A DNA stretch of 64,000 bases from Verrucomicrobiales bacterium. GTDB taxonomy: Bacteria > Verrucomicrobiota > Verrucomicrobiia > Verrucomicrobiales > SLCJ01. Below the pieces are notes generated by a model, which saw only the letters and a program-made list of their open reading frames with translations, did no database searches and was not told the origin of the DNA. Position 1 is the stretch's first letter. Every line of letters starts with the position of its first letter. A program made the translations under genes and the position numbers. The DNA is taken from contig JAGXGH010000127.1 of the NCBI GenBank assembly GCA_024636835.1, positions 124,001-188,000 on the forward strand, given 5' to 3'. Below are positions 1-64,000 of the stretch, one piece after another.

Positions 1-899
1 GCATCGATATGCCCCGACCAGTTCAAGTTCATCTTTCGACGCCCTCGCAGTGGACGAGGAAACCCATCGACTTCCACTTCACCACCGGCTTCTTCCAAGG
101 TAGGAACATGCCCCAAAACATCATAACCTATAGAGAACGGAGTAAGCAGAAATTCAACCCCATCCGGCATCCTTGCTCCTGAACTATCAATTGCGCACAT
201 CGCCGTGCGACTTGTCTTCCAGAGTTCACGCACCGCCTCTCCAGTCCCCAAAGGCTCATCCAGTCCAGGCAGTCCGATTTCTCCCGCTGAAAACCCAGCA
301 TCGCGTTCTAGCTCCCCAGCCGACTGCACGGGAATCCTCCCGGATTCGTCCATCACGTAAACCGCATATCGAGTCCCGAAACGCCCGGAACTATCCGCTT
401 CAACATCCACCCACTCAGCAAGCATAGGCCGCCCGTCCTGCGCGATCCTTCCATCGCCATTTAAGTCAATAACATCGGCAGACCCTCGCCGCGACCAAAG
501 TTCATCAGGATCCGAGACCGTTCCCAGCCACAGCGTGTTCTGACTATTCAAATACGCCGATTGCGGAATCGTCTCATCAGGGCGCCCCGACGTAACAGCC
601 GTGAACCACGCATTCTCACCACGGTCTGCACCGTAGCTCCACGTCGAAAAGGCTGCGCCGCCGACATCATCGCGGTTGAGGAACCCAAGTATCTCAGCGA
701 CCGCATCATTGACTCCAGCCTCTACAGCAAGTTCCGCTCGAAAGGCATTATCGTAAGCCTTTGCCGTCATCGACTCAAATCGCAGCGTCGAAAAAACAGC
801 GACCACCAACAGCAACACCGCCGACATAATCGACAGCACCAGCACCAAAGAGAACCCCTGGCGAGATTGACGAATCTCAGCTATTGCCTTCAGTCTCAT
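1..899 (-). CDS. Pseudopilin-like protein, Verru_Chthon cassette protein A type (partial, C-terminus off the left edge)
   Basis: About 299 codons are visible, starting at an ATG at 899 whose last bases overlap the TGA of the preceding gene (ATGA), so the two are probably translationally coupled. The N-terminus has a short basic leader (QSRQGFSLVLVL) followed by one hydrophobic segment, roughly residues 14-40, as in proteins processed by prepilin peptidase, although Val replaces the usual Glu after the cleavage site. The rest is soluble and acidic and includes a calcium-loop-like DLNGDGR. Position as last gene of a four-gene pseudopilin set matches the verrucomicrobial A/B/C/D cassette known from TIGRFAM models (recalled, not searched). 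The full length cannot be judged because the gene leaves the window. Confidence 0.72.
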   Translation of the reverse strand, partial: MRLKAIAEIRQSRQGFSLVLVLSIMSAVLLLVVAVFSTLRFESMTAKAYDNAFRAELAVEAGVNDAVAEILGFLNRDDVGGAAFSTWSYGADRGENAWFTAVTSGRPDETIPQSAYLNSQNTLWLGTVSDPDELWSRRGSADVIDLNGDGRIAQDGRPMLAEWVDVEADSSGRFGTRYAVYVMDESGRIPVQSAGELERDAGFSAGEIGLPGLDEPLGTGEAVRELWKTSRTAMCAIDSSGARMPDGVEFLLTPFSIGYDVLGHVPTLEEAGGEVEVDGFPRPLRGRRKMNLNWSGHID

Positions 900-1714
900 C
901 TTTCAATGGTTAACCGTGCTCGGAACGTCTTCACCTCTGCGTCATCCGTCGTGTCATCATCCGAATCAAACAAGCCATTTGACGCCACCGTTCCACCATC
1001 CCAATCAGCTTCGGACTCCATCCTCGCAGCAGCGAGCGGTTGGAGAACTCGCAACGCCACTTCAACGCCCGCCGCCTCAATTCTGAATCCTGTTGTCGAC
1101 TCTGGCACCGGAGTGATCGGCCCGTCGTCGATAATCACCAAACCTGATACCGCAAATTGCAGAACATTCGAAGCCACCACCTCTGCCCGGCCACTCGCCT
1201 CGTCAGCGATCGGATCTGGTGTGTATTTCGGGTCCCAGCCATTAGCCGAAACCCTCGCCCACACTTCCTCAGGTGAAAGCTGAGCGCGGTAAAGTTTACG
1301 CGATGAACCACCGTCGATATCCGGCGTATATGCCACGTAATAAGCCACCAAGCCCACATCGCCACGGTCATTCGTATCTACCCGTGAATACTCAGGTAGC
1401 GTCAGGTGAAACGCCATCACGTTCGACTTCAGCCCGTCCAAGCTATCCACTCGGGGATCCACAAATACATCCGCATCCCTCAAGCGGTTTTCAAAATCCC
1501 GCCTCAGCACCAACATTACGGCACGGCCGTCGCCCAATGTATCCGCTGATGCTTCGGACTCACGCCAAGCATCAGCAGAACTTCCCAACATCGACACAGC
1601 CAGCAACACCAATAGCGACGACAGCACAGCAGCAACCAATAACTCAACTATGGTCACCCCCTGCCGCGTATGACAGTAGTCAACATTTCCCAACTGTGAT
1701 TGCTCATTGTTCAT
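896..1714 (-). CDS. Pseudopilin, Verru_Chthon cassette protein C type
   Basis: 272 residues. The N-terminus carries a type IV prepilin signal: RQGVTIVELLVAAVLSS, with the conserved Glu at +5 and about 20 hydrophobic residues. The signature-like stretch SSADAWRESEASADTLGDGR follows the helix. I chose the ATG at 1714 over a GTG at 1726 because it leaves a single base after the stop of the upstream gene, the same spacing seen between the first two genes of the set. Its stop overlaps the start of the next gene. The product should be processed by a prepilin peptidase and assembled into a type II secretion or type IV pilus-like fibre; the cargo is unknown. Confidence 0.82.
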   Translation of the reverse strand: MNNEQSQLGNVDYCHTRQGVTIVELLVAAVLSSLLVLLAVSMLGSSADAWRESEASADTLGDGRAVMLVLRRDFENRLRDADVFVDPRVDSLDGLKSNVMAFHLTLPEYSRVDTNDRGDVGLVAYYVAYTPDIDGGSSRKLYRAQLSPEEVWARVSANGWDPKYTPDPIADEASGRAEVVASNVLQFAVSGLVIIDDGPITPVPESTTGFRIEAAGVEVALRVLQPLAAARMESEADWDGGTVASNGLFDSDDDTTDDAEVKTFRARLTIER

Positions 1715-1715
1715 C

Positions 1716-2264
1716 TCAATAATCACTCACAGAAAGCACAGCCGGATACATCCGTATCCTCCTACGGTTTAGCGGAGCGGAAGAAGGATGAGTTAGCGTA
1801 AGTTCAGCTCGAATTAGCGATGGATTCACCAAATCAGCCACCCCGTCACAACGCACCAAAATCGCACCATCATCGTTCATTGCTCCATCCACCCATGCGC
1901 TTTCGTCCATGACCCCTAACGGCACTCCCTCAGAGGTGAATAACAACACCAAGGGCTCGCCCGAAGCCGCGCGAAGAGTCGGCACCTGAAGGGGCAGCGC
2001 AGCAGCCAGCATTCTCAAGTCATCAGGCGTCTCCACGTATGCCTTATTGGCATCCATCGCCAACTCCAACTCGCCAACCACCTTGTCCACGATCATCGGC
2101 GCATGGGTATCGATCACCACATCCGAACGCATCCCCGCTGAGCGACCGAGCAGCGCGATCGAACTCAGAACCGCTACCGACAGCACACCCATTGCCACCA
2201 CCACTTCTATCAAACTGAAGCCGTGGAGCCATCGAGCGCTTAGCCTATGTACTGATCCCTTCAT
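1716..2264 (-). CDS. Pseudopilin, Verru_Chthon cassette protein B type
   Basis: 182 residues from the ATG at 2264. The frame is open further upstream, but the prepilin leader MKGSVHRLSARWLHGFSLIE begins here, which fixes the start. The motif GFSLIEVVVAMGVLSVAVLSS gives the cleavage site (G before F), the +5 Glu and the hydrophobic helix. The rest is a small periplasmic or surface domain. The start lies one base after the stop of the upstream pseudopilin. It resembles minor pseudopilins of the GspI/PilV type and matches the B member of the verrucomicrobial cassette by position and size. Confidence 0.82.
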   Translation of the reverse strand: MKGSVHRLSARWLHGFSLIEVVVAMGVLSVAVLSSIALLGRSAGMRSDVVIDTHAPMIVDKVVGELELAMDANKAYVETPDDLRMLAAALPLQVPTLRAASGEPLVLLFTSEGVPLGVMDESAWVDGAMNDDGAILVRCDGVADLVNPSLIRAELTLTHPSSAPLNRRRIRMYPAVLSVSDY

Positions 2265-2265
2265 G

Positions 2266-2943
2266 CTAATCAATGCGGACAATCTTGCCCGTAACTCGTT
2301 GAATCTCCACTCGTCCGTGTTTCGACTCCTCATACTCCTCACGAAGAGTAATATCTGCGCCATCAACGATACCTGCCGCCACACGAATCACCCTCATCGA
2401 TTTTTGTGAAGGCACTAACACAGAACCAGTTGGCGTAAATATCACCGCCGGCAAATTCTCCACCTCACCACTTGTCCGCCACCGCACCGGTACACGCGTC
2501 GAATCCAACACAGAAGACGCACCAGCCGACGAACCGAACAACACCTGACCCTGCGGCACCTCCGTAAAGCCACCCGTCACCATTCCATCAGAGAATTGCG
2601 CGCTCGCCCCACCAGTCGACGCATCAATCGTTAAATCCACCACCGCCGCGCCACGAAACCGCTTGTTCTCATCCTCTGCCTCGCCGTCCGGAAACACCGC
2701 CGCCACATACGACGATCGAGAAATCGCACGCATCCTCGCACTCTCCAAAACATCCGTCATCGCCCGCAAACCAATCTCCTCAGCGCGCGCATTGCGGCCA
2801 CCCAATCCACCAACGGCAGCCACCAACAAAATCCCCACGACAATCATCACGACCATTAACTCCAGCAAGGTGAACCCTCGGGAGGAACCATCGCGTTGGG
2901 ATCGAGCACGGGACATGCAATTGGATGAGTTTGATAGTTCCAT
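2266..2943 (-). CDS. Pseudopilin, GspH-like, Verru_Chthon cassette protein D type
   Basis: About 225 residues. The leader ends in SSRGFTLLELMVVMIVVGIL, the best prepilin signal of the four genes, and the downstream part (RNARAEEIGLRAMTDVLESARMRA) is typical of GspH/FimT-like minor pseudopilins. Candidate starts are an ATG at 2943 (used here), an ATG at 2916, which gives a more usual leader length, and an upstream in-frame start at 3003. No strong ribosome site separates them. It is the first gene of the minus-strand cassette D-B-C-A, with gaps of one base or overlaps throughout, so all four should be co-transcribed. Confidence 0.82.
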   Translation of the reverse strand: MELSNSSNCMSRARSQRDGSSRGFTLLELMVVMIVVGILLVAAVGGLGGRNARAEEIGLRAMTDVLESARMRAISRSSYVAAVFPDGEAEDENKRFRGAAVVDLTIDASTGGASAQFSDGMVTGGFTEVPQGQVLFGSSAGASSVLDSTRVPVRWRTSGEVENLPAVIFTPTGSVLVPSQKSMRVIRVAAGIVDGADITLREEYEESKHGRVEIQRVTGKIVRID

Positions 2944-3374
2944 AAACTTGTGAGAACCAATAGCACTGCCAGTAATAGCGCCCTCAGGGCGATCCGTCAG
3001 CAAAAAGCGCTACGCCTACCTAACTGAATCCAATTTTCTAAATCTCGAAGTAGCGATTTTGCCATATCAGCACCCTAGAAAATGCGTTAATCTCGCTACC
3101 AACGATGGCTCCTGAAAATTTGCACAGGATTTACAGGATACACAGAATTGGGAAGCATTTTTCATGCCCACCGAGACGAGCTATCGCGCAAGTGAATGAC
3201 GTAGCCCCAACGCAAGTGGGTGCTTGTAAGAAAGAACTTAAGGGACATATTATCGGGGCAAGACCTCAGCGAAAGGTCATGACCGACCTGCTTCATACCG
3301 ATTTTCAAACAACTGGGAATTTCCACCTCAAGCCAATGCCATAGAATCTCACTAAAGTTATTAAAAATCACAAT
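2944..3374. other. Intergenic region between divergent pseudopilin cassette and fucosidase gene
   Basis: No credible gene on either strand. The only notable text is a short run near 3120-3150 made of imperfect repeats of an acaggat(t/a)(t/c)ac unit. The region must hold the promoters for both divergent transcription units, but I could not identify convincing -35/-10 pairs. Confidence 0.5.
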
Positions 3375-5081
3375 ATGTATACAATCAGCAGAATTAAGGT
3401 CGCTATAATTGCATCATTCTTTGCGATCAATATGATTGCCCAACAAGACGTCAAGGCTTCTGAACACTGGCCACAACCAGATGCCAAGGCTCTTGCCGAA
3501 TGGCAGGAGCTGGGGTTCGGCATGTTTATCCACTGGGGCCCGGTATCGCTTACCGGCCATGAGATCGGATGGTCGCGTGGTAAAAAGACCCCAATTGAGG
3601 TCTATGACAATCTCTACAAGAGATTCAACCCAACACGATTTGACGCTAACGCGTGGGTCAAAACCGCCAAGGACGCCGGGATGACTTACCTAGTCATCAC
3701 AGCCAAACATCACGACGGCTTCTGTCTCTGGCCGTCAGAAGCAACAGATTACGATATCGCAGAGACCCCTTTCGGACGAGACGTAATCGCAGAATTATCT
3801 GAGGCCTGTAAAAAGCACGATATCAAATTTGGGATTTATTATTCGATTTGTGACTGGTATCACCCATCGTTCCCGCGAGGCGGGCGCAGCGGAGGCACGG
3901 AAAAGCCCAACCATGACATTAACGCCTATGACAGATATGTCCGTACCCAAACCCAAGAACTGCTTAGGAACTACGGTCCGCTAGTCACAATGTGGTTCGA
4001 TATACCGCAGGTCTACACGTACAAACACGGTATTGGCATGGTGAAAAAACTCCGCGAAATACAGCCCGATATCATCATTAATAACCGTGCTTACTCTGGT
4101 GCCCCATGCGGAGATTACGACACCCCCGAACAACATATCGGCGAATTCAATCGCGAGCGCCCATGGGAAACCTGCATGACCATTTGCCGCCAATGGTCAT
4201 GGAAACCTCACGATAGCATGAAGTCGCTAAAGCAGTGCCTGCATACCTTGATTTACACCGTTGGAGGCGACGGAAACCTACTGTTCAATGTCGGCCCGAC
4301 CCCGGAAGGCGAGATCGAAGAGCGACAGGTTGAACGTCTCAAGGAAATGGGGGAATGGCTAAATGAATATGGTAAATGCATATACAAGACGCGCGGCGGC
4401 CCGTTCAAGCCGGGCGAGTGGGGTGCTTCAACGTGTAGAGGCAATAGCATATACCTGTTCGTCATCAATTGGAACCGCACCCAAATCACTTTACCTCCAC
4501 TAGGCGTTAAGGTGAAAAAAGCCACGGCACTGAGCGGCGGCAAGGTCGAAATGAAACAAAGTGCGCGGGGAATCACGCTAAGTCTTCCCGTAGACGATCA
4601 GCAATACATCGCAACGGTAATAGAACTCAAGATTGACGGCGATGCCCTTGAATTAAATCCCGTCGAGGTAGTTAACCGTTCATACTCACTGGCATTCCAG
4701 AAAGACACCAAGGCATCAAACGTATTTGAAAATCAGATCGAAAAATACGGGCCACAGATGGCTTTGGATGATCAGCCAGAAACACGCTGGGCTACAGATG
4801 AGGGAATCCAGCAAGCGGTGATGGATATTGATCTTGGCAAAGTAAAAGAGATCAGTAGTGTCCAGATCGATGAGCGCAGTTGGAACCGCGTCAAGAAGTT
4901 CGCGTTGCAACACAAGCAAGGTGACAAATGGGAGACTATCTTTACAGGGTCAGAGATAGGCGAAAATTTCAAAAAGGTATTCCCACCAGTCAAAGCACAG
5001 CATGTTCGCTTCAACATATTAGAGGCTGCCGATGGTCCGACTATCTACGAGTTTCATTTATTCGGTCCTGAATCCGAATGA
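3375..5081 (+). CDS. Secreted alpha-L-fucosidase, GH29, with C-terminal F5/8 type C (discoidin) domain
   Basis: 568 residues. Residues 1-28 look like a signal peptide, so the enzyme acts in the periplasm or outside. The GH29 barrel spans about 30-340: GFGMFIHWGP near 47-56, the conserved KHHDGFCLWP at 111-120, and MWFDIP with the likely nucleophile Asp209. After a short beta domain, residues 430-568 form a galactose-binding-like discoidin module ending in YEFHLFGP. GH29 enzymes release L-fucose from fucosylated glycans by a retaining mechanism. The acid/base Glu of this family is poorly conserved and I do not assign it. The gene stands alone. A dispersed repeat begins inside its last codons, so the stop region has been reshaped by that repeat. 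Confidence 0.92.
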   Translation: MYTISRIKVAIIASFFAINMIAQQDVKASEHWPQPDAKALAEWQELGFGMFIHWGPVSLTGHEIGWSRGKKTPIEVYDNLYKRFNPTRFDANAWVKTAKDAGMTYLVITAKHHDGFCLWPSEATDYDIAETPFGRDVIAELSEACKKHDIKFGIYYSICDWYHPSFPRGGRSGGTEKPNHDINAYDRYVRTQTQELLRNYGPLVTMWFDIPQVYTYKHGIGMVKKLREIQPDIIINNRAYSGAPCGDYDTPEQHIGEFNRERPWETCMTICRQWSWKPHDSMKSLKQCLHTLIYTVGGDGNLLFNVGPTPEGEIEERQVERLKEMGEWLNEYGKCIYKTRGGPFKPGEWGASTCRGNSIYLFVINWNRTQITLPPLGVKVKKATALSGGKVEMKQSARGITLSLPVDDQQYIATVIELKIDGDALELNPVEVVNRSYSLAFQKDTKASNVFENQIEKYGPQMALDDQPETRWATDEGIQQAVMDIDLGKVKEISSVQIDERSWNRVKKFALQHKQGDKWETIFTGSEIGENFKKVFPPVKAQHVRFNILEAADGPTIYEFHLFGPESE

Positions 5082-5201
5082 AAATATGACTATTCGCCGC
5101 GCACAAGTGGCTCAGGATCAACCAACTAAACATCCACTTGTCAATCGCGTGCCGCGCAGCGGTTTTACGCGACGCGTCAGATCAATTCCAAGATTTGGCA
5201 T
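5074..5201 (+). repeat. Dispersed repeat family A, copy 1 (longest, 128 bp)
   Basis: Starts at ccgaat next to the fucosidase stop and ends in an imperfect ccaagatttgg palindrome. Shared blocks with the other copies are atgactattcgccgcgcac, aagtggctca and gatcaa...ccaagatttgg. It alone keeps the complete central hairpin module at 5141-5176: outer stem tcgcgt/acgcga, inner stem ccgc/gcgg with a gca loop. It could be read as a 43-residue peptide beginning MTIRRAQVAQ, but the frame is broken in the other copies, so I regard it as non-coding. Confidence 0.85.
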
Positions 5202-5213
5202 TAGACTCACGGA

Positions 5214-6954
5214 CTAGTCCACTGTCAGGCGCAGGAACTTTCTATCGATGTCCATGGGCACGCTGAATATATGGTCGGGCGCGGTGCCTGTGTCAGCAAC
5301 CGGCAGCCAGTCGTCGCCTAACGTTGCGCTCCATTCTGCTCCGTAGATGATGCCGCTGACGCCTGCCGGCTCGGTGAATTGATAGCTGAGGATGCCCCCG
5401 GCGGAAGTGGGCTGTGGCAACTGATTGAGCTGTACGGTGGCGGGATCTTGGTCCGGACCGAAGAAGGCGAAGACGAGGAGGTTCGGGACGCCGGTCTCGT
5501 AGGGATCGGCGCTGTCGGCTGCGTTTCCGGCGTTGGTGGCCGTGGAGCCGAACCAAGTCTGTCGCCAGGTTTCCAGGGGAGTGAGGCTGATGCCAGTCAG
5601 TGCGATGTCGAAGGGGCTCTCGTCCGAGTCATTGCTAGCAAGGTGCATGGCTGCGGTTTTTGCTCCGAGACTGGAGGGGGCAAAACTCACGGTAAACGTG
5701 GTGGAGCCACCGGGAGCGACCACGGGAGCAACCGCGGCGGTGATACTGAAGTCAGCGGCATCCGTGCCATCGATCGTGATGCTGAGTCCGGTCAAATCCC
5801 CGCTGCCGAAGTTCCGCACGGTGAAGGTGCGCTCGACCGCAGACCCGCCAGGGGCGGCGGCAGCGAAATCAATGCTGGCACTGCCATCTGTCAGGAAGGT
5901 CTCGGCCGGCTGTGCCACTGCGATCTCGGGCGGAATCGGATCCGCATAGAGAGCCAAGCTGTGGGCACCACCTCCAGCGAGGGATGAAACGAGTTTACCT
6001 GCGAGCACTCCGCTCTGGGGCACGGCAGAAGGGACGACTTGGTCATTGCCCCAAGCGGCGAGCCCGGTGTCGCGCCAAAGCAGGACGAGGTCATTGCCAT
6101 CGCCGCCGTAATACCAAGCAACGAAGTGGTAGATCGTGCCGCCGAAGGTGAGGTCTACCGCCGCGCCGTTTGCCAGATTATCAAAGGTGCCCTCGATGAA
6201 GCCGGGACCGGTCTGCTCGACCACCATCAACTGAGTTCCCGGTGTCGGGGCATAGTTCAAGGTAAAGTCCACCGTCGACCCGGCGGCGATAAATGCGTTC
6301 ACACTCAGCGGAACTTCTGTTCCGGTGGTGTAGCTCACCGCATCGAAGTCAAAATTCGCGGTAACGTCGAGGTCGGCGCTCGCGTTGGTGTCGGTGCGCG
6401 GGTTGTCCGTCGAAGCGTCGCTCCAGTTGACGAAGTGGAAACCAAGAGACGGCACCGCCGTGATTGGGCTGCCATCGGCTCCGTGGTCAATCAATCGTCT
6501 GCGGCGTGATGCCCGTAAGCGTTCCGTTTGCTCCCGCAGTATAAGACAGGGTGTAGCCGCCGATCGCGAAGTTCGCGGTCACGTCCACATTCTGCGTCAC
6601 ACCGATGTCGATGCGTGGGTTGTCCGTGGAGAAGTCGCTCCAGTTGACGAAATGGAAGCCGGCGTTCGGCACCGCAGTAACTGCGGTTCTGGCTTCGAAG
6701 CCGCCTTGCTCCACGTCACCACTGAGCGAACCGTTGGGGCCCGCCGCGTAGTTCAGGGTCAATATGGCCGTGGCCTGGATGGCGAAGTTGTAAGGATTCT
6801 CGTCACTGTCGTTATTGGAAATCGTGAGGTCCGCGTTGTGGATGAAACCTCCAGAGGTCGGCGTCCAGGTCACTTGAAAGGTCGTGGAAGCTCCCAGAGC
6901 CACGGTGGTTGCTGGCGGCAGCGACACCACATAGTCCTCTGGATTCGCACAACT
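5214..6954 (-). pseudogene. Decayed surface protein with InlB-type repeats and choice-of-anchor-D/ASH-like domain
   Basis: Two consecutive frames on the minus strand encode one protein. The upstream part (to 6487) and the downstream part (from 6494) join inside a repeat unit at PQTIDHG; the break is a tandem ATTG duplication at 6488-6495, and removing one ATTG restores the frame. The product has two about 65-residue repeats, each with GFHFVNWSD and ending in DVTANF (InlB B-repeat/Listeria-Bacteroides type), an immunoglobulin-like segment containing SNDSDESPFDIAL, and a C-terminus common in verrucomicrobial exported proteins. The 5' end is also missing: reading upstream from 6948 gives mid-domain text (ANPEDYVVSLPP) that meets an in-frame stop at 6955-6957, with no start codon or signal peptide. 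Beyond that the sequence becomes AT-rich. This looks like a truncated, frameshifted relic. Confidence 0.8.
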
Positions 6955-7046
6955 TCATCATCCCAATATAAAAGTCTGTTCTTCCTGATATTCTGATATC
7001 TTCATGTAAAATATCGAACTTTCAGCGGACTATGATAGTCAGGCAA

Positions 7047-7194
7047 CCCGAACTAAAATATCCGCTCACAAAAGCTCCACACTCCACCCTCAAACCTTGA
7101 CTGCACAAAGCCCAGCGGTCATTCTCAATCGAATTCACCACCCTGATATCAGCAAACCCGCCAATATCAGAATCGTATATTAATACTGTTCGGG
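7047..7194 (+). other. attC-like site 0, left end of the cassette array
   Basis: Left core CCCGAAC at 7047-7053 and right core GTTCGGG at 7188-7194 are perfect complements, flanked inward by complementary AT-rich arms (taaaatat / atattaatac). The 148-bp size is at the long end for attC. It could instead be the junction with a lost attI region, because no intact cassette gene precedes it. Predicted crossover lies between G7188 and T7189. Confidence 0.65.
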
Positions 7195-7199
7195 ATAAA

Positions 7200-7622
7200 A
7201 TGCAGAATCCTATGACCAAACTTCATCAAGGCATCCGGTTACTCGGGATTTTGCTGGGAGGATTTGCCCTTTTGATTGGGATCGTTGGAATTGTAGGATA
7301 TTTTCGCTACTCACATGATTCAACCAACTTGAGTGGCACTCTTTTCGCCCTCACAATGTTTGTTTCGTATTCCATCTATGGGGGATTTCTCCTGGTTCCT
7401 TTCCGCATTCTACGTCGGGGGATCCCAATATGGGTATTTGCTCTTTTATCCCTTGTCTTCTGCGTCAGGGTTCCATTCGGTTTCGCTGCTGTAGCGCCTC
7501 TGGGTGAGAATGCTGGTTTGATTGCATTTTGGTCAGGCACGCTCATCGTCTTGTCGATTTCCCAACTTGTGATTTTCGCAGGGAACCGAATTCCCGAACA
7601 AGATGCGTCACTCAACCCCTGA
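7200..7622 (+). CDS. Cassette-borne membrane protein, four predicted helices
   Basis: 140 residues, mostly hydrophobic, with segments near 14-34, 44-65, 78-98 and 103-125. I recognise no family. The ATG at 7200 lies six bases after the recombination core, leaving no room for a promoter; an in-frame ATG at 7212 is an alternative. The last codons are inside the following attC site (left core 7593-7599), a common arrangement for cassette genes. Expression would depend on upstream transcription or a promoter inside the preceding site. Confidence 0.7.
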   Translation: MQNPMTKLHQGIRLLGILLGGFALLIGIVGIVGYFRYSHDSTNLSGTLFALTMFVSYSIYGGFLLVPFRILRRGIPIWVFALLSLVFCVRVPFGFAAVAPLGENAGLIAFWSGTLIVLSISQLVIFAGNRIPEQDASLNP

Positions 7623-7721
7623 CCGCGCTCGTGTTTTCGGATAGCTTTTTATGATTACAACCTTCAACCTGTCATCGACGCGTGCCTCCCAGTCAGGGTT
7701 GAGTGCGCTTTGACGTTAGGC
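7593..7721 (+). other. attC site 1
   Basis: 129 bp. Left core CCCGAAC 7593-7599, right core GTTAGGC 7715-7721. Arms pair as cactcaacccctgac with gtcagggttgagtg, with one bulged base. The left core complements the start of its own cassette (GTTCGGG at 7188), the signature of a genuine integron cassette. Confidence 0.85.
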
Positions 7722-7733
7722 AATGCAAATAAT

Positions 7734-8264
7734 ATGAAAATAATTCAAACATTAGCAATATTGATGACTTTTTCCGCAACAGCTTGGGCTGAGGAGCAAT
7801 CCTTTAAGTGCGATATGGACAGTCCCAAAATCAGAATCGAAATTCCTGAGATACCACAAATAAAAATGGCAGACCATCCATTAAAGGCAGCGCAGCCACA
7901 TTTGCGTTTAGCTGGGTCTGGTGATGGCTACACTGTATCCGTAGCAATGCCGACGGTAGATGATGGAATGACAGCTAAGGAGTGCGCAATTTCATTAGCC
8001 GGAGAACTGGCGCGCAGATACAAATTGACGCCAGATAATGCCTTTTTTGAGCCGGCTGGAGCCAACACGTTTCAGTTTAGGTTCATACTAGATTTAGGCG
8101 ATGGCTCCCATCAAATGAACTCTTATATACTCAGCGGTTATGAAGGCACTCACGCAGTTAATGTCCATATTTCTAAAATCACAAAAGAGAAAAAAGATAT
8201 GGATCAATGGTTAAAGGGTTTCCCGAAAGCTTTGGTCACAAATACTAAAAAGGTGGATAAATAA
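7734..8264 (+). CDS. Cassette-borne exported protein of unknown function
   Basis: 176 residues from the ATG at 7734. A signal peptide is clear (MKIIQTLAILMTFSATAWA, cleavage before EEQS). The mature part is a small soluble domain with two Cys (FKCDMDS, AKECAIS) that could form a disulfide, and no motif I recognise. The gene starts 13 bases after the core of attC site 1 and ends five bases before attC site 2, so it fills its cassette. Its AT-rich codon use differs from the neighbouring cassettes and from the chromosome. Confidence 0.75.
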   Translation: MKIIQTLAILMTFSATAWAEEQSFKCDMDSPKIRIEIPEIPQIKMADHPLKAAQPHLRLAGSGDGYTVSVAMPTVDDGMTAKECAISLAGELARRYKLTPDNAFFEPAGANTFQFRFILDLGDGSHQMNSYILSGYEGTHAVNVHISKITKEKKDMDQWLKGFPKALVTNTKKVDK

Positions 8265-8269
8265 AACCA

Positions 8270-8398
8270 GCCTAACAAGTCGAGACACAGCAACCCCTAT
8301 CAGCCGTCCTGTTTACATGATCTTCCGTAGTTTTAACATCAACCCCGTGGTCGACGCTCGCCCCCACTGATAGGATTGCGTGCTCTTTGACGTTAGGC
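8270..8398 (+). other. attC site 2
   Basis: 129 bp. Left core GCCTAAC 8270-8276, right core GTTAGGC 8392-8398, complementary to each other and to the start of the cassette at 7715. Inner arms cctatcag / ctgatagg pair perfectly. The central part (tcaaccccg.ggtcgacgctcgcc) resembles the corresponding part of site 4 near 9919-9943, so the long sites belong to one family. Confidence 0.9.
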
Positions 8399-8431
8399 GT
8401 CGCTACGCGCATCCTGTGAACGAACAATTCT

Positions 8432-8803
8432 ATGAAGCTTCCGGCAGTCCAATGGTTTATCTCGCTTCCAGCTTCCATGTTCTACTGCCTCGCTGCATCA
8501 GCCATGCACGAGACTCTCGAATCTCCCAGCGGCGTTCACGCATCCCTCGCACTACTGGCGCAGCTTTTTCTCCCCAGCAGCATCGCGCTTTGGGTTCTCG
8601 CGGACGCACGCCAGCGTTGCCGTCCACTGCCATACGATTTCGGCTCATTCGTTTTCTTCGCTTGGCCTGTCCTCGTCCCCATTTACCTTTTCCGCACACG
8701 CGGCTGGCGTGCGTTCGCCGCACTGGGTTGGTTCCTTTTGCTGTATTTCGCAGCAGCGTTGTTTGGCAGCATCCCATACATCCTCTTCGCCATGCGCCAA
8801 TGA
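8432..8803 (+). CDS. Cassette-borne membrane protein
   Basis: 123 residues with a hydrophobic N-terminus and further helices near 38-56, 68-86 and 95-115; a WVLADARQR loop lies between the second and third. It may be a small integral membrane protein with three or four spans; no family recognised. It shares its cassette with the next gene: a GCCTAAC core follows 13 bases after its stop, but the rest of that site is missing. Confidence 0.65.
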   Translation: MKLPAVQWFISLPASMFYCLAASAMHETLESPSGVHASLALLAQLFLPSSIALWVLADARQRCRPLPYDFGSFVFFAWPVLVPIYLFRTRGWRAFAALGWFLLLYFAAALFGSIPYILFAMRQ

Positions 8804-8816
8804 CAACAACCGCAAC

Positions 8817-8823
8817 GCCTAAC
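8817..8823 (+). other. Orphan attC left core (remnant of a lost attC site)
   Basis: GCCTAAC followed by aaaatggagc resembles the left end of an attC site, and it is the correct complement for the cassette start at 8392 (GTTAGGC). No right core or pairing arm follows before the next gene, which begins four bases later. The simplest reading is a deletion that fused two cassettes. Confidence 0.55.
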
Positions 8824-8826
8824 AAA

Positions 8827-9174
8827 ATGGAGCCCGATAAAATGCCTGCGGAGGATTCTGGTGAGCGTCAGAGATTGGCTAGATGTGCATTCGTGTATTC
8901 CCTATCGCTGAATGTCGCAGCCCTCGCATTGGCTTCGACATTTATGCTAACTCCTGTTGGAGCAGAGGTTCGCCCAATGGGGTTTGCCATGTTGCAATTC
9001 CTGCTCGCTGGCTTCGCACTGCTGACGGCTCTGCCATTTTCGATCTATGCTATTGTTAGAGCCCAGTCGCTCCTCGCTGTGTTTTCGGCGGCGCTTGCTC
9101 TAGCTCCTCTTCCTGTAACTGTAGTTGTGTCCCGTATGATATGCGAAGCGCGGAATATAGTTTGGTCTATGTGA
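8827..9174 (+). CDS. Cassette-borne membrane protein, possibly N-terminally altered
   Basis: 115 residues. The first about 25 are polar (MEPDKMPAEDSGERQRL), then three hydrophobic segments at about 29-45, 55-80 and 86-104. No family recognised. The ATG at 8827 sits four bases after an orphan attC core; a second in-frame ATG lies five codons later. Because the attC between this gene and the previous one is incomplete, part of the original 5' end may be lost or replaced. It ends 23 bases before attC site 3. Confidence 0.6.
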   Translation: MEPDKMPAEDSGERQRLARCAFVYSLSLNVAALALASTFMLTPVGAEVRPMGFAMLQFLLAGFALLTALPFSIYAIVRAQSLLAVFSAALALAPLPVTVVVSRMICEARNIVWSM

Positions 9175-9197
9175 GGGCACCTTTAACAATTCGACAA

Positions 9198-9323
9198 GCC
9201 TAACAAGGCGGTCCTGATCAACCGCCTACACGCCCAGAGTTTGAATGATTGACGTAACTATAGCCTTTAACCCACAGTCGGAGTGGCGCTGCCTGTAGGC
9301 GGTGCCAGACCTCGACGTTATGG
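9198..9323 (+). other. attC site 3
   Basis: 126 bp. Left core GCCTAAC 9198-9204, right core GTTATGG 9317-9323. The inner arms accgcctaca and tgtaggcggt are perfect complements. The left core matches the cassette start at 8392; the right core belongs to the next cassette and matches that cassette's own left core at 9845. The core deviates from GTTRRRY at the last base. Confidence 0.87.
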
Positions 9324-9826
9324 CTGGAAAAAGATCTCGACTCCGGACTACGGTGATTGTCGCATCCGGCGTCGTGGCAGGTTGCATTCTCCTACTGGCG
9401 ATTATCAGTTATCTCCAAGATCGACCGATTCCAGGTGGAATTGTGGCGTATCGATCTCACAGCTTAGAGGGGATGCGGCACACCCATTGCGCATGTGGTC
9501 ACAAGGGATTCTATCTCCTCACAGACCGGCTCGTTCTCTGGTATTTGACCGACCATGATGCTTTGCAACCCGTGGGAGAGATTGTCCGTTCTGACGGGAA
9601 TATTCTCACGGTTCAGCCTATCGATGAGCCATTCGAAGGAGAAGATCCATCTAAACCATTCACGATCGAGAAGCGCGAAGGCAAGATTCACATTGTCGAA
9701 CCGGCCACCGAATATTCTCCTGTTGCGGACTTCTCGCTTAAGCTAACCTACTTGGGGCCAGATATCCGTGAACGGGTGGAGAATTTTGATTTCGAAGAGT
9801 GGAAGGCATCCCAAGACGAACGATGA
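9320..9826 (+). CDS. Cassette-borne single-span membrane protein
   Basis: 168 residues. A basic start (MAGKRSRLRT) precedes one membrane helix at about 11-32; the remaining 135 residues form a soluble domain, probably outside, with CHC-type cysteines (HTHCACGHKG near 54-63). Family unknown. The ATG at 9320-9322 lies inside the recombination core GTTATGG, so each insertion event joins this start codon to new upstream DNA and the cassette carries no ribosome site of its own. Confidence 0.75.
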   Translation: MAGKRSRLRTTVIVASGVVAGCILLLAIISYLQDRPIPGGIVAYRSHSLEGMRHTHCACGHKGFYLLTDRLVLWYLTDHDALQPVGEIVRSDGNILTVQPIDEPFEGEDPSKPFTIEKREGKIHIVEPATEYSPVADFSLKLTYLGPDIRERVENFDFEEWKASQDER

Positions 9827-9844
9827 TCGGCAACCAAACAATGA

Positions 9845-9976
9845 CCATAACAAGTCGGCGATGGACAAGCCCGATCCCGCCTCGAGTTGATTGACTTCCT
9901 TGACTTAAATCCTTAACCTCAACCCCGCGTTCAACGCTCGCCCTCTGGTAGGGGCGCATGCGCTTGGACGTTGGCC
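9845..9976 (+). other. attC site 4
   Basis: 132 bp. Left core CCATAAC 9845-9851 is the exact complement of its cassette start GTTATGG at 9317. Right core GTTGGCC 9970-9976 matches GGCCAAC at 10617. The middle segment shares the ctcaaccccg...tcaacgctcgccc text of site 2. Confidence 0.87.
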
Positions 9977-10021
9977 TGAAAAAGAGGTTGCCGGAATTAC
10001 CAAATATGGTAAGTTTTGTGC

Positions 10022-10303
10022 GTGATCGAGTCTTTCACCTGCAAAGAAACGGAAAAAATATTTGGAGGAAGAAGGAGTCGGAAGTTTCCGCCTGACATCC
10101 AAATCAGATCCAGGAGAAGGCTGATTCAACTACACAACGCTCAATCCATCAATGACATGAGGATACCACCCAGCAACCGACTCGAGCGCCTGACTGGCGA
10201 GCTGGATGGATGCTGGAGTGTCAGAATCAACCAGCAGTGGCGCCTTGTTTTCCGTTGGGAGGGCACCAATGCACGCGAAGCAAGAATCGTCGACTACCAT
10301 TGA
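10022..10303 (+). CDS. higB: HigB/RelE-family toxin (cassette-borne)
   Basis: 93 residues from a GTG at 10022; a TTG two codons upstream is the alternative. The text from IESFTCKETEKIFGG through DMRIPPSNRLERLTG, WSVRINQQWRLVFRW and ARIVDYH is the normal HigB layout of about 92 residues, a ribosome-dependent mRNA endonuclease fold. The antitoxin gene follows five bases after the stop, giving the toxin-first order typical of higBA. Such pairs are frequent in integron arrays and are thought to stabilise them against cassette loss. Confidence 0.87.
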   Translation: MIESFTCKETEKIFGGRRSRKFPPDIQIRSRRRLIQLHNAQSINDMRIPPSNRLERLTGELDGCWSVRINQQWRLVFRWEGTNAREARIVDYH

Positions 10304-10308
10304 ATATT

Positions 10309-10614
10309 ATGAAGACCTTTAATCTAATTCCGCTGGAGAACTTTTTTGCGGCCACGCTCCAAGAGATATTGGAAGAGTGGCCCGTCACGATGACTGAAGT
10401 TGCGCGTGTGACAGGGATTCCCTTGCCGCATCTTTCTGCAATGAAGAATGGCAAGCGGCGCTGCACCCCAGAGTATGACCTCCGTCTTAGTCGCTATTTC
10501 GATACGAGCCACGGATACTGGATGCGACTTCAATTGTCATATGACATGGAGAAGATTGAGCGCCAGAAAGGCGTTGAGATTGATCGTAATGTCCCTGTCG
10601 CCGTAGCTCAATAA
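10309..10614 (+). CDS. higA: HigA-family antitoxin, XRE-type helix-turn-helix protein (cassette-borne)
   Basis: 101 residues. The helix-turn-helix spans about 26-62: MTEVARVTGIPLPHLSAMKN followed by KRRCTPEYDLRLSRYFDTS. The ending YWMRLQLSYDMEKIERQKG is diagnostic of the VapI/HigA subfamily. It should neutralise the upstream toxin and repress the pair by binding near the toxin start. It ends two bases before the left core of attC site 5, so the pair fills its cassette. Confidence 0.9.
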   Translation: MKTFNLIPLENFFAATLQEILEEWPVTMTEVARVTGIPLPHLSAMKNGKRRCTPEYDLRLSRYFDTSHGYWMRLQLSYDMEKIERQKGVEIDRNVPVAVAQ

Positions 10615-10616
10615 GG

Positions 10617-10675
10617 GGCCAACAAGACGTGGGGCGTCAACGCCCTGCGGGCGTGAGCCCACTTCATCGTTGAGT
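10617..10675 (+). other. attC site 5 (short, 59 bp)
   Basis: Left core GGCCAAC 10617-10623 (complement of the cassette start GTTGGCC at 9970) and right core GTTGAGT 10669-10675 (complement of ACTCAAC at 11231). Inner arms gtggggcg.caacgccc and gggcg.gagcccac can fold into a hairpin. Its length equals the classic 59-base element, unlike the 126-148 bp sites to its left. Confidence 0.87.
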
Positions 10676-10725
10676 CTGAAAAATAAAGACTTGTCAGAAC
10701 GCACGTGAAAGCGTACGTAAGACAC

Positions 10726-10968
10726 ATGAAGACAATCACAGCCACATCGGCAAGAAATGAGCTCTATCGCTTGATTGACTCTATAGCGGTCGAGCATGAG
10801 CCCGTCCAAATCACAGGCAAACGCGGCAACGCAGTGCTTGTGTCTGAATCTGATTGGCGTGCGATTCAAGAGACGTTGCACCTTGTGAGTATTCCTGGCA
10901 TGAAGGATTCCATTATTGAAGGTATGGCAGAGCCCTTGGATGCCTGTAGCAACGAGATCGATTTGTGA
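10726..10968 (+). CDS. yefM: YefM/Phd-family antitoxin (cassette-borne)
   Basis: 80 residues. MKTITATSARNELYRLIDSI is the Phd/YefM DNA-binding start; HEPVQITGKRGNAVLVSESD and WRAIQETLHL complete the dimerisation domain, and the acidic C-terminal tail should bind the toxin. I chose the ATG at 10726 over one seven codons upstream because the conserved domain starts there. Its TGA overlaps the GTG of the toxin gene. The antitoxin is expected to repress the pair together with the toxin. Confidence 0.9.
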   Translation: MKTITATSARNELYRLIDSIAVEHEPVQITGKRGNAVLVSESDWRAIQETLHLVSIPGMKDSIIEGMAEPLDACSNEIDL

Positions 10969-11228
10969 GCTACGAATTAGTATATTCTCGGCAGGCGAAG
11001 AAGGATGCCAAAAAGCTTAAAGGCACCCCTCAAGCGGCCAAAGCGCGTGAACTGCTTGAGCTGATATCGAGTGACCCTTTTGCCGAGCCGCCTTCATTCG
11101 AAGCTTTGGTGGGGGATTTGAAGGGGGCCTTTTCGAGGCGAATCAATATTCAACATCGGCTTGTTTATCAGGTATATGAAGCAGAGCGTACCGTGAAGAT
11201 TCTAAGGCTTTGGACTCACTACGAATAA
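10965..11228 (+). CDS. yoeB: YoeB-family toxin, RelE superfamily (cassette-borne)
   Basis: 87 residues from a GTG overlapping the antitoxin stop (GTGA). The text RQAKKDAKKLKGTPQAAKAR, LLELISSDPF, FEALVGDLKGAFSRRINIQHRLVYQV and ending LRLWTHYE is a complete YoeB-type mRNA interferase, with the usual basic residues and C-terminal His-Tyr. It is paired with the upstream YefM-like antitoxin and ends two bases before attC site 6. Confidence 0.92.
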   Translation: MSYELVYSRQAKKDAKKLKGTPQAAKARELLELISSDPFAEPPSFEALVGDLKGAFSRRINIQHRLVYQVYEAERTVKILRLWTHYE

Positions 11229-11230
11229 TT

Positions 11231-11284
11231 ACTCAACAAGCCCACAAAACGACACATCCGATCGCTGACACGGCTGGGTTTCAC
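11231..11284 (+). other. attC site 6, degenerate right end of the array
   Basis: Left core ACTCAAC at 11231-11237 is the exact complement of its cassette start GTTGAGT at 10669. Arms aagccca / tgggttt pair with one G-T wobble. The right core would be GTTTCAC (11278-11284), which does not fit GTTRRRY; no further attC follows, so this is probably the terminal site, worn by drift or joined to non-cassette DNA. Confidence 0.65.
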
Positions 11285-11333
11285 TTACTTCACTGAAAAC
11301 TGTAAATCTAATGCTCATATTATTCCGCGCAGA

Positions 11334-11831
11334 GTGCCACTATTGGCTAAGCTTTGCTTTCACCCAACAAAAAACCTCCCCGTGCCAACAGCAGCAATCA
11401 CAGAGCAGATGCCTTGCAGTTCGGTAGCCGTATTTGATCTGCTGCACGACTACTCTCGACGACTTGAGTGGGATACCCTTCTTCGGGACGCCCGATTTAC
11501 CCGAGGGCACACCGTAGCCGCAACCGGTGCCACGACATTATGTGTTGGGCGGCCGTTTTTTGGCATCATTGGCATTGAGACCATCTACTTGACCTTCAAT
11601 CGAGGAGTCGTTGCAGCCGTGGAGATGGTCAACCGCCCTCCATTTTTTGAGACCTTTGCAGCCAGCATTCGTCATCAGGATATGCCCGATGGTTCCTCCA
11701 TTACTTATAAGTTCAAATTTCGAGCACGCCCAAGATTACTTCGATGGATTCTTGAGCCCTTCATGCTGATCGTTCTTCGCTACGAGACAAGGCGGCGATT
11801 GAGGGCACTTTCCAAGTATTTAGAGTCATGA
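11334..11831 (+). CDS. SRPBCC-superfamily (polyketide cyclase/START-like) protein
   Basis: 165 residues from a GTG at 11334. The pattern of a first strand (VPTAAITEQMPCSSVAVFDLLHD), then YSRRLEWDTLLRDARF, and a closing helix (LLRWILEPFMLIVLRYETRRRLRALSKYLES) is that of SRPBCC lipid- or small-ligand-binding proteins. The hydrophobic start of the last helix may touch a membrane. It lies just outside the cassette array and no attC follows it, so it is probably chromosomal. Function unknown; start uncertain, with an ATG at 11409 as a shorter option. Confidence 0.65.
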   Translation: MPLLAKLCFHPTKNLPVPTAAITEQMPCSSVAVFDLLHDYSRRLEWDTLLRDARFTRGHTVAATGATTLCVGRPFFGIIGIETIYLTFNRGVVAAVEMVNRPPFFETFAASIRHQDMPDGSSITYKFKFRARPRLLRWILEPFMLIVLRYETRRRLRALSKYLES

Positions 11832-12000
11832 ATCGCCAGCCATTGATCGAGAACTGCGGTTACATCATCGTGCGAACTGACGAAGTGGGGCATCATGAAG
11901 GGCGCACCCTCATGCGGAATTATGCTGTATTACTACTGAGGCATTTAACGATGCATCCTCTACGAGTCTATACACCTCAAAACCACCCATGAGACCGGTT

Positions 12001-12064
12001 CCGAATAAAATTATGACTATTCGCAGCGCACAAGTAGCTCACGATCAATACCAAGACTTGGTAT
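12001..12064 (+). repeat. Dispersed repeat family A, copy 2 (64 bp)
   Basis: Begins ccgaataaaa, includes atgactattcgc.gcgcac and aagtagctcacgatcaa, and ends in a perfect inverted repeat ataccaa-gac-ttggtat. It lacks the roughly 60-bp centre and hairpin present in copy 1. It lies in the gap between the SRPBCC gene and the next gene, in the same orientation as copy 1. Confidence 0.85.
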
Positions 12065-12091
12065 GAGGCTAATTGCACTCCCTTCATTTTC

Positions 12092-12763
12092 ATGAAAGTC
12101 ACATCTACCTTAGCCACGTCTAGCACTCCCGATGGAAAGTCGCTCGTCCTCAAAGAACACGACGGCCAGTATTACATGAACGTGAATGGTGTTCCGCTGA
12201 TGAGCACATACGCTTCTTCTTCGGAGCAACAAATGGCGGAACTCGCCTGCGCGGACCTACCTAAAAATGCGCGCATTCTCATTGGTGGACTAGGTTTCGG
12301 ATTCACCCTTCGCCGTGTGCTGGAACTCTGCCCACCAGATGCCATCGTTGACGTTGCTGAGTTACTCCCAGTCGTGGTCGAGTGGAACCGTGAATTCCTC
12401 TCCGAAGTCAATGGTCGCCTCGTCGATGATTCACGCGTCCGCATTCACACCCGTGATGTGGCGGATATGATCAAGCACGTTAATAAAGACCGGCGGTATC
12501 ATGCGATTCTTCTCGATGTAGACAATAGCCCTGACCCACTCGTCCAAAGAGGGAACGCTGGACTGTATGATGACGCTGGCGTCGCTCGGGCGAAGGCCGC
12601 TTTGCAACCCGGTGGTCGCGTCGTCTATTGGTCGGCGAATCAAGATAAGAGCTTCACCCGCGCTTTAGCTAAAATTTACAGCAACGTTGAGTGTGTCGCA
12701 GCGAAAGCTTACCCAAAGGCAAAACGTTTCACGCACACGCTCTTTGTCGCTCAGCGAAGTTAG
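12092..12763 (+). CDS. Spermidine-synthase-like (SpeE-family) methyltransferase-fold protein
   Basis: 223 residues. The Rossmann motif ILIGGLGFGFTLRRVLEL (about 61-78) and the following DVAELLPVVVEWNREFL are those of the spermine/spermidine synthase family; the acidic AILLDVDNSPD (near 138-148) is the usual site after the fourth strand. The normal N-terminal beta domain is short (residues 1-50). Homologues of this small type are often called spermidine synthase-like, and the true substrate is unknown. No polyamine genes are nearby. It is bracketed by two copies of repeat family A. Confidence 0.72.
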   Translation: MKVTSTLATSSTPDGKSLVLKEHDGQYYMNVNGVPLMSTYASSSEQQMAELACADLPKNARILIGGLGFGFTLRRVLELCPPDAIVDVAELLPVVVEWNREFLSEVNGRLVDDSRVRIHTRDVADMIKHVNKDRRYHAILLDVDNSPDPLVQRGNAGLYDDAGVARAKAALQPGGRVVYWSANQDKSFTRALAKIYSNVECVAAKAYPKAKRFTHTLFVAQRS

Positions 12764-12849
12764 CAATAACGATGATACAGGCTGCATGACACTAAGGAGA
12801 GCCATCCTTCCAGGTGGCTTGAGCGGGTAACGAACAATTTATCCCGCTT

Positions 12850-12942
12850 TCGAATAAAAATATGACTATTCGCCGCGCACAAGTGGTTCAGATCAACCAA
12901 CTCCACTCCCACTCGCGTCAGATCAATATCAAGATTTGGCAT
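12850..12942 (+). repeat. Dispersed repeat family A, copy 3 (93 bp)
   Basis: Begins tcgaataaaaatatgactat and ends aagatttggcat. Relative to copy 1 the hairpin module is missing; the break falls at the directly repeated cgcgt that flanks the hairpin, suggesting slippage or recombination between those short repeats. The right end touches the stop codon of the minus-strand gene that follows. Confidence 0.85.
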
Positions 12943-15461
12943 CACTTTGCCAATAGATAACCGAAGAGGTCTTTCAGTTCTTCTGGATTCAGGCGGTTGA
13001 TCATTCCCGGCGGCATTGGGGATACTGTTGATGGAGCTTCAGACTTAATATCTGCGCGACTGAGTTCCATCCGTTGTTCATAGTTAAAGGGGTTGATCGC
13101 GAGGGAGAGGATTTCATCCTGCTCGTTAAGAATCCGCCCGACGATAACTCCGCCGTCATTCGTTTCAAACTTCGTGAACTCATACTGATCGGAAATCACA
13201 TCGCTTGGATGAATAATGGATTCTGCCAGATCTTTCGCCGTGAATCGCCCAGCGAGGTTGGTGAGATCCGGCCCTTGAGCGCCTCCTAAGTCACCAAATT
13301 TATGGCAAGTGGCGCACAGGCTAGCTTCAAACATAGCCTGACCGTTCTTCTTGTCTCTGCCCGAGAGATCGACGTCGACGGTTTTCACCACTTCATCCAC
13401 GGTCCACTCGCGACCGGGGCCTTGAACGGGAGGTAGCGGTGCGGCCTTCTTCGGTGGTGCCTTCGCATCAGCGGCGAACTCCACCTTCTCTTGCTCCGTG
13501 CCATTGTCGTAAATCTGCTGGCGGATCTTAGCAATTGTTTTCGCATAGCTTGCGCCTCCGCTGCGACTGTCAATCTCGCGAAACCAGTTAAATGCACGCC
13601 TCCTCTCGCCTTGTTTCCACGGCCCTTTCACCGCTCTTAGGCAGTATAGATAATGAATCTGTGTTGTTGGCGGATGATTCTTCATCACCTCATCAATTTT
13701 CCGGCCATAACCAGAATTTCTCTCCACGAGTTCCTGCCATGGCTCGGGCTCTTCGGCAGGTGCTTCGTCCATTAGTTTCAAGGTCCGACTAACCACATCC
13801 GGCGCTTGCAGATAGCAGAGCATTCGGGCGAGCTCGAAATTCAGAAAACGCTCAGACGATGGATAATGGCTATCAATCTTCGCAAGAATCTTGGCTCTCT
13901 CCTCATCACTTGGTGCTTCGTCACGGATGAAAACCAAGCCCAAGGCCCGTAGCCAATTCAGTTTCTGGTGCGTGGTCAGCGTTTCCCAATCGATTCCTAA
14001 AAGCGAATCCAAGACAAACTTCCGGTGATTTTCGGCATCCAGACGGGCTAGCGCCATTGATCCGATAATCACGGTCCAAGCATCGTCTTCCTTTTCGAGA
14101 CGTGATGCCCATTTTGTATCAGGCAATCGCTCGATGGCAGCCCTCGCCATGAAACGCAGAGTCCGCTCACTAGACCCAAGGTTTTCGTAGATGAAATCCA
14201 GCTCAGCCGTTTCCGGGCTCTCGATGAAACCAGCCAATTTCGAGCGAGTCTCGTTTTTCTCAAACTTCGCTGGCTGTGGAGCAGTTGATTCCGAACCAAT
14301 ATAAACTACTCGCCACAGGTTCGACTCACCGCGACGCCCACCTGTCGCAAAATACATAGCACCGTCCTGACCGACCACCCCGTCAGTCACAGGCAAGCCT
14401 GCTCCGGCAACAAACTCCGCTTTGGTCGCCTTGAATGACGCTCCGTCCGGCTGGAGGTGGATCGCATAAATCGTCGCAAAGGTCCAATCGTAGGCATAGA
14501 TCGCTTGCTGATATTTCGCAGGAGCCTTGAACCCACGTCCTGCTAACACCCCAGTCGGCGAACCCGGCCCAATATTCAGCAGCGGTGCCATACTATCCTC
14601 ATAGTATTCAGGCCATTTCCCCGAACCATTGCGCCAGCCTAGTTCGCCACCAGGAACAATGTGGCAAATCCGCGTTGGGCGATACCAGGGCATCCCGAAA
14701 TCCCATTCCATATCCGCGTCATAGGAAATCAACTCACCACTGTCGTGGAAAGCGATTCCGTAAGTGTTCCTTTGCCCAATCGAAACCAATTCCCAGTTTG
14801 ACCCATCCGGCTTGAAACGTCCGACCCACCCCGCTGGGGCCATAACATTCGCGGCATGCCCGTTACCATCTGTGTTTCTCGGTAGCAGCTGGTCTTCCTC
14901 CCATACTTTGGCGGGGAACGAATCAACAATGTCGGGGACCTGAGCAAAGTTGCCTGTCACCAAATAAATCCACTCACCGTCAAGCGAAGGCACCATGGAA
15001 TGAATACCATGCTCGCCGCCTGTCTTGATCGGCATCGCCAGCTTGGGCTCGCCCCAACCGTCGCCCTCCTCTTTGACCATCCACACCCCTCTATCGACGG
15101 CAAACTTCTCCGGCTTCCCTTTTTCGTTCACCGCAATGTAAAGCGTCCCTTTGTTCCAAAGCAAACCGTGAGCGCCACCAACAGGGATGTCCAAAGCCTC
15201 GACATTGGCGTCTCCACCATCAAGCGGCGGAGGCGTGATCCGGAATAGCCCTCCATATTGATCCGCCGCAATCAGCCTGCCCTTGCCGTCGACTGTCATC
15301 GCAACCCATGAGCCTTGTTCCTTGGTCACCTTGTGCAAATGCTCCAATTTGAAACCTTCCGCCACCTTGAAATCTGCCGTCCGGTCAGTCACACCTGCCA
15401 GGGCAGGCGAGCCCGCAACTGAAACCACGGCCAAGGCGATCATCATAAAGTTCTTAATCAT
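12942..15461 (-). CDS. PVC-type dehydrogenase-like protein with C-terminal CxxCH heme-binding domain
   Basis: 839 residues. A signal peptide (residues 1-22, ending SPALA) is followed by a beta-propeller-like region (about 25-395) resembling the membrane-bound dehydrogenase domain of Planctomycetes and Verrucomicrobia (ADFKVAEGFKLEHLHKV, GWRNGSGKWPEYYEDS). A helical HEAT-like section (about 410-660) follows. The C-terminal about 135 residues carry a cytochrome c-type site CATCHKFGDLGGAQGPDLTN and FTAKDLAESIIHPSDVISDQY, the Pirellula/Verrucomicrobium heme domain. It should be a periplasmic redox protein; the substrate is often thought to be a sugar, but nothing here fixes it. It stands alone. 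Confidence 0.88.
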   Translation of the reverse strand: MIKNFMMIALAVVSVAGSPALAGVTDRTADFKVAEGFKLEHLHKVTKEQGSWVAMTVDGKGRLIAADQYGGLFRITPPPLDGGDANVEALDIPVGGAHGLLWNKGTLYIAVNEKGKPEKFAVDRGVWMVKEEGDGWGEPKLAMPIKTGGEHGIHSMVPSLDGEWIYLVTGNFAQVPDIVDSFPAKVWEEDQLLPRNTDGNGHAANVMAPAGWVGRFKPDGSNWELVSIGQRNTYGIAFHDSGELISYDADMEWDFGMPWYRPTRICHIVPGGELGWRNGSGKWPEYYEDSMAPLLNIGPGSPTGVLAGRGFKAPAKYQQAIYAYDWTFATIYAIHLQPDGASFKATKAEFVAGAGLPVTDGVVGQDGAMYFATGGRRGESNLWRVVYIGSESTAPQPAKFEKNETRSKLAGFIESPETAELDFIYENLGSSERTLRFMARAAIERLPDTKWASRLEKEDDAWTVIIGSMALARLDAENHRKFVLDSLLGIDWETLTTHQKLNWLRALGLVFIRDEAPSDEERAKILAKIDSHYPSSERFLNFELARMLCYLQAPDVVSRTLKLMDEAPAEEPEPWQELVERNSGYGRKIDEVMKNHPPTTQIHYLYCLRAVKGPWKQGERRRAFNWFREIDSRSGGASYAKTIAKIRQQIYDNGTEQEKVEFAADAKAPPKKAAPLPPVQGPGREWTVDEVVKTVDVDLSGRDKKNGQAMFEASLCATCHKFGDLGGAQGPDLTNLAGRFTAKDLAESIIHPSDVISDQYEFTKFETNDGGVIVGRILNEQDEILSLAINPFNYEQRMELSRADIKSEAPSTVSPMPPGMINRLNPEELKDLFGYLLAK

Positions 15462-15702
15462 CCGACAAAATACTTCCCAAGCCGCCTCAATCTCTCAAAC
15501 CACACTAAAGTTTCTGTAAAAACACTTCATTGTGAGGAAAACAAGGAGCAACAAACTCAAAAAGCCACGACGCTCAATTTTCATTCACCAGTAAATCCGT
15601 GCATTAATCTGCCCAAATGATAGAACGATTCTCTAGTATTCTGTATGCCTTCCCCGGCTAAACCAAAAGCTGTGCGTCTTGTCGCTCGCTTAAAGATATC
15701 CC

Positions 15703-17115
15703 ATGAAAATCTCACGCATCGCCGCCACGACCACTTGTCTGCTGTTTCTTACTCACTCACAGGCTAAGCCACCCATACCAACACCTGAAGACACACCTAT
15801 CGTAGGTGATTTGGATCGCTACCTTCTCGATACGCTTTACGAACTGAAGGATACGGATTCCGGCCTCGCGGATGTTGTTGGCGAGCCAAAATTCAAGGAA
15901 CTGATCAAGAAGCATGACTTACGATTATTCAGCGGCCCCATGCTCGGTTGCGTAACCGACACCAGCGCAAGATTTTGGGTGCGCACACCAGGTGCTGCCG
16001 ATGTGCAGATAGTCACCGAGGAGCAGAAAAGCGCAATCGTCAGGACAAACGGCAACAAAGATTTTACTGCGCTCCTTGATCTCAATGGCCTGCAACCATC
16101 TACCGCATACAGCTACGATGTCCTCGTTGATGGAAAGCCGATATTCACCAAAGAGAAACCAAAGTTCCGAACCTATCCATCACATGGACAAAACGCCAAA
16201 TTTGAAGTCGGCTTCGGTGGCGGAGCTCGATACAACCCATCAAAAGAGAAAATTTGGGACGTGATCGCTTCTCATTCTCCCGAAGCGTTTCTATTTCTTG
16301 GAGACAACGTTTACATCGACCAGCCGGAATCAAGAACCAAGCAGAGGGTGCACTACTACCGACGCCAACTGCGCCCCGAATTCACCCGCTTAACGGCTTC
16401 AACAGCAACGTATGCTATCTACGATGACCACGACCTTGGAAAGAACGACTCAGCGGGCGGCCCCGCTCGTTTCAAACCTGACTGGAAGTTTCAATCCTGG
16501 AAAGTGTTTCGGGAAAATTGGAACAACCCCGCATACGGCGGCGGCGACGAGCAACCTGGTTGCTGGCACGATTTTTCCATTAGTGATGTCGATTTTTTCA
16601 TGCTCGATAACCGTTACTACCGGTCATTCGAGAACGGCACCATGCTCGGACCTGTCCAGAAGGAATGGCTCCTTGCCAAGTTGAAAGCCTCCAAAGCAAC
16701 CTTCAAAGTCATCGCTTCGGGAACACTATGGACAGAGCACGCCGACAAAGGCGGGAAAGATTCGTGGTGGGGAGTTCGCGAAGAACGTGAAGAGATTTTC
16801 TCCGCGATCGAACGCGAAAACATAGGCGGAGTCATTCTCCTTTCCGCGGATCGGCACCGCACCGATGTGTATAAAATCGAACGGCCAAATGCATATGACC
16901 TTTACGAGTTCGAGACTTCAAAATTGACCAATGATCACACCCACCCCACCAAGCCGAAAGCTCTGTTCTCCTATAATGAGGGGAATTTCTTCGGCCTTTT
17001 ACGGTTCGATTTAACCAAGCCCGACCCCGAAATCACCTTCGAGTGCATTACCATAGAGGATAAGAAGGTTTACGAACTGACACTGAAGCGCAGTCAGTTA
17101 CAAGCTGGGGAGTAG
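15703..17115 (+). CDS. Exported PhoD-like alkaline phosphatase/phosphodiesterase
   Basis: 470 residues with a signal peptide (about 1-21, cleavage near SQA-KPP). An N-terminal fibronectin-like domain (about 65-155, GPMLGCVTDTSARFWVRTP) precedes the metallophosphatase: FLFLGDNVYIDQ near 198-209, YAIYDDHDLGKNDSAGG near 240-256, DVDFFMLDNRYYRS, and a late SADRHRTDVYKI that carries a metal-binding His. These are the landmarks of PhoD-like enzymes, which hydrolyse phosphate mono- or diesters outside the cytoplasm. A monocistronic unit. Phosphate regulation is plausible, but I did not find a clear Pho box. Confidence 0.88.
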   Translation: MKISRIAATTTCLLFLTHSQAKPPIPTPEDTPIVGDLDRYLLDTLYELKDTDSGLADVVGEPKFKELIKKHDLRLFSGPMLGCVTDTSARFWVRTPGAADVQIVTEEQKSAIVRTNGNKDFTALLDLNGLQPSTAYSYDVLVDGKPIFTKEKPKFRTYPSHGQNAKFEVGFGGGARYNPSKEKIWDVIASHSPEAFLFLGDNVYIDQPESRTKQRVHYYRRQLRPEFTRLTASTATYAIYDDHDLGKNDSAGGPARFKPDWKFQSWKVFRENWNNPAYGGGDEQPGCWHDFSISDVDFFMLDNRYYRSFENGTMLGPVQKEWLLAKLKASKATFKVIASGTLWTEHADKGGKDSWWGVREEREEIFSAIERENIGGVILLSADRHRTDVYKIERPNAYDLYEFETSKLTNDHTHPTKPKALFSYNEGNFFGLLRFDLTKPDPEITFECITIEDKKVYELTLKRSQLQAGE

Positions 17116-17521
17116 AGCCGTCCAAGGGCCATCTCCATTGAAGTTCGACGAAAGCGAGGCTTACCGACCTCTGCGGGCTTGCTAAGAAAATAGGCTCGGA
17201 TTGATGCGCACTCTCGGTGCATTCCATACTGGGAGGGATACCTTTCAGACGTCGAACCACCCTTAAAGCAGTGCCATTCAGGACTGACTCCTTTCACTGA
17301 CCCTTTTTTGACCATAAATTATGAGTGTTCTTGTTTTTCAGTCTAAATTAGAGAGCCCTTGTTTTTGTGTTATGGGAGCCCTTGTTTCTGTGTTTTCATC
17401 TCAACATCGGTAGTGGTCATTATCGATTCACTTTTCACTGATCTTGTAATGATCCTTAACTTTACGATCAGTCCACTCACTTCATAAATAGAATCTTACC
17501 TAATCTCACAAAGAGCATATC
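17116..17521. other. Intergenic region with repeat B copy 1 and a T-rich imperfect tandem repeat
   Basis: Holds the first copy of repeat family B (17142-17186). At 17316-17395 the phrases gagtgttcttgttttt, gagagcccttgtttttgtgtt and gggagcccttgtttctgtgtt form an imperfect tandem of about 26 bp. No gene seen. The promoter of the following operon should lie near its right end. Confidence 0.55.
17142..17186 (+). repeat. Dispersed repeat family B, copy 1
   Basis: 45 bp, matching 22678-22722 at about 37 of 45 positions in the same orientation (shared cores aaagcga, ccgacctctgc, ttgcta). It lies just after the PhoD-like gene. The two copies bracket the glycerate module, the PEP-CTERM gene and a broken small gene. 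Confidence 0.75.
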
Positions 17522-18478
17522 ATGAAAATAGTTGTATTGGATGGATTTACATTGAACCCCGGCGATAACCCTTGGGCGGGCGTCGAATCACAGGGAGATT
17601 TCACGGTTTACGACCGCACCCCGGCGGACCAAATCCTCGAGCGCTCTGCCGGTGCGGATATTATTCTAACGAATAAAACCCCGTTGACCGCAGAGACCCT
17701 GGCGCAGTTGCCCGATTTAAAATTTATCGCGGTTTTGGCGACCGGATTCAACGTGATCGATATAGCGGCAGCACGCGAACGGAACATTCCTGTTTCCAAT
17801 GTCCCGATTTACGGCACCGATTCGGTCGCTCAGTTCGTCTTCGCTATCCTTCTCGAGCTTTGCCACAACGTCGCCCTGCACGACAATCTAGTCAAAGAAG
17901 GCGCATGGACCAACCAACCGGATTTCTGTTTCTGGAAAACACCTTTGATCGAACTCACTGGAAAAACCATGGGAATCGTCGGCTTTGGTCGAATCGGTCG
18001 CCGCACGGGGGCATTGGCTGCCGCCTTCGGCATGAAGGTCGTCGCTCACGATTTATACAAGGGCGATGCCCCGGATATCGAAAACTTTGAGTGGGTCGAA
18101 ATGGATGAATTATTCAAACAAGCCGATGTCGTCTCCCTGCATTGCCCGCAGACCGCGGACAACGTCGGCTTTGTCAACGAGGCTCTGCTCAAAACCATGA
18201 AACCGACCAGCTTTTTGATCAACACGTCTCGCGGCCCACTGATCGATCAGGATGATCTGGCCGCCGCACTGAATTCCGGAACGTTGGCCGGGGCCGGGGT
18301 CGACGTCGTTCTCACCGAACCCATCGCCGCAGACAACCCACTGCTGAAAGCGAAAAATTGCCTGATCACTCCACACATTGCCTGGGCAACCCTGGAGGCC
18401 CGGCAACGGCTCATGCAAACCACCGTGGAAAATGTCGCTGGCTTCATCGGCGGCAGCCCGATCAATGTTGTCAATTAA
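17522..18478 (+). CDS. D-2-hydroxyacid dehydrogenase, glycerate dehydrogenase/hydroxypyruvate reductase type
   Basis: 318 residues, normal for the family. Substrate-domain text FIAVLATGFNVIDIAAARER (about 75-94); NAD-binding motif GIVGFGRIGRRTGALAAAFG at about 152-171, followed by VAHD with the Asp that favours NAD(H); LINTSRGPLIDQDDLA and the catalytic His in ITPHIAWAT. The sequence is closest to hydroxypyruvate reductases, which interconvert hydroxypyruvate and D-glycerate. Thirty bases downstream comes an aminotransferase and then a glycerate kinase, so the module can plausibly turn a serine-type amino acid into phosphoglycerate. Base use is more GC-rich than the flanks. Confidence 0.88.
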   Translation: MKIVVLDGFTLNPGDNPWAGVESQGDFTVYDRTPADQILERSAGADIILTNKTPLTAETLAQLPDLKFIAVLATGFNVIDIAAARERNIPVSNVPIYGTDSVAQFVFAILLELCHNVALHDNLVKEGAWTNQPDFCFWKTPLIELTGKTMGIVGFGRIGRRTGALAAAFGMKVVAHDLYKGDAPDIENFEWVEMDELFKQADVVSLHCPQTADNVGFVNEALLKTMKPTSFLINTSRGPLIDQDDLAAALNSGTLAGAGVDVVLTEPIAADNPLLKAKNCLITPHIAWATLEARQRLMQTTVENVAGFIGGSPINVVN

Positions 18479-18507
18479 GAGAGAAAAAACGCTTCAAGGA
18501 GAAATTT

Positions 18508-19698
18508 ATGAAATTAGCAGACCGACTATCACGCCTGGGAACCGAAACAGCATTCGCCGTCTCCGGAGAAGCGGCCGCCCATATGGCTGCGGGGAACAAA
18601 GTGTATCCCTTCCATCTGGGCGATATCAATATCACCACACCCGGAAACATTATCGAAGCAACTTACCAGGCCATGCGGGACGGCAAGACCGGTTACTGCC
18701 CGAACTATGGAATTCCCGCCCTGCGCGAAGTGCTGGCAGAGGACATCAATCAAAGTCACGGGACGAACTATTCCATGAGCAATGTCGCCATCCAACCGGG
18801 CGGCAAACCCTCGATCGGAAAGTTCGTGCTGGCATTGATGAATCCGGGCGACGAAGCGCTGTACCCGAATCCGGGCTACCCGATCTACGAGTCCCAGATT
18901 CAGTTTCATGGCGGCGTCGCCGTGCCCTACACCTACCACGAAGGTCCGGAAAATTTTGAATTGAACCTGGACGCCATCGAGGCGCTGATCACTCCGAAGA
19001 CCAAATTACTGATCCTCAATGATCTTCAAAACCCCACCGGTGCCGAAGCCGACCCGAAACAGCTCGAGGCCATCGCAAAAATGGCGGTTAAACACGATCT
19101 GATTGTCCTCTGTGATGAAGCCTATTTTGACATGCGGTATGCCGGAAAATCCACATCGCTCGCTTCCTTTGAAGGCATGCAGGAACGCAGTGTGATTCTG
19201 TATACCTTCTCGAAAAAATACGCCATGACCGGCTGGCGCTTGGGCGCTTCCATCGGCCCGAAAGAGGTGATCGATGCGATCGCTAAATTAAATGTGAATG
19301 ATGAGTCCTGCTCGAACCATTTCATCCAATACGGAGCGATTGAAGCCTTAACCGGTGATCAGTCCGGGCACGAAAAAATCGTCTCTGTCCTCAAAGAACG
19401 GCGGGACAAGTGCGTCGAAGTTCTCAATACCATTCCGGGCGTCCGGTGCTATCGACCGAATGCGACCTTCTATCTCTTCCCGAACGTGACGGAGCTGATG
19501 CAGGCCAAGGGACTAACCGACTATGAGGAATTCCGGAAGGCCGCATTACAGGATACCGGGGTTTCCTTCTGCACCCGCAAGCACTTTGGGTCGCCGATAC
19601 CGGGCGAAAAGGAACTCTACATTCGCTTCGCGTATTCGGGCATTGATATCGACCAGATCGAAGAAGGCCTCGGTAAATTCAAGGCCTGGGCGGAATAG
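18508..19698 (+). CDS. Class I/II pyridoxal-phosphate aminotransferase
   Basis: 396 residues. An aaggag site at 18496-18501 supports the ATG at 18508 over upstream in-frame starts. Landmarks: VYPFHLGDINITTPGNI, the NPTGAEADP turn, DEAYFDMRY, and YTFSKKYAMTGWRLG holding the lysine that binds the cofactor; the C-terminal Arg-containing ELYIRFAYS binds the carboxylate. The family includes aspartate, alanine and serine-glyoxylate-type enzymes, and the substrate cannot be read from sequence. Neighbours (hydroxypyruvate reductase upstream, glycerate kinase downstream) make serine or a related donor the best guess, with hydroxypyruvate passed on. Confidence 0.85.
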   Translation: MKLADRLSRLGTETAFAVSGEAAAHMAAGNKVYPFHLGDINITTPGNIIEATYQAMRDGKTGYCPNYGIPALREVLAEDINQSHGTNYSMSNVAIQPGGKPSIGKFVLALMNPGDEALYPNPGYPIYESQIQFHGGVAVPYTYHEGPENFELNLDAIEALITPKTKLLILNDLQNPTGAEADPKQLEAIAKMAVKHDLIVLCDEAYFDMRYAGKSTSLASFEGMQERSVILYTFSKKYAMTGWRLGASIGPKEVIDAIAKLNVNDESCSNHFIQYGAIEALTGDQSGHEKIVSVLKERRDKCVEVLNTIPGVRCYRPNATFYLFPNVTELMQAKGLTDYEEFRKAALQDTGVSFCTRKHFGSPIPGEKELYIRFAYSGIDIDQIEEGLGKFKAWAE

Positions 19699-19892
19699 CA
19701 GAGACCCGCCTCAAAGGAACAAGGACGGATTATCCGGTTAGATATGACTCCAAAAAATGAATAACCGCGAATTACGCTCATTTTCTTTTTCTGTGAACAC
19801 TTGGAATTTACTTTCTGTTTTTAGCGTATTTCGTGATTAAAGATTTGGTTCCTGGAAAATGACCAGTCCGTGTATTCAGTGGTTAAGATTCT

Positions 19893-21020
19893 ATGAAAAT
19901 CGTCGTCGCTCTGGATTCGTTCAAGGATTGCCTCACGGCAGATCGGGCGTGTTCTATCGTCGCCGAAGAACTCCGGAGTCAACTCCCCTCGGCGATGATC
20001 CTGGAACGCCCCATGGCCGATGGAGGTGAAGGCACCGCCCGGACCATGATCGAGGCTCTTGGCGGACAATGGATTCCCCAAACCGTCACCGGTCCCCTGC
20101 CCGATATGCAGGTGGAGGCCGGATTTGCCTGGTTTGAAGAAACCCGGACGGCTCTGGTTGAAATGGCTGCCACCAGCGGTTTGGAACTCCTCCAGCCCGA
20201 TCAGCGAAACCCGCTCAAAACGACCACCTACGGGACCGGAGAACTCATCCGGGCGGCCCTGGCTTATGAACCCGAGGAAATTCTCTTGGCGGTCGGTGGT
20301 AGTGCCACCGTGGACGGCGGCGTTGGAGCGGCCAGCGCACTGGGCTGGACCTTTCTGGATCACAATGACCACCCCCTCGAGCCGGGCGGAGGAAATTTAA
20401 ATCGTCTGGAGGTCATCCAGAAACCTGAATCCTGGAAATTACCATCAGTTCGGGTGTTCTGTGATGTCACCAATCCGCTATGCGGCGACCTTGGAGCCGC
20501 GCGGGTCTTTGGGCCACAAAAAGGGGCGACCCCCGGGATGGTCGAACAACTGGAAGCGGGATTGTCGCGTTTGGGAAATCTCGTTTCAACGCAGTGCGAC
20601 CAGGACATTCTCGATTTGCCGGGAGCCGGGGCCGCCGGTGGCCTGGCAGCCGGAGCGGTGGCGTTTATGGGAGCAACCCTGACCTCAGGAATTGATGCCA
20701 TCCTCAAGCTCTATCGGCTAGAGGATGAATTACGCGATACCGATTGGATCATTACCGGCGAAGGCTGCTTTGATTCTCAATCCTTGCACGGGAAAGTAGT
20801 CTCAGGAATTCTCAATGCGGCGGCCGGGAGCGGGTCCAGGATCGCCGTACTAGCCGGACAAGTTCGCCTCCAACCTGAAGTCTATCAAAAAGCGGGCGTC
20901 ACCACCGCCTTGTCCTGCAAGCGGGAGGAAATGGAGGTCGCAGAAGCGATCACCCAAGGTGAAGCCCTCCTCCGGCAACGTACCGGGGAACTGATCCATC
21001 AATGGATCACGGGATCCTGA
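19893..21020 (+). CDS. Glycerate kinase, GarK/GlxK family
   Basis: 375 residues, typical length. Diagnostic text: MKIVVALDSFKDCLTADRA, ERPMADGGEGTARTMIEALG, LVEMAATSGLELL, the ILLAVGGSATVDGGVGAASALG box and DWIITGEGCFDSQSLHGKV. The enzyme phosphorylates D-glycerate with ATP; this family mostly forms 2-phosphoglycerate. It completes the route from hydroxypyruvate to glycolysis begun by the two upstream genes. A 194-bp gap separates it from the aminotransferase, so it may have its own promoter. Confidence 0.92.
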   Translation: MKIVVALDSFKDCLTADRACSIVAEELRSQLPSAMILERPMADGGEGTARTMIEALGGQWIPQTVTGPLPDMQVEAGFAWFEETRTALVEMAATSGLELLQPDQRNPLKTTTYGTGELIRAALAYEPEEILLAVGGSATVDGGVGAASALGWTFLDHNDHPLEPGGGNLNRLEVIQKPESWKLPSVRVFCDVTNPLCGDLGAARVFGPQKGATPGMVEQLEAGLSRLGNLVSTQCDQDILDLPGAGAAGGLAAGAVAFMGATLTSGIDAILKLYRLEDELRDTDWIITGEGCFDSQSLHGKVVSGILNAAAGSGSRIAVLAGQVRLQPEVYQKAGVTTALSCKREEMEVAEAITQGEALLRQRTGELIHQWITGS

Positions 21021-21219
21021 TCTTTGGTCCATACGGCACATATACAAATGGCGGAAAACCCAAATAATGACCGCCGCTGGAATTATAAAGTGGCCGTATT
21101 CTTTGGCTTGCCGATGCTTTCAAGGTGGCTAATTTCAAAAAGTGTAGGCACCGCGAGGTGGGCTGTCCAGAGCGCAGCGAACAATAGAGCGAGTCCGCCG
21201 TTGCCACCCACGTCTTCGG

Positions 21220-21864
21220 TTATCTGGTTCTACGGCGCAGCGTTGTAAGACCAAGAACGCCAAGCCCGAAGAGGAGCGCTGAGGACGGTTCAGGCACAGC
21301 GCTTACCTTGACGTTATCGAGGACAACGTTCGCTGTATTTGATCCAAAGGTATGCTGTAACTCAATGCGACTCGATGCGCTGACGGCAGTAAAAAGGAGC
21401 GAGTTTCCCTGCACCCAGAGATTATTTATTGCTGGCGTTTGGGAAGCAGCCGAATCGATAAGCGCGTTAGCGGTCTCGTCGTACACCCTGGTCTCAATGG
21501 TTTGTGCTGCGCCTCCCTGAATGGAGGCCAAGTCCAGTGTAATCATATATTGCTGTCCAACAGTCGTGCTGAATACCTGCGCGATCGTTCCTCCGATATT
21601 TCCACTGTGGCCGAAAGAGAGAAATTGGCCGCCGTCTGTAGCCGCAATATTACTGGTGCCATTGATTCCGCGCTCTAGTAGAATGAATCCCCCTGACGCG
21701 CTCCAGGAATCCAAATTGCTAATATCTATCCGGCCTGGGGAACCTAAAGCCTGAGATTCAAAGGATCCGTTCAGGATAACTGATCCATTCGCTGTGCAGA
21801 TGAGCGATCCGATGGTAAAGAGAGCGGCTGTCAAGGACCGCATCTTTTTGGTTGTTCTTTTCAT
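21220..21864 (-). CDS. PEP-CTERM sorted exported protein
   Basis: 214 residues from the ATG at 21864, chosen because the signal peptide begins here (MKRTTKKMRSLTAALFTIG, cleavage near TANGS). The core (VILNGSFESQALGSPG and DLASIQGGAAQTIETRVYD) is a galactose-binding-like jelly roll of the DUF642 kind. The end is a textbook PEP-CTERM tag: VPEPSSALLFGLGVLGL followed by LRRRTR. Such proteins are exported and anchored or released by exosortase, usually in bacteria making exopolysaccharide. No exosortase gene is in the window. Confidence 0.85.
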   Translation of the reverse strand: MKRTTKKMRSLTAALFTIGSLICTANGSVILNGSFESQALGSPGRIDISNLDSWSASGGFILLERGINGTSNIAATDGGQFLSFGHSGNIGGTIAQVFSTTVGQQYMITLDLASIQGGAAQTIETRVYDETANALIDSAASQTPAINNLWVQGNSLLFTAVSASSRIELQHTFGSNTANVVLDNVKVSAVPEPSSALLFGLGVLGLTTLRRRTR

Positions 21865-22244
21865 TGGTGAGTTTAGGAGAAAATGCAGAGGTGAAAATAT
21901 TACACAGCAATTTGTGTGCCCATGTCGTGTGAATTTTTCTTGCGACGTCCAAGAAAGAGCAGGCAACCCTACTAGCGGAGGTGAGCATTGAATATGGAAT
22001 TAAAGTCCATATTACGGGTGGTGTCGGTAACAAAATAAAGAATATTAGGACACCCATTATTCACTCGGATATCTTCGGGTTTGCCTTTCTCTCCACAAAC
22101 CAATTCCCTTCTAGATTCGCCTTCCCTTACCCGAGGAATCGCCCAATACACGCTGCAAATCTGCGCCGATTGCTCGTGCTACCCAAAATAACGCAGAGCT
22201 AGCCTGCATCAGGGCATGATTCTGCCCTTTAGACCTGTTACTCG

Positions 22245-22446
22245 CTACACCTCTCGCTTTCCGATCTCCAAGCTATCCAGAAACATCGGCCATACATCGC
22301 TCAGGCGGTTCGGTCGCGTAGAACCCACTCGCACCACTCCCTTGACAAAACCACTTTCTTCCAGCCGTTTGCAAAACGCCGCTACAGACAGCTGCCTCCC
22401 ACTCTCCCCCTTCTTGTCCTTCCAGTTCTTCTGGTAAAAAAATCAT
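22245..22446 (-). pseudogene. Frameshifted small protein, possibly an IS66-type accessory protein remnant
   Basis: Reading the minus strand from about 22436 to the TAG at 22245-22247 gives KNWKDKKGESGRQLSVAAFCKRLEESG and then FVKGVVRVGSTRPN. The phrase LSVAAFC is common in the small accessory protein (TnpA) of IS66-type elements and related helix-turn-helix proteins. The frame has no start of its own, but an ATG at 22446 would join it if the run of seven A at 22436-22442 (seven T on the coding strand) had six. No other IS66 genes are nearby. Low certainty: it could also be chance. Confidence 0.35.
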
Positions 22447-22677
22447 CCTCCTCCCTGTCCCAGCACAGCTGCTAAACTCGCTCACCAAGCAATCTCGAGT
22501 CCGTGGATTTCCCGGTTCGTCTCTCTACTCACTCGAACTTCGTAAAAGCGTAATGAAAAAGGTCAGTAATGAAAAGGGCCACGGGCCAGCTGTGAATGGC
22601 ATCAAATTCCAACTGATACTGAAACGAAGCTAATTACAAGAGGGTAGGTTCTTGTCACATCCATGGTTCTCCCGTGA

Positions 22678-22722
22678 AGTTCGCGTAAAGCGAAGCTTGC
22701 CGACCTCTGCTGGGTTGCTAGT
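22678..22722 (+). repeat. Dispersed repeat family B, copy 2
   Basis: 45 bp in direct orientation relative to 17142-17186, about 37 positions identical. It lies 23 bases before the start of ruvB, so it may affect that gene's leader or promoter. Confidence 0.75.
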
Positions 22723-22745
22723 GTTGTCGTATCCACTAGGCCAAT

Positions 22746-23792
22746 TTGCCGACTCACAACATCGTGTCAGAGAACTTCTTCGAAAAAACCCTTAGCGAGC
22801 CACCTACGGAACTCGACTCCTCTCTACGCCCACCGGATTTCGATCAATTCGCCGGGCAGGAGAAAATCAAAGAGCGACTGATGCTGATGGTCGAGGCTGC
22901 AAAGATGCGCAGCGACGTGCTCCATCACGTGCTGCTTTGCGGCCCACCGGGACTTGGAAAAACCACATTGGCGACGATCATTTCCCACGCAGTAGGTGCC
23001 AAGTTGCACACCTCCTCAGGCCCACAAATCGAGAAAGCCGGCGACCTCGCAGGACTCCTCACCAACCTCGAAGAAGGCGACATCCTTTTCATCGACGAAA
23101 TCCACCGTCTCCACCCAAGCATTGAGGAATATCTCTATCCCGCAATGGAGGATTTCAAAATCGATATCATCATCGACCAAGGTCCAAGCGCGCGCTCGAT
23201 CGAGCTCAACTTGCCGCGTTTCACACTGGTCGGCGCAACCACTCGCCAAGGGATGCTCACCGCGCCACTGCGGTCGCGCTTCGGTATGGTCAACCGATTG
23301 GACTACTACACGGAAGAAGAACTTGCAGGCATCGTGACACGCAGCGCCGGCATCATCAAGGTACCCATCGAGCCGGGCGGAGCGTTGGAAATTGGCCGCC
23401 GCGCACGAGGCACACCGCGGATCGCGAACTCGCTACTTCGTTGGTCACGCGACTACGCACAGGTCCGTGCTGATGGAATCATCACCACCGAGGTAGCAGA
23501 CAAAGCACTCGGCATGATCGATATCGACTCCGACGGGATTGATGAAATGGATCGCCGCATCCTCGAAGCCATGATTCACAAGTTCGAGGGCGGTCCGGTA
23601 GGGTTGCGCACCGTCGCCGTGGCCGTTGGCGAGGATCCGACGTCGATCGAAGAAGTCAACGAACCGTATTTAATTATGCGTGGATTTATTGCGCGCACGC
23701 CGAGAGGACGCGTCGCTCTAGCGCCGGCATACGAGAAAATCGGATTGGAACCGCCGCGCCGAACACTGAGCGAACAACAAGATCTGCTCTAA
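22746..23792 (+). CDS. ruvB: Holliday junction branch-migration ATPase RuvB
   Basis: 348 residues. [14 protein letters not shown], Walker [12 protein letters not shown] (about 66-76), [23 protein letters not shown] with Walker B, the [18 protein letters not shown] sensor/arginine-finger region, and the C-terminal winged helix with [15 protein letters not shown] are all present. RuvB hexamers drive migration of Holliday junctions with RuvA. The first codon is TTG at 22746 in this call; a GTG at 22764 is equally possible and neither has a strong ribosome site. ruvA and ruvC are not in the window. Confidence 0.96.
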
Positions 23793-23801
23793 ACACAAAA
23801 C

Positions 23802-24038
23802 ATGCGACGATTCTACGGCATTCTTTTGATACTCGTCGGACTGGTTTTCCTCCTCGTCCTGCGCGATCAATTAGTGCAAGGGATGAGTGTGTTTAGCGGT
23901 GACGTGGAACATCTGATCGACGCCTCCAGACCGGAGCCAAGCCAGCCATTGATTGTGCTCAGCTACGCCATTCCAATCGCTGCCATTGTAATCGGAATCA
24001 CCAACCTCGTTCGCGATATTACCAGTAAAAAACCCTAA
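23802..24038 (+). CDS. Small membrane protein of unknown function
   Basis: 78 residues with two predicted membrane helices (about 4-21 and 49-66) and a polar middle loop. It starts nine bases after ruvB and is followed 12 bases later by another membrane-protein gene, so it belongs to the ruvB operon. No family recognised. Confidence 0.7.
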   Translation: MRRFYGILLILVGLVFLLVLRDQLVQGMSVFSGDVEHLIDASRPEPSQPLIVLSYAIPIAAIVIGITNLVRDITSKKP

Positions 24039-24050
24039 CCGTTCGCCACT

Positions 24051-24620
24051 ATGTTCGACCTTCTTCCTTTTCTGACAGAGCAGCTTCAATTGCCCGACTA
24101 CCTCCACCTCGTCCTGCAACCATTTCTGATCCAAGGGCTTTTTCTTTGCGCGCTTTTCGTGCTCGGCTCACTCGTCTGCAGACAAAAACTCGCGCTCGCC
24201 ATCGGGCTGATCCTCACCGCTTTATGCGCCGCATGCATTTTCCCCTACCTACAAACCCGCACCGAAGCGGTGACCGCAATCCAGCTCGCACAGGGCGAAC
24301 ACCTGTCATCTGAAGTGCAAAGCATCGCCGTTGCCTTCAATAAATTAGCCTGGATCTACTACGCGCTTAGTGGCATTGCGCTGCTCGCGGCAGTAACCAT
24401 CCCCTCGAAGAAAAAGATCTCTCCCGTGCTCTCTATTCTTGTCATCATTTGGGCGCTTTACGCGAGCGGACTGGCACTCGCCTACCATCACCGCGACTCC
24501 CGCCTCTACCACCCTAACCTCACCGCGCCAGGCGAGGTGCCGATTTCAAAACCAGAAACCATCGCGCCAAGCCCAACACAGACGCCAACGCCCTCACCTT
24601 CCACTTCCACGACCCCATGA
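24051..24620 (+). CDS. Membrane protein with proline/threonine-rich tail
   Basis: 189 residues with four likely membrane helices (about 24-42, 47-65, 95-117, 123-145) and a C-terminal tail rich in Pro, Thr and Ser (SPTQTPTPSPSTST). No family recognised. Its stop overlaps the start of the peptidase gene (ATGA), indicating translational coupling. Confidence 0.7.
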   Translation: MFDLLPFLTEQLQLPDYLHLVLQPFLIQGLFLCALFVLGSLVCRQKLALAIGLILTALCAACIFPYLQTRTEAVTAIQLAQGEHLSSEVQSIAVAFNKLAWIYYALSGIALLAAVTIPSKKKISPVLSILVIIWALYASGLALAYHHRDSRLYHPNLTAPGEVPISKPETIAPSPTQTPTPSPSTSTTP

Positions 24621-25699
24621 AAAAATCCGCTGAAAAATTCCTCTACGATCTGCTCTCCACACCATCACCAACTGGATTTGAAGCTCCCGGCCAGCGGAAG
24701 TGGAAGAATTACGTCGACACCTTTGCAGACAGCACGGAATCGGACAGTTACGGCACCGCATGGGCGACACTTCGCGGCACCGCTAAAGATGCACCCACGG
24801 TGATGCTCGAAGCCCACGCGGACGAAATCGGCTACATGGTGAAATACATCACCAGTGAAGGCTACCTTCACATCGACCTGATCGGCGGTTCGGACTCCGC
24901 CACGGGACGCGGACGCCGCATCGATATCTTCGGCGACAAAGGAACGGTTCGCGGGGTCATCGGCAACACGGCGATCCACCTACGACGCGACAGCGCGGGT
25001 AGCGAAAAATCACCAATGGTGCACGAGCTCTATGTCGACATTGGCGCAAGTTCTGCAAAAGAGGTTGCCACCATGGGGGTGCGCGTAGGATGCGCAGCAG
25101 TCTATACCGACTGCGCGGAACCACTGGGCAAAAAACTCATCGTCGGTCGCGCCTTGGACAACCGCATCGGCGGATTCATCATCGCGGAAGTGATGCGTAA
25201 GATTGCCGCGGGCAAATCCAAACCAGCGGCAAATGTCGTCGCCGTGAATGCAGTGCAGGAAGAAATCGGCGGATACGGAGCAAAGATGGCCGCCCATCGA
25301 TTATCACCCGATGTCGCTATCGTGCTCGACGTCACTCACGCCACAGACACTCCGACGATTTCCAAAGAGATCCACGGCGAAGTCAAGCTCGGCGGTGGAC
25401 CAACAGTTTGCCACGGTGCCGCAAATCATCCCAACATCGTGACCCGCCTCACCGAAGTCGCCAAGAAGAACAAGATCAAGCTTCAGCACGAGGCGACCAG
25501 CCGCTACACCGGCACCGACACCGATCAGATTTATCACATCAAAAGCGGCATCCCATCAGCGCTCGTTTCACTCCCCTTGCGCTACATGCACTCGGTGATT
25601 GAAACCGCTCACTTCGACGATATCCAACGCACCATCGACCTGCTTTATCAGTTCGTGCTCACCGTAAAGTCTGGCGAGGAATTTTCGGTTAAGCTCTGA
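24617..25699 (+). CDS. M42-family metallo-aminopeptidase (FrvX/glutamyl aminopeptidase-like)
   Basis: 360 residues. Metal-ligand text: LEAHADEIGYMVKYI (about 68-82), ALDNRIGGFIIAEVM, VQEEIGGYGAKMAA with the catalytic Glu pair, IVLDVTHATDTP and the late PLRYMHSVIE with the final His. These are standard for the di-zinc M42 cytosolic aminopeptidases, which trim peptides as large oligomers. It is the last gene of the ruvB operon. Confidence 0.93.
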   Translation: MKKSAEKFLYDLLSTPSPTGFEAPGQRKWKNYVDTFADSTESDSYGTAWATLRGTAKDAPTVMLEAHADEIGYMVKYITSEGYLHIDLIGGSDSATGRGRRIDIFGDKGTVRGVIGNTAIHLRRDSAGSEKSPMVHELYVDIGASSAKEVATMGVRVGCAAVYTDCAEPLGKKLIVGRALDNRIGGFIIAEVMRKIAAGKSKPAANVVAVNAVQEEIGGYGAKMAAHRLSPDVAIVLDVTHATDTPTISKEIHGEVKLGGGPTVCHGAANHPNIVTRLTEVAKKNKIKLQHEATSRYTGTDTDQIYHIKSGIPSALVSLPLRYMHSVIETAHFDDIQRTIDLLYQFVLTVKSGEEFSVKL

Positions 25700-25722
25700 C
25701 CTAACGCTGCATTAAAAAACAC

Positions 25723-26916
25723 CTAAGCCCCCTTGTAAACCAACGCGCCTTGTGACGGTCTTGCCGCCATGATTTGCGCGTCAATACCGGTCTCCACCTT
25801 GTAGCGCTCGGCGAGGAAGTTTGCGACTTCTTCCGCAGCATCAGTGCGGCACAATGTCACGGTCGATCCGCCAAAACCACCACCGGTCATTCTTGCGCCG
25901 ATCACACCCTTGTCCGCCCCCAGTTCCTTGGCCGCAGCCACCAGCACGTCCAGTTCGCTGCAGGAAACTTCGAAATCATCGCGGAGTGAATCGTGGCTCT
26001 CATACATCAGTTTCCCGAGAGTCTCCATCTCACCGTTTTCCAGTGCCTTTGCGGCATCCAAAGTGCGCGCAGTTTCCGTCACCACGTGGCGGGCACGACG
26101 GTATACCTCATCACCCAACTCGGACTGCACCGCATCGATGTCCGTCATTGTCACGCCACGCCAACTCGGCTTCCCTGTGGCTTTCAATGCCACCTCGGTC
26201 TGGTGGCGACGCTTGGCGTATCCGCCGTCACTCAACTGATGGGAAACCTTGGTATTGGAAATCAACACCGTCAGGTCATCGCGCTCGAATGGCACCAACT
26301 CGGCTTCCTCCTTCATACAATCAATCAGCACCAACTTCCCTTCTTCACCAAAAGCGGAGGCGAACTGATCCATGATTCCGCAAGGAACATTCGCGTAATC
26401 ATGCTCTGCCTTCTGACAAAGCAAGGCTTTCTCTTTCTTGCCAAGCGTCGTGCCGGTAATCGCCTCCAGTAAAGTGGCAAACGACACTTCAATAGCGGCA
26501 CTGCTCGACAAGCCCGCACCCAAGGGCACATCGGAAGCCAAACACAAATCGAAGCCATCAGGGATCTCAATACCGCGCGCCAAGAAACCTGCCAGCACAC
26601 CTTTTGCATAGTTACCCCAGCACCCATCCACCGGCTCGATAGGCTCATCTAAGTTTACTTCGACATCGGTAAAATCACCGCCGGCAGAAAAAACGATCGT
26701 CCGCCGTCCCGGCACGACAGCCGCCGCAAACACCGCATACACAGGCAGCGCGAAAGGCATCACATAGCCGTCACAGTAATCGATGTGTTCTCCGATGAGG
26801 TTCACCCGTCCGGGGGCAGCCACGACAAACTCTGCCGGAGCATTGAAGTGATCAATAAACGCTGATTCAGCGGCGGCAATAGTTTCACGGAGTGAGGGAA
26901 GAGCGACAATCGACAT
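25723..26916 (-). CDS. galK: Galactokinase
   Basis: 397 residues. GRVNLIGEHIDYCDGYVMPFALP is the galactokinase signature; LGAGLSSSAAIEVSFATLLE is the GHMP ATP-binding loop; GARMTGGGFGGSTVTLC is the third GHMP motif. The enzyme phosphorylates alpha-D-galactose at C1. It is the last gene of a minus-strand set after the symporter and mutarotase, so the set imports and primes galactose. No galT or galE is present in the window. Confidence 0.96.
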   Translation of the reverse strand: MSIVALPSLRETIAAAESAFIDHFNAPAEFVVAAPGRVNLIGEHIDYCDGYVMPFALPVYAVFAAAVVPGRRTIVFSAGGDFTDVEVNLDEPIEPVDGCWGNYAKGVLAGFLARGIEIPDGFDLCLASDVPLGAGLSSSAAIEVSFATLLEAITGTTLGKKEKALLCQKAEHDYANVPCGIMDQFASAFGEEGKLVLIDCMKEEAELVPFERDDLTVLISNTKVSHQLSDGGYAKRRHQTEVALKATGKPSWRGVTMTDIDAVQSELGDEVYRRARHVVTETARTLDAAKALENGEMETLGKLMYESHDSLRDDFEVSCSELDVLVAAAKELGADKGVIGARMTGGGFGGSTVTLCRTDAAEEVANFLAERYKVETGIDAQIMAARPSQGALVYKGA

Positions 26917-27067
26917 AGGGGATACAAATAGTTAACTAAGATCAAAGATGATTTACTTTAGCGCAATAGGGAAGATTCCACGAAAGATGACTGTGCTACC
27001 TCACAGCCCCGCACCATAGAATGCCAACAAAAAAATCGTCTGGCAAACCGTCTACACCGCCGAAAAA

Positions 27068-28093
27068 TCATTCGGCGACTCCAAACCTCCATGAGATCTT
27101 ATGGCGGTAAGTCTCTCCGGGACGCAGAACCGCCGAAGGGAAATTTGGCTGATTTGGCGCATCTGGAAGGTTTTCTGATTCCAGCGCAATAGCAGAATAG
27201 CGGTCGATCGTTGCACCACCTTTTCCTGGCACTGTGCTGTCCAAATAGCCGCCGCTATAAACATGCACCGCCGGCTGATCGGTCGTTATTTCAAGCCATC
27301 GCCCACTTCCGGGATGCTCCAAACGTGCACCAAGGCGTGAACCCTCACCGTTCACCAACATGGCGTGATCCAAGCCGTTCATCGTTGCGATTTGCGGATC
27401 GTCGTCCCCTAACACGTCGCCAATATTAGCGCCATGTCGGAAATCGAACACGGTCCCGCTCACATCGCGAATCTCGCCAGTAACGAGGTGGTTGTCATCA
27501 ATAGGGAGAAATCGGTCGGCAGGCACCTTGAGTAGGTGATCCTTCACCGTTTTTCCAAAGTCTCCGCCGAGGTTCCAATACACATGGTTGGTCAAATTCA
27601 CCACGGTTGGTTTTGACGTGTGCGCTTCGTAGCTCACAGAAAATCCACCATCATCGTCCAAGGCGTAGCATGCGGTGACGTGCAATTCTCCGGGGAACCC
27701 TCCGTCACCGTCGGGACTTAGCAAATGAAACGTCACCGAGACTATTCGCCCATCGATTTCCTGTTGGTCGAGCACATCCCAGACACGGCGATGATACGGA
27801 GCATCGCCACCGTGGAGACAGTTCGGCCCGTTGTTGCGAGCCAGCGAATACTCTGTTCCGTCCAGGGTAAACCTCCCGTCAGCGATCCGGTTTGCAAATC
27901 GCCCACAGCTCGCACCGAAGGCCGCGACGTTGGATGTAAAATCCTCCAACTGATCGCAACCGAGGGCGACATCAGTCATTACACCATCGAGATCCGGCAC
28001 TTCGACCCCAAAGATCGAAGCACCGAAAGTCGTGAGTTTTACCTCCAAGCGGCCATCGGCCGAGCATAATGTGATGAGCTTTGAATCAGACAT
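27068..28093 (-). CDS. galM: Aldose 1-epimerase (galactose mutarotase)
   Basis: 341 residues. GASCGRFANRIADGRF, NGPNCLHGGDAPYHRRVWD with the catalytic His, VVNLTNHVYWNLGGD with the second His, and the late ALESENLPDAPNQPNFP containing the catalytic Glu are all in place. It interconverts beta- and alpha-galactose ahead of galactokinase. The start lies six bases after the symporter stop. Confidence 0.95.
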   Translation of the reverse strand: MSDSKLITLCSADGRLEVKLTTFGASIFGVEVPDLDGVMTDVALGCDQLEDFTSNVAAFGASCGRFANRIADGRFTLDGTEYSLARNNGPNCLHGGDAPYHRRVWDVLDQQEIDGRIVSVTFHLLSPDGDGGFPGELHVTACYALDDDGGFSVSYEAHTSKPTVVNLTNHVYWNLGGDFGKTVKDHLLKVPADRFLPIDDNHLVTGEIRDVSGTVFDFRHGANIGDVLGDDDPQIATMNGLDHAMLVNGEGSRLGARLEHPGSGRWLEITTDQPAVHVYSGGYLDSTVPGKGGATIDRYSAIALESENLPDAPNQPNFPSAVLRPGETYRHKISWRFGVAE

Positions 28094-28099
28094 CGGAGA

Positions 28100-30103
28100 T
28101 TACCAGAACACTGCGTAAAGCGCGATTGTGAGCACGACCACCAGAATACCAACCATTTTCGCGCCGGGTGATGTAGTCAGTTCGATATCTTTATTCTCTG
28201 GCATAACGACAGGAGTCCTCAGCGGTTTGAAAATCGTGATCAGAGTACCAACCAGCATCACCAGGAAGAAGCACAGCGCCATTCGGTCGAGGAATGCCAT
28301 TTCGTTGGAATACCACCAGCCCTTAGAGACCAACCACGGCCCGATCGCCCACTTGAACGCCCCGTAGGCAATGACGTTGGTGGAAATCCCCACGACACCA
28401 AACCAACGAGGCGTCCGCGGAGAGAAGAATCCGAAGATGAACACTCCGAGAATGCCAGGACTAATGAACCCTTGGAATTCTTGGATATACTTAAAGATGC
28501 TCTCCAAGTTGTTCAGCTTTGGTGCCAAAATTGACGCCAGAATCACGAACAGCACAACGAAGAATCGTCCGACTCTTACTAGCTTCACTGGGTCTTTCTG
28601 CCCACTGAATTTCGCGTAGAGATCCATCGTTGCAATGGTCGATGCTGAGTTCAGCATCGAAGCAAGAGAACTAATCACCGCACCGCAAAGTGCCGCGAGA
28701 ACGAACCAAGAGATCATCGGCATCGGCTTGATCAGATTCCTCACGAGGATGGGGAATGCCGAATCGTAGTCGTAACCAACAAGCTTCGGACCGGAGCCGA
28801 TCGCCGCTTCCTTACCATTCGCTAGGAGATCCTTCTCGATGGCGATATTCGAAAGCTCGTTCACTTTGTTGGCGATATCCACGTCGGTGGTCAGCGTGGT
28901 CCAATCGACAGTTTCACCTGCGAGTGCGGCATTTCGCACACCGAGATCCTGCACCTTCTCAGGCTGCATTTTCACAAATTCCACATCGACGATGGCAGTG
29001 AGCTTTGGATTCTCAGCAAGCTGATTCATCGCCTTATCATTACGTTTCACCGCGGAACCGTGAAGGTCACCGGAGAACAAGTTAAATGCCAGGATTCCTG
29101 GAATCACGACTATAAACGGGATCACTAACTTCAGCATTGCCGCAAAGACGATACCCTTTTGCCCCTCCGCCAAGGACTTCGAACCGAGCGTCCTCTGGAC
29201 GATGTATTGGTTCAATCCCCAGTAGAAGAAGTTGGGAATCCAGAGACCGACGAGAAGTGCTGTCCAAGGAATATCGGTGTCCTCTTTTGGGCGCACCATA
29301 TGAATCTTACCGCCCGATCCATTCGGACCATTGGCAACAACGGCCTCGCCGTCTTTCCCGTCGTTGAGCAGCATGAATCGCTCCCATGCACCGGCGTTAT
29401 TGAGATCCTCCACGGTAGCTGTGGAGTTCTGCACTTTGCTTGCAATCAGTTCTTCTCCCGTGCGCTCTGAGAGCGTTTGGAACGCGAAGAACATCACGAT
29501 CACACCGCCGACGATTAACGCCGCTCCCCAGATGAGGTCAGTCCACGCACAAGCTTTCAGACCTCCAATAAAGACATATACCGCAGCGAACAATCCGATC
29601 GCCCAAGACATGAACGTCAGATTATTCAGACCTGGAACATCAACGTAGTATTCGGAAACAAACTTCGCACCTGAGAAAATCACTGATGAAGTGGTTACGA
29701 AAACGAGCGTCACAATCGCGGGGATCGCCATGGCGAGCCGCGCCACACCATCGAAGCGATATTCGAGAAATTCCGGGATCGTATAGAGACCTGCTTTGAG
29801 GAACCGTGGAAGGAACCAGAATGCCACGATAACCAAGGTAACAGCCGCCATCCACTCGTAGGAGGCGATTGCCATGCCCAGCCAGTTGGCCGCGGATCCA
29901 GACATACCGACGAACTGCTCGGTGGAAATGTTCGCGGCGATCAGGGAAAACCCAACCAACCACCAGGTGAGCCCGCGACCCGCGAGGAAGTAGTCGCTTG
30001 CGCCTTTATCGCCACTGGTATCTTCGTCTCTGGATTTATAAATTCCGAGACCGATGACGCCGACGACGGCAACAATAAAGAGGATGACTTCTAGATAATT
30101 CAT
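28100..30103 (-). CDS. Sodium:sugar symporter (SSS family, SglT-like)
   Basis: 667 residues with 13-14 membrane helices. SDYFLAGRGLTWWLVGFSLIAANISTEQFVG is the family start; GLYTIPEFLEYRFD, GGLKACAWTDLIWGAALI, and the second half with ISSLASMLNSASTIATMDLY follow. It is longer than the best-studied member of about 543 residues because of two extra polar loops, near 215-275 and 340-430. First gene of the galactose operon, so galactose is the likely substrate, taken up with Na+, fitting a marine habitat. Confidence 0.92.
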   Translation of the reverse strand: MNYLEVILFIVAVVGVIGLGIYKSRDEDTSGDKGASDYFLAGRGLTWWLVGFSLIAANISTEQFVGMSGSAANWLGMAIASYEWMAAVTLVIVAFWFLPRFLKAGLYTIPEFLEYRFDGVARLAMAIPAIVTLVFVTTSSVIFSGAKFVSEYYVDVPGLNNLTFMSWAIGLFAAVYVFIGGLKACAWTDLIWGAALIVGGVIVMFFAFQTLSERTGEELIASKVQNSTATVEDLNNAGAWERFMLLNDGKDGEAVVANGPNGSGGKIHMVRPKEDTDIPWTALLVGLWIPNFFYWGLNQYIVQRTLGSKSLAEGQKGIVFAAMLKLVIPFIVVIPGILAFNLFSGDLHGSAVKRNDKAMNQLAENPKLTAIVDVEFVKMQPEKVQDLGVRNAALAGETVDWTTLTTDVDIANKVNELSNIAIEKDLLANGKEAAIGSGPKLVGYDYDSAFPILVRNLIKPMPMISWFVLAALCGAVISSLASMLNSASTIATMDLYAKFSGQKDPVKLVRVGRFFVVLFVILASILAPKLNNLESIFKYIQEFQGFISPGILGVFIFGFFSPRTPRWFGVVGISTNVIAYGAFKWAIGPWLVSKGWWYSNEMAFLDRMALCFFLVMLVGTLITIFKPLRTPVVMPENKDIELTTSPGAKMVGILVVVLTIALYAVFW

Positions 30104-30194
30104 GGATGTTGATGCTGGGTGTTAACATTAAGGAACTGGAGGGAGAAAGGGAGGAATGAGATTTACTACCAAACGAACAACACACAAGAAAACA

Positions 30195-30773
30195 CTATTC
30201 TTCTGACTTGGAAGGTTTCTCTGGCAATGGCTTGTCACCCGGCACAAGACCGAAGCGAAAACGAAGTTGAAAATTTTCGCTCACATCCTCCGGACGAACG
30301 GTTCGCAGCCCGAGATCGTTACGTAGCTGGATACCCTCGTCACTGACGGATGAGACTTCCACATTCTCATAAACCCTTCCATTCCCGGGTTCGAAGCGCT
30401 CAAATTTACGACCTACGTAGGCCTCGCGATTTTTCACCGCTCGCTGATTCATCTCTTCAATCAACTCAGTGCGCTGACTATTGAGCGTGGCTGCCTCAGT
30501 CGCAAGCTGCTCCTTCTCTTCCGCCAATGCTTCAGATTCCTCTTCTCTCGCCAGCTTCTCGGCGGAAATCACTGCTATCTCCGCATCGAGCATCGCCTTT
30601 GCGGATTCTTGCCGTTGCTGCAACGACGCCTCTCGCTCATAGGCTTGGCGCGCTTCAGCAATCAGCTGTTCCACATGATTTGCCTTGATCGGTGCGCCCA
30701 ATAACCACCCGATGGCCACTATTATACCGAGCAGGCCCAGGCTTCCAAAAATTCTAGATGCGATATTATTCAT
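30195..30773 (-). CDS. Membrane-anchored coiled-coil protein
   Basis: 192 residues: one N-terminal membrane helix (about 8-26), a long charged coiled coil (about 32-110, rich in E, A, Q, K) and a small basic C-terminal domain (AYVGRKFERFEPGNGRVYE). No family recognised. Its ATG overlaps the stop of the upstream lipoprotein gene (ATGA), so the two coiled-coil proteins are co-translated and may interact at the cell envelope. Confidence 0.7.
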   Translation of the reverse strand: MNNIASRIFGSLGLLGIIVAIGWLLGAPIKANHVEQLIAEARQAYEREASLQQRQESAKAMLDAEIAVISAEKLAREEESEALAEEKEQLATEAATLNSQRTELIEEMNQRAVKNREAYVGRKFERFEPGNGRVYENVEVSSVSDEGIQLRNDLGLRTVRPEDVSENFQLRFRFGLVPGDKPLPEKPSKSEE

Positions 30774-31108
30774 GGAAGTCTCGCTTTTTTCATGTCTTCG
30801 AATTCCTCGACCACCTGCGACAACTCAGCCTTGGCGACATCCCGAGCCTCTTTCAACTCATCCACCTCAGCGCGCAGCTCCTTCAACGTTGTATCCTTTT
30901 CCCATATCCGCTTTTCCGCTTTCAGCGCCTTCAACTCATCATCCGCACGCTGCACATCCTGACGAAAATCCCGAACTACCGCTTTCAAACGCTCGGTGTC
31001 TTTTTGATACTCCAGCATCTCCGGAGGATCAGAACACGACGAAACCAATGCCGCCGCTAAAGCGCAACACAGAGCTCTCCAGACCTTGATTGATGAAACC
31101 ATAACCAT
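30770..31108 (-). CDS. Putative coiled-coil lipoprotein
   Basis: 112 residues from the ATG at 31108; an ATG two codons later is also possible. The start has a lipoprotein signal (CCALAAALVSSCSDPP, lipobox VSSC). The mature part is almost wholly coiled coil (LKAVVRDFRQDVQRADDELK, LKELRAEVDELKEARD). It is co-transcribed with the following membrane-anchored coiled-coil protein. Function unknown. Confidence 0.7.
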   Translation of the reverse strand: MVMVSSIKVWRALCCALAAALVSSCSDPPEMLEYQKDTERLKAVVRDFRQDVQRADDELKALKAEKRIWEKDTTLKELRAEVDELKEARDVAKAELSQVVEEFEDMKKARLP

Positions 31109-31249
31109 TCGCGTATTTAATAGATAAACATGATTGGTGCATGGAGCGCGGGAAAACTCCAAGAAAAATCTTCATCCATTCTTCACCTCCGATACACCCT
31201 CGACAAACCAGTAATCGCCATCATGCTTTATCCACACACGAATCACCCC

Positions 31250-31867
31250 ATGAGCGACATATCAGACGACATCTACAGCGAAGCCCACCGCATGGTCGGG
31301 CGTGACGAAAAACAACAGCAACTCAATCAACAGGGCGGCGTGTTTTGGTTCTATGGACTTTCAGGATCAGGAAAATCCACTCTCGCCATTGCCCTCCAGC
31401 ATAAACTCCATCAAGCAGGACACACCGTTCAAGTGCTCGACGGCGATACCATCCGCACCGGCCTCAACAAAGACCTTGGGTTCACCGACGAGGATCGGCA
31501 GGAGAACATCCGCCGTATCGCCGAAGTCGCCAAGCTCTTCGCGAACGCGGGAATCATCACCCTCGTCTCGTTCATCACCCCAAAACGTGCACTGCGCTCC
31601 GCAGCACGGAAAATCGTCGGTAACGACGACTTCCACGAGATCTACGTCCGCGCCAGCTTCGAAGAATGCGAGCGGCGCGACGTCAAAGGGCTCTACGCGA
31701 AAGCCAACGCAGGTGGCGTTAAACACTTCACCGGGAAAGACTCCGGATTCGAAGAGCCGGAATCAGCCGAACTGATCATCGACACCGAGGGCGCGCCCCT
31801 GAATCAATCACTCGCCACTCTCAGCGACTACGTCACACCGCATATCTCCAAACAAGCTAAACCTTAG
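31250..31867 (+). CDS. cysC: Adenylylsulfate kinase
   Basis: 205 residues from the ATG at 31250; an upstream extension of the frame lacks family similarity. Walker A GLSGSGKST at 36-44, then LDGDTIRTGLNKDLGFTDEDRQENIRR, the most diagnostic CysC stretch, and FITPKRALRSAARKI. It phosphorylates adenylyl sulfate to PAPS. First gene of a cysC-cysD-cysN set. The Rossmann-like P-loop and FEEPESAELIIDT near the end are intact. Confidence 0.95.
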   Translation: MSDISDDIYSEAHRMVGRDEKQQQLNQQGGVFWFYGLSGSGKSTLAIALQHKLHQAGHTVQVLDGDTIRTGLNKDLGFTDEDRQENIRRIAEVAKLFANAGIITLVSFITPKRALRSAARKIVGNDDFHEIYVRASFEECERRDVKGLYAKANAGGVKHFTGKDSGFEEPESAELIIDTEGAPLNQSLATLSDYVTPHISKQAKP

Positions 31868-31979
31868 TATCCTTATCAAGTTTTGCTGGTTTTGGGTATT
31901 TTTGGTTGCATCCCCATGTTTCCACTTCGATAGATGACGCTCTGCGATCACTTTTTGTCGCTTTCTGTAGACCACAGCC

Positions 31980-32885
31980 ATGCCCGACTACAACCTCACT
32001 CACCTCAGACAGCTCGAATCCGAAGCGATTTACATCCTTCGTGAAACCGCCGCTCAGTTCCAGAACCCCGGACTCCTTTTCTCCGGCGGAAAAGACTCCA
32101 TTGTCATGGCGTATCTCGCTTACAAGGCATTCCACCCAGCGCGCCTGCCCTTCCCTCTGGTCCACGTCGACACCGGTCACAACTTCGACGAGACCATGTT
32201 CTACCGCGACAAATTTGTCGCCGACATCAGCGCTCGCCTGATCGTTGGTTCCGTGCAGAAATCTATCGACGATGGACGCGTCATTGAGGAGAAAGGCGTC
32301 AACGCCTCACGCAACTCCCTGCAAACCGTCACCCTGCTCGACACTATTGCCGAGAATCAATTCGACGCCTGCCTTGGCGGTGGACGTCGAGACGAAGAGA
32401 AGGCCCGCGCCAAAGAGCGCTTCTTCTCCCACCGCGATGACTTCGGCCAATGGGATCCGAAGAACCAGCGCCCTGAGCTCTGGAACATTTTCAACGGCCG
32501 CAAACTCGTCGGCGAGCATTTCCGCGTCTTCCCGCTCTCTAACTGGACGGAGATGGACATCTGGCAATACATCAAGTCCGAGAACATCGAACTTCCTTCC
32601 CTCTACTTCGCTCACGAACGCGAGGTGGTGAAGCGCAACGGATCATGGCTCGCCGCCCACGAGCACATCCAAGTGCAAGCCAACGAAGTGGTCGAGAAAA
32701 AACTCATCCGCTTCCGCACCATTGGTGACATCACCTGCACAGGTGCCGTGGAGAGCTCGGCCGCCACCCTCAATGACATCATCGACGAAGTCGCCGCCGC
32801 CCGCCAAACCGAACGCGGCACACGCTCCGACGACAAACGCTCCGAAACCGCCATGGAAGACCGCAAAAAGGAAGGGTATTTTTAG
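31980..32885 (+). CDS. cysD: Sulfate adenylyltransferase subunit 2
   Basis: 301 residues. The PP-loop FSGGKDSIVMAYLA (about 34-47), VHVDTGHNFDETMFYRD, GGGRRDEEKARAKERFFSHRD and the ending RSDDKRSETAMEDRKKEGYF are the normal CysD landmarks. With CysN it makes adenylyl sulfate from ATP and sulfate. It is 112 bp from cysC and 78 bp from cysN. Confidence 0.97.
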   Translation: MPDYNLTHLRQLESEAIYILRETAAQFQNPGLLFSGGKDSIVMAYLAYKAFHPARLPFPLVHVDTGHNFDETMFYRDKFVADISARLIVGSVQKSIDDGRVIEEKGVNASRNSLQTVTLLDTIAENQFDACLGGGRRDEEKARAKERFFSHRDDFGQWDPKNQRPELWNIFNGRKLVGEHFRVFPLSNWTEMDIWQYIKSENIELPSLYFAHEREVVKRNGSWLAAHEHIQVQANEVVEKKLIRFRTIGDITCTGAVESSAATLNDIIDEVAAARQTERGTRSDDKRSETAMEDRKKEGYF

Positions 32886-32963
32886 AGTTAAGTCACGCTC
32901 AAGCTCCTAAGCCCCACAAAGAGTCTATCCTCTATCCTCTTCCAATCTAATCTCTAAAAACTC

Positions 32964-34238
32964 ATGACCGAAACTTCTGGCTACCTTGATATGGACCTTC
33001 TTCGCTTCACTACTGCGGGAAGCGTCGACGACGGCAAATCAACTCTCATCGGGCGACTCCTTTACGACTCAAAAAACATCTTCGAAGACCAACTCGAAGC
33101 TGTCGAAGCCTCATCCCGCAAACGCGGTGACGAAAATGTGAACCTGGCACTACTCACCGATGGTCTAAAAGCCGAACGAGAGCAGGGTATCACCATCGAT
33201 GTTGCCTACCGCTACTTTGCCACACCGAAGCGTAAATTCATCATTGCCGACACCCCGGGGCACATCCAATACACCCGTAACATGGTGACCGGTGCCTCGA
33301 CTGCAAACCTAGCGATTGTCCTTGTCGACGCACGCAAAGGCGTCATCGAGCAAACCTGCCGCCACGCATTCATCGCCAACTTGCTACGCATTCAACACGT
33401 CGTCATTGCCGTCAATAAGATGGACCTCGTCGACTACAGCGAAGAGACCTTCGAATCCATCAAGGACGCATTCGAAAAGTTCGCATCACGCCTCGACAAC
33501 CTCGTCGACATCAGCTTCATCCCACTCTCCGCGCTCAAAGGCGACAACGTCGTCGATTCATCGCAGAACATGCCATGGTATAAAGGGCCAACCCTCCTTT
33601 ATCATCTCGAGAACGTCTACGTCGGCGCACAAGAAAACCACGTCGACGCACGCTTCCCCGTCCAGTGGGTAATCCGACCACAGAGCGATCAATGGCACGA
33701 CTTCCGCGGCTACGCAGGACGCGTTGCCGGTGGTGTGTTCAAACCTGGCGATGAAGTCACCGTCTTCCCGTCCGGCTTCAAGACCAAAGTGAAAACTATC
33801 CACACTGCCGATGGCGAGCTCGACGAAGCATTCTCCCCGCTCTCCGTAACGATCACGCTGGAAGACGAGATCGACATCTCTCGTGGCGACATGATAGCGA
33901 AGGCCAACAACACATCGAAAGTCGGACAAGATATCGAAGCGATGATCTGCTGGTTCTCCAGCGCGCAGAAACTCACCGCCCGCAGTCGTTATGCGATTCG
34001 CCATACGACCAACGAGGCCAAAGCAATCGTTAGCGAAATCCGCTATAAAGTGGACATCAACACGCTGCATAAAATCGAAGACGACACCACCCTCGAGCTT
34101 AACGAAATCGGGCGTATCGTCATTCGCACATCGTCACCGCTTTTCTACGACCCCTACTCAAGGAACCGCAACACCGGATCCTTCGTGCTGATCGATGAAA
34201 AAACCAACGAGACCGTCGGCGCTGGGATGATCATCTAA
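32964..34238 (+). CDS. cysN: Sulfate adenylyltransferase subunit 1, GTPase
   Basis: 424 residues. G1 TAGSVDDGKSTLIGRLLYDS (about 17-36), G2/G3 GITIDVAYRYF and DTPGHIQYTRNM, G4 NKMDLVD, then the beta-barrel domains. The length shows a stand-alone CysN without a fused CysC, consistent with the separate cysC upstream. It couples GTP hydrolysis to sulfate activation. Sulfite reduction may use the CysJ-like protein at 41-43 kb, but no PAPS reductase or siroheme subunit is visible here. Confidence 0.96.
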   Translation: MTETSGYLDMDLLRFTTAGSVDDGKSTLIGRLLYDSKNIFEDQLEAVEASSRKRGDENVNLALLTDGLKAEREQGITIDVAYRYFATPKRKFIIADTPGHIQYTRNMVTGASTANLAIVLVDARKGVIEQTCRHAFIANLLRIQHVVIAVNKMDLVDYSEETFESIKDAFEKFASRLDNLVDISFIPLSALKGDNVVDSSQNMPWYKGPTLLYHLENVYVGAQENHVDARFPVQWVIRPQSDQWHDFRGYAGRVAGGVFKPGDEVTVFPSGFKTKVKTIHTADGELDEAFSPLSVTITLEDEIDISRGDMIAKANNTSKVGQDIEAMICWFSSAQKLTARSRYAIRHTTNEAKAIVSEIRYKVDINTLHKIEDDTTLELNEIGRIVIRTSSPLFYDPYSRNRNTGSFVLIDEKTNETVGAGMII

Positions 34239-34300
34239 ACAGACCCTTCGCATAGACTCAATTTGCCAAGGCGATTTGAGCCACTTTGAATGCGGCGCGA

Positions 34301-34336
34301 TCAATCGCGTGCGGCGCAGCCGTTATACGCGACGCG
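34301..34336 (+). repeat. Dispersed repeat family A, partial copy 5 (hairpin module only)
   Basis: 36 bp, 33 identical to 5141-5176 of copy 1. It keeps the outer stem tcgcgt/acgcga; the inner stem is cggc/gccg instead of ccgc/gcgg, so both sides changed together. It sits between the convergent cysN and methyltransferase genes and overlaps the last codons of the latter. It could act as a two-way terminator. Confidence 0.75.
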
Positions 34337-34919
34337 ACATCATCACCAGCCATTCCTCCCCTTCTCGCCCACGGAAAGTGTGGTTCATCAGGCCCATTCT
34401 GCGAATACAGAATCCGCTACTATCGTCGAAAACATCAGTGAAATCCTCGACCGATGTATTGAACGGCGGCCCACCGTCTCCATCCTCTTCCATGGTCAGA
34501 AAAAATGCACCGACAAGAAGGCCGCCTCTTCTTACCAAACGTCGCATCACTTCACGATAGGCAATCCGTTCCGCAGGCTGAATGGCGCAGAAACAAGTAT
34601 GCTCCCAAACCAAGTCGATGGAATCATTCCACTCGTCGCCAAGATGAAAAAGATCGGCATGGCAAAACCTGACATTCTTCGGCGGCTTCATCAGTTCAGC
34701 TTGAGCGAGGGCCGCCGCTGAAATATCCATCGCGACCACGTCGGCTTCAGGAAAAATTCTCGCTAGTGCCGCGGCGTCGTGTCCACGCCCACAACCGGGG
34801 ACAAGAACGCGCAACCGCTTCCCTCGACGCGGCCGCAATTGCCCTAAATAAGGGTGTGGTACCGCCCGATCCCATGGCGTATTTGCTTCTTTGTAGCGAG
34901 AATCCCAATCTGTAGACAT
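34323..34919 (-). CDS. TPMT-family SAM-dependent methyltransferase
   Basis: 198 residues from the ATG at 34919. The start WDSRYKEANTPWDRAVPHP and the SAM motif VLVPGCGRGHDAAALAR (about 37-53), then VVAMDISAAALAQA and WEHTCFCAIQPAER, are typical of bacterial thiopurine S-methyltransferase-like enzymes; several members methylate thiols, selenium or tellurium, but the substrate is not evident. The last codons (MMSRRV) lie in a repeat A hairpin, so the C-terminus may have been altered by the repeat. Confidence 0.85.
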   Translation of the reverse strand: MSTDWDSRYKEANTPWDRAVPHPYLGQLRPRRGKRLRVLVPGCGRGHDAAALARIFPEADVVAMDISAAALAQAELMKPPKNVRFCHADLFHLGDEWNDSIDLVWEHTCFCAIQPAERIAYREVMRRLVRRGGLLVGAFFLTMEEDGDGGPPFNTSVEDFTDVFDDSSGFCIRRMGLMNHTFRGREGEEWLVMMSRRV

Positions 34920-35023
34920 AATGAAATAAGTCGGAACCAGCATGCTTCGAGTAAACAATGATTGTCAACTCGGTTGCGATACTGCAAGTATTTTCCTGTT
35001 ACCTTAACGCAGAGACTCACGTC

Positions 35024-35812
35024 ATGGCTCACAAAACTAGCATAAACATCATTCTCACCGTCGGGACCATTGCGGCACTCATTTATGGCGCCATTGTCGG
35101 ACGTGAATATTTGTCCCAAGGCCCCGCTACAGTCGATGCGCCTCCGCTCGCCGAACTGAAATTCGTCAGTGAACTCGACCCTCAATACGAAATTTTCAAT
35201 AAAGAAGACTGCCAACTTGATGGCGTGGACGAATGGACTGCTAACGCCATCAAAATTCGCTACCAAGGCCGCGTTTACCAATTTCGGCCCTACTTCGTAG
35301 AGACCCCGAAACCCGAACTGCTCGATTCCACGCAAGACATCCTTCGCATACAAGCCGAATACTTTGGCGATCCACCATTGTCCAAACTCATGGAGCAAGG
35401 AGAAGCTGCCAATCAGTTCCTTCGCGAAATCCTCACCGAGCGACCGTTTCGTATCATCACCCGCTTCGAGCCCGAGCGAGGGACAAAATCTCTCTACGCA
35501 TTCATCCAAGTGGATATTGAAGAGAATACTAAAGAAGGTGTCCGCAATATCCGCAAATACCTCTCCGCCATCCTTGTTCGTGAAGGTCTCGCTTCCATCA
35601 CCGCGAAATCATCACACACGCCCTTCGGTCAGAATGCGCTCGACTTCCGTGGGCATCTCGTCTCCGAGCGAGAGAAAGCCATCAACGATAGATCAGGCAT
35701 CTGGGCATACAGTCGACTGGCACAAAAGCTCGATGAGCTCCGCCAAGAGCCCGATAGTAAATCCCTTGAAATCGTTGAAGACAACGAAGAAGAGCTTACA
35801 ACACCCGAGTAG
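35024..35812 (+). CDS. Membrane-anchored thermonuclease-like (SNase fold) protein
   Basis: 262 residues from the ATG at 35024. A membrane helix at about 7-29 precedes a domain resembling staphylococcal nuclease: CQLDGVDEWTANAIKIRYQGRVYQF (positions where metal ligands occur), ILTERPFRIITRF and YAFIQVDI...LSAILVREGLASI. The usual R-E-R catalytic set is not clearly conserved (YFVETPK in place of IDAPE), so activity is doubtful. The C-terminal tail is acidic. Confidence 0.6.
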   Translation: MAHKTSINIILTVGTIAALIYGAIVGREYLSQGPATVDAPPLAELKFVSELDPQYEIFNKEDCQLDGVDEWTANAIKIRYQGRVYQFRPYFVETPKPELLDSTQDILRIQAEYFGDPPLSKLMEQGEAANQFLREILTERPFRIITRFEPERGTKSLYAFIQVDIEENTKEGVRNIRKYLSAILVREGLASITAKSSHTPFGQNALDFRGHLVSEREKAINDRSGIWAYSRLAQKLDELRQEPDSKSLEIVEDNEEELTTPE

Positions 35813-35822
35813 CAGAAGTCGT

Positions 35823-37358
35823 TCACTCGCCTGCTGACGACTTATCGCCATTATTCTTTTCCATCCCCCACTCTTTCGATTTCTGATTAAATCGACGAGT
35901 TTTCGACGGAGTCGTCACCCTCCATATCCTCCATTGCGCGGCAAACATCGAAGCCACCAGACCGACCAACCACATACCCAGAGCCGTCATGGTTGGCTGT
36001 AGAACTTGGTAACTGATCACCAACTGTGAGTAGATCAAAAAGTAAACGACTAGCAAAATCGCATACACCGCGCAAACCACGATGCGCCCTAAACGGAGAC
36101 GCAAAACAATCAAAGTGACAAAAGGCACCACAGCCAGCAGCCCCCAATACCACACCGCTGGCAATCTGGTGAAAACCAACACCGGGTAACGATATTCTCC
36201 GCGTTGAATTTCTTTGGTCGCTGCCACAAGTAACCCGGCTGCCGTCACCTCCGCACCGGAGGCCAGCTTCATCCCCGCACTTTCTCGCGCAAGAATTACC
36301 ACCTTCCCACGTGTATCAGGCACCTTCATCTCACCCGCCATGTTCTCACCCACGCCAGCAACAAAGGAAATCGCCGGCCACCAATCCGACTCCACAACCA
36401 TCGCAGCGTCCAATGACAGATCGAGACAACCGTGTAAGTCGATCGGCACCCAGCGGTCACGCCAACGGATTGCCGAACCGGGAATCACCTTCACCTCCGA
36501 TGGATCAACCCGCTCCGCCTGCAATGCACACGCCAATGGCAGCCCAACGACCAATCCGTCGCGAGAACTCGCAACCAGCGGAATTTTCACCCTCCCGTGG
36601 GGAGCTTTATCAAAGGTATGGTCAACAGCCAGACGGACGAATGCAGACTTCACACCAGCAAGATCGCCCAAACGTTGGTCTGGAGCATCCATCACCCCAT
36701 CTACTTCGATCAACAAATCGGGATCACCCTGTAAGGCAGTCGAGGGCAATAGATAAAGCTCGCGCTTCACTTCCGAAGCCCCCGCATCGCCACTGCCCGC
36801 ATCCGTCACCCCCACCGGTAATACCAGGGGGTAGTGCAGCGCTTTTATCTGAGCGATCAAGGATTGATAATAGACCTCGGGAGCGTCCCACCAACTCATC
36901 GGAGAAATCACCCCAAGCACCTTGCAGCGACGGCGGTTTAATTGATCAAAAACCACCGCATAATCGACCGGGCTCGGCGGCCAGTCGTTGTAGAGCAGCG
37001 AGTCTTGCTCAGCGAACTGAATGGCAATCACATCAAGCGCTCGCTCGCCTCCTCCTCCGCCATAAGCCAGACCCGAGTAAACCACCCGTTCTCGCGCCGG
37101 CTCCACATCGTCGGCGAAAACTTCTGCCTGTTCCTCTTTCGTCAGTTCAATCTGATGAAAGCGTTGCGGTAACAGCGTGGAACGCGCCGACTTCACCACT
37201 GCAGCCGAAATCCCTTCGTTCCAATTGTCAATCAGCCCTGTGCGCCCTTGCTCTCGCTCAAGCACAAAACCTACCGCCACCAGCAGCAACATCGCTGGTG
37301 TAATCTTCTTCCAAATCGAAGAAGATCGCTGTGGAACATTATATCGGCTGGCTCGCAT
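35823..37358 (-). CDS. CHASE2-like sensor protein without a recognised output domain
   Basis: 511 residues. One membrane helix near 17-34, a large extracytoplasmic domain (about 35-395) with VVYSGLAYGGG, VISPMSWWD and DYAVVFDQLNRRRCKVLGVI resembling CHASE2 sensor domains, then three helices (about 400-475) and a short basic cytoplasmic tail. CHASE2 proteins usually carry a cyclase or kinase after the third helix; none is present here. The tail end lies 10 bases from the convergent SNase-like gene. Ligand unknown. Confidence 0.6.
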   Translation of the reverse strand: MRASRYNVPQRSSSIWKKITPAMLLLVAVGFVLEREQGRTGLIDNWNEGISAAVVKSARSTLLPQRFHQIELTKEEQAEVFADDVEPARERVVYSGLAYGGGGGERALDVIAIQFAEQDSLLYNDWPPSPVDYAVVFDQLNRRRCKVLGVISPMSWWDAPEVYYQSLIAQIKALHYPLVLPVGVTDAGSGDAGASEVKRELYLLPSTALQGDPDLLIEVDGVMDAPDQRLGDLAGVKSAFVRLAVDHTFDKAPHGRVKIPLVASSRDGLVVGLPLACALQAERVDPSEVKVIPGSAIRWRDRWVPIDLHGCLDLSLDAAMVVESDWWPAISFVAGVGENMAGEMKVPDTRGKVVILARESAGMKLASGAEVTAAGLLVAATKEIQRGEYRYPVLVFTRLPAVWYWGLLAVVPFVTLIVLRLRLGRIVVCAVYAILLVVYFLIYSQLVISYQVLQPTMTALGMWLVGLVASMFAAQWRIWRVTTPSKTRRFNQKSKEWGMEKNNGDKSSAGE

Positions 37359-37423
37359 TCAATCTATTCCACAGAGCATTTCAAGTTCGCAGCTTAGGTC
37401 TTCGCACGCCGCGCACCGGTAGA

Positions 37424-39403
37424 CTAAACTCGTTGCCTGACGACGAACACATGCGCAACTCTATCATGAGGGCTAAGCGCCACAAAGTTCACCCGTCCTT
37501 GCCAAGTGTAAGTCTCACCGTTGAGCACGTCCTCCACATCATAAGGCGCATTATCCTTGAGCCCGAGGAACTCCATCGGCACCGATAGATTTGTTTGTTG
37601 AGAATGTGTATCGTCGAGATTGACGACCACCAACACGCGGTTCCCCGATGACGAACGTTTGGCAAACGCGATCATCTCACTATTCTCGCAATCCACGAAC
37701 TCCAGGTTCGCATACTCATGGAAGGCAGGATGCGCATTCCGTATACCATTCAGCTTGGCGATAAACTCAACAATTCCCGGCGCATTCCAATCGCGATCCA
37801 CGAGCTGATATTTCTCCGAGTTATTGTATTCCTCTTTTGGCGGAAACGGATCGTTCTCGCAAAATTCGTAGCCGGAATACATTCCCCAACAAGAAGACAT
37901 CAGCGCCGCCAATGCCGCACGGATTTTAAACTTCGACGCCGAGGCATTCCACAGTTCAAATGGCAAAATATCCGGTGTGTTCGGCCAAAAATTCGCACGG
38001 TAGTATTCCGCCATGTCGGTTTTCGTCAGCTCGGTAACGTAGTCCGTGAGCTCTTTTTTATTCGTCCGCCAAGTAAAGTAACTATAGCTCTGCGAATATC
38101 CAATTTTGCCCAGGGTCTGCATCATCTTCGGACTCGTGAACGCTTCAGCGAGGAACTGAATATCCGGATGTTCCGATCGCACTTCCCCAATCATCCATTC
38201 CCAAAATGCCACAGGTTTGGTGTGCGGGTTATCGACACGGAAAATGCGCACACCCTTGTCGATCCAAAACATCAGAATATTCTTCATCTCCTGCCAGAGA
38301 TTCCGCCAATCCTCACAATGGAAGTTTAGCGGGTAGATGTCCTGATATTTCTTCGGTGGGTTCTCTGCATACTTGATCGACCCATCAGGACGTTGAAAAA
38401 ACCAATCGGGATGGTCCTTCACATACGGGTGATCCGGCGAGCAATTGATCGCAAAGTCCATCGCAACCTCAAGCCCTCGCTCCCTCGCCTGGTCACACAG
38501 CCAAACAAAATCAGCCACCGTGCCCAACGCGGGCTCCACCGCATAATGGCCACCCGTAGCACCGCCAATTGCCCATGGAGAACCCACATCGCTCGGCTCG
38601 CAATTTGTTGCATTGTTCTTTCCCTTGCGGTGCGCCTCACCGATCGGATGGATCGGCGGAAAATACACCACATTAAACCCCATTCGCTTCGCGTGATCGA
38701 GCAATGGCACACCGTCACGCAAGGTCGCATGACGCGATGCATCGCCAAATGCAGAGCGAGGGAAAAACTCATACCACGCCGAGAACCGCGCGCGCTCCGA
38801 TTCCACAATCACCGGGTAAACCGTCTCGCATAACGTGATCAACTTACGATCTGCCCAAGTGTTCATGACGGAGCCAACCGATTCCGAACACAGTAGCTCG
38901 CGAACATCCGCCACGCTCAAGGTTGGTAACAACTCAGCCATCCGAACCAGCTCCTTTGCAACCTCGTCATCGCCGCCGCGTCGTGCTCGCCGTGCCGCAC
39001 CACGAACCAACAATGCCGCCTCCGCAATCTCCACCGACAAATCTTCCTGACCCGCATCGTGCTTCTTGATAAACTCACCCTTCCACGTCTCGAAAAGTTC
39101 CGGCCATCCCGCCACAGAATATTCGTAGCGCCCTGGCTCATCAAAACGCACACTCGCCGCCCATCGATCATTCTCCAAAGAATGCATCGTCACCTCCGTC
39201 CACGTTTCGTCGCCAGCTTTGCGCCACAGCAGTGCCACATCGATCAAATCATGACCGTCCTTAAACACATCCACCTCGACATCCACCGACTCATTCACCA
39301 CCCGCTTCACAGGATAGCGTCCACCATCCACTGCCGGGCTGACCCCTGAAATTACTACACTGGGGGCAAACGTTTGCTTTCGATTCGAATTGAATTCATT
39401 CAT
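37424..39403 (-). CDS. glgE: Alpha-1,4-glucan:maltose-1-phosphate maltosyltransferase
   Basis: 659 residues, the normal GlgE length. An N-terminal beta domain (about 15-115) and helical insertion precede a GH13_3 barrel: YFPPIHPIGEAHRKGKNN (248-264), AIGGATGGHYAVEPALGT, the nucleophile in FRVDNPHTKP (Asp391) and the acid/base in FLAEAFT (Glu420). GlgE extends alpha-1,4-glucan from maltose 1-phosphate, made from trehalose (TreS-Mak) or by GlgM. None of those genes is nearby, so the donor route is encoded elsewhere. Monocistronic. Confidence 0.95.
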   Translation of the reverse strand: MNEFNSNRKQTFAPSVVISGVSPAVDGGRYPVKRVVNESVDVEVDVFKDGHDLIDVALLWRKAGDETWTEVTMHSLENDRWAASVRFDEPGRYEYSVAGWPELFETWKGEFIKKHDAGQEDLSVEIAEAALLVRGAARRARRGGDDEVAKELVRMAELLPTLSVADVRELLCSESVGSVMNTWADRKLITLCETVYPVIVESERARFSAWYEFFPRSAFGDASRHATLRDGVPLLDHAKRMGFNVVYFPPIHPIGEAHRKGKNNATNCEPSDVGSPWAIGGATGGHYAVEPALGTVADFVWLCDQARERGLEVAMDFAINCSPDHPYVKDHPDWFFQRPDGSIKYAENPPKKYQDIYPLNFHCEDWRNLWQEMKNILMFWIDKGVRIFRVDNPHTKPVAFWEWMIGEVRSEHPDIQFLAEAFTSPKMMQTLGKIGYSQSYSYFTWRTNKKELTDYVTELTKTDMAEYYRANFWPNTPDILPFELWNASASKFKIRAALAALMSSCWGMYSGYEFCENDPFPPKEEYNNSEKYQLVDRDWNAPGIVEFIAKLNGIRNAHPAFHEYANLEFVDCENSEMIAFAKRSSSGNRVLVVVNLDDTHSQQTNLSVPMEFLGLKDNAPYDVEDVLNGETYTWQGRVNFVALSPHDRVAHVFVVRQRV

Positions 39404-39618
39404 AGCTCTAGATCGTTATCTTGGCACCACTTCAAAAAGTGCCTTATCATATGGGAGAGTGGTTCCTCATCAATAGAAAGCGAAAAATTCAATCCATTAA
39501 TTCGCCAACGCTCGAAGAAACGCCCAATCACAAAAAAAGTACCATCCTGCTTATCGCACTTGAAAACTACCACAATTCCAGGGCATTCTAAGAAACGAAC
39601 CTAAAACTCTCTACCACC

Positions 39619-39957
39619 ATGAAACTTCTGACCCTGATCTTCGCTCTTTTCGCTCTAATTTCCTGCTCTGATCAACAGACCGAGGAACCACCGGAAAACC
39701 CTCTGCCACCATCACCCACAGAGACTGAAGAAAAAACCGTCGGTGAAAAAATCTCCGAAGGCGGCACGCACGCCTCGGAAAAACTTGGCGAAGCCGTCGA
39801 CAAGGGGATGGAAAAATCCGAAGAAGCCGCCGAAAAAGCCAGACTAGGCATTCTCAAAGGCGTCGATAAACTCGGCGATAAAATGCGCGAAGGTGCCGAC
39901 AAGATCGACGAACTCACCGAAAAGCCCAATGACAACAGTGATGCCCCCACAGAATAA
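39619..39957 (+). CDS. Small lipoprotein with amphipathic repeats
   Basis: 112 residues with a lipobox (LFALISCSDQ). After a Pro/Glu-rich spacer, residues about 40-95 are amphipathic helix with 11-residue-like periodicity (SEKLGEAVDKGMEKSEEAAE, LGDKMREGADKIDELTE), similar to LEA or apolipoprotein-type helices. It likely sits on the inner face of the outer membrane. Function unknown. Confidence 0.7.
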   Translation: MKLLTLIFALFALISCSDQQTEEPPENPLPPSPTETEEKTVGEKISEGGTHASEKLGEAVDKGMEKSEEAAEKARLGILKGVDKLGDKMREGADKIDELTEKPNDNSDAPTE

Positions 39958-40108
39958 GTTCCTCGTCTTTCACCGCAAGCGCCCGGGGCAATGGGACTGC
40001 CAACTGCACATCACTAAAAAGAAGCTGCCTACACACGACCTGAATTCCCTGCGTAACGCGCTCGGCCAACTAGCCGCCTCCGGAGCGCAGATCACTCCAA
40101 TGGACTGA
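39941..40108 (+). CDS. Small hypothetical protein overlapping the lipoprotein gene
   Basis: 55 residues from an ATG at 39941, overlapping the end of the lipoprotein gene by 17 bases in another frame; an in-frame ATG four codons earlier is possible. The text FLVFHRKRPGQWDCQLHITKKKLPTHDLNSLRNALGQLAASGAQI reads like a real compact alpha/beta domain, with conserved-looking aromatic and basic residues. No family recognised. Confidence 0.5.
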   Translation: MPPQNKFLVFHRKRPGQWDCQLHITKKKLPTHDLNSLRNALGQLAASGAQITPMD

Positions 40109-40238
40109 TGCGATAAAACGTTTGTAGCACATCCTCATCTGGCCTGGCCCAAATGGTGTTGTTTAAAGAGCGTCACCGGCACGTTTGCTTCCAGAGACCC
40201 GAAATACGGCTTAATGAGCTCGATTCCCGGGAGATGCC

Positions 40239-41156
40239 TTAACCCGAGTGATTTTTGCTTGCCTCCCGCAGCACATTCACCTGCAACTTTCCGGCATGAA
40301 CGATCTCCAGTGGTGTCATGCCACCCAGCTCGCCATCGAGTTCGAACGGCGCACGATGTTCCGAGGTGATTTTTAAGGTCTTGCACTGGAACCCAAAGAA
40401 ATCGCTGCCGCTTTTCGGAAGATTCCCAAGGGCGACCGCATGAAAAAACTTCAGCAGCACTGCCAATTCCTGCTTACAGAAAACCACCACATCGAGCAAG
40501 CCGTCGTCGTTCTCCGCCTCCGGAAAAAACTTCAGCGGCCCACCGTAGCGCTTGCCATTTCCAACCAGCACGAACGCCGCATCAATCGGCGCGTCCAAGG
40601 TGTCAGCATCGACACTTAGCGTCTCGTGCGACTCGCCGAATATCCGCATCGCATTGAGTACATAGGACATCGGCCCGGCAAGCTGTTTAAATTCATAGGA
40701 AGTCTCATCGATCACCGCGGCATCAAAGCCAATCCCCGCCAACTGAATGAATGGCTTTCCGTTGCCCGTCCATACATCGACCATCCGACTGCCCCCCCTT
40801 TCAATGACCCGCCAGCAGCGCTCCAGATGATTCATCGGCAGACCGAGCTCGAGTGCAAAAACGTTTGCCGTGCCCATGGGCAGCACCCCGAAAGCGACGT
40901 CGCGCTTACTGTCCGCGTTCAGCACACCTTTGATCACCTCGTTAATCGTCCCATCGCCACCCGCGGCCACAATCTGGCGCGCACCACTTCGCACCAACCG
41001 TTCAGCAATATTCGTCGCATCACCAGGCCCTCCGGTTGGCACCAGATCGATCAAAGGCGACAAAGCCTGAAGCATTGCCCCCTTATTGGCGGAGTTCCCG
41101 CCCTTTGAAGCCGGATTATAAATCACCGGAATAGTCTGCCGCGCATCGCTCATCAT
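40239..41156 (-). CDS. Diacylglycerol/lipid kinase family protein
   Basis: 305 residues. VIYNPASKGGNSANKG at the start, the nucleotide motif IVAAGGDGTINEVIKGVL (about 63-80), GVLPMGTANVFALELGLP and GIGFDAAVIDET follow the YegS/DgkB order. These kinases phosphorylate diacylglycerol or related lipids at the membrane. It begins 11 bases after the upstream flavoprotein gene and is probably co-transcribed with it. Substrate undetermined. Confidence 0.9.
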   Translation of the reverse strand: MMSDARQTIPVIYNPASKGGNSANKGAMLQALSPLIDLVPTGGPGDATNIAERLVRSGARQIVAAGGDGTINEVIKGVLNADSKRDVAFGVLPMGTANVFALELGLPMNHLERCWRVIERGGSRMVDVWTGNGKPFIQLAGIGFDAAVIDETSYEFKQLAGPMSYVLNAMRIFGESHETLSVDADTLDAPIDAAFVLVGNGKRYGGPLKFFPEAENDDGLLDVVVFCKQELAVLLKFFHAVALGNLPKSGSDFFGFQCKTLKITSEHRAPFELDGELGGMTPLEIVHAGKLQVNVLREASKNHSG

Positions 41157-41167
41157 TATCGCACAAC

Positions 41168-42967
41168 TTAATAAACGTCGCGCTGATAACGTTTGGACTT
41201 CTTCAGGTCTTCGACGTAATACTCGGCAGCATCGCGCTTAAGACGAGCTTCTTTCATCGCCACTGCGATGAGCGCCTCGTTGACATCGTGCGCCATCCTC
41301 GATGCATCTCCGCAGACGTAGAAGTGCGCGCCTTCTTCGAGCCACGCGAACACCTCTTTCGAGCGCTCCAAGATCTTATGCTGAACGTAAACCTTTTCTT
41401 TCTGATCGCGCGAGAACGCGACGTCGAGATTTGTGAGAGTTCCGTCCTTAAGATGCTTCTGCCATTCGAGTTGGTAGAGGAAATCGTAACTGTAACGCTG
41501 ATCTCCAAAGAACAACCAGCTCTTGCCATCGGCACCTTCGGCGGCGCGTTCTTCGATAAATGAGCGGAAAGGAGCAACGCCGGTGCCGGGACCGACCATG
41601 ATGATCGGCACGTTCCCACGTTTCGGTAGTTTAAAGTTCTTGTTCGCGTGGGTGTAGACATTAACCGTGCCATCCACCGCCAAATCATCGGCGATAAATG
41701 TGGAGGCAACCCCTTTGCGGTCCCGACCGTGAGCATTGTAACGCACCGAGGCAATCGTCAGGTGCACCTCATCGGGGTGCGCTTTGATGCTCGATGAGAT
41801 CGAATACAAACGCGGTGGAAGTTTCCGCAACAGCCCTGTGAAGTCTTCGGCAGCGAGACCTGAGATCGGGAAATCTTCGAGCACATCAACGATTTGACGT
41901 CCCCACAGATAGTCCTGCAGATCTTTCTTGTTCTCTGGATCGAGCATCTTGGTGAGCTTATCCGAGTTCGCCAACGCATTGTATTTCTTCAAGATGGTCG
42001 GAGAAACATCGGTGATATCAAAATTCTCCGTTAATGCATCGCCGAGTGCGCGCTCGCCTCCACCCTTGACCTCGACTTTGCGGTTAGCATCAAACCCACC
42101 CGCTTTAAGGATCGACTCGACGACGTCGGGCGCGTTTTTCGGAATCAAAGCCAGAGCGTCACCGGCATCATAGCTCATCCCCGAGCCAGCAAGACCTAGC
42201 TCAATGTGCCACGTTTCTTTGGACGACCCCTCACCATTCAACATCACGCGATCGAGTAATGGCGCAGGAAATGGATTTTTCTTGCCGTATGCAACACCCG
42301 CTGCAGCAACGGCCGGCACAGCGGCTACCGCTGCGCCACCTGATGAGCCACGCTTGGCATTGAGCGCCTCGACAACTTTACCAAACCACTCTTCGTGAGT
42401 GTCGTCGTAGTCCACATCGCAATCGACGCGGTCGACGATGCGGTTCGCTCCAAGCTCGGTCAATCGGCGATCGAACTCTTTTCCGCACTCGCAGAATTTT
42501 TCGTAACTGGTGTCGCCCAAAGCGCACACCGAAAAGTTTAAGCCATCGAGTTTCGGCGCATCCCCGCTCATGAACTCCTCAAAGAACGAAACGACCGCAT
42601 CCGGTGGCTCGCCGTCACCCCAGGTGCTCACCACCAGCAAGGCATTCTGCGCCTCTTGAAAATCTTTGAACGTCGCATCGCCGAGACTCTTCATCTTCGC
42701 GGTAAATCCTTGGCTCTTTAAAGCGGCCACATCATCGGCTGCCAGACCTTCCGAATTTCCGGATTCCGTGCCGAAAAACACCGTCACTGGTAACTTGGCC
42801 GCAGCGGGCGCGGCTACTGGAGCCGCGGAAACCCCGCCGGAAGCAGCGGCAACACCTGCCAAAAACCCGCCTAACCACGTGGTTTGACCAGAGTCGAGGC
42901 CAGCAAGCAATTGATTGAGGGATTGCCGTTGATCGGCGGAAAAAGGAGCGGATTCGGGAAGCTGCAT
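41168..42967 (-). CDS. cysJ: Sulfite reductase flavoprotein-like diflavin reductase
   Basis: 599 residues from the ATG at 42967; a TTG nine codons upstream is less likely. A flavodoxin domain (FFGTESGNSEGLA near 63-75, VVSTWGDGEPPDA), linker, FAD domain (PRLYSISSSIKAHP) and NADPH domain (MVGPGTGVAPFRSFIEERAA, and VYVQHKILE) are complete, ending YQRDVY. This is the CysJ arrangement, passing NADPH electrons to the CysI hemoprotein. cysI is not nearby, so related roles for a diflavin reductase remain possible. An Ala-rich stretch lies between residues 40 and 60. Confidence 0.88.
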   Translation of the reverse strand: MQLPESAPFSADQRQSLNQLLAGLDSGQTTWLGGFLAGVAAASGGVSAAPVAAPAAAKLPVTVFFGTESGNSEGLAADDVAALKSQGFTAKMKSLGDATFKDFQEAQNALLVVSTWGDGEPPDAVVSFFEEFMSGDAPKLDGLNFSVCALGDTSYEKFCECGKEFDRRLTELGANRIVDRVDCDVDYDDTHEEWFGKVVEALNAKRGSSGGAAVAAVPAVAAAGVAYGKKNPFPAPLLDRVMLNGEGSSKETWHIELGLAGSGMSYDAGDALALIPKNAPDVVESILKAGGFDANRKVEVKGGGERALGDALTENFDITDVSPTILKKYNALANSDKLTKMLDPENKKDLQDYLWGRQIVDVLEDFPISGLAAEDFTGLLRKLPPRLYSISSSIKAHPDEVHLTIASVRYNAHGRDRKGVASTFIADDLAVDGTVNVYTHANKNFKLPKRGNVPIIMVGPGTGVAPFRSFIEERAAEGADGKSWLFFGDQRYSYDFLYQLEWQKHLKDGTLTNLDVAFSRDQKEKVYVQHKILERSKEVFAWLEEGAHFYVCGDASRMAHDVNEALIAVAMKEARLKRDAAEYYVEDLKKSKRYQRDVY

Positions 42968-43266
42968 AAACTGATAAGGATTGTGAGGATTCAACCTTTA
43001 GCGAGATTTCTACTCGCTGCAAACGACTACTGCACACTATGTATGGCGCGGCAGGATGGCTATTATGCCACAGCACCGCCCATTCTCAAGTCACCGACGG
43101 TATTTCCAGTAAGACAGATCACTGGCTCCGTGAATTTTCGAACCTCGCACCAGAAATCACTCACTTGCACTATCCATAGCTCAAATCCAGCGTTCATCCT
43201 ACTGAATCCACTTGCCTACAACGCGCGACGTGGCAATGTTCCCTTCAACGTTACCCACGAGACCAC

Positions 43267-43389
43267 ATGTCCAGACCATCTATTTACATCTGCGGAATCA
43301 TCCTCGTCGCCCTCATGGCGTTTTTCTTCCTCAAATACGGGGCCTTGGTCTTTGCCATGTTCACGTCAGGCCATGGCGGCCCCTACTAG
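43267..43389 (+). CDS. Small single-span membrane protein (40 residues)
   Basis: ATG at 43267, TAG at 43387-43389. The peptide is MSRPSIYICGIILVALMAFF followed by FLKYGALVFAMFTSGHGGPY: one membrane helix (about 6-23) and a glycine-rich tail. It lies alone between the flavoprotein and acetyltransferase genes. The composition is that of a real membrane peptide, but nothing else proves it is expressed. Confidence 0.4.
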   Translation: MSRPSIYICGIILVALMAFFFLKYGALVFAMFTSGHGGPY

Positions 43390-43518
43390 GGAAGCGTAGA
43401 TATCGTCGCATACTCAGTATGCCTTTGGGACGCTAAACAAGCGGCAATGATCCCTTGGCTCAAACCCGCAGACAGTGAGTAGTAGCGGGTGGACATTCTT
43501 GCCCTACGATACTCATCA

Positions 43519-43992
43519 ATGGAACGCATCACCCTCCGAGAAGCGACCGACGGCGATAAAGCGCTTCTTTTCGACCTGCACGAGCGATTATTCCGCAGTC
43601 ACATCGCGGAGATCTGGGGGTGGGATACCACGCAACAAATAGAAATATTCGAGCGCGAATGGACCACGTCACGAGTCCGACTGGTGGAATTCGACGGTCT
43701 ATATGCAGGCGTCATCCAACAATGCGAGCACGATGATCACACTTTTCTTCTGAACTTCGCTGTGGACGTCCCGTTTCAATCGCGCGGAATCGGCAGCCAC
43801 CTGATCGAAATGCTCAAAGGCGAGTCGATGGAGCAAGGCAAAGCACTTCGCTTGAATGTCTTTCGAACCAACCCAAGAGCTCAGGAGTTCTATCATCGCC
43901 ATGGGTTTACCATCGCTAAACATGGCGAGAACGGATGCACAATGATGTGGAAGGCCACGGCAGAGGCAGGGGGTGCGAAATTTCAGAAATAA
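43519..43992 (+). CDS. GNAT-family N-acetyltransferase
   Basis: 157 residues from the ATG at 43519, where the GNAT fold begins (ITLREATDGDKALLFDLHER). The acetyl-CoA loop is VDVPFQSRGIGSHLIEML (about 84-101); ALRLNVFRTNPRAQEFYHRHGF is the last strand-helix pair. It transfers an acetyl group from acetyl-CoA to an unknown amine. Confidence 0.88.
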   Translation: MERITLREATDGDKALLFDLHERLFRSHIAEIWGWDTTQQIEIFEREWTTSRVRLVEFDGLYAGVIQQCEHDDHTFLLNFAVDVPFQSRGIGSHLIEMLKGESMEQGKALRLNVFRTNPRAQEFYHRHGFTIAKHGENGCTMMWKATAEAGGAKFQK

Positions 43993-44390
43993 CACCGAAG
44001 CCATAGCGCCCCGAAGACTAAATCATAGAGAACCACTTGATGTCAGGCATGAATGTCATCAAGTATTCGAAAGAAGCGGTCGCATCTATGCTCCTCTTAT
44101 GCGGTATCCCCTGAGGACTTCCAATCTTGCCTATCCGGGAGCTCAGAACGAACGCCCTCACAATTCGGCGATGCCGCATAAAATGTAGGTTAGACGTGTC
44201 GGCTAACATCTCCTCTCCGGCGCATAACCACGTGACCAAAGGTTTTACGTGGCAGCCGCACTTTCCCACCACCCGCCGGCGCTTACAAAGCCGCCGCTAC
44301 AGAAACCAGACTCTCGTTTTGTAACCGTGATTCATGCGTGTTTTCTACTAAAGAGATTGATCCGATGGACGAATTGATTAGCGTTCGTGC
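43993..44390. other. Intergenic region with one half-unit of repeat C
   Basis: About 400 bp with no credible gene. It holds a 23-bp half-unit of repeat C (44185-44207) and a short inverted repeat ccacgtga...tacgtgg near 44229-44253. Confidence 0.5.
44185..44207 (+). repeat. Repeat family C, single half-unit
   Basis: The 23 bases gtaggttagacgtgtcggct plus aac match each arm of the inverted pair at 45647-45731 at 20 or more positions. A lone half-unit suggests either a decayed pair or a REP-like monomer. Confidence 0.65.
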
Positions 44391-44924
44391 ATGAAGATTT
44401 GCACGCTGCTGGTTACTACCGTTTCCTTGACCCTTTGCTCTTTTGCAGGTGTTCAGGATGAATGGACCGAAACGTCACAGAAACTCACCAAAGTCAGCAG
44501 TGAATTCTCAGTGAAGGAAAGAGAACTTCGCACCGCAGGCGAAGGTTCCACAGAGTTGGAGGCAAAAGCTCGTGACGCGTTCGCCAAGTTTCTCCAAGCG
44601 ATGGAGGACCATGCTGAGCTGAAACCTTACGTCGACAAACAGAGAGCCTTGGAAGCCGATCTCGAAACTGCCATTCAAGAAAACGAAGACAACAACCGAC
44701 AATCCGCTGTGTTTGCGTTGCAGAAATTGAAAGGCGAGCAAATGGCAGCCGCGCTTAAAATCCCAGAAATTCTCAAGCTCAAAGAAGCCGCCGACTCCGC
44801 CACTCAGAAAGCACAGGAAGCCTTGGTGAAATCCGATCCCGAAGCGCAGGCTCTGCTCGCCAAACGACAAAAGCTTCTCGACCGCCTCTCGGAGCTTTCC
44901 GCAAAGGCGGGCGCGTCTGAGTAG
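44391..44924 (+). CDS. Exported coiled-coil protein of unknown function
   Basis: 177 residues. A signal peptide covers about 1-19 (ending CSFAG). The mature protein is helical and highly charged with heptad-like spacing throughout (LTKVSSEFSVKERELRTAGE, LRRLSEL-like C-terminal helix). No family recognised; periplasmic location expected. It is followed by a repeat A copy in opposite orientation. Confidence 0.7.
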   Translation: MKICTLLVTTVSLTLCSFAGVQDEWTETSQKLTKVSSEFSVKERELRTAGEGSTELEAKARDAFAKFLQAMEDHAELKPYVDKQRALEADLETAIQENEDNNRQSAVFALQKLKGEQMAAALKIPEILKLKEAADSATQKAQEALVKSDPEAQALLAKRQKLLDRLSELSAKAGASE

Positions 44925-44957
44925 GGCTCCTGGGTTATCGGTAAAAAGTTATTTGTT

Positions 44958-45042
44958 ATACCAAATCTTGGTATCGATCGAGTGTGGCGTTGGTTAATCG
45001 TGAGCTACTTGTGCGCGGCGAATCGTCATGTTTTTTATTCGA
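44958..45042 (-). repeat. Dispersed repeat family A, copy 4 (reverse orientation, 85 bp)
   Basis: On the minus strand it reads ttcgaataaaaaacatgacg, then attcgccgcgcacaagtagc, and ends in a perfect inverted repeat ataccaa-gat-ttggtat (44958-44974). The hairpin module is absent. It lies between the exported coiled-coil gene and ispF. Confidence 0.85.
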
Positions 45043-45150
45043 AAACGGCATGATACCAATTCCAAATAACATCATCCATCAACGCGGGCCTTCCCCAGAG
45101 AGTCACCATTCACAGTCCCCATCGCGTATCCGCCTTGCCTGGCTCAGGCA

Positions 45151-45636
45151 TTACTTCAGAACGGAGGCAGAGGCTAAGGCGGCGATGCCTTCCTTTCGTC
45201 CGACAAACCCCATGGTCTCATTGGTGGTCGCTTTGATACCTATCTGATCTGCGTGCAGCCCGAGAGCTTCGCCAATATTGGCTTTCATGGCTTTCACGTG
45301 CGGAAGAACTTTCGGGGCCTCGGCGATCAAGGTGCTGTCGATGTTGATGATTTCCGCATGCAGCAAGGCCAACTCCTGACCGACCTTTCTCAAAATCTCC
45401 AATGAGCTGATACCCTCAATCGTCGGATCATTCGGTGGAAAGAAATGCCCGATATCCGGCAGACCAACGGTGCCAAGCAGCGCATCGGCGATGGCGTGAC
45501 AGAGCACGTCGGCATCGGAGTGACCAAGTAGACCTAACTCTGAGGGGATGTCCACACCACCGAGGATGCACTTACGCCCTTCGGCGAACTGATGAACGTC
45601 GTAACCAATGCCGGTGCGGTAGTGTTTTTGAGTCAT
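45151..45636 (-). CDS. ispF: 2-C-methyl-D-erythritol 2,4-cyclodiphosphate synthase
   Basis: 161 residues. GIGYDVHQFAEGRKCILGGV carries the metal-binding Asp13 and His15; LLGHSDADVLCHAIADALLG, DIGHFFPPNDP and the ending IGIKATTNETMGFVGRKEGI are all canonical. The enzyme acts in the non-mevalonate isoprenoid pathway on the membrane precursor route. The usual partner ispD is not adjacent. Confidence 0.97.
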   Translation of the reverse strand: MTQKHYRTGIGYDVHQFAEGRKCILGGVDIPSELGLLGHSDADVLCHAIADALLGTVGLPDIGHFFPPNDPTIEGISSLEILRKVGQELALLHAEIINIDSTLIAEAPKVLPHVKAMKANIGEALGLHADQIGIKATTNETMGFVGRKEGIAALASASVLK

Positions 45637-45646
45637 AGGTAATCTT

Positions 45647-45731
45647 GTAGGCTAGCCGTGTCGGTTAGCGGATTAATGAACAGCGAGCAGAGCTCGGACA
45701 TTTTAGGTGTTGGCCGACACGTCCAACCTAC
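45647..45731. repeat. Repeat family C, inverted pair (85 bp)
   Basis: Left arm 45647-45669 (gtaggctagccgtgtcggtt...) and right arm 45709-45731 (...cgacacgtccaacctac) are imperfect reverse complements, separated by 39 bases that contain gagcagagctc. The element fills the gap between ispF and the phosphatase gene. It looks like a REP/BIME-type palindrome or small MITE. Confidence 0.75.
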
Positions 45732-45746
45732 AGTCCTGAGCCACGC

Positions 45747-46520
45747 TTAGACGCAATATTTCTCTAAAGGAAGGTTTCCATTCGATGCGCAGATGTAAAG
45801 TTTTCCGTCGGCGGATGGGCTCTGTGCGAGGTGAACGTGACCACCCGCGGCTTCGACCAATAGATCGCCGGCGGCGATGTCCCAGATGCTGATTTGTTCC
45901 TCGATGTAGGCGTCGAGTCGCCCGGCCGCGATGTAGGCCATGGCAAGGGCTGCACTTCCCATGAGACGTGATTTACGCACTTGATAGGCGATCTCCTTAT
46001 AGCGCTCGAACCCGGCGTCGAGCGATTCCTTGCTCTTGGAAAACCCAACCGTAACCATGGCCTCGCCCAAGGTATCGCGTTCACTCACGCGGATCGGCTG
46101 CCCGTTACAGGTTGGCTTGTCACCGCGCGATACCGCAAACATTTCGTTAAGGATAGGGTCGTAGATGACGCCGACGATGGATTCATCCTCATACTGCAGC
46201 GCGATCGATACACAGAAGTGCGGGATGCCGTAGAAGTAATTCACCGTGCCGTCGATGGGGTCGACGATCCAATGAAAATCGCTCTCCTGATCACCGGCAA
46301 TCCCCTCTTCACCAAGAATGGCGTGGTCGGGAAATGACGCGAGCAACTCTTTAGTGATCAGTTCCTGGCTCTCGCGGTCGAGAGCAAGTTTGATATCGTA
46401 GGCTTCCTTGGCATCAACCTCGAGCGGTTGGTGGAAGTTTTTCCGAAGAAGTTCGCCAGCATTGCGAGCGGCGGATTCGGCGACGGCGAGAAAGGCGTGA
46501 AGTTCGTCCTGAGTGGGCAT
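45747..46520 (-). CDS. Inositol monophosphatase family protein (SuhB-like)
   Basis: 257 residues. LGEEG (about 69-73), WIVDPIDGTVNYFYGIP (84-100) and WDIAAGDLLVEAAGGHV near 212-228 are the three metal-binding signatures of the family. Members dephosphorylate inositol phosphate, bisphosphorylated nucleotides or sugar phosphates; the sequence alone does not decide. Given the window's sulfate activation operon, a 3'-phosphoadenosine phosphatase role is possible but unproven. Confidence 0.92.
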   Translation of the reverse strand: MPTQDELHAFLAVAESAARNAGELLRKNFHQPLEVDAKEAYDIKLALDRESQELITKELLASFPDHAILGEEGIAGDQESDFHWIVDPIDGTVNYFYGIPHFCVSIALQYEDESIVGVIYDPILNEMFAVSRGDKPTCNGQPIRVSERDTLGEAMVTVGFSKSKESLDAGFERYKEIAYQVRKSRLMGSAALAMAYIAAGRLDAYIEEQISIWDIAAGDLLVEAAGGHVHLAQSPSADGKLYICASNGNLPLEKYCV

Positions 46521-46628
46521 GATGAGATCAATAGAGAGCAGAAAGTCGTGGGGAGAAAGGGCAAATTTACGCTACAGTCTCAAAGCGAGCCATTACGATT
46601 GGCTCCAATAAATCTATATCCGGGTAAT

Positions 46629-47828
46629 ATGAATCGTTGGTTACTTGACCTAATTTTGTGCTCTGCTTCTCTTTGCTGTATGTCCTGCCAGAATGATCAA
46701 GACGAAGAAAGTGGTTTTCCAAAAGCTGATGACACGTGGCCAGAGAAGTCGGCCTACGAGGAATGGCGTAACCCTCGCCGCGGTTCGTCAAACCCAGAAG
46801 AGACGACCAATGCGGTGTGGAAATGGTTGATTGAGACTGAGATGAATCCCTATGCCGCAGCCGAGGGTTATGATGCTCCCGATGCGTTCAAATCAGGTCC
46901 AGGCTGGACTGTCGATCGCTTCGGAATGTCTTCGACCCAACTTCCAGATGGGAGCGTAGTTTTAATCGCTGGCGAGCACGAAGATTCCTACGATCCTGAT
47001 TTCTACATCTACAACGATGTGATTGTGAAATCAGCTGACGGCACGGTGAAAATCTTCTGCTATCCCGAAGACGTGTTCCCTCCGACCGATTTCCACTCGG
47101 CTACGCTAGTTGGTGATAAGATCTACATCATTGGATCGCTCGGATACCCGAAAGATCGGCAGCCGACTACCACACAGGTGTGTGTGCTTGATCTGCACAC
47201 TTGGAACATGACCAAGTTAATCACGAAAGGCGAACCCCCACATTGGCTTTCTGAACAAGAGGCAAAGTTCGATAAGGAAACGAACACAATCCTAGTGAGT
47301 CGGGGGCAGATCTACCCTAATGCCGAGAAAGGAGGATTATTCGAGAACATCGATGATTATGCGCTAAACCTCGAAACGCTGGAATGGAAGCGCCTTACGA
47401 GGCGTCAGTGGCCACGCTTCGTGTTTTCTGGTGGTGATGGATTAGGAACCTCTGAAGAACCGGCCTACAAAAAGTTTTCATCTGAGCTGATTCGAGACAG
47501 CTCCGAACCGAAGTCGTCAGACATGAGTTCCTTCGTCGAATTTGCTGCGGTCGGATATGCAATCGAGCGTATCCAGCCAAGCGTTCCTTTCGAAAACGTC
47601 GAAGGCCCGAAAGATGAAGACGGTTGCGATGATGAACCGTTTGTAAAACGATTCAAAGTCAATGGCGTAGTCGTCCGCTACGAGCAAGGCCTCGATACTT
47701 GGACGCTGACTATCGAAGGGGACTTGCCAAGGGATGTCGTGGCTTCATTGCGAGACGATCTAACGACAAAACTGAGGGAGATCTTCGAGGTCGAAGTCTC
47801 ATCCGAAGAATTAAAGTCGCCAGAGTAG
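46629..47828 (+). CDS. Putative lipoprotein with Kelch-like repeats
   Basis: 399 residues from the ATG at 46629, where a lipoprotein signal begins (ILCSASLCCMSCQNDQ, lipobox near residue 18). Residues about 90-260 contain Kelch-type blades: QLPDGSVVLIAGEHEDS, YIYNDVIVKSADG, FHSATLVGDKIYIIGSLG, VCVLDLHTWNM, YALNLETLEWKRL. The C-terminal part, with VVASLRDDLTTKLREIF, is a separate small domain. Some relatives are described as Ig-like or galactose-oxidase-type repeats in PVC bacteria. Function unknown. Confidence 0.65.
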   Translation: MNRWLLDLILCSASLCCMSCQNDQDEESGFPKADDTWPEKSAYEEWRNPRRGSSNPEETTNAVWKWLIETEMNPYAAAEGYDAPDAFKSGPGWTVDRFGMSSTQLPDGSVVLIAGEHEDSYDPDFYIYNDVIVKSADGTVKIFCYPEDVFPPTDFHSATLVGDKIYIIGSLGYPKDRQPTTTQVCVLDLHTWNMTKLITKGEPPHWLSEQEAKFDKETNTILVSRGQIYPNAEKGGLFENIDDYALNLETLEWKRLTRRQWPRFVFSGGDGLGTSEEPAYKKFSSELIRDSSEPKSSDMSSFVEFAAVGYAIERIQPSVPFENVEGPKDEDGCDDEPFVKRFKVNGVVVRYEQGLDTWTLTIEGDLPRDVVASLRDDLTTKLREIFEVEVSSEELKSPE

Positions 47829-47850
47829 CTCGGCGCGTTACGGCTCGATC

Positions 47851-48681
47851 TCAATCGCTTATCAACTGTTTGAACCAGTCCCGAATCACTTTTCTCTCCG
47901 GGATATCCCTAAGCACCCATGTGTCCGTGTGATCGGAGAACGGCAGGGATAGAAACGTAAAATTACCATTCGGCAGAGCCTTGGCCAGATACTCCCTGGT
48001 TTGCTCTACGTCTTGCTCGTGACTAATGAACTGAGGCCGCCCCTTGAGTCGCCTCAGTCGCGAGGAAGCTCCCTCAGCCGTGCTGTCCGGCCACCGCCTT
48101 ACACCCTCATAGTGACTATGACAGATAAATCCCCGCCACAGCGAGGCAATCTCGTCATCGTGAAGCCCAATGAAATTGCAAGCAATGGCTCCTCGAGAAA
48201 ATCCTGCTAAAATCAGCTTTGAAGAGTCGCCTCCGTAATCATCGCAAACCTGTCTTACAGCCTGCTTGCAGTAATCAACCGTGGCCTCGACATCGCCCCA
48301 CCATTGTGCGGCATTATGTCCATTCTCCTTATCCACGAAAGGCAGACAAATCCAGATGACGCCCTTGCCCCCAGAAATACCGTAGCCGAGATCGCACTCG
48401 TCCACGGTGCCCTGACTGTTCATCCATTTGTTTCCTGAGTACTCGACAATAACTGGATATTTCCTTCCCTTCTTCCAGTCGGTTGGCAGATACAGAGCGT
48501 GATAGATGCCGGTGCCCTCATACTTGGGCAAGACCATTGTTACCCGTCTTCCAGCGGCCGGCGTATCGGTCACCACCGGAGGAGTAGTCAGATCAGGAGC
48601 AACTGATTTAAGATCCATGGAGAATAAACATGGAGCAGTGGCAAAAATCAGAAGGAAAATCCGCGTGATGTTTCTGATCAT
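47851..48681 (-). CDS. Exported alpha/beta-hydrolase (esterase-like)
   Basis: 276 residues with a signal peptide (about 1-21). The hydrolase core has LYLPTDWKKGRKYPVIVEYSG, the nucleophile elbow LILAGFSRGAIACNF (Ser near 158) and a late FSDHTDTWVLRD with a candidate catalytic His. A signal peptide and a fold of this kind suggest a carbohydrate esterase or PHB-depolymerase-like enzyme; the substrate is not clear. Confidence 0.8.
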   Translation of the reverse strand: MIRNITRIFLLIFATAPCLFSMDLKSVAPDLTTPPVVTDTPAAGRRVTMVLPKYEGTGIYHALYLPTDWKKGRKYPVIVEYSGNKWMNSQGTVDECDLGYGISGGKGVIWICLPFVDKENGHNAAQWWGDVEATVDYCKQAVRQVCDDYGGDSSKLILAGFSRGAIACNFIGLHDDEIASLWRGFICHSHYEGVRRWPDSTAEGASSRLRRLKGRPQFISHEQDVEQTREYLAKALPNGNFTFLSLPFSDHTDTWVLRDIPERKVIRDWFKQLISD

Positions 48682-48782
48682 TAGTATTTAGCTATGGCCC
48701 AAGTGCCTCTATACCTGACCGATGTTGCGCTACGAATTCAGGATCAATGATTTAGTGATACATTGACCGTCATGCCATACGA

Positions 48783-48962
48783 CTACGGCGCTATCTCAAT
48801 CACTTTGCCATTTTTCCACCCGATCAGTGGCATGCCAAGGCGCTTGTGTTCAGCGCGAAGCTTGCGCGAAGCACGATGCTGGGCGCGCATCGCGATGCGG
48901 GCAAATTCCGGCAGGTCTTTCGCCGGAATAGGCTTGAGCGTTTTGACGTTAGATTTGATCAT
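48783..48962 (-). CDS. Small basic protein coupled to the zeta-toxin-like kinase, possible antitoxin
   Basis: 59 residues: MIKSNVKTLKPIPAKDLPEF, then ARIAMRAQHRASRKLRAEHK, then RLGMPLIGWKNGKVIEIAP. The ATG at 48962 overlaps the stop of the kinase gene (ATGA), so the two are translationally coupled. The middle is a basic helix and the ending is a short beta hairpin. Small proteins of this kind follow zeta-like kinase genes in several phyla (recalled), and an antitoxin role is an inference. Confidence 0.75.
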   Translation of the reverse strand: MIKSNVKTLKPIPAKDLPEFARIAMRAQHRASRKLRAEHKRLGMPLIGWKNGKVIEIAP

Positions 48963-49516
48963 CGGTTCCTGAGAAATTGCTCGACCTCGACAATACCATG
49001 TTCGGCACTATTTGCCAAGGGAATGAAACGGGGCGTATTCGCATTCCAAAAACACCATTCGTCCGCCAAGGGCAAATAGATCTCCGTAAGATTACGCATG
49101 ATGCGCGGGTAGCGGCGGTGAATATCGACATCGGGCACGTGGTGACCGCCTTTTTTTACCCGCTGTTTCACGCGTCGAATCGATTCCTCCGGTGAGGCAA
49201 GCCAGAGAAAGTGAAGAATAACCTGATATCCAGCGTCTTTGGCATTGCGAATGGTCAACGCGTGGCCGCGTCCGCTAATCGTGGACTCCAGGGCAAAATC
49301 AGCTTTGCGTTCGGTGAGCTCGCGACACTCCTCGATCAATATCCGCCCCGCCTTAAACCCGACGGATGCCGGATCAAAGGGCGATAGGCCGCGCGCAATC
49401 TCGTCGGCATTCACGAAGCGCGTTCCCTTCATCTCGTGGGTCAGGAACTCCGCGGCGAAGGTGGTTTTCCCCGCGCCGTTCGGTCCTGTGATCAATAATA
49501 AAGTCGGGCGTGTCAT
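48959..49516 (-). CDS. Zeta-toxin-family P-loop kinase
   Basis: 185 residues. Walker A LLITGPNGAGKTTFAAEFL (about 7-25), NADEIARGLSPFDP, ALESTISGRGHALTIRNAKDAGY and LWLASPEESIRRVKQRVKKGGHHVP are typical of the stand-alone zeta-like kinases, about 190 residues long. Classical zeta toxins phosphorylate UDP-N-acetylglucosamine and block wall synthesis; the substrate of this small branch is less certain. Its ATG overlaps the coaB stop (ATGA) and its stop overlaps the small downstream gene. Confidence 0.9.
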   Translation of the reverse strand: MTRPTLLLITGPNGAGKTTFAAEFLTHEMKGTRFVNADEIARGLSPFDPASVGFKAGRILIEECRELTERKADFALESTISGRGHALTIRNAKDAGYQVILHFLWLASPEESIRRVKQRVKKGGHHVPDVDIHRRYPRIMRNLTEIYLPLADEWCFWNANTPRFIPLANSAEHGIVEVEQFLRNR

Positions 49517-50163
49517 GTCTGCGGTGTGGTGATCCCATCGATGATGCGGGTAGCGAGTTCGCGCTTGGCGCCTGAGGCGGTGAAGACTTCACCATTTCGG
49601 CTGAGAAGGGTGACTGAGTTATTATCCGACTCGAACCCAGAGTTTGGAATCGAGACGTCGTTGGCGGCGAGGAAATCGCAACTTTTCCGCAGCAACTTAT
49701 CCTGTGCATTGGCGATGAGGTTTTCCGTCTCAGCAGCAAACCCAACGAGCGTGCCCGTGAACCCTAAAGGCTCTCTCATCGATCCAAGGATGTCTTGTGT
49801 AGGAACGAGCTGAAGGGTCATCGTGTCCTGACCCGATTTTTTGATCTTTTGTTGGGCGGGATCGGCCGGTGTGAAATCCGCAACGGCTGCACAGAGGATC
49901 GCGAGATCGATTGTGCTGATGTTCGACGAGACAGCAGCATACATTTCCGCGGCCGATGTGACATTAACGCGATGAACTCCAGCCGGCGTGGGAAGATTCA
50001 CCGGCCCGGCAATAAGCGTGACCTCATGACCAGCGGCAACAGCTGCATCGGCGAGCGCGAATCCCATTTTCCCCGACGAGCGGTTGCCAATAAATCGCAC
50101 CGGATCAATCGCCTCATGGGTGGGGCCGGCGGTGATGAGGACACGAAGTGGTGAAGCTGGCAT
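49513..50163 (-). CDS. coaB: Phosphopantothenate-cysteine ligase, separate CoaB
   Basis: 216 residues. [34 protein letters not shown] is the CoaB nucleotide-binding start, read here in two parts ([17 protein letters not shown] and [17 protein letters not shown]); [21 protein letters not shown] holds the conserved Lys, and LVGFAAET follows. It is normally fused to CoaC; here the two are separate genes 145 bp apart in the order coaC-coaB. CoaB joins 4'-phosphopantothenate and cysteine in coenzyme A synthesis. Confidence 0.93.
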
Positions 50164-50308
50164 ACTCGTGGTTTTACAAGGTTGCTGATTTCCTGAGTAG
50201 CTAATTTCGTAAGAAATTGGTGGTTCGAAAACGTGTTTTGCTATCGGTCATCGCTCAGCCAAGCTCTCACGAACTCGGCTACAGGTGGACGGCCATGCTC
50301 TCCCGAGC

Positions 50309-50839
50309 TTAGCACCATTTTTCTTGAATACGCTCGACGATGCCGTCGACTTCCCAAAGGCGACCGGTGCCTTCGTAGCCGCAGGCGAGGAGTCCGTCTT
50401 CAGGGCCGATAAATTCCGTTCCGCGCTGTTTCAGTGTCTCGACATTGGCTTGTGTGGCTGGGTGTTCCCACATCTTCCCGTTCATCGCGGGTGCCATCAG
50501 CAGCGGCGCTTTGGTCGCGAGGTAAATCGCACCCATTGCATTGTCCGCCAAACCGTGGGCGAACTTGGCAATGACGTTGGCGGTGGCGGGCGCGATCACC
50601 ATCAAGTCGGCATTATCAGCGAGTTCGATGTGCCCGGGGTGCCACGATTCCTTTTCGTCGTAGAGACTGGTCGTGACGGGAAACTTCGACAACACCTGCA
50701 AGGTCAAGGGCGTGATAAACTCGGTAGCGTCACGGGTCATCACGACATGCACTTCGTGACCAAGCTTGGTGAGTTTGCTAGTAAGGTCCGCCGCCTTGTA
50801 GGCAGCGATCGATCCGGTGACGCCGAGGACGATGTTCAT
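50309..50839 (-). CDS. coaC: Phosphopantothenoylcysteine decarboxylase, separate CoaC
   Basis: 176 residues, a flavoprotein of the HFCD family. MNIVLGVTGSIAAYKAADLT, SWHPGHIELA with the catalytic His, and APAMNGKMWEHPATQANVETL with the substrate clamp are intact. It decarboxylates phosphopantothenoylcysteine using FMN. Fifty-one bases follow the gmk stop, and no rpoZ lies between them although that is its usual place. Confidence 0.95.
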   Translation of the reverse strand: MNIVLGVTGSIAAYKAADLTSKLTKLGHEVHVVMTRDATEFITPLTLQVLSKFPVTTSLYDEKESWHPGHIELADNADLMVIAPATANVIAKFAHGLADNAMGAIYLATKAPLLMAPAMNGKMWEHPATQANVETLKQRGTEFIGPEDGLLACGYEGTGRLWEVDGIVERIQEKWC

Positions 50840-50890
50840 GATATTGAGTAGCTTGTAGCAGGTAGGAAGTAGTATGGGGCGGCTGCGCCG

Positions 50891-51574
50891 CTAAAACAGT
50901 TCGGCTTGTTCGGCGGTGATGAGGTCGTCGGAAAGGTCTGGGGCTGGGATGTCTCCGATGAGACCTGCGGGCGTTCTCATGCGGCAGGAGCGGAGACGTT
51001 CACAATGCAGAATGGAGCGGAAGCGCTCGAGGTCGCGCTCGGGTGTGTCGGAGACGATGGCGTAGCGGTATTCGCGCCAGTGCTTCATTTCTTCGAGGGC
51101 ATTATAAAGACGCAAGCGCATCTGATCATCGGTTTCGGTGCCGCGACCCGACAGACGGTTTTTGATCTCTTCCATGCTGGGCGGAAGAATAAACACATCG
51201 ACAAGTGCGTTGCGGATGAACGGATCCTCAGAGGCGCGGATGAGCTGCGCACCTTGGATATCGATGTCCATGATCACGTCGCGGCCAGCTTCCAGAAAGG
51301 CGACGACTTCGGACTTCAAGGTGCCGTAGCAGTTGCCGTGAACTTGCGCCCACTCAAGGAAATCCCCGTGGATGGCGCGGTGCATAAATTCCTCCTTGGT
51401 GAGGAAATGATAGTCGATGCCATTTTGCTCACCCTCACGCGGTGCGCGGGTGGTGCACGAGATGGAATACGCGCAATCTTCTAAATCGCGCGCTTTACGG
51501 CAGACGGTCGTTTTGCCGGAGGCGGTGGGGCCGGAGACCATGCAAAGCAGGCCGATGCGGTCGGGACGAGACAT
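50891..51574 (-). CDS. gmk: Guanylate kinase
   Basis: 227 residues. Walker A MVSGPTASGKTTVCRKA near the start, then SCTTRAPREGEQNGIDYHFLT, FLEWAQVHGNCYGTLKSEV and DIQGAQLIRA form the guanylate kinase core; RLSGRGTETDDQMRLRL is the lid. It converts GMP to GDP. The C-terminus is longer than the usual 205 residues. Order yicC-gmk-coaC-coaB matches the conserved neighbourhood in many bacteria. Confidence 0.96.
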   Translation of the reverse strand: MSRPDRIGLLCMVSGPTASGKTTVCRKARDLEDCAYSISCTTRAPREGEQNGIDYHFLTKEEFMHRAIHGDFLEWAQVHGNCYGTLKSEVVAFLEAGRDVIMDIDIQGAQLIRASEDPFIRNALVDVFILPPSMEEIKNRLSGRGTETDDQMRLRLYNALEEMKHWREYRYAIVSDTPERDLERFRSILHCERLRSCRMRTPAGLIGDIPAPDLSDDLITAEQAELF

Positions 51575-51634
51575 TGTTGAGTAATGAGTAGAGGGTATAG
51601 AGTAGAAAGGGATCTGCTTATCAGAGCGTCGAGG

Positions 51635-52519
51635 CTATTCGATGTTTTGCACCTGTTCGCGGATTTTTTCCAGCTCGGTTTTGCAGGTGACTACGGATTG
51701 GGCGATCTGCGCGTCGTTGGCTTTTGATCCGATGGTATTGACCTCGCGGTGCATTTCTTGAAGGAGGAAATCGAGCGGGCGACCACAGGGATCGGTGCCG
51801 TCGAGCAGTGCGGTGAACTTTTCAAAGTGACTGCTTAGGCGGGTGGTCTCTTCGGAAATATCACAACGATCGGCGAACAACGCCACCTCGGTGACAAGGC
51901 GCGGGTCGTCGAGCGGAACGTCCACTTCGGTATTGGCGATGCGTTCGTGAAGAACTTTGCGATAGTGTGTCACCACTTCGGGCGAACGCTCGGCAATGGT
52001 GGCAACTTCAGACGCGACTAGTTGCAAGCGTTGACGCAGATCATCACCGAGGTGCTCACCTTCGGTGGCGCGCATCCCATTCCATGCGTCGATGGCGATG
52101 CGCGTTGCCGCTTCGAGCGGTGCGGTGAGGTCTTCGGTATCGACGGAAGTTTCCTCGACGGTGAGCACACCTGGGAGGCGAAGAATTTCTCCAGCGTCCA
52201 GCGTGACCTGGCTCTCATCGGTGGCGAGTAATTCGGCTAAGGCGCGTTTGTATTGTCCAAAGAGTTCGACATCGGTTTTCACTTCGCGGTCGTTGCCGGC
52301 CACACGCTCGACCACTACTTTGGCAGTCACCCGCCCGCGGGCTGCGCTCTGCTGAATCAACTTCCGCACCGCTGGCTCGAGCGATTGAAGATCACGCGCG
52401 AGCGTAACCCCGATATCGAGTTGCTTGCGATTGACCGATGAAATCTCCACCGACAATTGAAAATCTGCGCCGTCAGCGCTTCCGCGACCGAATCCGGTCA
52501 TGCTCATGATGCTTGCCAT
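51635..52519 (-). CDS. yicC: YicC/YloC-family endoribonuclease
   Basis: 294 residues from the ATG at 52519; ATGs at 52507 and 52501 are alternatives, since the family starts at MTGFG. SMTGFGRGSADGADFQLSVEISSVNRKQLD is the N-terminal signature, given in the pieces SMTGFGRG and VEISSVNRKQLDIGV; the ending DFLLQEMHREVNTIGSKAND is the most conserved C-terminal block. Family members cut RNA and affect sRNA turnover. It lies 60 bp before gmk in the same direction. Confidence 0.92.
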   Translation of the reverse strand: MASIMSMTGFGRGSADGADFQLSVEISSVNRKQLDIGVTLARDLQSLEPAVRKLIQQSAARGRVTAKVVVERVAGNDREVKTDVELFGQYKRALAELLATDESQVTLDAGEILRLPGVLTVEETSVDTEDLTAPLEAATRIAIDAWNGMRATEGEHLGDDLRQRLQLVASEVATIAERSPEVVTHYRKVLHERIANTEVDVPLDDPRLVTEVALFADRCDISEETTRLSSHFEKFTALLDGTDPCGRPLDFLLQEMHREVNTIGSKANDAQIAQSVVTCKTELEKIREQVQNIE

Positions 52520-52731
52520 ACAAAGTGAACATGCAGTCGATTTCTCACAATGACAAGCCACAGGGCGCACAAGCGATATCATGTGCCGGAAAGCGGCCAA
52601 AGTGTAACCACTTCGGCTACGACGAGAAACCCACGCGATGCTTGTGCGAGGAAGCGCGACCGAGACGATAAACTCAGCACAGATCAATTCTTGAGCTTGG
52701 CGGCCAGCGATTCGGTCGATACGTTTTCATC

Positions 52732-54405
52732 ATGAACGATCTCGATATCGCACAGGCCGCTGAGATGAAGCCCATCGTCCCGCTATTAGAGGAGAAGCTT
52801 GGCATCCCCATGGAATTTTTAGAGCCTTATGGTCACTACAAAGCGAAGATTTCTCTCGACTACGCCGACCAAATTAGCGACCGCCCCGATGGAAAACTCA
52901 TTCTCGTCACCGCGATCAGTCCGACACCGGCTGGCGAAGGGAAAACAACGACCACAGTCGGCCTTGTCGATGCGATGAACCGTTTGGGCAAGAAAACCGT
53001 CGCGTGTTTGCGCGAGCCATCGCTAGGGCCATGCTTTGGAATCAAGGGCGGCGCTGCCGGCGGCGGATACGCACAGGTCGTGCCCATGGAGGATATTAAC
53101 CTCCACTTCACCGGCGATTTCCACGCCATCGGCTTGGCGAACAATCTGCTCGCCGCAATGGTCGACAATCACATCCATCACGGCAACGAACTAAAAATCG
53201 ACCAACGCCGTGTGATGTGGAAACGCGTCGTCGACATGAACGACCGGGCACTGCGCGAGATCACCGTCGCCCTCGGCGGCCTCGGCAACGGATTTCCTCG
53301 GACGGATGGGTTCGATATCGTGGTGGCTAGCGAAGTGATGGCGATCTTCTGTCTAGCGACATCGTTGAAGGAACTGCGCGAGCGATTGGGAAACATCGTC
53401 GTCGGATATCGACGCGACCGCGTGCCAGTGACCGCTCGCGAACTAAAAGCGCACGGTTCAATGACGGTTCTCCTCAAGGACGCGTTTCAACCGAATGCCG
53501 TGCAAACCTTGGAAGGTAACATCGCACTGATTCATGGTGGTCCGTTTGCGAACATCGCCCATGGCTGTAACTCCGTGATCGCCACCAAACTTGGCCTCAA
53601 ACTCGCAGACTACGTGGTGACCGAAGCTGGCTTTGGCGCGGATCTCGGTGCGGAAAAATTCGTTAACATCAAGTGCCGGAAGTCCGGACTGCGTCCTGAC
53701 GCAGCAGTGGTCGTGGCTACCGTGCGCGCGTTGAAATACCACGGTGGCGCAGCCTTGGCGGATCTGAAAAACGAAGATCTTGCCGCCTTGGAAAAGGGCA
53801 TGGAAAACCTCGAACGCCACGTCCGCAATGTCCGAGAACATTTTGGACTACCCTGTGTGGTAGCGATCAACCGTTACACCGCAGACACCGAGGCAGAGAT
53901 CGAGATGCTGCGCAGTCGACTATCGCATTTGCAGGTCCACGTCGTGCTCGCAGAGCATTGGCAAAAAGGCGGCGCTGGTGCGGAAGACCTCGCCCGCGAA
54001 GTGCTCGGCGTGATGGAGCGAACGAAATCGAACCTGCGCTTCACCTATCCCGATGAAATGCCGCTGTGGGAGAAAATGGAAACGCTTGCAAAGAAGATTT
54101 ACCGCGCTGGAAAAGTCGTGGCAGACACCAAAGTGAAGTCACAGTTGAAGCGCATGGAGAAAATGGGCTACGGACATTACCCGATCTGCGTCGCGAAAAC
54201 GCCGTTCTCGTTCTCCGCCGACTCCAAACTGCTCGGCGCACCGCGCGACCACGTCGTCAAAGTCCGCGAAGTCAGACTCGCCGCCGGTGCGGAATTCATC
54301 ATCATGATCTGCGGCGACGTCATGACCATGCCCGGCCTGCCGAAAGAACCTGCCGCAGCACGCATCGACCTCGACGATAACGGCACGGTTGTCGGGTTAT
54401 TCTGA
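52732..54405 (+). CDS. fhs: Formate-tetrahydrofolate ligase
   Basis: 557 residues, full length. [22 protein letters not shown], the P-loop [16 protein letters not shown] (63-78), [33 protein letters not shown] and the closing [15 protein letters not shown] are the family hallmarks. It makes 10-formyl-tetrahydrofolate from formate, ATP and tetrahydrofolate, feeding purine and one-carbon metabolism. It stands alone, divergent from yicC. Confidence 0.97.
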
Positions 54406-54577
54406 TCACAGTCCTGATGGGGTGGAAAAATCTCGCGCAGAGGCGCAGAGGTTGATGCTGCTTTTACAAGAAGATCTAGAAGGACGAGATGCATGAAGGC
54501 AGGGATGAAGACAGCATCGTTTCCCGAGGTCATTCACACTCAAAATCATGAGTGTCTTCTTTTGTCTCCCACTACGC

Positions 54578-56809
54578 TTATTCTTTCTTCAGTTCGTCTA
54601 GAAACGTGAGTAGTTCCTTGCTGCGGGGTTCCTTGCCCACGTTTTCCCATTTACCATCAATCCGTTCCTGCTTGTCAACAAGCTCAGCCGCCATCGCCCT
54701 GTAGGAATTACCGTCAGCATATGGTTTGTCAGGATCTGATCCGGCCTCAATGAGAATCCGAACGATCTTTTTCAAGTTTGCGAGTTGTTCCTCACGATCT
54801 TCATCATTGTAACTTGAAGGAAAAGAATAGGCGAGGGGCGGCAGACCATCGATGTCGTTGTAATCCACTTTGGCACCACGCCTGACTAATAGTTCTACAA
54901 CTGATGCCCTTTGATTGATGACCGCAAGATGAAGGGGTGTTCTGTTTTTTCTTTGCGGCCCACCTACTCCGCACGGCAAGGGTTCCGGCTCGCCAGACTT
55001 GGCTTCAATATTTGCACCCCGATCTATGAGAAGTTTAATAACCTCAACAGATCCTGCACTGGCTGCCCTATGGAGGGGTGTCTCTTCGTCGGGATCGAGG
55101 CCTTCAATGTGCCAACCTCGATCAAGTAGCAGGGCAAGAACACTCACTCGGTTAAGCGATGCTGCCTCGTGGATAACAGGCGAATCTGTGAGAAATTCAC
55201 TAGAATTTGGTGGAGCTTGAGGCATGAGAAATTCAGAGACAACAGGTGCTCTAACTGGAAAGGAAGTAAGTTGTCCAATGTCCCTACCATCGTCGATAGT
55301 GCTCTGAGTATTTTCAGCGAGAGGATGTGCCAGATTAGCGAGAGCAAGCGCTACTTGGGTATGTCCGTTGACAATCGCCTTACGAAGGCAAGCATCCAGT
55401 TGCTCGTTGGAATAACACAGGTCGTCATTTTGTTGCGAAAGCAGGAAGTTGACCGTTTCCGTTTTTCCATTTGTCGCTGCATAAATCAGTGGCGATCTTC
55501 CGGAGTCTCCCTGAAAGGCATTCCACGATTGAGGTTTTACGGCGAGAAATCGCTTGATGGTATCAATGTCGCCTAGCCCTGCTGCGGCAAAAATGTCGAT
55601 GGCTGAGCCTTCTGAAATGAGATATTTCGTGATCGGTTTGTCACTTTGAAAAAGCGCCTCATGAAGCGGCGAAATACCGTCGATGGAATAGCTGTCGAGA
55701 GGAGAACCAGCTTCAAGAGCGAGTTTGACATGAGATAGCATTCCGGATTGAACGGCGATATGGGTAGCGGATTCCAGCTTATCCGTTCGAGCTAACGGAG
55801 ATGCTCCTTTGTTAAGCAGAAGTTGGATGACCGCGATATCATCTGCATCAGAATCTTTCCAGTGAGGACTAAGGGCATAGTGAAGCGGAGTCGATCCGCT
55901 GCTATCTTTCAGCTCGGTAGGCGCACCCATTTCCAAAAGCTGATTAACGAATTCCAGGTCCCGATTTCTGACGGCGAGGTGTAGAAAACTTTCATCGTGG
56001 TAGGCGCCCCTATTATTTATCGCGTAGCTCAGGATTTCGGGCACACGTTTTGCCACGGTCGTGATCTCATCTAATTTTGGACGAAACATGTCGATTTCAA
56101 GCCCCTCAGCCTTCAATTTCTCATCTACAAGATTGCGGCTATGACTTGCAAAATGAGAACGTATCCGCCCCTCCATGAGAGAGGGCTTGAGCCATCCTTG
56201 GCGTGCAATAATCTCACCTTTTTCGCTGATGAAGATTCCGGTATTTGGACCACCACCAAAAAGTTGCCAGACTTTGTTGGTAAGTCCATCAACAACCAGT
56301 CGGGATTCGATTCCAAATTTCTTACGATACTCGCGCGCTCTTTCGATTCGCGAAGAAATAGTATCCGGCTCATCGACGAGTATCTTTTCCATGAGATTAC
56401 GATCAGTGATCCATTCCATCTTTCCTCCCTCGCTGTAGGGTGATGGGCTCCCGACCGGATGTGCTTCCGTGGTGTACAGCACGACTACCTGAATCTTATC
56501 ACCATAATCCGTTCTAATGCGGTCGACATGAGGACAGTTGTCCCGAGAGACCGGACAGGTGAGAGAGCTATGCACAAGGAGGACGGGCTTTTCACTCCAT
56601 AAGTCTTTGAGTTTGGTTTGGGAGCCATCAAGCTCATGAACAATCAAATCACCATAGACAGCGAGATCCGTGGGATAGAGATTGTCCTGATCAAGCCCCC
56701 ATGATTCGAAGCGCGGGATAATCTTCGGCCGACCTACTTCACCAGGTCCAGCCATCAGCGTTGAAACCTGCAAAAGCAGTATCGCGAGGTAAAAAAAACA
56801 CCACTTCAC
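54578..56809 (-). CDS. Exported deiodinase/thioredoxin-like domain fused to ankyrin repeats
   Basis: 743 residues. Signal peptide at about 1-20. Residues about 45-215 have a thioredoxin fold close to iodothyronine-deiodinase-like proteins: VLLVHSSLTCPVSRDNCPHV with a TCP motif (Cys, not selenocysteine), VVLYTTEAHPVGSP and a later NTGIFISEKGEIIARQGW. Residues about 255-740 hold ten or so ankyrin repeats (DESFLHLAVRNRDLEFVNQLLEMGA, SGSTPLHYALS, EETPLHRAASAGSVEVIKLL, RTPLHLAVINQRASVVELL). It is likely periplasmic, and the ankyrins may bind a protein partner. Redox target unknown; activity depends on the single TCP cysteine. Confidence 0.8.
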   Translation of the reverse strand: MKWCFFYLAILLLQVSTLMAGPGEVGRPKIIPRFESWGLDQDNLYPTDLAVYGDLIVHELDGSQTKLKDLWSEKPVLLVHSSLTCPVSRDNCPHVDRIRTDYGDKIQVVVLYTTEAHPVGSPSPYSEGGKMEWITDRNLMEKILVDEPDTISSRIERAREYRKKFGIESRLVVDGLTNKVWQLFGGGPNTGIFISEKGEIIARQGWLKPSLMEGRIRSHFASHSRNLVDEKLKAEGLEIDMFRPKLDEITTVAKRVPEILSYAINNRGAYHDESFLHLAVRNRDLEFVNQLLEMGAPTELKDSSGSTPLHYALSPHWKDSDADDIAVIQLLLNKGASPLARTDKLESATHIAVQSGMLSHVKLALEAGSPLDSYSIDGISPLHEALFQSDKPITKYLISEGSAIDIFAAAGLGDIDTIKRFLAVKPQSWNAFQGDSGRSPLIYAATNGKTETVNFLLSQQNDDLCYSNEQLDACLRKAIVNGHTQVALALANLAHPLAENTQSTIDDGRDIGQLTSFPVRAPVVSEFLMPQAPPNSSEFLTDSPVIHEAASLNRVSVLALLLDRGWHIEGLDPDEETPLHRAASAGSVEVIKLLIDRGANIEAKSGEPEPLPCGVGGPQRKNRTPLHLAVINQRASVVELLVRRGAKVDYNDIDGLPPLAYSFPSSYNDEDREEQLANLKKIVRILIEAGSDPDKPYADGNSYRAMAAELVDKQERIDGKWENVGKEPRSKELLTFLDELKKE

Positions 56810-56877
56810 GAGTCGAGCGTAGCAAATCCATTTTCCGATGCAATGACTGACTATCTGCTAAAAATATGCAGCGGCCA

Positions 56878-59800
56878 TCAGGTTAGCTCCGTGTATCCTT
56901 TTTGTTTTTTCTGGCGAATAGCACGACGGTAGTCGGCGATCGCCTTTTCTTCAGTATCGTGGCTGCGCTCACGTGTCTGCCCGTTGGTTCCCTGTTTACC
57001 AAAGTGCACGATGACCGAGCTGCCAATCCGCTGAATGTTCCAGAATTTAACGTTGCCATTTTCTTCGTGAATCAGAGAGGTTTTCTCCCCATCTGATGTC
57101 AGCTCAGAGGAGGGGCTTGGTTCACTATCAACCGGTGGAGCGGTCTCCGTTTCAGGCTCATCCGCAGGCTCCGTCACCTCATCGACTGCATTTTCAAAAT
57201 CGGCTTTGGGGTCGGCCATCAGGCGGTCGATCTTTTCCAAAACTTCGTCGGGGGCATCGTGCCAGTCTTTGGCGAGCACTTCCAACACCCGCCATCCAAA
57301 CGCTTCCAGCAGCGCGGGACGCAACACATACTGTTCGATGACCGGCACGTTCACAGACGGTTGGGAATCGACCAGTAAAATACCGAGTTGATAGTGGTCT
57401 TCTCCGGGCTGACGCAGAGCGAGATCACAACGGAAGTTTGATTGACCCACCTGCGAGTCCACGCGGTAACCGCGCTGGATAAGTGCGCTGCGTAGTGTCT
57501 GCGAAAGTGCGGATGAGGATGTGGCCTCAGCCTCACCGCCGGAGATTCCCAGCACACGGCGGGCGGCTTGATCATTTCCGGTGCAGACGGCTTCGGCGTA
57601 TTCGAGGAATTGTTTCAAACAACGGGCCCCATCGTTGTAGTCATTGGTGATCGCGTTTGAGCGGATGGAGCTGACGATGACCATGTGTCTTTTGGCACGG
57701 GAGAAAATCACGTTCAGCCGTTTCTCACCGCCGGTGCGATTGATCGGACCGAAGTTCATACGCATCTTACCTTTGGCGTCCGGGCCGTAACAGATACTCA
57801 GAATCATGATGTCACGCTCATCGCCCTGCACGTTCTCCAGATTCTTCACAAACAGCCCGCAAAACTGCCCATCCTCCTCGCGCTCGACTTCATCGGCGAG
57901 CTGGGCGCGGAAGGTTTCATCCTGATCGGCGAGTTGAGTGAGGGCGGAATCAATCTCGTTTTGTTGCGCTTCTGAAAAAGCAACGATGCCGATACTCAGG
58001 CCGGTGTTGCGGGCGAGAATCGCACGGACTTGATGAGCGATGTAATACGCTTCCTGACTGTTCTTGCGATTTTCATAAACGGCGGAATTTTGAAACGGGA
58101 AGCTGATGCTGCGGGACAAAATCTCTTCGCTGTGATCAGGCGCATCCTCGCCGGTCTGCGCCGACAGAGGTGTGTTCTCTCCGGTATCGCCGATCAAGTC
58201 GGGAATGGTGAGGAGATTGCCGTGGTAGAATTTTCTGTTTGAAAAACTGATCAGGGACTCGAAGTGACTGCGGTAATGCCATCCGAGCATGGTCGAGGAC
58301 AGGCTGCGTTGAGCGTGACTCAGGAAGCTATCCGCGCCGAGATCATATTCTTCCTGCTCATCATCATCCTCAAAGATAAGGGTGTCATCGTCATCGCTTT
58401 TTGAGGCGAAGAAATCTGTCGGCGGCAGCTGCATCTCATCCCCCACGACGATGACCTGCTCTGCGCGGTAAATGGCCGGCACCGCTTCTTCCAAACGGAT
58501 CTGGCTGGCTTCATCAAAGATGACCACATCGAAATCCACCTCTCCGAGTGCGATGGTGTCGGAAATACTCAGCGGGCTCATCAACCAGATCGGTTTGAGG
58601 CCGTTAAGCACCTTGCCACTGTCGCCCGAGGAGAGATCGCGGATGGAGCGGTATCGCATGGTTTTGGAGAACTCGTGCTCGAGTTCGCGCCGACCTTTGT
58701 TGAAAATTTTCTTATGCTCTTTTTCCGTCTCGCTAAGTTGCGCAGCGGGTTTTGAGGCGGTCTCGTAAGCGGTGCGGAATTTTCTGCGAGCGCGCTCCAC
58801 GGTGCGATCACCGTTGAGGCTCATCCAATGCTTGCGAGCGTCGAGGATACGTTTGCCGTGGCGGCGGAGAATCCAACCTTCGAAGCGTTTCAACGAGCGA
58901 TCCTCGCGATAGGCCGACTCCAGACTCTTGGCCGCGCAGTGTCGTTCAAAATCATCCGGGGTGAACTCGCGAGTGCGTAGCGTTTCATGGAGAAGCGCTG
59001 AGGCGTCACTCAGATCGAGAAGCTCTGGTAGGATTTCGGGCAACAAGCTGACGGACTTTTCCAGCTCTGTGAGAACTTCCGTGAGTTCGGGCAACGTCCA
59101 GCCACCAGGCAGCATGATGAACTCACCCAGCAAAGCAGAGAGCTGGCGCAGAGGCTCTTGCATTGAGGCGAGCGTTTCCAAAGTGGCGCGGGTATGGTCG
59201 TCCCCCTCTAACAAGGATTGATAGAACGCTTCATCGTCCTCACGGTCCACAGTGATCGCATTGCGTCGGGCGACAAACTCCTCCACTTTCCCGCGCACTT
59301 GTTCGAGCTCGGTGACGCCCAGCGACTCCGACATGGCGTCGTCGAGTTCACTGAGCTTGTCGGCTTCTTGATACTCGGTGCGCAGTTTTGACAACGCCTC
59401 CGACCAGGATGGATGAATCGTGTGGGCGGAAAAGTTGTAATGCCCGCGCATGATTTTGCGCAGCTTCCAGAATCTAGGTTGGAAAAATTTCAACGCGGAG
59501 TTCTCGACCGCTGTTGCCTGGGCGAGTGCGGCGTCGACCTCGGACGGAGCGATTTTGATCATCCAGTTCTGCGTGTGCTGCCGTGCCTTTTCCAGCTGCT
59601 TGAACTGCTTGTCGCGTTTGCTGACGAAGGATACGAAGTCTTGTGCCGACTGATTGTTAGGATCGAGCAGGCCGAGCAAGTTACGTCTGGCTAAGAACCG
59701 AGCACTCTCCGCGACGAAGGAAAGATGCAGTAACTCGTCCAACGAACAGGTGGCTGTGGAGAACGCAAAGTTGCTTGTGGCCTGATGTAACGTTGCTACA

Positions 59801-62343
59801 TCACCAAGAGCCCGAGTAATTTTCCCCTTCAAACTCGCCACCGGATTCTCCCACTCATAACATGAACGGTTCAAATATTTGAATGATGTGGCTGCGTAGA
59901 CATTTCCTAAATCGATGTCTTCGAGAGCCTGGCCAAGTCGTCTAACGATTTGCCCGTGAATCACCCACTCCTCATAGCCTGGCAATGACACATCGTCACC
60001 TGCGCCTTCCGTCTTGCCTCCGAGCGCCAGTAGGCGTTCCAGGAGTTCTTCAACGGAGTAGCGGCCGTCTTTCCTGCGGCTACTCATCGCCTCGGCAAAT
60101 CGCTCGATCACCTCGAGCTCGCGCTGTGCGGTTTTACAGGCGTCGCTGGCCTGGGATTCGAGATCTTTCACGTCTGTAGCATCGTTGGTGAACGCCTCGT
60201 AGGTATCGCGAAGGTCGTGGATAAACGATTTTTTATCGGCTTGGGAGTCGTGGATCAAGCAGGTGACTTTATCCAAGCCCTGTGAAGCCAGGCGATGGTA
60301 AACCACATCCAGTGCCGCGCGCTTTTCGCAGACAAATAACACCCGTTTTCCCTCCGCTACGTAGTTGGTGATCAGGTTGGTGATCGTCTGGGATTTTCCA
60401 GTTCCTGGAGGGCCTTGGATGATGAGGTTCTGACCGGAGCGTGCGGCAGCGATGGCGGAAACCTGGGTAGGATCAGCGGCAACGATCAGGTGCTGCTCGT
60501 CCATGGGCAGCTCAGCAAGCTCAGGCGTTTCTATTTCATCGTCCAGGAGTGAAAACACTTCGTCAAATGCGCTGTTAGGCCGCTCTTGTTCGAGCAGTGT
60601 GTTGTAGTCACGCACCAGCGACATCTTCCGGTAGTTGAAATTCCCCAGAGTGAGCGAGCAGAGATCGAAGTCCCAGACATAAGGATTTTCCTCGCTGCCT
60701 TCGCGCAGCGAGTAGCTCTCACGCTTTTTCTCCATCGTCGGAGCAGCGGCGACCTGTGGCATCCGTGGTGCCGGTCTATCCCTGACAAGATGCTCCAAGG
60801 GAAGCTCAACATGCTGAACGCGGTGGAGGAATATTTGCAGCCCGAGTGGCTGGAAATTATCGCGTTTGTAGCTGTAGGAGAGACTATCGTAACTTTGCAC
60901 AGACCGCCCCGAGAGCTTGCGGCGGTGGAGGAACTTGTCGAGCCGCTTGCGCGCTGTCTCGTAGATGAGGTCGATCCTTGGTCGCTCAAGTTTTTTCACC
61001 TCCACGGCAGGTTCGCTGGCGTTGATTTGTTTTTTCAGTGCCTCATAGAGTGAGTCCACGGAAGTTTCCGCCAGGTCGATCGCCTCGGGAAGATCCAGAT
61101 TATAGAGCTGTTTAAGGCAGTGACGCAGCACGGGGTTCACCTCGGCAACACTGCCTACGGCTTGCAAGTGCCAGCTGTCTCTCACACCTTTCTTTTTGAT
61201 CAACTCCACCGGATGCAGCAGCAGCGGCGAGTGAATGCGGGTGGCTTTGTCCTCCTTGAGATTATGCCAGCGGAAAAAGGCGATCACCAAACGCAGCTGG
61301 GCGAATCCGTATTCCTTGCGATCACGGTTGGCATCACGACGGATGGTGTCGAGCGAGTGCGGCAGGTAGGCCGCATCCTCGAAACGTAGATACCGATTGA
61401 GCGGGATTTCTTTTTCCGTTGCAAGCGATTCTGCAAGCCAATCCTGCCAAGTGAACAACTGCTCAGGCCGGATGTTCCGGTAGTCGAGCATTGTCGGCAC
61501 CGAGGAGACCGTGAGGTTGACGGTCTGCATCGTCGGCCGGAAATGGATCAGACGGTTGCGTTTGTTCACCTCGAATAGACGGTCACGCAGCTTGGAGTGA
61601 ATCATCTGCCGCTTGTCGTTCAGCGGCGCCGAAACAAAACCCAGCTCGTTGATCAGACTGAGGTCGTCGGTTTCCTTCTGGTCTCGATAGTTCCTGAGGT
61701 AGGTGATCAGGATACGCAGGTCTTGCACACGGTCGCTGCGGCGAAGCTCGGTCATGCGCAGGATAGCGGAAGCGACCACGGGGTGGAGTCGCGGACAAAG
61801 CGTGTGAATGGTGCTGCGCCCATCGGCAAAAGTTTCCAGACCCTCTTCCGTGGCAAGATCCAGCCCGGTGGCGAGCGCGGCCAACAGCATGCCTAAGGAA
61901 AAAATATCCGTCAGCGCATCGTGCTGGCCGCAGAGGTGCTCCCAACTGCGGTATTGCGTGACATAACAGGGCTGTGGCGGCGCGGTTTCACCGGACCAGA
62001 TGCGTTTGTTCGCATTTTCCAAGGTGCCTTCGTTGAGATCGGCATCGACGCTGCGTCGATCAATCACATCAAAAAATTGACCACGGTCATCACCTTCCAC
62101 GGCGTGGATGGAGCGAGAGTTGTGAGGCTCGATTTCCGCACCGGCATGATACCAAACCTGGCCTCGGGTCACCTTTAGGTCATCGAGCGATTCAAGCGGG
62201 GCGACCATACCGCGATCGTGCGCTTGCAGGACTTCTTGCATCAGCGGCAGCAAGGCGCTAAGCGCATCGTCGGTCTCGAAGCCACCGTTTTCCTCCCCGG
62301 CGGTTTGGAAATCGCGGAAACTTAGCGATTCGACTTCGGGCAT
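56878..62343 (-). CDS. Kinase-like/DUF4011/SF1 helicase/MTES_1575-type nuclease/WGR fusion protein
   Basis: 1,821 residues from the ATG at 62343, ten bases after the peptidase stop. Domains by residue: 30-225 a protein-kinase-like C-lobe (ALTDIFSLGMLLAALATGL) with no N-lobe and no HRD; about 235-520 a DUF4011-like region (RDRLFEVNKRNRLIHFRPT); an SF1 helicase with Walker A IQGPPGTGKSQT (642-653), Walker B VVIFDEASQIRLEEA (near 1273-1287), QGDERDIMI and RLNVIFSRAKRHMVIV; 1617-1700 an MTES_1575/Vsr-type nuclease-like domain (FRCDLALRQ, LGILLVDSQ, EAFGWRVLEVLAKDW); 1755-1815 a WGR domain (VKFWNIQRIG, QKGYTEL). It is soluble. Domain mixture suggests recognition and processing of foreign nucleic acid. 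Confidence 0.85.
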   Translation of the reverse strand: MPEVESLSFRDFQTAGEENGGFETDDALSALLPLMQEVLQAHDRGMVAPLESLDDLKVTRGQVWYHAGAEIEPHNSRSIHAVEGDDRGQFFDVIDRRSVDADLNEGTLENANKRIWSGETAPPQPCYVTQYRSWEHLCGQHDALTDIFSLGMLLAALATGLDLATEEGLETFADGRSTIHTLCPRLHPVVASAILRMTELRRSDRVQDLRILITYLRNYRDQKETDDLSLINELGFVSAPLNDKRQMIHSKLRDRLFEVNKRNRLIHFRPTMQTVNLTVSSVPTMLDYRNIRPEQLFTWQDWLAESLATEKEIPLNRYLRFEDAAYLPHSLDTIRRDANRDRKEYGFAQLRLVIAFFRWHNLKEDKATRIHSPLLLHPVELIKKKGVRDSWHLQAVGSVAEVNPVLRHCLKQLYNLDLPEAIDLAETSVDSLYEALKKQINASEPAVEVKKLERPRIDLIYETARKRLDKFLHRRKLSGRSVQSYDSLSYSYKRDNFQPLGLQIFLHRVQHVELPLEHLVRDRPAPRMPQVAAAPTMEKKRESYSLREGSEENPYVWDFDLCSLTLGNFNYRKMSLVRDYNTLLEQERPNSAFDEVFSLLDDEIETPELAELPMDEQHLIVAADPTQVSAIAAARSGQNLIIQGPPGTGKSQTITNLITNYVAEGKRVLFVCEKRAALDVVYHRLASQGLDKVTCLIHDSQADKKSFIHDLRDTYEAFTNDATDVKDLESQASDACKTAQRELEVIERFAEAMSSRRKDGRYSVEELLERLLALGGKTEGAGDDVSLPGYEEWVIHGQIVRRLGQALEDIDLGNVYAATSFKYLNRSCYEWENPVASLKGKITRALGDVATLHQATSNFAFSTATCSLDELLHLSFVAESARFLARRNLLGLLDPNNQSAQDFVSFVSKRDKQFKQLEKARQHTQNWMIKIAPSEVDAALAQATAVENSALKFFQPRFWKLRKIMRGHYNFSAHTIHPSWSEALSKLRTEYQEADKLSELDDAMSESLGVTELEQVRGKVEEFVARRNAITVDREDDEAFYQSLLEGDDHTRATLETLASMQEPLRQLSALLGEFIMLPGGWTLPELTEVLTELEKSVSLLPEILPELLDLSDASALLHETLRTREFTPDDFERHCAAKSLESAYREDRSLKRFEGWILRRHGKRILDARKHWMSLNGDRTVERARRKFRTAYETASKPAAQLSETEKEHKKIFNKGRRELEHEFSKTMRYRSIRDLSSGDSGKVLNGLKPIWLMSPLSISDTIALGEVDFDVVIFDEASQIRLEEAVPAIYRAEQVIVVGDEMQLPPTDFFASKSDDDDTLIFEDDDEQEEYDLGADSFLSHAQRSLSSTMLGWHYRSHFESLISFSNRKFYHGNLLTIPDLIGDTGENTPLSAQTGEDAPDHSEEILSRSISFPFQNSAVYENRKNSQEAYYIAHQVRAILARNTGLSIGIVAFSEAQQNEIDSALTQLADQDETFRAQLADEVEREEDGQFCGLFVKNLENVQGDERDIMILSICYGPDAKGKMRMNFGPINRTGGEKRLNVIFSRAKRHMVIVSSIRSNAITNDYNDGARCLKQFLEYAEAVCTGNDQAARRVLGISGGEAEATSSSALSQTLRSALIQRGYRVDSQVGQSNFRCDLALRQPGEDHYQLGILLVDSQPSVNVPVIEQYVLRPALLEAFGWRVLEVLAKDWHDAPDEVLEKIDRLMADPKADFENAVDEVTEPADEPETETAPPVDSEPSPSSELTSDGEKTSLIHEENGNVKFWNIQRIGSSVIVHFGKQGTNGQTRERSHDTEEKAIADYRRAIRQKKQKGYTELT

Positions 62344-62353
62344 TTCCGCTTCT

Positions 62354-63532
62354 TCACTCACTGGCAGCCTCCTTTCTGCTTTCAGCAGCAGCTTGCGCGA
62401 CCATTTTTTCGGCATTCGCTTGGATACGTGCGGTGTCGCGTTTGAGAAGTTTAAGTTCCTTTCTCGCGAGTTCTTCAAACCGATCCGACCACCCAAGTTC
62501 CTCTGCCGTCAGGAAAGAAGCGGCCAAAGCATAATCCTCCAACTCGCGATCCGCCCAAGCAAAATCGAGTAATAAATAGCACCCGTAGTCGCGGGCTTTT
62601 TCATCGGCGTCCTGCCAGTCGGCGAGAATTTGCTCGCTTGTCACCATGGAGGGCTGCATGCCATTTGGAAAGAAATAACTCGCGTGTGTCTTGATTCTAC
62701 CGGTGCGCATCCAGTCGTGTCTGAGCAAATAATTCACCATGCGCTGAGTGACCTCGGTCATGCGTTCCTGGCCGAGCAGATCGAGTTCATCAAAGCCGGT
62801 GCTGCCCTCGATCATCTCATCGATTGCGGCTTCACAGTTCTCATCCTCAGCCGACCAGAGCGCGATGGCCCGCGCCCTGATATAGGTCTCCGGGTGAGTG
62901 ATGCCCTCCGCTTTGACCGGACCTCTGGCAAAAATATCCTCTGCCTGTTTTAAGTAGCTTTCCGCATCCACATCCTCGATACCGGTGGAAACCTTGACCA
63001 GCAGCGAGACGGCAGCATGCCCGTCAGTGGCCATCAGCGCGGCACCTCTATCGGCATAAACTTCGGTGTAAAGTTGCCACAAGCGCGCGCTTTCCTGATG
63101 GCCGGGAGTGGCGCGCGGTTCATTCGCAAGTGTATGCAGCAGCCGATCTGTCACCAGGAAGTCGCCGTGGGAAACAGTCCACAACTTAAAGTGCGCCAAC
63201 TCGTGACCGACCAGTGCCCGTTGTTCGTCTTTATCCAGAAGTTTTAGAATCCCACCGACAAACACAAGATGTCCATGCCCCGGGGTGAAATAGAGCGCGG
63301 CGGACGTGCGCCCGGATTCCTGCGCCTGATAAAGGGTGACCGGAACATCGAGTTCCAGCAGCTGCAATGCTTCATCGACCAATGTATAGAGCTCCTGATG
63401 CTTCGCTCTATCCATCCGATAGGTTGTTTTGAGCAGCTCAAACTGAACCGCTTCGGCGTAGTCCGATTGAGCCTCCGTGGAAGCGAACCAATCCCAAAGC
63501 TCGCGATGCCGCGACTTCAGAAAGTCGCCCAT
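62354..63532 (-). CDS. M48-like zinc metallopeptidase, operon partner of the helicase fusion protein
   Basis: 392 residues from the ATG at 63532, where the conserved text begins (MGDFLKSRHRELWDWF); the frame is open upstream to 63565. The zinc site HELAH is at 110-114 and the third ligand is probably Glu157 in TEVYADRGAAL, the normal M48 spacing. A preceding helix (LVFVGGILKLLDKDEQRALVG) is family-typical, but no membrane segment is present, unlike HtpX or Ste24p. The C-terminal half is helical and charged. It lies directly upstream of the giant helicase gene, in one operon. Confidence 0.82.
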   Translation of the reverse strand: MGDFLKSRHRELWDWFASTEAQSDYAEAVQFELLKTTYRMDRAKHQELYTLVDEALQLLELDVPVTLYQAQESGRTSAALYFTPGHGHLVFVGGILKLLDKDEQRALVGHELAHFKLWTVSHGDFLVTDRLLHTLANEPRATPGHQESARLWQLYTEVYADRGAALMATDGHAAVSLLVKVSTGIEDVDAESYLKQAEDIFARGPVKAEGITHPETYIRARAIALWSAEDENCEAAIDEMIEGSTGFDELDLLGQERMTEVTQRMVNYLLRHDWMRTGRIKTHASYFFPNGMQPSMVTSEQILADWQDADEKARDYGCYLLLDFAWADRELEDYALAASFLTAEELGWSDRFEELARKELKLLKRDTARIQANAEKMVAQAAAESRKEAASE

Positions 63533-64000
63533 GCGGAGGTGATAAGGAAGGGGACATAAAAGCACGACGACACTTCATCCCAAGGAGAACACTCCGTCAA
63601 TTCCCCGTCTCGATTTTCTATCAGGTTTAACCAGTACGACAGGAATGGCAGGTTGTGGTTGAGCCAACTCGGAAGCAGCAGCGTCTCCGAGGCTACATCA
63701 AACCCTTAAATGATGGGTGTCCTTGGTCTTCTGCCGCCCCAAAATCCCTCGTGACATCAATGTCCCTCGATTGCAAAACGTCTGCGAGGAGACCAATGCC
63801 AAGAATCTAGGGATGGCTCAAAGACTACAGATGGGGCACCCCAACTATGTCAGCAATTTGGTCAACCAGATCTGAATATTTATATTTTGCGTTTGACCCC
63901 TTTTTCCCATGTGACGCCAAAATTCTCGGAAAGACTCAGGAGCTGGGGTCAGTCCCCGCCAGCTCACATTTATCTCCAAACGCCAAGCGCGCAATTTGTT
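63533..64000. other. Right-edge intergenic region
   Basis: About 470 bp with no credible complete gene. It contains a copy of the aaat.atg.gtgt motif (63708-63730) and an imperfect palindrome at 63941-63964 (agctggggtcagtccccgcc plus agct), of a type often found near REP-associated transposase genes. The upstream control region of the metallopeptidase operon should lie at its left end. Confidence 0.5.

What the first reader, a model, noticed from the sequence alone, without database searches (positions are those of the whole stretch)
56878..63532. Candidate undescribed defence operon: M48 metallopeptidase plus kinase-like/DUF4011/helicase/nuclease/WGR protein
The large protein joins modules known separately in immunity and DNA damage handling: DUF4011-type SF1 helicases with Vsr-like ends and kinase-helicase fusions such as Mokosh have been reported as phage defence (from memory). 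A soluble M48-like protease directly upstream, ten bases away, is not a partner I know. A protease could release or switch the helicase-nuclease, or be its effector.
Basis: partly seen in the sequence, partly recalled or inferred. Interest (0 to 1): 0.8.

Follow-up and report, generated by a model that had tools for sequence, protein, structure and literature searches.

The report
Protease paired with a dead-nuclease helicase
A protein-cutting enzyme and a giant DNA/RNA motor protein are encoded together, and travel and evolve together, in scattered bacteria of at least five phyla; the motor's own kinase and DNA-cutting parts have decayed, so the protease is probably the weapon or switch of an undescribed, still untested, immune-type system.

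Summary
The M48 gene is 63565-62354(-). The helicase gene starts at GTG 62361, overlapping the M48 stop codon by 8 nt. Its N-terminus is a protein-kinase fold with no N-lobe and no HRD/DFG motifs. The Vsr-like C-terminal domain has lost its catalytic residues. The intact activities are the SF1 ATPase and the M48 protease (HEXXH + E invariant in 86/86).

The pair is a real, near-obligate unit: 79 of 80 contigs from five phyla carry the helicase directly downstream (the other contig ends there), the two trees match (Mantel r 0.95), and one genome fuses M48 to the helicase. In Pseudomonas it is a ~7 kb promoter-pair cassette in 8 of 250 species at unrelated sites.

Evidence for defence is indirect. 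The helicase is a divergent relative of PDC-S37/ProA/Hhe. In five Verrucomicrobiota loci, on separated tree branches, a type XIII retron module follows the pair (RT seen in four). Most neighbours are housekeeping, and neither plasmids nor phages carry the M48.

Best model: nucleic-acid-sensing helicase scaffold, with the protease replacing the lost nuclease as effector (inferred). Rivals: protease as regulator; DNA-protein crosslink repair. No phage challenge exists. New variant of a known kind.

The parts
62354..63565 (-). M48-family metallopeptidase gene, 403 aa (GTG start 63565; ATG 63532 would give 392 aa)
   Evidence: Pfam PF01435 E 5.8e-8; AF2 pLDDT 95, structure matches BepA/ZMPSTE24/HtpX/selecase weakly; PLPYH motif of relatives upstream of ATG 63532
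63191..63205 (-). HELAH zinc-binding/catalytic motif (H110, E111, H114 counted from ATG 63532)
   Evidence: H, E, H invariant in 86/86 relatives
63050..63064 (-). third-ligand motif E157-x3-D161 (TEVYAD)
   Evidence: E157 and D161 invariant in 86/86
62354..62361 (-). 8-nt overlap GTGAGTGA: helicase start codon overlaps the M48 stop; Shine-Dalgarno AGGAGG at 62368-62373
   Evidence: overlap of -4 to -13 nt is usual in relatives
56878..62361 (-). giant SF1 helicase-like protein gene, 1827 aa
   Evidence: 79 of 80 genome-contig loci have it directly downstream of M48
61642..62361 (-). N-terminal pseudokinase C-lobe domain (aa 1-240), HRD replaced by VAPL, no N-lobe
   Evidence: AF2 + Foldseek, profile, Ser/Thr kinases as next-best genomic hits, column counts
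61114..61581 (-). DUF4011 domain (aa 261-416)
   Evidence: PF13195 E 4.6e-14
60391..60411 (-). Walker A PPGTGKS (aa 651-657)
   Evidence: P651, P652, G653, K656 and S657 invariant in 86/86
57667..58515 (-). SF1 motifs II-VI (DEASQ 1283, GDxxQLPP 1307, QGDERD 1512, SRA 1554) incl. AAA_12
57226..57498 (-). degenerate Vsr/MTES_1575-type nuclease fold (aa 1622-1712), catalytic E lost
   Evidence: PF18741 E 1.5e-12; active-site comparison
56887..57066 (-). C-terminal WGR domain (aa 1766-1825), present in 68/86 relatives
   Evidence: PF05406 E 4.6e-11, column counts

Best explanation
A two-gene, horizontally spread accessory system in which a cytosolic M48 metalloprotease works with a giant SF1 helicase-like ATPase. 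The helicase (WGR + DUF4011 + motor + dead nuclease fold) binds and remodels an abnormal or foreign nucleic acid, and its pseudokinase and dead nuclease serve as docking or regulatory modules. The conformational change unleashes the attached protease, which cuts host or phage proteins and stops the infection. In effect the ancestral helicase-nuclease has exchanged its nuclease effector for a partner protease. In some Verrucomicrobiota the same unit stands in front of a type XIII retron in place of the usual WGR_XIII protein. Shown: pairing, co-evolution, one fusion, intact protease and ATPase motifs, decayed kinase and nuclease, retron linkage. Inferred: nucleic-acid trigger, physical complex, protease as effector, anti-phage role.
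For: Pair in 79/80 contig loci of Verrucomicrobiota, Planctomycetota, Bacteroidota, Pseudomonadota and Myxococcota. Matching trees, r 0.95 against a null maximum of 0.11; 39/45 supported M48 splits recur. Single-chain fusion M48-helicase-dead nuclease, whose M48 is closest to the paired family. M48 active site 86/86; Walker A 86/86. Kinase and nuclease sites decayed. Patchy: 8/250 Pseudomonas species, mostly unrelated flanks but the same promoter-like leader in ten Pseudomonas loci. Retron XIII genes directly downstream in five loci, four with an RT gene, intact YADD motif in the two read. RT_XIII at 400 bits or more in only 2/309 phylum genomes, Fisher p 0.003 against 4/45. Canonical type XIII there is WGR-SWIM-RT, so the helicase's WGR may take the WGR slot. 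Septu-like gene beside one Pseudomonas copy.
Against: No direct functional data. Neighbours are mostly housekeeping genes, including the window's own (ftfL, gmk, coaB/coaC, yicC by sequence). Absent from plasmids and phages and from viral contigs. One genome (G184) keeps an intact helicase with no M48, so the helicase may have an M48-independent role. The retron link is confined to one phylum and 5 of 79 loci with visible downstream sequence; X shows no significant similarity to WGR_XIII. The 45-locus denominator is my approximate count of Verrucomicrobiota loci, and the loci are not phylogenetically independent.
Confidence: 0.5

Rival explanations
1. The M48 protease is a regulator, not the effector: it cleaves or degrades the helicase (or an inhibitor) to switch the helicase on or off, as ImmA/IrrE-type proteases do with their repressors; the helicase itself is the effector that unwinds or displaces phage nucleic acid.
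For: Helicase can exist without M48 in G184 while no M48 of this family without its helicase was seen; the M48 gene comes first and the two are translationally coupled.
Against: The helicase has lost nuclease catalysis, so on its own it has no degradative output; fusion of M48 to the helicase fits an effector or cis-tool equally well or better.
Confidence: 0.22
2. DNA-protein crosslink or other DNA-damage repair: the helicase translocates to protein-blocked DNA and the M48 digests the protein, analogous in work to SPRTN/Wss1.
For: WGR is a DNA-damage-associated domain in PARPs (general knowledge); SF1 motor and zinc protease in one unit or one chain; housekeeping neighbourhoods rather than defence islands.
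Against: Extremely patchy (8/250 Pseudomonas; 5-6 of about 380 genomes sampled in the phylum) and found at different sites, unlike core repair genes; association with type XIII retrons.
Confidence: 0.18
3. Ordinary PDC-S37/Hhe-type anti-phage helicase with an incidental neighbour.
For: 669 bits to PDC-S37 over the helicase/nuclease part.
Against: The pair is near-obligate and co-evolving; below NCBIfam cut-offs of ProA (669 of 1500) and Hhe (465 of 2000); nuclease active site lost and a 250-aa pseudokinase added, for which four of the five canonical relatives examined have no room (15 residues or fewer there; L133 has 410 untested residues).
Confidence: 0.05

Closest known systems
PADLOC PDC-S37 / NCBIfam NF058533 anti-phage protein ProA
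   Same: DUF4011 region, split SF1 helicase core, MTES_1575-type C-terminal fold; 669 bits
   Different: Known type has the intact nuclease motif RIDLA..GIECDG..H; the five plasmid relatives examined have no M48 neighbour and four lack room for the N-terminal domain. Score is less than half of the ProA cut-off.
Hhe (PADLOC PDLC02194, NCBIfam NF042953)
   Same: Same helicase superfamily and fold order; 320-465 bits
   Different: Far below the 2000-bit cut-off; the new protein has a dead nuclease, a pseudokinase and a protease partner
Mokosh (MkoA/MkoC)
   Same: AAA_11/AAA_12-type helicase core (128 bits); kinase-helicase combination recalled from memory
   Different: No PLD-type partner found; kinase part here is a dead C-lobe; M48 partner
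Type XIII retron (RT_XIII, SWIM_XIII, WGR_XIII, HEAT-ARM_XIII in PADLOC)
   Same: In four loci SWIM_XIII and an RT_XIII-type gene follow the pair (a fifth is cut off after X); WGR domain on the helicase tail
   Different: No WGR_XIII protein; instead M48 + helicase-WGR + unknown 622-629-aa protein X; most pairs have no retron nearby
M48 peptidases HtpX, BepA, Oma1/Ste24, selecase
   Same: Zincin core HEXXH...E
   Different: No membrane segments apparent, own helical C-terminal half; no good whole-length structural match in PDB

Membership tests
M48 metallopeptidase | HEXXH + downstream Glu (ExxxD) zinc site | tested here: met
   86/86 conserved; Pfam above cut-off, 33.2 against 20.3 bits
PDC-S37 / ProA anti-phage family | profile score at curated cut-off | tested here: not met
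   669.2 bits against 1500
PDC-S37 / ProA anti-phage family | intact Vsr/MTES_1575 nuclease motif | tested here: not met
   catalytic E lost in the compared rows, D variable
PDC-S37 / ProA anti-phage family | anti-phage activity | not testable with these tools
   needs phage challenge
Hhe | NCBIfam equivalog cut-off | tested here: not met
   465.6 bits against 2000
Mokosh | active kinase domain joined to helicase | tested here: not met
   no N-lobe, HRD or DFG; the feature itself is recalled from memory
Mokosh | MkoA/MkoC-level similarity over the full protein | tested here: not met
   128 bits, partial cover
Type XIII retron | RT_XIII reverse transcriptase in the operon | tested here: not met
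   Not met at the window (no RT_XIII in the window's genome at E 1e-60); met in four related loci
Type XIII retron | WGR_XIII or HEAT-ARM_XIII + SWIM_XIII accessory proteins | tested here: inconclusive
   SWIM_XIII present in related loci, WGR_XIII protein replaced by helicase-WGR and X
Protein kinase (active) | P-loop N-lobe, HRD and DFG motifs | tested here: not met
Defence-island gene | neighbourhood enriched in defence genes | tested here: not met
   Few plausible PADLOC hits in 312 neighbours beyond the retron genes and one Septu-like gene; no random-gene control was run

The most novel reading that the evidence does not exclude
A new class of immune system in which a helicase-nuclease lost nuclease and kinase catalysis and took on a dedicated M48 protease as its effector, and which in some lineages takes the place of the WGR component of type XIII retrons, so that retron state gates a protease.
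Probability: 0.33. Interest if true: 0.86.

Novelty: new variant of a known kind. Interest (0 to 1): 0.7.

Why it matters
If right, it shows how a nucleic-acid surveillance helicase can swap its effector from DNA cutting to protein cutting, joins proteases, pseudokinases and retrons in one design, and gives a compact, testable two-gene cassette from cultivable Pseudomonas. It would also assign a function to an M48 family of unknown role found in about 200 species genomes.

Tried and rejected
Ten-base spacing between the genes: rejected, since the coupled GTG start is better. Active kinase: rejected. Active nuclease: rejected on motif loss. Defence-island enrichment: not found; the GajB/RTasHel hits are two UvrD-like genes in Chitinophagaceae flanks, probably housekeeping, and the PD-T4-6 hits look like generic kinases (judged from the family only). 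Spread on plasmids or phages: no match for M48. Identity with the P. aeruginosa DUF4011 core gene that flanks cDHS1 (PMC10250203): not tested; the M48 pair is in only 8/250 Pseudomonas species, so it is unlikely to be the same gene. Clean empty site in Pseudomonas: not obtained; in relatives the upstream flank similarity ends near 9691 of L107, but the downstream flank is not adjacent. X as the split C-terminus of WGR_XIII: not supported (hhalign probability 2%). TerB-like C-terminus of the M48: the fusion protein aligns through it, but no Pfam TerB match in the window protein, left open. Known ncRNA in the retron loci: no Rfam match. Literature searches for the pair, ProA and type XIII retrons gave nothing usable in the held library.

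Full report
What is there. On the minus strand at the right end of the window lie an M48 metallopeptidase gene (63565-62354) and a 1827-residue helicase gene (62361-56878). The better start is the GTG at 62361, which overlaps the M48 stop (GTGAGTGA) and has AGGAGG six bases upstream. Relatives usually overlap by 4-13 nt as well. The M48 start is probably GTG 63565, because relatives begin with a PLPYH motif that the window encodes upstream of ATG 63532.

Domains. Pfam finds DUF4011, AAA_11, AAA_12, MTES_1575 and WGR in the large protein and Peptidase_M48 in the small one. No Pfam kinase is reported. A model of the first 250 residues built with 67 relatives has pLDDT 90, and the listed top 50 Foldseek matches are protein kinases. 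The profile weakly matches the C-lobes of AMPK and PLK1 (E 0.003). In Verrucomicrobiota genomes the next-best matches, after the true relatives, are ORFs of other lengths; the two I read are Ser/Thr kinases. The N-lobe is missing, the HRDL position reads VAPL (V 84, A 79, P 61, L 59 of 86) and DFG is absent apart from two stray matches. It is therefore a pseudokinase.

Dead nuclease. Five canonical DUF4011/DUF3320 relatives from plasmids keep SPFEE...RIDLA...GIECDGATYH. In the M48-linked family FEE and H are gone, the catalytic E is replaced (L in 75 of 82) and the D is S in 21. The SF1 motifs are intact: Walker A is invariant in 86 of 86. The M48 site is invariant in 86 of 86. The activities left are thus an ATPase motor and a protease; this is read from motifs, not measured.

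The pair is a unit. A scan of 84,980 species genomes found 199 places encoding the M48; the best 80 loci were kept, from Verrucomicrobiota, Planctomycetota, Bacteroidota, Pseudomonadota and Myxococcota. In 79 the helicase is the next related gene downstream on the same strand; the remaining contig ends inside the M48. In L060 and L076 an ORF called by length lies between the two. M48 and helicase trees agree: patristic distances correlate at 0.95 against a permutation maximum of 0.11, and 39 of 45 well-supported M48 splits recur in the helicase tree. Genome G223 carries one 1902-aa protein joining M48, helicase and degenerate nuclease. Its M48 is closest to the paired family and aligns with it over 358 columns. 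In the other direction, a pseudokinase profile found six strong hits in 376 Verrucomicrobiota genomes; five carry M48 and one, G184, has a solo helicase.

Mobility. The helicase tree mixes phyla. In Pseudomonas the M48 occurs in 8 of 250 sampled species. Ten Pseudomonas loci share about 150 bp of promoter-like leader, while sequence further upstream is mostly unrelated. So the operon behaves as a self-contained cassette. It is absent from 72,556 plasmids, 50,697 phages and the viral contigs, whereas related helicases without it occur on 420 plasmids.

Defence link. Among 312 neighbours few have plausible PADLOC matches: mainly retron parts, a Septu-like PtuA next to an ORF of HNH type in L089, and generic kinases or UvrD-like genes. 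No random-gene control was run. There is one clear pattern. In five Verrucomicrobiota loci (L031, L033, L039, L047, L060) the helicase is followed on the same strand by an unknown 622-629-aa protein X; the four loci that could be read further also carry SWIM_XIII and a reverse transcriptase. The two reverse transcriptases scanned score 431 and 448 bits to RT_XIII and keep YADD. L033 is cut by the contig end. On the helicase tree this needs five changes, and near neighbours such as L053, L054 and L035 lack it. RT_XIII at 400 bits or more occurs in 2 of 309 sampled genomes of the phylum. With four confirmed loci of roughly 45 from this phylum, Fisher's p is 0.003; both the denominator and independence are approximate. 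Two canonical type XIII retrons from the same phylum read WGR_XIII-SWIM_XIII-RT_XIII. In the M48 loci no WGR_XIII protein precedes X; a WGR domain sits on the tail of the helicase instead. That the helicase fills the WGR slot is an inference. The window's own genome shows no RT_XIII.

Function. Best model: helicase and WGR sense a nucleic-acid state, the pseudokinase and dead nuclease are scaffolds, and the protease is the output. Sequence shows the parts, their coupling and the loss of the other catalytic sites; trigger, complex, target and anti-phage role are inferred. Rivals are M48 as regulator, and DNA-protein crosslink repair. The published P. aeruginosa DUF4011 gene flanking a defence hotspot (PMC10250203) is in every isolate there, unlike this sporadic pair; I did not test whether they are related.

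Novelty. The helicase scores 669 bits to PDC-S37 and ProA, with a ProA cut-off of 1500, and 465 to Hhe, with a cut-off of 2000, so it is related to but not a member of those families. I found no description of the pair in the papers I could search, which exclude most subscription journals. I rate it a new variant of a known kind.

Noticed in passing
window 54578-56809 (-): A predicted secreted protein with a thioredoxin/deiodinase-like N-terminus (PF00837, 8e-5) and many ankyrin repeats starts 68 bp after the helicase on the same strand; it was not a recurrent neighbour in the loci of relatives that I tabulated.
   Followed up: partly
window 49513-50163 and 50309-50839 (-): Phosphopantothenate genes look like separate coaB and coaC ORFs about 145 bp apart rather than one fused coaBC (read from sequence only).
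   Followed up: no
L027:9977-4269 (-): One-chain M48-helicase fusion that carries a different stretch where the pseudokinase sits in the paired form.
   Followed up: yes
L161:9577-15228 (+): Solo copy of the helicase (pseudokinase, dead nuclease, WGR) with no M48 in the genome by search with the window M48.
   Followed up: yes
L166:709-5768, L167:979-5981, L168:220-5591, L169:178-5081: Non-canonical type XIII retron modules (X, SWIM, RT) directly after the M48-helicase pair; X (622-629 aa) matched no Pfam or PADLOC family in the copies scanned.
   Followed up: partly
L089:17764-21086 (+): PtuA-like ATPase gene followed by an HNH-like ORF (Septu-like) about 1.2 kb downstream of the pair in a Pseudomonas.
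   Followed up: partly
L091:3069-8514 (-): TniB-like ATPase and neighbouring ORFs that look like a Tn7/Tn5053-type transposon next to the pair in a Pseudomonas (read from sequence only).
   Followed up: no
L116 and L117 (Pseudomonas genome G507): M48 gene split in two adjacent pieces at about 47% identity to the query Pseudomonas copy; possibly a decaying copy.
   Followed up: no
L143:1240-3558 (-): Different M48 protein next to a gene with a TerB-like region, without a helicase in view; possibly another M48-based pair.
   Followed up: no
just beyond the window, L019:18228-18965 (-): An ORF near the contig end begins with VYKRQ, the usual translation of a Nextera adapter end, suggesting adapter sequence at the contig edge.
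   Followed up: no
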